A stretch of DNA of 33,849 nucleotides from Ardenticatenaceae bacterium (lineage in GTDB: Bacteria > Chloroflexota > Anaerolineae > Ardenticatenales > Ardenticatenaceae): assembly GCA_026989095.1 (NCBI GenBank), contig JALSKA010000006.1:1-33849 (forward strand), given 5' to 3'. Shown piece by piece: positions 1-33,849 of the stretch (its first letter is position 1; each line of letters opens with the position of its first letter). Under the pieces are notes generated by a model. That model saw only the letters and a program-made list of their open reading frames with translations. It searched no databases and was not told where the DNA came from. Position numbers and translations under genes: made by a program.

Positions 1-381
1 GGTGTGGAGCTGGGGCGGTCACTCCTCGCGCTGGCGATGACGTTGGTGGCATTTGCCGTAATGGGCATCTCGCTGGGTGTTTTTCTGGCCACCCTCATTC
101 GCACTTCCCAGGCTGCGGCTGCCCTGTCCACTTTTCTCAGCATGGTATTAGCCGCGTTGGGGGGCGCATGGTGGCCGCTGGAAATCACCCCCGAAACCTA
201 CCAGCGGGTTGCCCAAGTCCTCCCCACTACCTGGACGATGCGCGCGTTCAAGGACATTTTTCTGCGCGGTGGCGGAGTCAGTGAGGTGCTCGTCGAAATC
301 GGGGTGTTGCTGGGATATGCGGCGGTGTTTTTAACCATCGCAATGTGGCAACTCCGCGAGCTGGAGGAAAATGTCAGTTAA
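1..381 (+). CDS. ABC-2 type transporter permease, C-terminal part (cut by window start)
   Basis: The reading frame is open from base 1, so the gene begins outside the window; the GTG at 4 is an internal codon, not a supported start. The visible ~126 residues hold three or four hydrophobic segments: one near the beginning, one around the ALSTFLSMVLAALGG stretch, and one before the C-terminus. Between the last two lies a loop containing PTTWTMRAF. A hydrophobic pair, a GxWWPLE-type element and a P-T-x-W-x-x-x-A-F motif are typical of the last third of ABC-2/NatB-type permeases, which work with a separate ATPase to export drugs, lipids or other substrates. The partner ATPase is presumably upstream of the window. 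The substrate cannot be told. The sequence downstream is decayed, so the gene sits at the edge of a degraded stretch. Confidence 0.8.
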   Translation, partial: GVELGRSLLALAMTLVAFAVMGISLGVFLATLIRTSQAAAALSTFLSMVLAALGGAWWPLEITPETYQRVAQVLPTTWTMRAFKDIFLRGGGVSEVLVEIGVLLGYAAVFLTIAMWQLRELEENVS

Positions 382-518
382 CAGGCCGGCGGGCATTCTC
401 CAGTTTATCGAGTTCGTGCTCAAACTCCTCCCAAAAGTGGGATATGGACCACAGACTTACGTGTGGGATGTACAGTAACCCTCTTCCTCGGTAATCACCT
501 CCACAGTAACCTTGTCTA
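378..518 (-). pseudogene. Possible decayed HicB-like antitoxin fragment
   Basis: On the minus strand two short pieces in different frames read as protein-like: TVEVITEEEGYCTSH (about 510-460), then a frame change, then a piece with SHFWEEFEHELDKLEN ending at a stop near 376. The first piece resembles the opening strand of HicB-type antitoxins. The second could be a worn version of the family's W/T-x-EEAL helix. No intact start or continuous frame exists and no hicA is visible. The assignment rests on short matches from memory and could be chance. Confidence 0.2.
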
Positions 519-591
519 GCTAGCAGCGATTCGCTGATCAATCGGCGTCAGGCGATGAGGAGTTTGTGGCGTTCAGGGTTGTGCTCCCCGC

Positions 592-905
592 TCATCTAAC
601 CGCCTCTTCATGGGAGTCGAAGGCTAGGGCTTTCTCTAGGTGCTGGAACACGCCCACGAAGTCCGCGATGAGGCCGCAGATCTTGCGCTGACCGTCCCGC
701 TCGTAGGGGCGGTTGCCCCGGGCGATGGCCTGGAGGAGCGCATGGTTGCGCATGGGCTTGTCCAAGGTGCATGGCGTAGAGCACGGGCACGTCGAAGCCC
801 GTGAGCAACTTGGAGGTGACGATGAGAAACTTGGGGTGCCCCTCCTGGCGGAAGCGGTCATCGCACAGCACGCGCACCATGCGCGCAGGGTAGACGAACT
901 AATTG
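592..905 (-). pseudogene. Type I restriction endonuclease R subunit (HsdR) remnant, frameshifted
   Basis: Two overlapping minus-strand frames together give an HsdR-like sequence. The upstream frame reads [31 protein letters not shown] and the second continues [43 protein letters not shown]. These match the helicase motif V/VI region of HsdR (ILIVxxKLLTGFDxP, LLQAIARxNRP) and the following D-x-VGxFxxLxKAL segment. The join is at about 763-767, where one extra base (CCTTGG where CTGG would keep frame) breaks the gene. The N-terminal nuclease, the first helicase domain and the C-terminus are missing, and no hsdM or hsdS is nearby. It is a dead fragment of a lost restriction system. Confidence 0.8.
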
Positions 906-950
906 TACCATGGCCCGCGAGAGGACAAATGGTATGACACGGGGGGACAT

Positions 951-979
951 TTGAAGTCCGTGACAAGCTCAGCTATACT
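951..979 (+). promoter_or_regulatory. Sigma70-type promoter for archease-rtcB-rsmI
   Basis: A -35 like TTGAAG (951-956) and a -10 TATACT (974-979) are separated by 17 bp. Transcription would begin near 986, about 29 nt before the archease start at 1015. The -10 matches 5/6 and the -35 4/6 of consensus. Confidence 0.5.
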
Positions 980-1014
980 TCACCCCACCGGGTACAGAGT
1001 GCGGGAGCACGGTC

Positions 1015-1446
1015 ATGGCCCACCGAAAATCGCCCTTCTTCGAGGAGCTGTCACACACGGCCGACGTGGCCGTGCGCGTGCGCGGCCGCTCCTTGCCCGA
1101 GCTCTTCGAGCACGCGGCCCTGGCTATGTTCCAGCTCATCGCCGGCGGCGAGTTGGAGCGTGTTCCCCCCCTCCACGAGCGGGAAGTCGGCGTGGCGTCG
1201 CTGGACCTGGAGTCCCTGCTGGTTGACTGGCTCACCGAGCTGCTCGTCCTCTTCGCCACCACGGGGGAGCTGGTGTGCCGGGCGCGCGTGACGGCCTTGG
1301 AGGAAACGCGGCTGCGCGCTTCTGTCTGGACGGGGCCTCCACCCTTCGAGCCCTATGAGGACATCAAGGCCGTCACGTACCACGACCTGCGCGTCGAGCA
1401 GGACGAGGAGGGGACGTGGTGGGCCACCATTGTGTTCGACGTGTAG
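1015..1446 (+). CDS. Archease (activator of RNA ligase RtcB)
   Basis: The 143-residue product matches the archease family in length and layout. HTADVAV near the N-terminus carries the metal-binding Asp (D17), KAVTYHDL lies in the last third, and the protein ends FDV, all characteristic. Archeases speed guanylylation of RtcB and widen its NTP use during 3'-phosphate RNA ligation in the cytoplasm. Its position 99 bp upstream of rtcB on the same strand supports this role directly. The start follows a weak GGGAG about 10 nt upstream, and no better in-frame start lies nearby. A promoter is predicted at 951-979. Confidence 0.93.
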   Translation: MAHRKSPFFEELSHTADVAVRVRGRSLPELFEHAALAMFQLIAGGELERVPPLHEREVGVASLDLESLLVDWLTELLVLFATTGELVCRARVTALEETRLRASVWTGPPPFEPYEDIKAVTYHDLRVEQDEEGTWWATIVFDV

Positions 1447-1545
1447 AGGGCCCTGGCACGTGTGTCGGCAGGGCTGTGGGGGAACGGGCGCATGGGGGAC
1501 AACGTCCTCACGATGGTGTGAGTGACACGGAAGGAGGGGTGTGGC

Positions 1546-2997
1546 ATGGTGAGCAAGCGGGAGCTGGTGCAAATTGACGAGTTCCTCTGGGAAATCCCCA
1601 AGGGCTACCGGCCCGACATGCGCGTGCCGGCCCGCGTCTACGCCAGCGAGGCGCTCTTGGACGCCATCCTGGGCGACAAGAGCATCGAGCAGCTCGTGAA
1701 CGTGGCCACGCTGCCCGGCATCCAGAAGTACGCCCTGGCCATGCCCGACATCCACCAGGGCTACGGGTTTCCCATTGGCGGCGTGGCTGCTACGGCCTGG
1801 CCGGACGGGGTCATTTCGCCCGGCGGCATTGGCTACGACATCAACTGCGGCGTGCGCCTGCTCGCCTCGGAGCTGGACGAGGAGGAGGTGCGCCCGTATT
1901 TGGACGACCTGGCCACGTGCCTCTACCAGTACTGCCCCAGCGGCGTGGGCCGCGGAGGGCACTACCCGCTCAACAACGCGGAGCTGGAGCGGGTGGCCGT
2001 GGAAGGTGCCCGCTGGTGCCTCAAGAAGGGCATGGCCCGCGAGGAGGACTTGGAGCGCACCGAGGAGGGCGGCCGCCTGTCGGGGGCCGATCCCGCCCAC
2101 GTCAGCCCGCAGGCGCGCAAGCGGGGGCGCCAGCAGCTCGGCACGCTGGGCGCGGGCAACCACTTCCTCGAGGTGGACGTGGTGCGCGAGGTCTACTACC
2201 CCGAAGCAGCCGACGCCTTTGGGCTGCGGGTCGGTCAAGTGGTGGTGCTCATCCACTGTGGATCGCGCGGTTTCGGCCACCAGATCGCCACGGACTACAT
2301 CCGCGAGTTCCAGAGGGCGGTCCACACGTACGGCATCGTGCTGCCGGACCGGGAGCTGGTCTGTGCGCCCCTCGACACGCCCGAGGGCGAGCGCTACTTG
2401 GCGGCCATGCGGTGTGCGGCCAACTTCGCCTTTGCCAACCGCCAGGTCTTGGCCCACCAGGTGCGCCGGGCCTTCGAGGACGTGCTGGGCTGCCACGGCC
2501 TGCCCTTCGACTTGGTCCAAGTCTATGACTTGGCCCACAACATCGGCAAAGTCGAGTGGCACGATGTGAACGGCGTGCGCCGACAGGTCTGCGTCCACCG
2601 GAAGGGGGCCACGCGCTCCTTCGGCCCCGGCCACCCCGATGTGCCGGCCGCCTACCGCCACGTGGGCCAGCCGGTCCTGGTGCCCGGCTCGATGGGCACG
2701 GCCAGCTACGTGCTGGTGGGCACCGAGGGGGCAATGGTGGCCACGTTTGGGTCGAGTTGTCACGGGGCCGGGCGCCAGATGAGCCGGCGCAAGGCCAAGA
2801 AGAGCATCAAGGGCGCCACGCTGCGGGGACAGTTGGAGGCACAAGGCATTGTGGTGCGGGCCGGCAGCATGAAGGGGCTGGCCGAGGAGGCGCCCTTCGC
2901 CTACAAGGACGTGGAGGCCGTGGTGGACGTGGTGGAGGCGGCCGGCGTGGCCCGCAAGGTGGTGCGCGTGGAACCGATTGCGGTGATCAAAGGATGA
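1546..2997 (+). CDS. rtcB: RNA-splicing/repair ligase RtcB
   Basis: The 483-residue protein joins RNA 2',3'-cyclic phosphate (or 3'-phosphate) ends to 5'-OH ends using GTP and Mn2+; in bacteria it is thought to repair cleaved RNA. Motifs are intact: [29 protein letters not shown] with the metal-binding D98 and C101; [44 protein letters not shown]; and SSCHGAGR, whose His (about residue 406) is the guanylylated residue. I chose the ATG at 1546 over the GTG at 1522 because GGAAGGAGG (1529-1537) sits at proper spacing before 1546. The stop overlaps the rsmI start, so the two are probably translationally coupled. Confidence 0.97.
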
Positions 2998-3836
2998 TGG
3001 GCACCCTGTACGTGGTGGGCACCCCCATCGGCAACTTGGAGGACATCACCCTGCGCGCCCTGCGGGTGCTGCGCGAGGTGGACCTCATCGCGGCCGAGGA
3101 CACCCGCCGGACGGCCAAGCTCCTGCGCCGGTATGACATCCACACGCCCCTCACGAGCTATCACGAGCACAACCGGCGCCGCAAGCTGCCCGTGCTCATC
3201 CAAGCCCTCGGCGAAGGGGATGTGGCCCTGGTCTCGGACGCCGGGATGCCCGGCATCAGCGACCCCGGTTACGAGCTGGTCGCCCGGGCCATTGGCCACG
3301 GCATTCGTGTGGTGCCCGTGCCGGGGCCGTCGGCAGTGATCGCCGCGCTCGTGGCCAGCGGGTTGCCCTGCGAGCCCTTCACCTACTTGGGCTTTCTTCC
3401 CCGCAGGCGTCCGGACCGCCGGCGCCTGTTGCGCGAAGTGGCCTCCGTGCCCCACACGTTGGTGGTCTTCGAGGCCCCCCACCGCCTGGCGGAGAGCCTG
3501 GCCGACATGGCCGAGCTCTTGGGGGACGAGAGGCGTGTGGTGGTGGCCCGCGAGTTGACCAAGGTTCACGAGGAGTTCTGGCGGGGCACCTTGGGTGAGG
3601 CCTTGGCTCACGTCCGGGTCACCCCGCCGCGCGGGGAGCTCACTCTGGTGGTCGAGGGGGCCGGGGCTGACACAGGCGGCGAGCCCCCTTGGGCCGCGGA
3701 GCGCGTCCGGCAGGCCCTGCGCCATTTGGCCTCACAGGGCGTGACCGGATCGCGCGCCGTCAAGGACGTGGCCCGCCGAGCCCGTTGGCCGCGGCGTGAC
3801 GTTTACCAAGTGTGGCTGGAGCTTCAGGAAGAGTGA
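2994..3836 (+). CDS. rsmI: 16S rRNA (cytidine(1402)-2'-O)-methyltransferase RsmI
   Basis: RsmI uses S-adenosylmethionine to methylate the 2'-O of C1402 in the decoding centre of 16S rRNA. The 280-residue product has the tetrapyrrole-methylase fold signatures in order: [15 protein letters not shown] at the N-terminus, [33 protein letters not shown] and [17 protein letters not shown] segment and a short basic C-terminal domain ending in YQVWLELQ follow. The start ATG at 2994 overlaps the rtcB stop (ATGA); an ATG at 2997 is an alternative. Pairing an RNA ligase with an rRNA methyltransferase suggests shared RNA-maintenance expression, which is inference. Confidence 0.96.
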
Positions 3837-3890
3837 AGGGGAGATGGCTCTGCGGTTCAGGCGGTTTGGGAGGGCCGGAAGGAGGACCAC

Positions 3891-5057
3891 GTGAATCAGG
3901 AGCAGCTCCGCCGTCGAATTGCGAAAGGGGAAGACTTACACACGGAGTTCAAGGAGAAGCCGATCCGCCCAGATGACTTGGCTGCGGAACTGGTGGCTTT
4001 TGCGAACACCGATGGCGGATGGCTCATATTCGGTGTCACCGATGATCGTCACATCGTCGGCGTGGAAGACGTGGACACATTGGTCCAGCAGGTGGACCAA
4101 GTCGCGTATCAGAATTGTCGCCCTCCTGTGACGGTTGTTCAAGAAGTTCTCCCCGTGGGTGATGGAAAGGCAGTATTGATTGTACGGGTGCCCAAGGGGG
4201 ATCAACGTCCGTATCAAACTCGCCGTGGTCATTTCTACGTTCGCACTGCCAGTGGCAAACGGCGAGCTTCCCGACAGGAGCTTCTACGCCTTTTTCAGGC
4301 CGCCCAGAGCCTATTCTTTGAAGAAACGCTCATTCTTCAAGCTTCCCTGGATGATCTGAACCTTGCAGCATTTCGGCGGTTTTGCCAGCATGTGGTCGGT
4401 GATTGGAACGGACAATATGCCCAGTTGCTAATGAATTGGAGTCTTGTCAGGGAACATGAAGGAGAGCACTATCCCACGGTGGCTGCTTTGCTCCTCTTTG
4501 GGTATCAACCGGAGCGGTTTCTTCCTTATGCTTATGCTAGTGCGGCACGCATTCCGGGCACCGAAGCGAGCGCGGAACCCTCTGATGTGAAACGGGTGGA
4601 AGGTTCTCTCTTTGATATCCTGGAAAATATAACTCGGTTCATCAGACTCCACTTGCCCACACCTCATCGCATTCGTGGCTTCGAGCGAGAAACCTTTCCC
4701 GAACTCCCCGAAGCTGCCTTGCGAGAAGTGATAGTCAATGCCCTGGTTCATCGGGATTATGCTATTGCCGCCCCAATTCGCGTGTTCATCTTGGACGACC
4801 GTGTGGAGGTACGGAGTCCGGGGGGGCTCCCAAATACAGTGACGGTGGAAATGGTCAAATTTGGGCTGGCCCATGTTCTGCGCAACCCTCTGTTGTATAC
4901 GTTTTTCTACAGAGCAGGTTATGTCACGGACACGGGAAACGGGCTCCGTCGAGTCATTCGGCTGGTGCAAGAGGCAACAGGGCAGGAGCCTCTTCTCAAG
5001 GAGGAAGGCAACGAGTGGGTCGTGGCGCTTCCACGGCGGGGAGACGTGGGCCGCTGA
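3891..5057 (+). CDS. AlbA_2/Schlafen-domain putative DNA-binding protein with C-terminal HATPase-like domain
   Basis: The 388-residue protein has an N-terminal AlbA_2 (Schlafen-type) domain, about residues 10-130: TEFKEKP, AFANTDGGWLIFGVTDD, then RGHFYVRTASGKRRASRQEL. A middle linker follows. The C-terminal part resembles the HATPase_c_4 region: LREVIVNALVHRDY, DRVEVRSPGGLP and TDTGNGLRRV. Such proteins are often annotated as ATP-dependent DNA helicase-related or transcriptional regulators; their biochemical role is mostly unknown and some occur in defence or mobile contexts. The start is GTG with GGAAGGAGG (3877-3885). Codon use is clearly more AT-rich than in flanking genes, and the gene splits an otherwise housekeeping run, both signs of horizontal gain. 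Confidence 0.8.
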   Translation: MNQEQLRRRIAKGEDLHTEFKEKPIRPDDLAAELVAFANTDGGWLIFGVTDDRHIVGVEDVDTLVQQVDQVAYQNCRPPVTVVQEVLPVGDGKAVLIVRVPKGDQRPYQTRRGHFYVRTASGKRRASRQELLRLFQAAQSLFFEETLILQASLDDLNLAAFRRFCQHVVGDWNGQYAQLLMNWSLVREHEGEHYPTVAALLLFGYQPERFLPYAYASAARIPGTEASAEPSDVKRVEGSLFDILENITRFIRLHLPTPHRIRGFERETFPELPEAALREVIVNALVHRDYAIAAPIRVFILDDRVEVRSPGGLPNTVTVEMVKFGLAHVLRNPLLYTFFYRAGYVTDTGNGLRRVIRLVQEATGQEPLLKEEGNEWVVALPRRGDVGR

Positions 5058-5123
5058 AGAGCGGCTTTCCGGAAAAACGTCGGCCGCAGTGTGACAACAC
5101 GTAAACCTTTCGGAGGGGATCAT

Positions 5124-6197
5124 ATGGCATCGGATTCGTCGCTCGACGGCATGACCGACTACATCTCGTTCGATCCAGACGGCATGTTGGAGTGTATTCG
5201 CGAGCTGCCGGCCCAGATCGAGGCGGCCTGGGCGTTGGTCAACCGCCTTTCCTTGCCCGGCGACTTCGGCGAGCGGGTGGCCAACGTGCTGGTGATCGGC
5301 ATGGGGGGGAGCGCCATCGGCGCCGACCTCGTCGCCGGCATTGTGGCCGACCACTGCCGGGTGCCCATCGGCGTTCACCGGGGATACGGCGTGCCCGCCT
5401 GGGTGGACGAGGAGACACTGGTGATCGCTTCCAGCTACAGCGGCAACACGGAGGAGACCCTGAGCGGGTGGAAGGCCGCGCGCCGGCGGGGCGCCCAGTG
5501 CATGGCCATCACCACGGGCGGCGCCCTGGCCGACGCGGCCCAGGAGGCCAAGGCGCCCCTTCTCCTCTTCGACTACCAAGCCCAACCCCGCGCGGCCCTG
5601 GGCTACAGCTTCACCCTCATCTACGGCGTGCTGGCTCGCCTGGGCCTCATCGCCGACCCCACCATGGGCTTGCGCTCCGCCGTGGCCACCTTGCGGGCCA
5701 CGGGCACGGCCTGGGAGCCCGACGTGCCCACGGAGCAGAACTTGGCCAAGCAACTGGCCCTCTGGTACGCCGATGCCCTGCCCGTCATCTTCGGCGCCGA
5801 GCACCTGAGCGCCGTGGCCCGCCGTTGGACCACCCAAGTCAACGAGAACAGCAAGGCGTGGGCCGTCTGGGCCGAGATGCCCGAGCTTAACCACAACGTG
5901 GTGGTGGGATTCGCCCAGCCGGAGGCGGTTCGACAGGTGGTGCGCGTGACCCAGTTGCGCTCCAAATTCTACCACGAGCGCGTCAAGAAGCGCTTCGACA
6001 TCACCGGCCGACTCTTGGACGAGGCCGACGTCGAGTGGCGGGACGTGGAGGCCGTGGGCAACACGCCGCTCGCCGAGATGTTGTGGACCATCTGGCTGGG
6101 CGACTACGTGAGCTATTACCTGGCCTACCTGTACCGCACCGACCCCTCCCCGGTGGAACCCATTCGCCGCCTGAAAGCCAGCTTGGCGCAGGAGTGA
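5124..6197 (+). CDS. Bifunctional phosphoglucose/phosphomannose isomerase (SIS family)
   Basis: This cytosolic enzyme interconverts glucose-6-P or mannose-6-P with fructose-6-P. The 357-residue product has two SIS domains. The first carries GMGGSAIGADL and SYSGNTEETL for sugar-phosphate binding, then QPRAALGYSF, a hallmark of the bifunctional archaeal/bacterial PGI/PMI subfamily. The second carries TEQNLAKQLA, VNENSKAW and ELNHNVVVGF with the catalytic Glu and His region. I prefer the ATG at 5124 because of GGAGGGG at 5112-5118; an in-frame upstream start at 5091 would add 11 residues without a clear ribosome site. A strong hairpin follows the gene. Confidence 0.93.
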   Translation: MASDSSLDGMTDYISFDPDGMLECIRELPAQIEAAWALVNRLSLPGDFGERVANVLVIGMGGSAIGADLVAGIVADHCRVPIGVHRGYGVPAWVDEETLVIASSYSGNTEETLSGWKAARRRGAQCMAITTGGALADAAQEAKAPLLLFDYQAQPRAALGYSFTLIYGVLARLGLIADPTMGLRSAVATLRATGTAWEPDVPTEQNLAKQLALWYADALPVIFGAEHLSAVARRWTTQVNENSKAWAVWAEMPELNHNVVVGFAQPEAVRQVVRVTQLRSKFYHERVKKRFDITGRLLDEADVEWRDVEAVGNTPLAEMLWTIWLGDYVSYYLAYLYRTDPSPVEPIRRLKASLAQE

Positions 6198-6204
6198 AAT
6201 GAGC

Positions 6205-6232
6205 GGCCCCGGACAGCGGCGCGTCCGGGGCC
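6205..6232 (+). terminator. GC-rich hairpin after the isomerase gene (no U-tract)
   Basis: GGCCCCGGAC (6205-6214) and GTCCGGGGCC (6223-6232) form a perfect 10-bp stem with an 8-nt loop, 7 nt after the stop codon. No T-run follows, so it may be a weak terminator, an mRNA 3'-end stabiliser, or both. Confidence 0.5.
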
Positions 6233-6263
6233 GTCGGCTCCCAACTTGGACAAGGAGGTCCGT

Positions 6264-7700
6264 ATGCTCGAAGTTCACGAACCCATCTGGCTTCCTCCCA
6301 CCGACATTCCCCCGCACGGCATCTACGAGACGGTGCTCGACGTGATTGGGCGCACCCCCCTGGTCAAGTTGCGCAAGGTGACCCGCGGGCTCAAGCCCAC
6401 TGTGCTGGCCAAGTGCGAGTTCCTCAACCCGGGCGGCTCGGTGAAGGACCGCATCGGCATCGCCATTGTCGTGGACGCCGAGCGGCGGGGCCTGCTCAAG
6501 CCGGGCGGCACCATCGTGGAGGCCACGTCCGGCAACACGGGCGTGGGATTGGCCATCGCCGCGGCCATCAGGGGGTATCGTGCCGTCTTCGTCATGCCCG
6601 ACAAGATGAGCGAGGAGAAGATCCGCCTCCTGCGCGCCTTCGGCGCCCGCGTGGTCATCACGCCCACGGCCGTGGCGCCGGACGACCCGCGCAGCTACTA
6701 CAGCGTGGCCAAGCAGATCGTCGAGGAGACGCCGGGGGCCATCCTGGCCAACCAGTATTTCAACCCGGCCAACCCCATCGCCCACTATTACACCACAGGC
6801 CCGGAGATCTGGGAGGGCACCGGAGGGCGCGTCACCCACGTGGTGATCGGCATGGGCACGGGCGGCACCATCACCGGCGTGGGCAAATACCTCAAAGAAC
6901 AGAACCCCAACGTGCAGATCATTGGCGTGGACCCGGTGGGCTCGGTCCTCCACGATTACTTCTACACCGGCCAGCTCCCGCCCGCCCACACCTACAAGGT
7001 GGAGGGCATTGGCGAGGACATCATCCCCGGCACCCTCGACTTCGAGTACGTGGACCGCGTCATCCAAGTGGGCGACAAGGAGAGCTTCCTCATGACCCGT
7101 CGCCTGGTGCGGGAGGAGGGGCTCTTCTGCGGCGGCTCGAGCGGCTCGGCCCTCTGGGCAGCCCTCCAAGTGGCCCGCGAGTGTGGGCCGGAGGACGTGA
7201 TCGTGGTCATCTTGCCCGACAGCGGCTCACGCTACTTGAGCAAGGTCTTCAACGACGACTGGATGCGGGAGAACCGCTTCCTCGACTACAGCCTGCTGGG
7301 CGAAGGGCGCGTGGCCGACGTGCTGGCCCACAAGGCACGGCCCGACGTGATCACCGCCCGCCCCACCGACCGCAAGGTGGATGTCATCCGCCTGCTCAAG
7401 GAACATGACATCTCCCAGGTGCCCGTCGTGGACGAGGAGGGGCGCTACCAGGGTGTGGTCACCGAGATGGCCCTGCTCGACCACCTCCTCAGCGGCGGCC
7501 ACGCTCACGCCCCTGACGAGACGGTGGAGGACGTGATCAGCACCGACGTGATGTTGGTGGGCCAGGAAACCAGCCTCGACGCGCTGGCCGAGGCCTTCAG
7601 CGTCTCCAACGTGGTCATTGTCGTGGACGGCGAGGGCCATGTGGAGGGCATCCTGACCAAGATCGACCTGATCGACTACTTGGCCCGCCGGCTGCGCTAA
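6264..7700 (+). CDS. Cystathionine beta-synthase with C-terminal CBS-domain pair
   Basis: This PLP enzyme condenses serine (or O-acetylserine/homocysteine-type partners) to cystathionine or cysteine in transsulfuration. The 478-residue protein has a fold-type II PLP core (residues about 20-340): IGRTPLVKL, NPGGSVKDR with the PLP lysine K61, EATSGNTGVGLA, GMGTGGTITGVGKYL and FCGGSSGSALW. A tandem CBS-domain module follows (about 350-475), with SQVPVVDEEGRYQGVVTE in the first and VVIVVDGEGHVEGILTKIDL in the second. That module points to cystathionine beta-synthase rather than plain cysteine synthase and probably senses an adenosyl ligand. Start ATG 6264 has AAGGAGG at 6252-6258. No cystathionine lyase gene is adjacent. 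Confidence 0.9.
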   Translation: MLEVHEPIWLPPTDIPPHGIYETVLDVIGRTPLVKLRKVTRGLKPTVLAKCEFLNPGGSVKDRIGIAIVVDAERRGLLKPGGTIVEATSGNTGVGLAIAAAIRGYRAVFVMPDKMSEEKIRLLRAFGARVVITPTAVAPDDPRSYYSVAKQIVEETPGAILANQYFNPANPIAHYYTTGPEIWEGTGGRVTHVVIGMGTGGTITGVGKYLKEQNPNVQIIGVDPVGSVLHDYFYTGQLPPAHTYKVEGIGEDIIPGTLDFEYVDRVIQVGDKESFLMTRRLVREEGLFCGGSSGSALWAALQVARECGPEDVIVVILPDSGSRYLSKVFNDDWMRENRFLDYSLLGEGRVADVLAHKARPDVITARPTDRKVDVIRLLKEHDISQVPVVDEEGRYQGVVTEMALLDHLLSGGHAHAPDETVEDVISTDVMLVGQETSLDALAEAFSVSNVVIVVDGEGHVEGILTKIDLIDYLARRLR

Positions 7701-7706
7701 GCGGCT

Positions 7707-7737
7707 CCCACCCGCGGACCCGAAGTCCGCGGGTGGG
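7707..7737. terminator. Hairpin between convergent genes
   Basis: CCCACCCGCGGA (7707-7718) pairs with TCCGCGGGTGGG (7726-7737), extendable to 13 bp with a 5-nt loop. It lies between the convergent cystathionine beta-synthase and homocitrate synthase genes and could end transcripts from both sides. No T-run is present on either strand. Confidence 0.55.
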
Positions 7738-7748
7738 GCGAGCTTCGC

Positions 7749-8972
<1,224 letters not shown>

Positions 8973-10058
8973 TCACCGGCAGGTGGCCTTCGCGGGCTCG
9001 GGCCGGCCGGCTCGGGCGGACACCAGGTGCTCGAGGGCGGCGCGCAGCACGGCAATGCCCCGCCGGTATTCGTCCAGCTCGACGTGCTCGTCGGGCGTGT
9101 GATCCAGCCGGGAGTCGCCCGGGCCGTAGGCCACAATGGGGCACTCCCACGCCGGCCCCACCACGTTCATGTCGCTGGTGCCCGTCTTCACCTTGAACCT
9201 GGGCCTCCCGCCAACCCGCCGGATGGCGTGGAGGAAAGCCCGGGTGAGGGGCGTGCGCCGGTCGGCCACGAAGGCAGGCTCGGCCCCCCGAAACGCCAGG
9301 CGGCCGCCGTTCGGGTTGAGAGCCTGGAGATCGCGCTTCAGCGTGGTGGGTGCCAGGCCAGGGGGCAGGCGAAACGCAAACGTGGCCCGCACCACGTCCT
9401 CGTTCCCCTCGCGGCGGGTTTCGATGTGACGCAGGCTCGGCTGGAGTTGGTGGAAGGCCCCCTGCCGGCCCCGGTTGAAGCGCTCGACGTAGGCCACGAT
9501 GGCGTTCCAGTAGTTGACGGCGTGTTCGGCCACGGCCCGGCCGGGGCCGGCCGTGTGGGCTGTGGGCTGACGGCACTCGTAGTCGAGCAGCAGGCGTCCC
9601 TTGTAGCCCACTGTGATGGCGTCCCACCCGCTGGGCTCCCCCACGATGCAGAAGGCGGGACGGTAGTGGCGGGCCACGTGGCGGGCGCCGCGCGAGGTGG
9701 CGGCCTCCTCCTCCACAGCCCCCACCACCACGAACTGCCAGCCCTCCACCGGGCCCAGCTCGGCCACGGCCGTCACGAAGGCGGCCAGCGGCCCCTTGGC
9801 GTCCACGGCCCCCCGGCCGTAGAGCCGGCCGTCGCGGATTTCAGGGCGGGGCCCGCCGGGCACCGTGTCGATGTGGCCCAGCAGCAGGACCTGGCGTGGC
9901 CCGGTGCCCAGAACGCCGACCGCGTTGCCGGCCTCGTCCACGTGGGCGTGGAACCCCAGCGCCCCCATCTGCTCGACCAGCCAGGCCACGGCCTCGGCCT
10001 CCTGGCCGCTGGGGCTGGGGATGGCCACGAGCCCCTGGAGCAGAGCGATCTCGTCCAT
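8973..10058 (-). CDS. lysK: LysK: [LysW]-lysine (or -ornithine) hydrolase, M20 family
   Basis: LysK releases free lysine (or ornithine) from the C-terminal Glu of the carrier LysW, the final step of the pathway. The 361-residue protein is an M20 metallopeptidase: GHIDTVPG (first metal His), [14 protein letters not shown] (bridging Asp), [13 protein letters not shown] (catalytic Glu pair), [10 protein letters not shown] and, near the end, [13 protein letters not shown]. It lacks room for an acetylornithine-deacetylase-type larger lid and sits next to lysJ, supporting LysK over ArgE. GGGAGGAA lies just before ATG 10058. The gene follows lysJ by 16 bp. Confidence 0.92.
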
Positions 10059-10074
10059 TGGCTTCCTCCCTGAA

Positions 10075-11247
10075 TCAGCTCATGTGGCAGATGTGGGCGA
10101 TCACCGTTTCGACCGCCCGGCGCCAATCGTCCTCGCCGATGGTGAGCGGGGGCAACAGGCGCACCACCGTCGGCCCGGCCGGCAGGGCCAACACGCCGTC
10201 CTCCTGGAGCGCGCGCAACAGCGGGGTGACGCGCCGCCTCAGTTCCACGCCCACCATGAGGCCCAAGCCCCGCACCTCGCGCACGGCCGGGGTGTCGGCC
10301 AGCGCACGGCGCAGCCGGCCCAGCGCCCACGCGCCCAGGCGGGCGGCCCGCGCCGGCAGGTTCTCCCCCTCGAGCACGTCCAGCGTGGCCAGGGCGGCGG
10401 CACAGGCCAAGGGGTTCCCGCCGAAGGTGGAGCCGTGGCTGCCGGCCGGCAGGGCGCCCACGCGCGGCCCGATGGCCACGGCGCCGGCGGGCACGCCGGC
10501 GGCCATGCCCTTGGCCAAGGCCACCATGTCGGGCACCACGCCGAAGTGTTGAAAGGCGAAGAGGCGTCCCGTGCGGCCGAAGCCGGTCTGCACCTCGTCG
10601 AAGATGAGCAGGGCGCCCTGCTCGTCACACAGGGAGCGCAGCGCGGCCACGTACTCCGGATCGGCGGGGCGCACGCCCCCTTCTCCCTGAACTGGTTCCA
10701 CGATGACGGCGGCCGTTCGCCCGGAGATGGCCTTGGTGGCGGCCTCCACGTCGTTGAAGGGCACGTGGGTGACCTCGGGCAACAGGGGCTCGAAGGGGCG
10801 GCGGTACTTGGGCTCCCACGTGAGGCTGAGGGCCCCCGTGGTGCGGCCGTGAAAACCCCGCGTGGCCGCCACCAGCCCCGGCCGCCCCGTGACGAGGCGG
10901 GCGAATTTCAGGGCGGCCTCCACGGCCTCGGCGCCGCTGTTGCACAGGAAGAAGCGGGGAAAGCCCGTCACGTGGGCGAGGCGGGCCAGCAGGACAGCGC
11001 GCACGTTGTTGGCGAAGGTGCCCGGGCAGCTCACCAGGCGGCCGGCCTGCTCGGCCAGGGCCCGCACGACGGCCGGGTGGGCGTGGCCCAGAATGGCAGC
11101 GCCGTGGCCGGCAATGCAGTCGATGTAGGCGCGCCCCTGCGCATCCCAGACGCGGGCGCCTTCTCCCCGCACGATGGTGAGCCCGCGCAGGGCGTAGACG
11201 CCGGCACCGTGTTCTCGTTCAACGCTCAGCGGGTCGATGTTGGACAT
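10075..11247 (-). CDS. lysJ: LysJ: [LysW]-aminoadipate semialdehyde transaminase
   Basis: This PLP aminotransferase converts LysW-bound aminoadipate semialdehyde to LysW-lysine with glutamate as donor; the same family also handles glutamate semialdehyde for ornithine. The 390-residue class III (acetylornithine-type) protein has [55 protein letters not shown] (PLP Asp), ALAKGMAAG (PLP Lys) and [24 protein letters not shown] lies before ATG 11247. Its place between lysZ and lysK fixes the LysW-linked role, although the sequence alone would also allow ArgD. Confidence 0.9.
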
Positions 11248-11296
11248 GGGCGTGCTCCTTGGGACGATAGCGTTTCGGCGAACACGTGATCCTCCG

Positions 11297-12106
11297 TCAC
11301 CGCGTGATGGTCGTGCCGTCCCCTCGGAGGGCGGCCTGGACCGGCCTTTCGGCCGCGCTGGCGGCGATGATCACGTGGCGCACGCCACCGTCGAGGGCCT
11401 CGCGGGCGGCCAGCAGCTTGAGCCGCATTCGTCCCCGGGCGTAGTGCTCGATGGCAGCCTCGATGTCGGCCCGGCCGAGGCGTGGCACCAGGCTATTTGG
11501 GTCATCGGTCCGGCGCAGGAGCCCGGGCGCGCCGGTGAGCAGCACCAGGGTGTCGGCCCCTAAGGCCGCGGCCACGGCAGCGGCCGCTCGGTCGCCGTCC
11601 ACGTTGATGATCTCGTGCTCCGTGCTGATGGCCGGCGGGCAGAGCACGGGCGCGTAGCCGGCCTCCAGGAGCAGGCGCAGCAGGCCGACGTTGACGTGTT
11701 CGACGGTGCCGGTGTAATCGTCCCGCAGGACGAGGCGGCGCCCGTTCCGCACCACGCGGATGGCTCGCTTGCGAGGGCCCTCCAACAGCCGGCCGTCCAC
11801 GCCCGAGAGCCCCACGGCGTTCACCCCCCGCGCCTGAAGCCCCTCGACCACGAGTTTGTTCACCTCGCCCGCGTAGACCATGGTGAAGATAATGGCCGTC
11901 TGGCGGTCGGTCCGCCGGCTGGTGTACCCCGAAACCGAGGTCACGAACTCCGGCGGGTGGCCCAGGGCCGTGGCTACCTCGTTGGTTCGCGCCGAGCCGC
12001 CGTGGACCAGCACCCAGCGCCTGCCGGCGTGCCACAGGTCGGCCACGTCGTCCAACACGGGGTCGATGGCGTTGCCCTCACCTCCGCCAACTTTGACCAC
12101 GAGCAT
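11297..12106 (-). CDS. lysZ: LysZ: [LysW]-aminoadipate kinase
   Basis: LysZ phosphorylates the side-chain carboxyl of aminoadipate (or glutamate) attached to LysW. The 269-residue amino-acid-kinase-fold protein starts MLVVKVGGGEGN and has LVHGGSARTNEVA, where true ArgB enzymes usually read HGGG. It continues with INVDGDRAAAAVAAALGAD and LLTGAPGLL for nucleotide binding. GAGGAG precedes ATG 12106. It follows lysY by 42 bp; in that gap a short CCCCGTT/AACGGGG inverted repeat (12143-12158) spans the lysY stop codon. Confidence 0.91.
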   Translation of the reverse strand: MLVVKVGGGEGNAIDPVLDDVADLWHAGRRWVLVHGGSARTNEVATALGHPPEFVTSVSGYTSRRTDRQTAIIFTMVYAGEVNKLVVEGLQARGVNAVGLSGVDGRLLEGPRKRAIRVVRNGRRLVLRDDYTGTVEHVNVGLLRLLLEAGYAPVLCPPAISTEHEIINVDGDRAAAAVAAALGADTLVLLTGAPGLLRRTDDPNSLVPRLGRADIEAAIEHYARGRMRLKLLAAREALDGGVRHVIIAASAAERPVQAALRGDGTTITR

Positions 12107-12148
12107 GGTTCAACTCCTCGTTCGAGCGTTGTGGGGTTCGCGCCCCGT

Positions 12149-13180
12149 TCAAACGGGGTGGAGCCCCAAGAATGTTAGCCCGGCCCGTTCGTCCCACCCT
12201 TGGGCCACGTTGAGCGCTTGGACAGCGCTGCCGGCCGCCCCTTTCATCAAGTTGTCCAACGCGCTGACGATCACCACCCGCTGGCCGTGGTCGTCCACTG
12301 CCCATCCCACGTCGCAGAAGTTGGTGCCGGCCAGGATCTTGGGTTCGGGGAAGCGGTAGATGCCCGTGCGGTCCCGCACCAGGCGCACGAAGGGTTCCTG
12401 GCCGTAGGCGGCACGGTAGAGCTGCCAGAGATCCCGGTCGTCCAGGGGGCGGGTGAGGAAGACGTGGGCTGTGGCCAGCACACCCCGCACCATGTCGATG
12501 GCCGTGGCGGAGAAGAAGAGCCGTTCGGGCTCGAGCCCCAGCGCCTGGCAGATTTCGGCCTGGTGGCGGTGGCCGACCGGGGCGAAGGAGCGCACGGCGC
12601 CGGCGCGTTCCGGGTGGTGGGAGGCGCTCGAGGCCCGCGCGCCCCCCTCGCTCGAGCCCACCTTCACGTCCACCACGACCCGCTCGATGATTCCCTCGCG
12701 TGCCAGGGGCCAGAGGGCCAAATTGACTGCGGTGGCGTTGCACCCCACGCCGCTGATGTAGCGGGCACCGCGTAGCCGGTCCCGCTCCAGCTCCGGCAGG
12801 CCGTAGACGAAGCGGGACCGCCATTCGGGGAGCACGGTCTCCCCGCCGTACCAGCGGGCGTGCTGGGCGGGGTCACGCAGGCGGAAGTCGGCCGAGCAGT
12901 CCACGACGGTGTGGGCCAGGGCGGCGAAGTGCTCCATCTGCCGGGCGGCCTGGCCGTGGGGCAAGCAGAGGAAGAGCACGTCCACGGGCTCCAGCTCGCT
13001 CACGGGGCGAAATTTCAGCCGGGTGGCGCCCCGCAAGTTGGGGTGAACGCTGTAGACGTACCGCCCGGCCAGGCGCTCGGAGGTGATTTGGGTGAGCTCG
13101 ACGTGAGGGTGGCCCAGGAGCAGGCGCACCAGCTCCCCGCCCACATACCCGGAGGCGCCTACCACGGCAGCGGTCAACAT
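12149..13180 (-). CDS. lysY: LysY: [LysW]-aminoadipyl-phosphate reductase
   Basis: LysY reduces LysW-bound aminoadipyl phosphate to the semialdehyde with NADPH. The 343-residue protein is an ArgC-like semialdehyde dehydrogenase: [17 protein letters not shown] (nucleotide-binding loop), [34 protein letters not shown] with the catalytic Cys, and [20 protein letters not shown]. The last segment differs from ordinary ArgC and fits the LysY group. The ATG at 13180 overlaps the end of lysX by 7 nt, with GGAGG inside lysX, so the two are translationally coupled. Confidence 0.91.
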
Positions 13181-14064
13181 GGGCGCACCTCCGCCGAAAG
13201 GGCTGGCAGGGGCTCCCGATCTCCTTCGGCCACGCGCACCACGTAGTCCACAATGCGGGCCGGGATGTCCACGCCCGTGGGGGCGATGGAGTTGCGGAAC
13301 TCCATCGTATAGTTGACCTCGTTGACGAGTAGCCCCCGCTCGCTCTCGAAGATGTCAACGGCCAGCACGCCGCCGCCGACGGCGTGGGCGGCTTGGACGC
13401 AGATGGCGTTGAGCTCGTCGGTGACGGGGAAGTTGGCCGCGCGGCCGCCCCGTGCCGTGTTGGTGATCCAGTGTTCCGAGCGGCGTTCGATGGCGCAGAT
13501 GGTCTCGTCGCCCACGACGAAGGCGCGGATGTCCCGCCCCGGCTTCTCCACGTACTCCTGGATGTAGAAGATGGAGTGTTGGACGCCCCCCAGGGTGCTC
13601 TTGTGCTCCAGGATGGCCTCGGCGGTGTAGCGGTCGGTCACCCGGGCCATGAGGCGCCCCCACGAGCCCGTGGCCGGCTTGAGCACCACGGGGTAGCCCA
13701 GCTCCTCGATGGCCCGGAGGGCCGATTCTGGCGTGAAGGCCACCCGCACGCGGGGCTGGGGCACGCCGGCGCGGGCGAGGGCCAGCGAGGTGAGAATCTT
13801 GTCCCCGCAGAGGCGGCCCACCTCCAGGCGGTTGACGCAGGGGATGCCGAAGCGCTCGAAGACGGCGAGGGCGGCGAGGGCCCGCGAGTGGCTGATGCAC
13901 CGCTCGAGGATGACGTCGATGTGCCGCCAGCGCTCGCCCTGTTCCAGGTCGAAGACCACATCGTTGTCGTAGATCAGTTCGTAGTCGATGCCGCGCCGCT
14001 CGATTTCGGCGATGAGGAGCTTTTCCTCCACCCGGACGCGGCCGATGAGAATGCCGATGCGCAT
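13174..14064 (-). CDS. lysX: LysX: [LysW]-alpha-aminoadipate ligase (ATP-grasp)
   Basis: LysX joins the amino group of alpha-aminoadipate (in some relatives glutamate) to the C-terminal Glu of LysW using ATP, protecting it for the next steps. The 296-residue ATP-grasp protein shows [20 protein letters not shown] (ATP loop), [28 protein letters not shown], and [13 protein letters not shown] followed by [10 protein letters not shown], the family's metal- and substrate-recognition end. The N-terminal half carries [23 protein letters not shown] precedes ATG 14064. Substrate preference (aminoadipate versus glutamate) is inferred from the downstream homocitrate synthase. Confidence 0.91.
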
Positions 14065-14116
14065 GGTGTCGCCTCCTTGAAAATGTAGATGCGTTTCGTG
14101 GGCTGCGGGCTGAAGC

Positions 14117-14157
14117 GGGCGCCCATGTGTGGACCCCGGACATGCACACGGGCGCCC
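14117..14157 (-). other. Stem-loop between lysW and lysX
   Basis: The self-complementary GGGCGCCC occurs at 14117-14124 and 14150-14157, flanking GTGTG (14127-14131) and CACAC (14145-14149). Together they give 8 + 5 bp with a 2-nt bulge. It lies in the 110-bp gap right after the lysW stop and has no U-tract. It could protect a lysW-only transcript or lower read-through so that the small carrier is made in excess over the enzymes. That role is inferred. Confidence 0.5.
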
Positions 14158-14174
14158 GGAAGCGGCTCGTGCGC

Positions 14175-14351
14175 CTACTCGCCCCAGTCCTCTTCGACTT
14201 CAGGGGCCAAGTCGAGGGCGATGGGGTCGAGCCCGACGACTTCCAGCTCCACCCCACACTCCGGACACTGGACGATCTCGTGCAGGAGCACGTCGCCCTC
14301 GAAGGGAACGTCGGCAGCGCACTCGGGACATGTTGCGACTTGTGTGCTCAT
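14175..14351 (-). CDS. lysW: LysW: amino-group carrier protein
   Basis: LysW is the small acidic carrier whose C-terminal glutamate gamma-carboxyl holds alpha-aminoadipate through all later steps. The 58-residue product has a zinc-ribbon N-terminal half with C8-x2-C11 and C29-x2-C32, an acidic second half, and the diagnostic C-terminal EDWGE. I chose the ATG at 14351 because AGGAGGG lies just upstream; the longer open frame to 14480 is only run-through of the leader. It is the first enzyme-pathway gene of the operon, 110 bp before lysX, and is preceded by two intrinsic terminators, each behind a lysine-rich mini-ORF. Confidence 0.96.
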
Positions 14352-14460
14352 GGTGAACCCTCCTATGTGTGATTGTTCGCCTCGACCATCACCAACGTCC
14401 ACGCCGCTGTGTTGGCGGACACATGTGAATGTCTGCTCGCCGGACGCCAGGGCACCACAT

Positions 14461-14494
14461 GAAAAGAGCCGGGCCTTCACACGAGGCCCGGCTC
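14461..14494 (-). terminator. Second leader terminator, upstream of lysW
   Basis: On the minus strand GAGCCGGGCC and GGCCCGGCTC form a perfect 10-bp stem (plus coordinates 14466-14475 and 14485-14494) with a 9-nt loop, followed directly by TTTT. It lies 110 nt before the lysW start and 29 nt after the stop of the second mini-ORF, as expected for an attenuator. The U-run is short, so termination may be partial. Confidence 0.7.
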
Positions 14495-14522
14495 GTCGTT
14501 GCCTTTTCGGCGTGTGTCGGCG

Positions 14523-14636
14523 CTAGGGCACGCACGACGGACCAGACCCCGTGTCCGGCACGGTCTTCTTCATCATCTTCTTGATCTTGGTCTGGTCCGC
14601 CGGCGGCTGTACGGCGGCGGAGTGGAACGATCTCAT
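14523..14636 (-). CDS. Putative leader peptide 2 of the lys operon (37 aa, lysine-rich)
   Basis: ATG 14636 is preceded by GGGGAG 8 nt upstream and opens a 37-codon frame ending TAG. Its centre reads QTKIKKMMKKT: six lysine codons, all AAG, within nine residues. Outside this run there is no lysine. Perfect 10-bp inverted arms, GGTCTGGTCC (14589-14598) and GGACCAGACC (14539-14548), flank the lysine run, so its codons sit in the loop of a possible hairpin. A U-tract terminator follows. This is the layout of an attenuation leader in which ribosome stalling at Lys codons alters folding. No family similarity is claimed, and translation is unproven. Confidence 0.6.
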   Translation of the reverse strand: MRSFHSAAVQPPADQTKIKKMMKKTVPDTGSGPSCVP

Positions 14637-14660
14637 CGTCTGGTCTCCCCTGCCCGGAAC

Positions 14661-14697
14661 AAAAAAACCGGCTGCCTTCTGGTCCGGCAGCCGGTTT
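14661..14697 (-). terminator. First leader terminator of the lys operon (12-bp stem, U7)
   Basis: On the minus strand AAACCGGCTGCC-type arms (plus 14665-14676 and 14686-14697) form a perfect 12-bp stem with a 9-nt loop, running into seven consecutive T at 14667-14661. This is a textbook intrinsic terminator. It lies 40 nt after the stop codon of the first mini-ORF and 310 nt before lysW. Confidence 0.85.
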
Positions 14698-14759
14698 GGG
14701 AAGCTTCCCGTCCTCGGTACTCACGCCCAAACGGGGCTAACCGGACCTTGGGGCCGGTT
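14681..14759 (-). promoter_or_regulatory. Competing antiterminator / anti-antiterminator of the first attenuator
   Basis: Three strands can pair in exclusive ways. Arms 14754-14759 and 14739-14744 (AACCGG/CCGGTT, extended by two pairs) form hairpin 1:2 at the end of the first mini-ORF. Strand 2 (14747-14735, GGTCCGGTTAGCC on the minus strand) can instead pair with strand 3 (14692-14681, GGCTGCCGGACC) as 7 + 4 bp around a small internal loop. Because strand 3 includes part of the 5' arm and loop of the terminator at 14661-14697, this 2:3 pairing blocks termination. A ribosome paused on the Lys codons would cover strand 1 and favour 2:3. The pairing is read from the sequence; function is inferred. 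Confidence 0.6.
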
Positions 14760-14805
14760 GCCAGGTCATCTTCTTCCGCTTGGGCATCAAGGAAATGGCA
14801 CCCAT
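14737..14805 (-). CDS. Putative leader peptide 1 of the lys operon (22 aa, PKRKKM core)
   Basis: ATG 14805 follows GGAG (14815-14812) by 6 nt and lies about 27 nt after the predicted transcription start. The 22-codon frame includes MPKRKKMTW (codons AAG CGG AAG AAG) and ends TAG inside the terminator-competing segment. The control-like codons are four codons ahead of the first pairing strand, which suits attenuation. The Arg codons leave open a joint Lys/Arg response. The start of the peptide loosely recalls ribosomal protein L32, but it stops after 22 residues and is not that gene. Confidence 0.6.
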   Translation of the reverse strand: MGAISLMPKRKKMTWQPAPRSG

Positions 14806-14837
14806 GGGCTTCTCCACAACGTAATGAACCACTGCCA

Positions 14838-14867
14838 ATAATACCAGAGGTGTTTGTGGCCTGTCAA
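14838..14867 (-). promoter_or_regulatory. Sigma70-type promoter of the lys operon
   Basis: On the minus strand a perfect TTGACA (14867-14862) and TATTAT (14843-14838) are 18 bp apart. The start would fall near 14832, giving a leader of about 480 nt before lysW. This is one of the best promoter matches in the window. Confidence 0.8.
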
Positions 14868-15055
14868 GGGCTGTTTCGGGAAATTACCCATTTGGGTGAT
14901 GCGCGCCCTGCTGCCCGTTGCTCCACCAAGAACGGGGGGACGCTGCCCTCGATGGCCCTCGGGAGAGCCTCGCGCTCGGCGTGCGGAGGAGGTTCGGCCC
15001 CCGAAGCCGGAGAAGTGGGCTCCGGGCCGGTGGAAGCCTGAGCCACATACCCCGG
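14868..15055. other. Divergent intergenic stretch between the lys and secA promoters
   Basis: Open frames cross this stretch on both strands, but none has a credible start, ribosome site or family resemblance. I see no clear operator or repeat in it. Confidence 0.5.
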
Positions 15056-15084
15056 TTGGGAGTCGAGTGGGAGTGTGGTATAAT
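15056..15084 (+). promoter_or_regulatory. Promoter of secA
   Basis: TTGGGA (15056-15061) and a perfect TATAAT (15079-15084) are 17 bp apart, and TGG precedes the -10. The start would be near 15091, leaving a 5' UTR of about 114 nt before secA. That UTR holds a TTGGCC/GGCCAA inverted pair but no recognised riboswitch. Confidence 0.75.
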
Positions 15085-15204
15085 CTTTTCATTGAACGAA
15101 GCTCGGAGTGTCCTTTGGCCGTACAGGTAAAATGAAAGGCCAATAGTGATAGCGAAGCTAAAGGTATGAGGCATGATGCTTAACCCGCATTTGGGAGAAA
15201 TCTG

Positions 15205-18153
<2,949 letters not shown>

Positions 18154-18162
18154 GAGGTTGTG

Positions 18163-18507
18163 GTGACGCAGGAGTGGCCCCGCGAGGTGCGCGATCTGGT
18201 CACCACCTTTGCCCGGTGGGACATCGTGCGCGCCCTATTCGACGGGCCCGGCGCGTTTATGTCCTTGAACACCCTGGCCAGCTATGTGGGCCGCGCGGCC
18301 GAGGAGGTTCAGGAGGAGCTGGCAGCGCTGGTGGCCGGTGGCCTTGTCGAAGCACATCGCCAGGGAGGGCAGAGCGTGTATGCGCTGTCAGCCAGGGCGG
18401 CTCCACTCGTCGAGGAGGCCCTGTTGGCTTGGAGTGACGAGGACACGTGTCTGCGCCTCGTCGCCGAGCTGGTCCACAAGTGGCGGAACCGTGTACAACC
18501 CCCATGA
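18163..18507 (+). CDS. Small winged-helix DNA-binding protein
   Basis: The 114-residue product has a winged helix-turn-helix pattern. ARWDIVRALFDGPGAFMSLNTLASYVGRAAEEVQEEL gives helices 1-3, and LVAGGLVEAHRQGGQSVYALS gives the wing, as in ArsR/MarR-like regulators. A short helical C-terminus follows. No metal-binding cysteine set is evident and the target is unknown. The AGGAGG (18152-18157) overlapping the secA stop fits the GTG at 18163; the GTG at 18160 is too close. The stop overlaps the next start by ATGA, so it is co-translated with the deaminase. Confidence 0.7.
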   Translation: MTQEWPREVRDLVTTFARWDIVRALFDGPGAFMSLNTLASYVGRAAEEVQEELAALVAGGLVEAHRQGGQSVYALSARAAPLVEEALLAWSDEDTCLRLVAELVHKWRNRVQPP

Positions 18508-19577
18508 GTGATGCCCGAAACCATGATGTGCCGTCTGGCCTGACACGCCACGCCCTTCATCGCTGGCCGAAAATCGAACTCCACCGCCACCTGGAAGGAT
18601 GTGTGCGCTTCGAGACCGCCTGGCACTGGGCACAGAGGAGCCCTGATCTGGCCGGGCTCGACCAGGATGAGCTGCGCCGGCGCATTGAATTCGACGGCGT
18701 GCGCGATTTCACCCACTTCCTGAACCGCTTCGCCTCCCTGCGCCAACTGTACACGTGCCGCGAGGCCATCGAACAAGTGGCGTGGGAGGCCGTCGAGGAC
18801 GCGGCTGCAGAGCACATCCGCTACCTGGAACTTCGCTTCAGCCCCGACCATTTTGCCAGCTACGCCGGCTTCGACATGGAGACGGTCACCCTCTGGATCG
18901 TGGACGCCGCCGCTGCCGCCGCCCGCCTTCACAACATCCGGGTCCGTTACCTGTTGACCATCGCCCGCAATTACGACGAGCAGACGGCCGCTGAGATTCT
19001 GTCCATCGCCTTGCGCCACCGCGACCGGGGTATCGTGGGGCTTGACTTGGCCGGCAACGAGCTCCTATACCCTGCCGTGCCCTTCGCAGCCCTCTTCGCC
19101 CGTGCCCGGGAGGAGGGGCTGGGCGTAACGGTCCACGCGGGAGAGGCGGGCCCGGCCGCCTCCGTGTGGGAGGCCGTGGAGGAGCTCGGCGCCCACCGCA
19201 TCGGCCACGGCATCCGCTGTGTGGATGATGTTCGCCTCGTGCACACGCTGCGCGAACGCCGCATTGCCCTCGAAGTCTGCCTCACCAGCAACGTGCAGAC
19301 CGGCGTGGTGCCCTCCTTGTTGGACCACCCCCTGCGCCGCCTGGTACAGGCCGGCGTGCCCCTGACGCTGTGCAGCGACGACCCCCGCATCAGCCGCATC
19401 ACCCTGACCGACGAGTGGCGGAACGCCCTGGACTTGGGCCTCTCGCTCGAGCAAATCGTGGGCTTTACCCTGCAAGCCGTGGAGCACGCCTTTCTCACCT
19501 CGGCCGAGAAAGAGGAGCTGCGCGAGGCGCTGGCCCGGGAAATCCGAGCCCTACCGGTGAACGATCCTTCACGGTGA
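18504..19577 (+). CDS. Adenosine deaminase family protein
   Basis: The family hydrolyses adenosine or deoxyadenosine to inosine plus ammonia using one zinc. The 357-residue protein has the metal-binding IELHRHLEGCVR, RYLELRFSP, VTVHAGEAG (His ligand and catalytic Glu), GAHRIGHGIRC, EVCLTSNVQTG and LCSDDPRIS (Asp-Asp pair). The ATG at 18504 overlaps the previous stop; an in-frame start at 18447 would lie deep in the neighbour. A related substrate such as aminofutalosine or methyladenosine cannot be excluded. The last 9 nt overlap the convergent membrane-protein gene. Confidence 0.88.
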   Translation: MSDARNHDVPSGLTRHALHRWPKIELHRHLEGCVRFETAWHWAQRSPDLAGLDQDELRRRIEFDGVRDFTHFLNRFASLRQLYTCREAIEQVAWEAVEDAAAEHIRYLELRFSPDHFASYAGFDMETVTLWIVDAAAAAARLHNIRVRYLLTIARNYDEQTAAEILSIALRHRDRGIVGLDLAGNELLYPAVPFAALFARAREEGLGVTVHAGEAGPAASVWEAVEELGAHRIGHGIRCVDDVRLVHTLRERRIALEVCLTSNVQTGVVPSLLDHPLRRLVQAGVPLTLCSDDPRISRITLTDEWRNALDLGLSLEQIVGFTLQAVEHAFLTSAEKEELREALAREIRALPVNDPSR

Positions 19578-20525
19578 TTCCCCCTCTGCCTCCCGCTCCA
19601 CAAGGGTGAGCCAGCCCAACGTCCAGAGGGTCTCCAGGGAAGCGACCACGTTCCCCTGTACCACTGTCCACACGCCCCACGCTGCGATCGCCATCCCGAC
19701 AGTTCCGGCCGCCACGAGGAACGAGGGCAAGCCCATCACCTGTCCGGCCAGAGCACCTGCCCCCAAGAACAGGGCCAGCGCGACGAGAAACAGAGTGGCG
19801 ATAAACTGCAGGACGAGAATGAGCCCGGTGTGGATCAGCCACAGGATCGTGCCGGTCTGCCAGTGAGCTCGAAACAGGCTCCACCCCTCCTGCAGGGCGT
19901 TGACCACGCCACGCCCGCCCAACACGATGAAGCGGGCGCTCCAGTGGTCGAGCACGGTGGTCAGGGCGCTGACGAGCACCATGGTGCCGATGAAGGCCAA
20001 AACTGTGACCACCGCGAGTGTGCCGGCCAACGCAGTCACCAGAAGCTGTTGGCGCTCGAAGCTGAAGAGCGTCACTCCCAAGGCCAGGAAGAAGACGGCG
20101 GCGATGAAGAGGCCCAGAAGGAGGACGGGCAGAAAGAGCACCACGTTGACGGCGAACAGGCGCAGGGCGTCGAACGAGAGGCCGCGCTTCAGGGCCGATC
20201 TCAGCGAAAAGGGGTCTGCCCTGTAAGCGCGAGCGCTCCCGTCGATGAGCCCTACACGCACCACGTAGTGGACAGCCGCACCGAGGAGAACCACCCCGCC
20301 CCCCACAAGCGCCATGAGGAGCACCACCGGGAGCGGCAGGGGACCGAGTGGCGCGCGGAGGAAAGTGGGCTGAAGTGGCTCCAACACGCTCGTGGACGTG
20401 TTGATGAAGGAGGGGAGGCTGCTGGTCCCCCCGCCGACGAAGGCCAGCAGAATGCCCAATTGCCACAGGGGAGGGACGGTGCGCACGAGCCGGAAGGCAC
20501 GGGAGAGCAGATCGCTGTAGTTCAC
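19569..20525 (-). CDS. Polytopic membrane protein, function unknown
   Basis: The 318-residue product has about six to eight hydrophobic segments, with long ones around residues 70-95, 120-155, 160-190 and 225-290. Its N-terminus reads YSDLLSRAFRLVRTVPPLWQLGIL, followed by a Ser/Thr-rich loop. The general pattern (amphipathic start, ALKRGLSF and NALQEGWSLFRAH loops between paired helices) resembles membrane domains grouped with glycerophosphodiesterase-type integral proteins of Gram-positives and Chloroflexota, but no catalytic residues are visible. The start is GTG 20525 with GAGGAGAA upstream. No function is proposed. Confidence 0.7.
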   Translation of the reverse strand: MNYSDLLSRAFRLVRTVPPLWQLGILLAFVGGGTSSLPSFINTSTSVLEPLQPTFLRAPLGPLPLPVVLLMALVGGGVVLLGAAVHYVVRVGLIDGSARAYRADPFSLRSALKRGLSFDALRLFAVNVVLFLPVLLLGLFIAAVFFLALGVTLFSFERQQLLVTALAGTLAVVTVLAFIGTMVLVSALTTVLDHWSARFIVLGGRGVVNALQEGWSLFRAHWQTGTILWLIHTGLILVLQFIATLFLVALALFLGAGALAGQVMGLPSFLVAAGTVGMAIAAWGVWTVVQGNVVASLETLWTLGWLTLVEREAEGESP

Positions 20526-20706
20526 GCTCTTCTCCTCGGCATCAGGTGGAATTTGTCAGTGGAGACCTCCGGGGGAGGGCTTTTCGTCGCTGAACGCCAA
20601 TTCCTGCTCGTGGCGAGGAGGCAAGGGAGAGGGCGGGAGCCGGTGGGCGGTGCGTCCGGTGGACGGTCAGACAGCCTCCCGCCACCACCATTGCGGACGA
20701 GACGGA

Positions 20707-20922
20707 CTACTGGCCGACGCGGCGCACCTGCTGGGCGCGCGGTCCCTTCTCAGCCTGGACGAGGATGAACTCCACAACTTCACCTTCCTGGAGAGTGCGG
20801 TAGCCTTCCATAATGATGTCCGTGTGGTGGACGAAGACATCGGCCCCCTCGTCAGGCTGAATGAAGCCGTAGCCCTTCGCGTTGTTGAACCACTTGACGA
20901 CGCCCCGCTTGACCTCGGACAT
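20707..20922 (-). CDS. Cold-shock domain protein (CspA family)
   Basis: The 71-residue protein is a single OB-fold cold-shock domain, an RNA/ssDNA chaperone. It has VVKWFNNAKGYGFI (RNP1) and DVFVHHTDI (RNP2, with HHT in place of the usual HFS), then EGEVVEFILVQAEKGPRAQQV. The frame is open upstream to 21087, but the ATG at 20922 is the family start and GGAGGGG lies about 9 nt before it. A promoter is predicted at 21150-21178, which gives a 5' UTR of about 220 nt. Confidence 0.95.
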   Translation of the reverse strand: MSEVKRGVVKWFNNAKGYGFIQPDEGADVFVHHTDIIMEGYRTLQEGEVVEFILVQAEKGPRAQQVRRVGQ

Positions 20923-21149
20923 ACAGCTTTTCCCCTCCGTCGTTGTACACACAGCAGTTGGCAAGCGATCTGAAGGCGGGGAAGGGGTGGGCTTCGCCAA
21001 ACAGCTCAAGCGAAACGGCGCCCCGTTCCCGGGTGGGTGTCCTGTGCCCCCAAGTAAGCTGCCTCCAACCAACGGCCACAGCAGCACCGCCCACGACCCG
21101 CCAGACCGAAGGAGGAGGGCTCAACGAGGGGGGACGGACGTTTGTTAGC
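20923..21149 (-). other. Long 5' untranslated leader of the cold-shock gene
   Basis: About 220 nt separate the predicted transcription start from the cold-shock ATG. An open frame crosses part of it but lacks a supported start. Long leaders are common in cold-shock mRNAs, where their folding senses temperature. I see no named motif here. Confidence 0.45.
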
Positions 21150-21178
21150 ATTCTACCAAGATCTGAAAGGTTCGTCAA
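21150..21178 (-). promoter_or_regulatory. Promoter of the cold-shock gene
   Basis: On the minus strand TTGACG (21178-21173) and TAGAAT (21155-21150) are 17 bp apart; each matches 5/6 of consensus. The start would be near 21143. Confidence 0.75.
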
Positions 21179-21251
21179 CCCCCCTCTTGGGACAAAAAAT
21201 CTCAGGGATTTCCCGGGGTTCTCGGGGGAGATGGGGCATGCCGGGCGTGTG

Positions 21252-21284
21252 GCCGGCGGCCCTTTTGAATACAGGGCCGCCGGC
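21252..21284 (-). terminator. 12-bp hairpin after the multicopper oxidase gene
   Basis: GCCGGCGGCCCT (21252-21263) and AGGGCCGCCGGC (21273-21284) form a perfect stem with a 9-nt loop, 23 nt past the oxidase stop. No U-run follows immediately, though a run of six T on the minus strand lies about 50 nt further on. Confidence 0.55.
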
Positions 21285-21306
21285 ATTGGCGGGGCGTCGG
21301 GGGAGA

Positions 21307-23022
21307 TCAGGCCTCGATCAGATAGTTGCGCATCATGCCCATGTCCTCGTGTTCGAGGTTGTGACAGTGGTAGAGGAAGAGGCCGGGATAGTCGGCGAAA
21401 CGGACGATGAGGGTCACGGTCTCGCCCGGCATGAGCAACACGGTGTCCTTCCACCCCTCGTCCACGTAGCCGGGAGCCACCTCGTCCCACGGGGCACGGA
21501 CGGATGGGTCCACCCGGCGTTCGAGCACTTGGAATTGGACGCCGTGGAGGTGGACGGGGTGAGGAAGGGCCCCCATCCCTCCCATGCCCATGCCGCCGCC
21601 GGGCGCGTTGTAGAGTTGCCATATTTCGGTGGTGCCCAAGCGCACGCGCTCGTCCCGGGCCACGTCGCGCATCCTGAAGGTGCGGCCGTTGATCGTCCAG
21701 GCCATTTGTTGCATGGCGAAGACGAAACGGCGCGGCCGCTCCCGGTTCACGGCCTCTGTGGGGTTGAGGCGCTCAACAGTGCTCAGGCGCTCGGGCAGGA
21801 CGAGGTCGGCGCGCTCTTCCCGGCTGACGCGAACGCGCAGCACGGGGAAGGGCGCCCCTTGGGGCATGGCCGCTAGCCCGCCCATGCCGGGCCCGAAGCC
21901 ACCGCCCATGCCCATGCCGCCACCCATGCCCATGCCCCCGCCCATGCCGCCACCGGGCCCGAAGCCGCCCCCCATGCCGAAGGGGTCGCCGGTGAACGGC
22001 AGGCTTTGGAGCACCAACTCGGTGCCCACGGGATACGCGCCGAAGTCCACCCACAGCTCCACGCGCTCGGCCGGGGCGAGGGTGATGAAATCTCGCCGAA
22101 CGGGTCGCTCCAGCAGGCCGCCGTCCGTTCCGATGACGGTGAGGGGGCTGCCGTCGCTCCAGGCCAACTTGTAGATGCGGCTGTTGGAGCCGTTGAGCAG
22201 GCGCAGGCGGTAGGGCCTGGTGGCCACGTCAAGGGTGAACTCCGGTTGACCGTTGACCAAGATGGTGTTGCCCAAGAAACCCATGAATTGGCCTTCCATC
22301 TCGTTGTCGAGATAGACCAGTTGGTTGGCGCCGTCGAAGGTGCGGTCCTGGATCACCAGGGGGATGTCGTATTCCCCTTGGGGCAAGCCGGCGGCAGCCT
22401 CCTCGTCGTCGTGGACGATGAAGAAGCCGGCCATGCCCATGTAGACCTGCGGGCCTGTGCGCCCGTGGGGGTGGGGGTGATACCAGTAAGTGCCGGCGCG
22501 GTTCTGCACTTGGAACTCGTACTCGTAGGTTTCGCCCTGGCCGATGACGAAACGCGGGTGGCCGTCCATCTCCTCGGGCACAATGAGGCCGTGCCAGTGG
22601 ATGATGCTCTCGTCGGGGATGTCGTTCTGAAAGGTGATGCGCACGCGCTCCCCGCGGCGAAAGCGGAGCAGAGGCCCGAGGTAGGAGGGAATGGGGGTCA
22701 GGTGGTCGGGAGTGCCGGCGAGCAGCTCGCCGCTGTACCGCCAGACGGTTGTGGCGCGGCCGGGCAGAATGGCCACCTCGTCCTGGTGGGCCCGCAGGGC
22801 CAAGGCCACGTCAACGCCGGACAGAGTGGCCGACGGCGTGGCGGCCGGCGTGGCAGTCAGGGGCACTGACGTGGCCGCGACGGCACCTCCGCCGGGCGTG
22901 GCCGGCGCGTTGGCCGACGCGCGACAGCCGGCCAGGAGCCCGGCCGTGCCCAGCACGCCCAAGCCTGTGAGGCGTAGGAACTGGCGGCGGTTTACCCTTG
23001 GGGTGTGCTTCTGTTTCGTCAT
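21307..23022 (-). CDS. Tat-exported multicopper oxidase with Met/Gly-rich insert
   Basis: The 571-residue protein begins with a twin-arginine signal (RRQFLRLTG), a hydrophobic segment and a possible lipobox LLAGC, so it is exported and perhaps lipid-anchored. Copper ligands are complete: HWHGLIVPEEMDGHP, YWYHPHPHGRTG, HPVHLHGVQFQV and YHCHNLEHEDMGMM (HCHxxxHxxxxM, type 1 and trinuclear sites). The order fits three cupredoxin domains of the CueO/laccase type, which oxidise Cu(I) or phenolics. A Met/Gly-rich insert of about 35 residues precedes the C-terminal domain, and a short GGGMGMGGMG repeat lies near the HPVHLHG motif. I start at ATG 23022 with AGGAGG upstream; 23181 and 23043 are longer, less supported options. 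Confidence 0.93.
   Translation of the reverse strand: MTKQKHTPRVNRRQFLRLTGLGVLGTAGLLAGCRASANAPATPGGGAVAATSVPLTATPAATPSATLSGVDVALALRAHQDEVAILPGRATTVWRYSGELLAGTPDHLTPIPSYLGPLLRFRRGERVRITFQNDIPDESIIHWHGLIVPEEMDGHPRFVIGQGETYEYEFQVQNRAGTYWYHPHPHGRTGPQVYMGMAGFFIVHDDEEAAAGLPQGEYDIPLVIQDRTFDGANQLVYLDNEMEGQFMGFLGNTILVNGQPEFTLDVATRPYRLRLLNGSNSRIYKLAWSDGSPLTVIGTDGGLLERPVRRDFITLAPAERVELWVDFGAYPVGTELVLQSLPFTGDPFGMGGGFGPGGGMGGGMGMGGGMGMGGGFGPGMGGLAAMPQGAPFPVLRVRVSREERADLVLPERLSTVERLNPTEAVNRERPRRFVFAMQQMAWTINGRTFRMRDVARDERVRLGTTEIWQLYNAPGGGMGMGGMGALPHPVHLHGVQFQVLERRVDPSVRAPWDEVAPGYVDEGWKDTVLLMPGETVTLIVRFADYPGLFLYHCHNLEHEDMGMMRNYLIEA
21875..21990 (-). repeat. Imperfect Met-Gly coding repeat in the multicopper oxidase
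   Basis: The minus strand encodes repeated GGGMGMGG/GGGFGPG units from short direct DNA repeats of the type CCCATGCCGCCA on the plus strand. In CueO-type oxidases Met-rich segments bind extra Cu(I) near the type 1 site; a like role is inferred here. Confidence 0.75.
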
Positions 23023-23208
23023 CTGTTCCTTCCTCCTCCTCATGATATACTTCACGTTGGCCCCATGTGGATTCCTCTGAGAACGAACACAGGGGCATGA
23101 GCTTCGTACACCGCTTTTCCCGATGGCCTGATGCGCTTGAGAGCCTCCGAGGGCACGTGCGGCCGGCACCTGTGCTCTCAACGGGATGTTCTCACTCTAC
23201 TGGGAAAA

Positions 23209-23248
23209 TGTGAAGCCGATGTGAAGGCGGTGTGAGCAACTGGTGAAG
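23209..23248. promoter_or_regulatory. Four 11-bp-phased TGTGAAG-like repeats (response-regulator-type operator)
   Basis: TGTGAAG (23209), TGTGAAG (23220), TGTGAGC (23231) and GGTGAAG (23242) recur exactly every 11 bp. Direct repeats with this period are typical operators of OmpR/PhoB-type winged-helix response regulators. The array lies between the divergent oxidase and lipoprotein genes. On the minus strand TAGAGT (23199-23194) follows at a -10-like distance without a good -35, as in activator-dependent promoters, so the oxidase gene is the likelier target. No regulator gene is in the window. Confidence 0.6.
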
Positions 23249-23337
23249 GGCCGCGATCGTGAGCCGCATCCGGAAAGCGAATCTGTGCGTACTGCTCTTC
23301 GTCGGCGGGATGTCGAGAAAGTGTGCGGAGGTGACTC

Positions 23338-24918
23338 ATGGGTGGACGGGATGTGAGGCGAGGGTGTGTGATCGCGGTGCTCGGCCTTCCCCTGTGTGGG
23401 CTCCTGACGGCCGGCGTTGGGGGGCTCGTCCTTGCCCTGGCCCTTCTGCTGCTTACTCTGATCGGCTGTGCCTCCCCTCCCACAACCGTTGGCTACATTG
23501 CCTATCCCCCTGATGGGGCACGTGTGCCCGCCGGCGAGGTGATCGTCCAACTGTACGCCTATCGCCGTGGCTGGGCATCCCTCCAATTCGAGAGCGGGTG
23601 GGCAGCCTCCAAGCAGCCGCCGGAGGCTGTCTCCCTGGCCGTCGATGGGGAGCCGGTCTTCACGTGGGAGCGGGATGATGACGAGGAGTGGACGCCCCGT
23701 GAGCTCCCCCTTTCCCTGGCGCCCGGCGAGCACACGCTCTCCCTGGCCGTGCGCGCCGGCGGGCACACCGTGCAGGACACGGTGACCGTGACGGCCGTGG
23801 CCGACCGTGCGTGGCGCCTCTGGCGTGCGCCCGAGTTCAGTGACCCCTCAGCCTGGTTCCTCTTCACCGATGCCGACGGCCAGTTGTGGCGTGTGGCCCG
23901 CCCCCGGCTGGAGATGGCCGGCACCTTTGTGGAGGTCACATCGTGGCAGGACGGGGAGGAGATGGCCGTGGGCGAATATCCCGGCGTGATCCTGGGCGTC
24001 GAGGAGAGGCGTGTGCGTTTCTTCAACCTGGAGACGGGACGGGATATCACCCTCACGTTGGCCCGGCCGTTGGCCGAGGAGGCGCGTGTCGGCCGGCTCT
24101 ACGTGAGACAGGATGGTCGCCGGGAGATGCTTTGGTTTCCGGCGTGGCCCCTGGAGATGTGGGACGGCAGCTCGTGGAAGACATCTGCCTTCAGGATCCC
24201 CTTGGAGAGCTTCGCTGGCGCCCGTGTGGAGCTCGTGCGCCCCGATGACGTGTGGTATTGGGGGCGAGGGCCGGGCGCAGTCCGGTGGGATGGCTCGCGC
24301 TGGCAGCTCATCCCGCCGCCGCCCGACAGCGCCCGCCTGGTGCGGGCCGCCGTGGCGCTCGAAGGGCGCACGTTTTTCCTGTGGGACGGGGAGCAGTGGC
24401 AGCCGACAGCTCCGGTGCCCCGGCCCCAGGATCCCTTTGCCCTCGACTTCGCGGCCCTGAACAGCGAGCGAAAAGTACTCCGATGTGGTGGCTTGCTCTG
24501 GGTGGCGGGCAACGCGGCCTCGTGGGATGCTGACAGCGCCGAAGCCGAGCAGCGGGTGCGCGTGTTCCGCTGGGAAGGGCGTTCCTGGACGTGGCAGGAC
24601 GTGCGCCCGGGCGATGAGTACGGTGAGGGCTTTCTGGTCTGTGTGGGCGATCTCCCCTGGCTCGTCGTCCAACGGGGGGCCAAGCGGCGCCTCGAGGCGG
24701 GCGGCCCTCAGGCGGCCAACCGCTTGGGCGGCCGTTTCCTCGGCCCCGAATCCGGGATCCCGCTGGAAGTGGTGCGCCTCTGGCAGTGGGACGGGGAAAA
24801 GTGGCAGCCGGCCGTCCACGCCCCGCTGTGGGGACGGTATGCGGGTGACATCTTGCCGGGGCATGGCCTGGGGGTCGTGTCGTGGGCCACAGGGCGTGCG
24901 GCCGTGGCGCACCCGTGA
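23338..24918 (+). CDS. Predicted lipoprotein with Ig-like and beta-repeat regions, function unknown
   Basis: The 526-residue product has a basic N-terminus, a hydrophobic segment of about 25 residues and a lipobox-like TLIGC with Cys near residue 44, so it is probably anchored outside the cell. Residues about 50-150 read like a bacterial Ig-type domain (YPPDGARVPAGEVIVQ, LAPGEHTLSLAVRAGGHTVQD). The rest contains repeated W-x-x-W/DG-type strands (WDGSRWQL, WDGEQWQP, WEGRSWTW, WDGEKWQP), which suggests a propeller-like beta repeat of about 80-100 residues. No catalytic motif is visible. Start ATG 23338 has GGAGGTG upstream. The gene ends 2 bp from the convergent glycosyltransferase. Confidence 0.7.
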   Translation: MGGRDVRRGCVIAVLGLPLCGLLTAGVGGLVLALALLLLTLIGCASPPTTVGYIAYPPDGARVPAGEVIVQLYAYRRGWASLQFESGWAASKQPPEAVSLAVDGEPVFTWERDDDEEWTPRELPLSLAPGEHTLSLAVRAGGHTVQDTVTVTAVADRAWRLWRAPEFSDPSAWFLFTDADGQLWRVARPRLEMAGTFVEVTSWQDGEEMAVGEYPGVILGVEERRVRFFNLETGRDITLTLARPLAEEARVGRLYVRQDGRREMLWFPAWPLEMWDGSSWKTSAFRIPLESFAGARVELVRPDDVWYWGRGPGAVRWDGSRWQLIPPPPDSARLVRAAVALEGRTFFLWDGEQWQPTAPVPRPQDPFALDFAALNSERKVLRCGGLLWVAGNAASWDADSAEAEQRVRVFRWEGRSWTWQDVRPGDEYGEGFLVCVGDLPWLVVQRGAKRRLEAGGPQAANRLGGRFLGPESGIPLEVVRLWQWDGEKWQPAVHAPLWGRYAGDILPGHGLGVVSWATGRAAVAHP

Positions 24919-24920
24919 GC

Positions 24921-25985
24921 TCATTCGCCCTCGTCCGCACTTGGGGGCGAGGTGAGCAGGTGCCAAATGAGAACGCCGCTTGTGGTGGCCGGGATGAGCC
25001 ACATGAGGGGCCTAGGTGGTCGAGCGAAGAAGATGGCGATGAGCACAGCAGTGACCCTGTAGCGAAGGCGTGGTGGCATGGCGAGCAGGGCCGGCAACAG
25101 CAGGGCAAAGTCCGCGGCCCGCACGTAGATGGTCACAGCGGTGCCCACGGCCAGGGCCACGCTCGCTGAGGTGTACCACGGCGCCTGGCGCCATCGCCAA
25201 GTTGCCCATAAGCCCAGGAGGATTCCGGTCACAGCAAGCCATGGGGGGAGTCCTAACAGGACCAAGAAATTGGGAAGCCCCGACGATGCCCACGTCTGTC
25301 CGCCGCCCTGCTGGCTGTCGGCCCAGCGGGACCCGAGCCACGCCAGAACCCACCCCGGCTGGAGGGTCCACCCTACGAGCGTGACCGCCGATAAGCTGAC
25401 GATGGCGCCCGCGATGGCCGGCCGTCTCCCCCGCCAGAGGAGCAACAGGCTGAAGAGGGGCACGGTGTGGGGCTTGATGGCCAAGAGGGGCATCGTGGCC
25501 CCGGCCCAGAACCAGCGCTCCTGTGCGCCCCAGAGCACGGCCAGGAACGCGCCCGTGGCGACGAGGGGGGCATTTTGGCCCACGAACCAGGGGATGAGCG
25601 CGAGCCACCCGGCCAGGGCAAGCCACGCTGGCGAGGGGCGCTCGCCCCGCAGGCGGGTGACGGCGTACATGGCCAGGCCCAGCAAGGCCGCGGAGGCGAA
25701 CCGCCAGAGCTGGAAGGCGGCGACCGGGGGAAGGGTGGCGAGCGGGGCGACGGGAAAAGTGGCCCACACGGGGTTGAAGAACCCCTGAAGTCCGTTCGGC
25801 TGGGGGGCGTACACGTTTTCGCCCATGAAGAGTGCACGGGTGGCCAGGTAGAAGTCGTAAAAATCGCTGTGGGCAACGGGAAGGCCGATGAGGACAATAA
25901 TGAGGCCTGCCAACGTGGAGACGACCAACGCCCACAGTGTGAAGGTCGTCAAGTTCGCACGCCTGTTGGGTGAGCGCTTTGCCAT
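24921..25985 (-). CDS. GT87-like membrane glycosyltransferase (DUF2029-type)
   Basis: The 354-residue protein has an N-terminal helix followed by SDFYDFYLATRALFMGENVY and NPVWATFPVAPLATLP, the DFxxxY-type periplasmic loop and following helix of polyprenyl-phosphate-mannose-dependent GT87 (GT-C) enzymes. Around nine further hydrophobic segments follow, with IKPHTVPLFSLLLLWRGR between two. It probably transfers a lipid-linked sugar outside the membrane; the acceptor is unknown. I start at ATG 25985, where GGAGG lies 7 nt upstream and a promoter about 40 nt upstream, rather than at the longer frame from 26078, which would cross that promoter. Confidence 0.75.
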   Translation of the reverse strand: MAKRSPNRRANLTTFTLWALVVSTLAGLIIVLIGLPVAHSDFYDFYLATRALFMGENVYAPQPNGLQGFFNPVWATFPVAPLATLPPVAAFQLWRFASAALLGLAMYAVTRLRGERPSPAWLALAGWLALIPWFVGQNAPLVATGAFLAVLWGAQERWFWAGATMPLLAIKPHTVPLFSLLLLWRGRRPAIAGAIVSLSAVTLVGWTLQPGWVLAWLGSRWADSQQGGGQTWASSGLPNFLVLLGLPPWLAVTGILLGLWATWRWRQAPWYTSASVALAVGTAVTIYVRAADFALLLPALLAMPPRLRYRVTAVLIAIFFARPPRPLMWLIPATTSGVLIWHLLTSPPSADEGE

Positions 25986-26023
25986 TCCAATGCCTCCGCA
26001 ACCCGACGGATTCTCAACGTGGA

Positions 26024-26051
26024 ACTCTACCGAGGAAGCCCAAGATGTCAA
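26024..26051 (-). promoter_or_regulatory. Promoter of the GT87-like gene
   Basis: On the minus strand a perfect TTGACA (26051-26046) and TAGAGT (26029-26024) are 16 bp apart. The start would lie about 30 nt before ATG 25985. Confidence 0.7.
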
Positions 26052-26155
26052 CCACGCGGACCAACTCCCCAGGACCATCCACCCTCGCTCCCCGAGGCAG
26101 GGAAACTCCGTACATTGTCCTCGCCACAGCTCACGTGGTATCGGCCCGCCTGCAT

Positions 26156-26184
26156 TTGAAAAAATCCCCGCTTTGGTATATTAT
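26156..26184 (+). promoter_or_regulatory. Promoter of the Rieske/cytochrome b operon
   Basis: TTGAAA (26156-26161) and TATTAT (26179-26184) are 17 bp apart, each 5/6 of consensus. The start near 26191 leaves a 5' UTR of about 140 nt in which I see no named motif. It is divergent from the promoter at 26024-26051. Confidence 0.7.
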
Positions 26185-26331
26185 AGGACCAGTGTTTGTG
26201 CTTGATTTCACATGAGCTGGCCTTCCATCCACACGGGGTGATTTCTCCAAGCGCGCAGACAGTGTGGGGGAGGGCGTGGCACGTTGTCCTGCGTGTCGGG
26301 AAGCAGAAGAGCGAGCATGTAGGGGGAAACG

Positions 26332-26898
26332 ATGAGCCGAGCACAGGAGCAAGCTCAGGACCAGTCGCCGGCCGTCAAGCCGATTACTCGGCGAGAGCTG
26401 CTCAACTACATTTGGTTGGGGTCGCTGGGCGTCTTCCTGGCCGAGTTCGCCGGGTTGGGCGTGATCTTCGCCTTTCCCCGGTTCCGCGAGGGCGAATTCG
26501 GCGGTCTCTTCCGGCTCGGACCTGCTGGTCAACTGCCGGAAGTGGGCTCCTCCCCTCAACCCAACAGCGAGGGGAAGTTCTGGTTAGTCCACCTGCCTGA
26601 AGGTGTCTTGGCCCTTTACCGGGTCTGTACTCACTTGGGCTGTCTCTACAACTGGCAGGAGGCGGAGAACAAGTTCATCTGTCCCTGTCACGGCTCCCAG
26701 TTCCAGAAGGATGGCACCTACATCACCGGGCCTGCGCCCCGGAGCTTGGACCGCTTCGTGGTGCGCGTTATCGACCCCAACACGGGCCAGGTGGTTGCCG
26801 AGACAGACCCCAAGACGAAGGGGCCTGTGGCGGTGCCCGGTGACGAATACATCATTACGGTGGATACGGGCGCCCTGATTCGGGGTGACCCGAGGTAA
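26332..26898 (+). CDS. Rieske [2Fe-2S] protein of a quinol:cytochrome c reductase
   Basis: The Rieske subunit takes an electron from quinol at the Qo site and passes it to cytochrome c. The 188-residue protein has one N-terminal membrane anchor (about residues 25-48) and the two cluster loops CTHLGC (C99, H101 ligands; C104 disulfide) and CPCHGS (C117, H120 ligands; C119 disulfide), followed by a GPAPRSLDRF proline loop. The start ATG 26332 follows AGGGGGA. It opens the electron-transport operon, upstream of cytochrome b. Its stop codon sits in the hairpin 26870-26907. Confidence 0.95.
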   Translation: MSRAQEQAQDQSPAVKPITRRELLNYIWLGSLGVFLAEFAGLGVIFAFPRFREGEFGGLFRLGPAGQLPEVGSSPQPNSEGKFWLVHLPEGVLALYRVCTHLGCLYNWQEAENKFICPCHGSQFQKDGTYITGPAPRSLDRFVVRVIDPNTGQVVAETDPKTKGPVAVPGDEYIITVDTGALIRGDPR

Positions 26899-26907
26899 TC
26901 AGGGCGC
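26870..26907 (+). other. Stop-codon-spanning hairpin with GNRA loop between Rieske and cytochrome b genes
   Basis: GCGCCCTGATT (26870-26880) pairs perfectly with AATCAGGGCGC (26897-26907). Inside, CGGG-GTGA-CCCG (26881-26892) adds a 4-bp stem closed by a GNRA-type tetraloop. The Rieske TAA (26896-26898) lies within it. No U-run follows, so a role in mRNA processing or differential stability is likelier than termination. Confidence 0.65.
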
Positions 26908-26974
26908 TTGACGTGGCGGTCGGCGTCGGCCTGTCGGCAAGGGCTTGGAACTACGACCAACAGGAGAAAGGCCT

Positions 26975-28609
26975 ATGCTGGGATTGCAGGACCTTCGCAA
27001 TCTGCCCAGGGACTTCGAGCGCAAGGTGCGGGAGCTGCTCAACCAGGACTTGGAAGAGGTAGTGCGCGAGCGGCTCGACAACCGGGTGCGCACCATCACG
27101 GCCGGCCTGGACTTGGAGGAGTTGCGCGCCATTTTCCGGGGTGATGGGCCCACGGAGAAGCCCAACCCGCGCTGGAAGGTCCACACGACCTCGTTCCTCT
27201 TTCACATTCGCCCCCGTTATTACCAGCGGGCCTCCACGTGGTTCACCCACACGTTTCGGCTTGGCTGGTTGAGCACCTACCTCTTCTTCATTGAGCTGAT
27301 CACGGGCATCATCTTGATGGTCTACTACGCGCCCACGCCCAACACGGCCTACCGCGACATGCTCAACATCTTGAGCAACGTGCGCTTCGGGCTCCTGATG
27401 CGCGACCTGCACCGCTTGGGCGCCGAGTTGATGGTCATCGCCGTCTTCCTCCACATGGTGCGGGTCTATTTCACCGGCTCGTACAAGAAGCCGCGCGAGT
27501 TCACGTGGCTGACGGGCGTGGTGCTGTTGGGAATCACGCTTTTCTTGTCGTTCTCCGGCTACTTGTTGCCCTGGGATCAGCTCGCCTACTGGGCGGTGAC
27601 TATCGGCACGTCGATGGCCGACAAGACGCCCCTCATCGGGCGCGAGGTCAACTTGCTGCTGCGCGGCGCGCCGGACATCGGCGCTGGCGGTCTGTTGCGC
27701 TTCTACTTGCTCCACGTGCTTTTCCTGCCCCTGTTGGCCATTCTCTTCATCAGCGTCCACTACTACAAGGTCTCCCGTGAGCACGGCATCTCGCTCCCGG
27801 CGGTCGTGGAAGAGGGCGAGATGGACGAGGACCGCCGGCGCTGGGCCAAGGAGCGCATCGACTTCATCCCTGACCTGCTGACCCACGAGCTCTTCCTCTC
27901 CGTGCTCGTGTTGGTGGCCATGGTCATCGCGGTGACGGTGTGGTTCGACGCGCCGCTGGAGAGCCAGGCCAATCCGCAGGTGACGCCGCTCGACACCAAG
28001 GCGCCCTGGTACTTCCTCTGGCTGCAGGGCATGTTGAAGCTGGGTGACCCCACGCTCATGGGTGTCATCCTGCCGGGCATCATCGTGGCTTTCCTGGCAG
28101 CGATCCCGTACATCGACAACAACCCCAGCCGGCTGGCCAAGAACCGCCCGGTGGCCCTCTCCTTGGGCGTGCTGGGGATCATCGTGCTGATCATCCTCAG
28201 CTACATGGGCACGCCCCAGTGGGGCATCGAGACGCCGCCAGCCGTGCGCATCATCCAGGATTTGGTGCCCCAAGAGGGCGTGGGGCCCTTCCGCAAGCTG
28301 GGCTACGAGAAGATCAAGCTGGGCACCTTCGAGACCGACACCTTCACGCTGCCGGAGAACCCGGACGAGTTCGACATCCTCTTCGCCGAGTTCCAGGAGC
28401 GCGTGCGCAACGCGCCCTTGGCCAGTCCTCAGGGGGTGTGGGAGATCGACATGTTGCAGCCCACGCTCAAGCGGGTGAAGATGCGCATCACGTGGACAAA
28501 GCTGGACGAAAATGGCAACGTGCTCCTGGACGAACAGGGGCAACCCGTGCGCGACAAGTACGAGAAGGTCTTCTTCGTACACGAGGACTCGGGGTACGAA
28601 TACGAATAA
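26975..28609 (+). CDS. Cytochrome b (fused b6/subunit IV type) with C-terminal soluble extension
   Basis: This membrane subunit carries two b haems and the quinone sites. In the 544-residue protein, helices B and D supply the haem ligands as H-x13-H (HRLGAELMVIAVFLH) and H-x14-H (HVLFLPLLAILFISVH), the latter spacing being b6-like. GYLLPWDQLAYWAVTIGTSM is the Qi/Qo helix segment. The subunit IV-like half contains the Qo motif as APWYF instead of PEWY. From about residue 420 a 125-residue hydrophilic tail follows with no CxxCH. ATG 26975 has AGGAGA upstream; the longer frame from 26945 is unsupported. The acceptor is presumably the next gene's cytochrome c. Confidence 0.94.
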   Translation: MLGLQDLRNLPRDFERKVRELLNQDLEEVVRERLDNRVRTITAGLDLEELRAIFRGDGPTEKPNPRWKVHTTSFLFHIRPRYYQRASTWFTHTFRLGWLSTYLFFIELITGIILMVYYAPTPNTAYRDMLNILSNVRFGLLMRDLHRLGAELMVIAVFLHMVRVYFTGSYKKPREFTWLTGVVLLGITLFLSFSGYLLPWDQLAYWAVTIGTSMADKTPLIGREVNLLLRGAPDIGAGGLLRFYLLHVLFLPLLAILFISVHYYKVSREHGISLPAVVEEGEMDEDRRRWAKERIDFIPDLLTHELFLSVLVLVAMVIAVTVWFDAPLESQANPQVTPLDTKAPWYFLWLQGMLKLGDPTLMGVILPGIIVAFLAAIPYIDNNPSRLAKNRPVALSLGVLGIIVLIILSYMGTPQWGIETPPAVRIIQDLVPQEGVGPFRKLGYEKIKLGTFETDTFTLPENPDEFDILFAEFQERVRNAPLASPQGVWEIDMLQPTLKRVKMRITWTKLDENGNVLLDEQGQPVRDKYEKVFFVHEDSGYEYE

Positions 28610-28664
28610 CAAGGTAACGCGATGTTGGACAGCTTCCGAGCTTCCGAAGACGAGGAGAATCGTT

Positions 28665-29513
28665 ATGGTCCGATTGCAGATTGCGTTAGGGGTGATCATC
28701 ACCGTCGTGGGGCTCATCGTCGTGGCCTGGATCGCGCTCAACGAGGACGCCAACTTGGCCCGGCGTGACCAGGAGATTCTGGCCCGCCGGATCGAGCGCG
28801 GAGCTGTCCTCTTCGAGCAGAACTGCTACACGTGCCACGGTTTCAACGCCCAAGGCGTGCCCGGCTTGGGGCCGCCCCTCAACGACAGGGAGATGTTGGA
28901 GCAGCGGGCTAAGGAAGTGGGGTGGCCCGGTTCTCTCTACACCTACTTGGTGCGCACCATTGCGGCCGGCCGTATTGTCTCCACCCGGCCTGAATACTTG
29001 GGGGGCAAGGCCAGCGATCCCAACGCCATGGCCATGCCTCCTTGGTCCGAGGAGTACGGCGGCCCGCTCCGGCCGGCGGACATCGAGGACATCGCCCTCT
29101 TCCTCCAGAACTTCGAGGAGTTCCCGCCGGAGTTGCTGGCGGAGATCGCCACGCCGGTGCCCGAGGAGGGCGAACAGCCTCCCGAGCAGGGAGAAGCTGA
29201 CGTTGACGCCGTGGCTATCGACTTGTTCACGCAGCTCGGGTGTCTCGGGTGTCACGCCCTGGCCACCGTGCCCGGCGCCGTGGGCACGGTCGGGCCGGCG
29301 CTGGACGGCCTCGGCGAGCGGGCGGCCTCGATCATCGCCGACCCGGCCTACACGGGCAACGCCACCACGCCCGAGGAGTACATCCGCGAGTCTATCGTGG
29401 ACCCCAGCGTCTTCGTGGTGGCAGGCTATCCTGACGTGATGCCCAAGGGCTTCGGGGATCAGCTCTCCGAGGAGCAGCTTGACGCGCTGGTGCAGTTCTT
29501 GATGAAGCAATAA
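28665..29513 (+). CDS. Membrane-anchored dihaem cytochrome c
   Basis: The 282-residue protein has an N-terminal anchor (residues about 5-25) and two c-type haem sites: CYTCH (C54-H58) with a likely Met ligand in AMAMPPW, and CLGCH in the second domain with a Met in DVMPKGF. A Pro/Glu-rich linker joins the domains. It likely receives electrons from the Rieske protein and passes them to an oxidase or another carrier. ATG 28665 has GAGGAG upstream; the longer frame from 28512 overlaps cytochrome b and is rejected. It completes a three-gene reductase unit. Confidence 0.93.
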
Positions 29514-29527
29514 GGGACGATGACAAC

Positions 29528-29569
29528 GCGGGCGCGGCGTGGTGGTTAGTCGCCATGTGCCGCGCCCGC
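29528..29569 (+). terminator. Hairpin after the cytochrome c gene
   Basis: GCGGGCGCGGC (29528-29538) and GCCGCGCCCGC (29559-29569) form a perfect 11-bp stem around a 20-nt loop, 15 nt after the stop. There is no U-tract, so read-through into nuoBCD is possible. Confidence 0.5.
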
Positions 29570-29662
29570 ACGGTGGGGCCGCAGGGTATTGTGCTGTCGG
29601 CCCGGTGGGCGCCCTCCAGGCGATGGGGCGCCGACGGCGGACTGAACTTGGGGAAGGTGATG

Positions 29663-32125
29663 ATGAACGACAAGCGCGTGCGCAACCCGGTCCGTGATGT
29701 CATCCCCGACTACGAGGCGGAGTTCGGCGAGGACGAACTGCTGGAGCAGTCGGTCCTGGTGACCACGTGGAACAAGCTGATCCAGAATTTGGACGTGGTC
29801 TACAACTGGGGCCGTAAGTCCTCCCTGTGGCCCTTGGGCTTCGGGTTGGCCTGCTGTGCTATCGAGATGATCTCCACGGCGGCCTCCCGCTTCGACATCG
29901 CCCGCTTTGGCGCCGAGCTCTTTCGCCCCTCGCCGCGCCAGGCCGACGTGATGATTGTCTCGGGCACGGTGACCAAGAAGATGGTGCCCCAGATCGTGCG
30001 CCTCTACAACCAGATGCCGGAGCCCAAGTACGTCATCGCTATGGGCGCCTGTGCCACCGGAGGAGGGCCCTTTAAGGAAGGGTACAACGTGGTCAGCGGG
30101 ATCGACAAGTTCATCCCCGTGGACGTGTACGTGCCGGGATGCCCGCCCACGCCCCAGGCGCTCCTCCAGGGCTTGCTCACCCTCCAGGCCAAGATCATGG
30201 GGCAGTCCATCAAGGATGCGCCCTGGTATCGCAGCCCGGCGAGCGATTCCATTCCTGTGCCCATCTTGGGCCCCGACATCGTGGACCCGCGCCAGATTCC
30301 CGTCATCGAGGAGAAAATCGACCAGCAGGAGGAGCCCGGCCGGGAGACGAAGAAGAAAAAGCACGGCCGCGTCAAGGTGGCCAAAATCCCCGAGGCTGAG
30401 CTGGAGGTTACCGAGCGGGTCGCCCAGGCATTGCGAGCCAAGTTCGACGAGCGAGCGTTCACTCAGAAGGAGAACGCCCTCATCGTCGAGCCCGATTTCC
30501 TGCCGGACGTGGCCCGAACGCTGCGAGATGAGTTGGGGTACAACTACTTGGCCAATCTCACGGCCGTGGATTACATCGACGAGGGCAAGATCCAGGTGGT
30601 CTACCACCTCTACAACATCGAGACAGGGGGGCCGCACGTCTACCTGAAGGTGGACACCGACCGGGAGGACCCGCAGGTGCCCTCGTTGGTGCCCGTCTTC
30701 CGGGGCGCTGACTTCCAGGAGCGCGAGGTCTTCGACATGTTCGGGGTGCGCTTCCTCGGCCACCCCAACATGAAGCGCATCCTCATGTGGGAGGGCTTCG
30801 AGGGCTTCCCCCTCCGCAAGGACTGGCTGGAGCCCTACTACGAACAGGAACACAAGCCCTTCGAGTCCCGCTGGCCGGAGGGGCACCACCGTGCGGCTGA
30901 GGACCGCGTCGTCTGGGGCAAGAACGTTCGCTACCCGCCGGGGTGGGACCCGAAGGCGTGGGACCCGGCCCGCGAGGACGTGATGGTCCTCCAGCCGGAG
31001 GACTTGGCCAACATGGGGGACATTCGCACCGAGAAGATCATCATCAACTTGGGCCCCCAGCACCCCTCCACCCACGGCGTCTTCCAGATGCGCGTCCTCT
31101 TGGACGGCGAGACGATTGTGGACCTCGAGCCGGTCATGGGCTACATGCACCGCAACCACGAGAAGATCGGCGAGCGCAACGCCTGGCTGATGAACTTCCC
31201 CTACACGGACCGGCTCGATTACTTGGCCCAGATGGGCAACAACTTCGGCTATGCCATCACAGTGGAAAAGCTCCTCGGCGTCCAAGTGCCCGAGCGGGCC
31301 GAGTACATCCGCGTGATCATGGCCGAGCTCAACCGCATCCAGAGCCACATGTGGTCCATCGGCTTCCTGCTCAACGACTTGGGCGCCTTTTTCACGCCTT
31401 CCCTCTACTGTATCGAAGAGCGGGAGATGATCTTGGACCTCTTCGAGATGGTGGCCGGCTCCCGCTTGATGGTCAATTACTTCCGGTTCGGCGGACTGGC
31501 GTGGGACCTGCCCGAGGAGTTCCTCCCGCTGGCGAAGAAGCTGGTCTACGACCGCTTGCCCCGGGCCATCGAGGAGCTCGACCGCTACTTGACCACCAAT
31601 GAGATCGTGCAGGCCCGTACCAAGGGCATCGGCGTGTTGCCCCGCGACTTGGCCATTAACTTGAGCGTGTCGGGCCACATGCTGCGGGCCAGCGGCGTCA
31701 ACTGGGACATCCGGCGCAAGGACCCCTACAGCATCTACGACCGGTTCGACTTCGAGGTGCCGGTGCTCTACGGCGGCGACATTTTCGACCGCTACTACAT
31801 CCGCGTGCTGGAGATGTGGCAGAGCCTGCGCATCCTCGAACAGGCGTTGGAGCAACTGCCCGAGGGCGAGATTCTGGCCGGCCGCAAACAGTGGAGCGTG
31901 CGCGTGCCGGCCGGCGAGGCATACGGCCACGTGGAGAACCCGCGCGGCGAGCTTGGGTTCTACGTCGTGAGCAACGGGGGACAAAATCCCTACCGGTACC
32001 ACGTGCGCAGTGGCTGTTTCATCAACTTGACGGCCTTGAGCCACATCGCCAAAGGCCACAAGGTGGCCGACGTGATCGGCATTCTGGGCTCCATTGACAT
32101 TGTGTTGGGGGAGGTGGACCGCTAA
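29663..32125 (+). CDS. Fused NADH-quinone oxidoreductase subunits B, C and D
   Basis: The 820-residue protein joins three peripheral-arm complex I subunits. The NuoB part (about 1-200) has [18 protein letters not shown] and [10 protein letters not shown], so all four N2-cluster cysteines are present. A charged linker with a KKKK run follows. The NuoC part (about 245-410) has the [19 protein letters not shown] signature. The NuoD part (from about 450) begins [12 protein letters not shown] and continues with [12 protein letters not shown] and [12 protein letters not shown], and ends DIVLGEVDR as in standalone NuoD. ATG 29663 (or 29660) follows GGAAGG. Fused NuoCD is common and NuoBCD rarer. The next gene starts on the stop codon (TAATG). 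Confidence 0.95.
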
Positions 32126-32715
32126 TGTACGGGACTGGCGCGCTCAAGGGCATGTGGATCACGCTTCGCCACTTCATGGCGACGTTCGTGCAGGATGTGA
32201 AGACGAAAGGGCGGTGGGTGCCCCCCGGGGCTGGGACGGCCACGAGTATCCCCGAGGAGACGACCGGGTACATCACTGCCCAATACCCGGAGGTGAAACT
32301 GCCGGTCCCCGAGCGGTTTCGCTTCAACCCCATGCTCATCTACGAGGAGGAGACCGGCGACATCCGGTGCACGTCGTGTGGCATCTGTGCCAAGGTCTGT
32401 CCTCCCCAGTGCATCTGGATCGTCCAGGCCAAGGACAGTGCCGGGAAGACGATTCCGCAGTGCGCCGAGTTCTACATTGACACTTCCATTTGTATGCAGT
32501 GTGGCTTCTGCTCGGAGTATTGCCCGTTCGACGCCATCAAAATGAACCACGACTACGAGATCTCCTCCTACGAGCGCCACGAGTCGTGGGTGATGGACAT
32601 GCAGGAGCTCTTGGTCAGCACGCGCTACTACGCCGAAACACACCCGCGCGCCTGGGAGCAGGAAGAAGCCCAGCGCGCGGCCAAGGAGGCTGAGAAGTCG
32701 GCCGTGGAGCGGTAG
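32125..32715 (+). CDS. nuoI: NuoI-like 4Fe-4S subunit of complex I
   Basis: NuoI carries clusters N6a/N6b in the peripheral arm. The 196-residue protein has two complete 4Fe-4S motifs, CTSCGICAKVCPPQC and CMQCGFCSEYCPFDAI, an N-terminal amphipathic stretch (GMWITLRHFMATF) and RFRFNPMLIYEEETG before the clusters. The C-terminus is a charged helix. Its ATG overlaps the nuoBCD stop by one base, and GGGGGAGG precedes it, so the two are coupled. Confidence 0.94.
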   Translation: MYGTGALKGMWITLRHFMATFVQDVKTKGRWVPPGAGTATSIPEETTGYITAQYPEVKLPVPERFRFNPMLIYEEETGDIRCTSCGICAKVCPPQCIWIVQAKDSAGKTIPQCAEFYIDTSICMQCGFCSEYCPFDAIKMNHDYEISSYERHESWVMDMQELLVSTRYYAETHPRAWEQEEAQRAAKEAEKSAVER

Positions 32716-32866
32716 GGGCGGCCGGGGCAGTGTGAACAGGGGTGCACGGTGAAGCCCCGGCATCCCGACGAGGCCGACTGACCGTTGCCGGGAGGACGAG
32801 GCCGACCCACTCCCGGCCAAATTCGGGGGGAGTCCTGACCTATGCCCCTCGGACAGGAGCAGGGCT

Positions 32867-33220
32867 ATGGTCCCGTATGTTGCCATTGCCGTCCTCTTCG
32901 TCCTCAGCACGGGCGTGGCCGTCATGATCATGATGGTTGGCTCGCTTTTTGGTCCCCGACGGCCCACACCGCGCAAGCTGATGCCCTATGAATCGGGCAT
33001 GGTGCCCGTCGGCCGGGCCATGCAGAGAATGCCCATCCGCTTCTACCTGATCGCCACGCTCTTCATCATCTTCGACATCGAGGTGATCTTCCTCTTCCCC
33101 TGGGCGTTGGTCTATCGCCAACTGGGCGTCTTCGGCCTGTTGGAAATGTTCACCTTCCTGGCGTTGCTGGTGGCCGGCTTCGTCTACGTGTGGCGGAAAG
33201 GAGCGCTGGAATGGGAGTAA
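32867..33220 (+). CDS. nuoA: NADH-quinone oxidoreductase subunit A
   Basis: NuoA is a small membrane subunit at the quinone-site junction. The 117-residue protein has three transmembrane helices and the signature PYESGM in its loop, then [30 protein letters not shown] 32867 follows AGGAGCAGGG. A 151-bp gap separates it from nuoI; in this gap CCGGGGC/GCCCCGG arms (32722-32728, 32754-32760) may pair, and no gene is evident. It overlaps nuoB by 10 nt. Confidence 0.95.
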
Positions 33221-33738
33221 ACGGACAGTCCCAGGAGTTGCCGGTCCTCGACCCCACGAAGAGCGGCACGCCGGGCGTCGTGCTCACCACGGTGGACCAA
33301 GCGGTGGCGTGGGCGCGGGCCAACTCCATCTGGCCCATGCTCTTTGGGCTGGCGTGTTGCGCCATTGAAATGATGGCCGCCCAAGCCAGCCGGTACGACA
33401 TGTCCCGTTTCGGCATGGAGTTGATGCGCGCCTCTCCCCGCCAATCCGACCTGATGATCGTGGCCGGGCGCCTGAGCCGCAAGATGGCTCCCGTGCTCCG
33501 CCGGCTCTACGATCAGATGCCGGAGCCCAAGTACGTGATCGCCATGGGCGATTGCGCCTCGTGCGGGGGAATTTTCAACAACTACGCCATTGTGCAGGGC
33601 GTGGACGAGATCGTGCCCGTGGATGTCTACGTGGCCGGCTGCCCGCCCCGCCCCGAGGCGCTGATCGACGGCATCATGCAGCTCCAGAAGAAGATCATGG
33701 CGGAGCGCCAGGGGCAGGCCTTGGGCACCGGATCGTAG
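33211..33738 (+). CDS. nuoB: NADH-quinone oxidoreductase subunit B, second copy (standalone)
   Basis: The 175-residue protein has a canonical Nuo[34 protein letters not shown] and [14 protein letters not shown], keeping all N2-cluster cysteines. It parallels the NuoB part of the fused protein 1.5 kb upstream of it in this cluster but differs in detail, for example DCASCGG against ACATGGG. ATG 33211 lies inside the end of nuoA with AAGGAG upstream, a tight coupling; 33190 is a longer, less supported option. A U-tract terminator follows, so no further nuo gene belongs to this transcript. Confidence 0.94.
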
Positions 33739-33805
33739 TCGTGCTGCAGGCAAGGAGTTGACAGCAGTTCGGTCCACGTTCAGGCGATAGGGATAAGGGG
33801 GCAAG

Positions 33806-33838
33806 GGGGCGTCCGGGAGAGGGTGGCGCCCCTTTTTT
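33806..33838 (+). terminator. Intrinsic terminator after nuoB
   Basis: GGGGCG (33806-33811) and CGCCCC (33827-33832) form the stem, followed by TTTTTT (33833-33838). It ends the electron-transport cluster about 70 nt after nuoB. Confidence 0.7.
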
Positions 33839-33849
33839 GCCGAGAGCGC

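Follow-up and report, generated by a model that had tools for sequence, protein, structure and literature searches.

The leader of the LysW-type lysine operon in this Ardenticatenaceae bacterium very probably carries, on a single transcript, two complete ribosome-mediated (trp-type) attenuators arranged one after the other, each reading charged tRNA-Lys. On the minus strand, a promoter is followed in the 5′ to 3′ direction by a 22-codon ORF, a terminator with a U7 tract, a 37-codon ORF, a terminator with a U4 tract and lysW. Our analysis confirmed this tandem of Lys-rich ORFs and terminators. Moreover, each of the two modules contains an antiterminator (strands 2:3) and a protector (strands 1:2), which were absent from an earlier sequence-only reading of the same DNA and are the strongest internal evidence.

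Layout of the leader and of the operon behind it

The window analysed here is the whole stretch of 33,849 nt. The leader features, numbered within it, are as follows.

14838..14867, minus strand: sigma-70-type promoter, TTGACA-18-TATTAT, 11/12 consensus matches
14815-14812, minus strand: GGAG of leader ORF 1, 6 nt upstream of the ATG
14737..14805, minus strand: leader ORF 1, MGAISLMPKRKKMTWQPAPRSG, 22 aa, three Lys codons, all AAG
14776..14785, minus strand: module 1 strand 1, GCCCAAGCGG, in the minimum free energy (MFE) fold, with the first Lys codon inside
14726..14747, minus strand: module 1 strand 2, GGTCCGGTTAGCCCCGTTTGGG, leader stop codon inside the span
14681..14700, minus strand: module 1 strand 3, CCCAAACCGGCTGCCGGACC, common to antiterminator and terminator
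14661..14697, minus strand: intrinsic terminator 1 with U7, hairpin at 14697-14665, 12-bp stem, −22.7 kcal/mol
14648-14645, minus strand: GGAG of leader ORF 2, 8 nt upstream of the ATG
14523..14636, minus strand: leader ORF 2, MRSFHSAAVQPPADQTKIKKMMKKTVPDTGSGPSCVP, 37 aa, five Lys codons, all AAG
14589..14598, minus strand: module 2 strand 1, GGACCAGACC, abutting the first Lys codon (14588) on its 5′ side
14536..14554, minus strand: module 2 strand 2, ACACGGGGTCTGGTCCGTC, forming a duplex with strand 3
14479..14497, minus strand: module 2 strand 3, GACGAGCCGGGCCTCGTGT, common to antiterminator and terminator
14462..14494, minus strand: intrinsic terminator 2 with U4, hairpin at 14494-14466, 11-bp stem, −23.5 kcal/mol

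The sequence-only reading had proposed the near-consensus promoter, two short minus-strand frames with ribosome sites and a terminator behind each frame; all of these were found where it had placed them, on the minus strand. Among minus-strand sites between 14100 and 15300, only the one at 14867-14838 matches at least 9/12 promoter positions, so both modules should share one transcript. Both short ORFs contain Lys clusters and are thus enriched in codons for the end product, and not one but two intrinsic terminators lie between a leader ORF and the first structural gene. Elsewhere in the window, the number of modules combining a Lys-cluster ORF with a terminator was zero. The counterparts of ORF 1 in the same genus read MRMSFSTPKRKKMSQPATWSG and MWCAVFVPKKKVMHHPAHGPVSPVWA, and those of ORF 2 read MMSACITILGRTANWTKKMKKMSPDRGSGPSCVP and MNVHLHATGIPQPAGRTKKAKQMKKTMSDLGSGPSCAP.

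The sequence-only reading had also stated that the genes downstream make lysine, and family models bore this out with the gene order lysW-lysX-argC/lysY-lysZ-lysJ-lysK-homocitrate synthase. The genes behind the leader therefore make the amino acid that its codons would sense.

14175..14351, minus strand: lysW, amino-group carrier protein (TIGR01206, above cut-off)
13174..14064, minus strand: lysX (TIGR02144, above cut-off)
12149..13180, minus strand: argC/lysY-type reductase (TIGR01850)
11297..12106, minus strand: lysZ, [LysW]-aminoadipate kinase (NF010659)
10075..11247, minus strand: lysJ/argD-type transaminase (TIGR00707, above cut-off); best-scoring model LysJ_Th_th, yet below that model's own cut-off
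8973..10058, minus strand: lysK, [LysW]-lysine hydrolase (NF003367)
7749..8933, minus strand: homocitrate synthase (TIGR02146)

A search of the same genome for lysA, whose product completes the other lysine route (DAP), gave no match, which makes the LysW operon probably the sole source of lysine. In the fetched flanks of two isopropylmalate/homoaconitate dehydratase-type genes, trpE and two leuA-type genes of this genome, no leader modules were found for the residues tested. In a sister-genus locus (L006), the lysX frame (G002:C64:21802-22683) was reported with one TGA, which may be an assembly error or a frameshift.

Lys-codon modules upstream of lysW in relatives

Loci were gathered through LysX from whole genomes and a genome-contig collection, yielding 140 distinct lysW upstream regions. 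A strict scan (stop-to-stop ORFs, perfect-stem terminators, at least 4 Lys in 9 codons) found a Lys-cluster ORF with a terminator in 30/140 loci and none on the reverse strand. When the same scan was run by residue, Lys (30 loci) was the most enriched of the 20, followed by Arg (15), Pro (7) and the others at lower counts. The strict scan undercounted tandems, and a fold-based terminator scan with a threshold of at least 3 Lys in 9 codons was therefore used after by-eye reading of L158, L162, L174 and others. At least one module was then detected in 41/140 loci, two in series in 22 and one in 19, as compared with five singles and no pairs on the reverse strand. Elsewhere in the fetched loci, the background was 8 modules in 894 kb of strand, or about 0.006 per 700 nt.

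The modules share a common geometry. The terminator follows the last Lys codon at a nearly fixed distance (median 64 nt, interquartile range 60–68, n = 63 modules), and a promoter matching at least 9/12 positions lies upstream of the first module in 34/38 loci, with 3.3 expected from shuffles. Lys is encoded by AAG 222 times and by AAA 44 times in the leaders. A Shine-Dalgarno-like tetramer precedes just 17/63 leader ORFs, taking the ORFs as picked by the script.

Every locus sampled from the genus (L003, L004 and our own) and from the sister genus (L005 and L006) has both modules. All five of these family members keep the Lys clusters, the terminator spacing and the antiterminator in both modules, and the other family of the order (L007) has a single module. 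According to the family labels in the genome collection, tandems occur in f1 (the family of this bacterium), f36, f16, f33 and f21, and in unassigned Chloroflexota contigs; at least five families within the class thus have tandem modules. The sequence-only reading had described two lysine-rich modules before lysW as a new arrangement in a different lineage. The arrangement is indeed there, but it is not private to this genome, being widespread in the class with 22 loci. Supporting the expectation that Lys codons are the sensor, alignments of the leaders in relatives, which that reading had proposed, revealed conserved Lys codons and covarying stems in the genus, the sister genus and other families.

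In all tandems but one, module 1 matches a relative's module 1, and module 2 a relative's module 2, better than the two modules of the locus match each other. Only L182 departs from this pattern; the set contains no close relative of it, and it scores low throughout. These like-with-like matches indicate that each lineage has retained both modules since a common ancestor. We rejected a recent duplication because the two modules of a locus resemble each other no more than unrelated modules do. Between distant lineages, clear similarity of the module sequences has been lost, and in a quick LysX tree with a weak backbone the tandem loci form two groups, which are separated by loci with one module or none.

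Several side observations came from the same survey. Two of the background Lys modules, L045:1691 (+) MGHHIILIVKKQSRKHKPSR and L050:2677 (+) MNTLLIQTTLQKIAKKTKANSY, have the same spacing and may be attenuators of lysine genes that the script missed as lysW. A single Lys-ORF with a terminator also lies before lysW in L054, L056, L071 and L083, from bins labelled Planctomycetota, KSB1 and Neomarinimicrobiota; these may be chance occurrences or genuine attenuators of other phyla. Additionally, in 15 loci (L014, L016, L018, L019, L022, L024, L029, L035, L057, L096, L101, L114, L148, L149 and L190) the first Lys leader ATG lies 7–10 nt after the −10 element, at the expected transcription start and without a Shine-Dalgarno sequence, so that these leader ORFs look leaderless. 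In contrast, the leader ORFs of the genus studied here start 32–53 nt after the −10 element and have a Shine-Dalgarno sequence.

Alternative pairings and their response to ribosome position

In both modules, an antiterminator that is mutually exclusive with the terminator uses the 5′ arm of the latter. Strand 3 of module 1 comprises the terminator 5′ arm and part of the terminator loop, and its duplex with strand 2 (−31.2 kcal/mol) was equalled by 0/200 shuffles. When the ribosome is absent, strand 1 of this module is bound, in the MFE fold, to the 3′ portion of strand 2. In module 2, the 2:3 duplex (−28.7 kcal/mol) was equalled by 1/200 shuffles; the MFE fold joins GGACCAGACC to GGTCTGGTCC, a part of strand 2 that can alternatively pair with the 5′ arm of terminator 2. 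Both segments fold better than shuffled sequences, with z scores of −3.7 for module 1 and −4.2 for module 2. The mean energy of the 2:3 duplex was −22.8 kcal/mol with the module's own partner versus −17.1 kcal/mol with strand 3 swapped in from other loci (Wilcoxon p = 1.8e-12, a generous value because the loci are related).

Covariation points in the same direction. For the f36-type tandems (n = 9), six pairs of the module 1 antiterminator changed on both sides, a number reached in 12/500 shuffles, and its covariation score was reached in 0/500. The terminator of that module has five such pairs (8/500 shuffles; covariation score 0/500). Compensatory changes were also seen in the antiterminator and terminator of module 2, in fewer pairs because this module varies less. 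The own family yielded a weaker signal, as expected from five sequences: 87% of cells were paired in the module 1 antiterminator versus 82% in shuffles, and 80% versus 76% in that of module 2, neither module being clearly above shuffles on every measure.

The folds respond to the position of the ribosome. When nascent RNA was folded before strand 4, a ribosome on Lys codon 1–3 gave a long 2:3 antiterminator in both modules of the leader, and the 2:3 helix was incomplete with no ribosome or with a ribosome at the stop codon. Across all 63 modules, 5.4 pairs between strands 2 and 3 were expected with no ribosome, 3.3 with a ribosome at the stop and about 12 with a ribosome on Lys codons. In 59/63 modules, a ribosome on the first Lys codon left strand 3 more paired with strand 2 than did one at the stop codon, a contrast that is partly geometric because a ribosome at the stop covers strand 2. 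Relative to no ribosome, 2:3 pairs were gained in 54/63 modules, indicating that the competitor of strand 2 lies in or beside the Lys codons. By folding, therefore, a ribosome-free protector 1:2 forms and is blocked by a stall on the control codons. The second modules of the sister genus (L005 and L006) kept 2:3 even with the ribosome at the stop.

The two modules of the leader behave differently in full-length equilibrium folds. The module 2 antiterminator had a probability of 1.00 when the ribosome sat on Lys codon 1, 0.97 on Lys codon 2 and 0.00 at the stop. The terminator of module 1 prevails even when a ribosome occupies Lys codons (P 0.81–0.99). Since the finished terminator is favoured at equilibrium, the module 1 switch would depend on the order of synthesis, with 2:3 forming before strand 4.

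Proposed mechanism, other explanations and known systems

In the mechanism we propose, the leader ORFs are translated. When lysine is plentiful, the ribosome would pass the Lys codons, reach the stop codon and cover strand 2; strand 3 would then pair with strand 4, the terminator would form and RNA polymerase would stop. When lysine is short, the ribosome would stall on the Lys codons and cover strand 1, which includes or abuts them, allowing strand 2 to capture strand 3 ahead of strand 4 synthesis, and transcription would continue. With no ribosome, 1:2 would pair and transcription would stop. Because polymerase must clear both modules before lysW, read-through should equal the product of two probabilities, and such a product would tighten the off state and steepen the response. 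As an illustration with unmeasured values, a gate that passes 10% of polymerases under plenty and 90% under starvation would change output 9-fold alone and 81-fold in a pair. The second module could make the response steeper or two-step, as the sequence-only reading had suggested.

Other explanations of the leader were weighed against this mechanism. It is unlikely, though the least improbable of them, that one module alone regulates and that the terminator of the other is decaying, or constitutive and partial. One module evidently suffices in several relatives (the 19 single-module loci, including L007), and module 1 of this leader has only three Lys codons. However, Lys clusters, spacing and antiterminator are present in both modules of 5/5 family members, compensatory changes occur in both modules of the best-sampled group, and the match of each module to its counterpart in relatives indicates that both were retained. 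We consider it improbable that the signal is a Lys-rich nascent chain, through polybasic slow-down in the exit tunnel, or something else other than charged tRNA-Lys. Ribosomes can be slowed by runs of basic residues, and module 1 reads KRKK, but beyond Lys the peptides are not conserved between lineages, the number and spacing of Lys vary, AAA is used besides AAG, Arg clusters do not stand out clearly from those of other common residues, and the operon makes lysine. Arginine as a co-signal, also raised by KRKK, was rejected: at least 3 in 9 codons was reached for Arg in 17 loci, compared with 18 for Ser, 12 for Pro and 11 for Leu.

In Firmicutes and Gammaproteobacteria, lysine genes are usually controlled at the RNA level by the L box or the T-box. 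That one of these, a metabolite riboswitch or a T-box, operates here and the mini-ORFs are fortuitous is very improbable, as neither the window nor any of 20 related loci gave a gathering-score match to an Rfam family, the L box and T-box models included; the conserved parts are the Lys codons and the complementary strands, and no long conserved aptamer was seen among them. Chance is the least credible explanation. G+C-rich DNA commonly has short ORFs and hairpins, so A-rich or AAG-rich stretches might come to lie beside ordinary terminators, but the low background rate, the empty reverse strand at the threshold of at least 4 Lys in 9, the fixed spacing and the conservation across genera all argue against it.

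The attenuator kind itself is textbook, and no Rfam family covers the present case. Tsubouchi and colleagues are reported to have described, in 2005, lysine leader-peptide attenuation of a lysine cluster in Thermus thermophilus (Deinococcota), with a single attenuator. By that description, the Thermus leader resembles ours in the type of pathway and the presumed sensor, and differs in having one attenuator; here there are two, before lysW and in Chloroflexota. Like trp/his/leu-type attenuators, the modules described here combine a leader ORF rich in codons for the product, the 1:2, 2:3 and 3:4 pairings and a biosynthetic operon downstream. Attenuators are normally found one per operon (PMC3641672), whereas two complete attenuators for the same amino acid stand in series here. 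The closest parallel found is the Salmonella mgtCBR leader mRNA, where two ORF-containing attenuators respond to ATP and proline, a tandem termed a singular example by its authors (PMC3641672). Our leader likewise has two ORF-based attenuators, but those of mgtCBR read two different signals, whereas both ORFs here, and those of relatives, are Lys-rich and the operon is biosynthetic. Tandem riboswitches, such as those of Bacillus clausii metE, which sense two different ligands as cited in PMC3641672, also place two RNA switches in series with a combined output; they rely on ligand-binding aptamers, whereas the present modules rely on leader ORFs predicted to be translated. Our literature search found no report of lysine attenuation in Chloroflexi and, for same-signal tandem attenuators, nothing closer than mgtCBR; many subscription papers were outside its scope. 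The same-signal tandem, its conservation and the leaderless leader ORFs in related families therefore look new.

We regard as evenly balanced the broader proposition that the same-signal tandem is a general, selected design of the class, in which two tRNA-Lys gates with read-through equal to their product have been long kept, were perhaps assembled more than once and provide a wider dynamic range or a sharper threshold, with leaderless leader ORFs in some families. With two same-signal gates in at least five families and single-gate relatives beside them, the benefit of a cascade becomes directly testable, the candidates being dynamic range, a sharper threshold and lower leakage. Collectively, our results would extend lysine leader-peptide attenuation to Chloroflexota, where some leader ORFs are apparently translated, by prediction, without a 5′ untranslated region.
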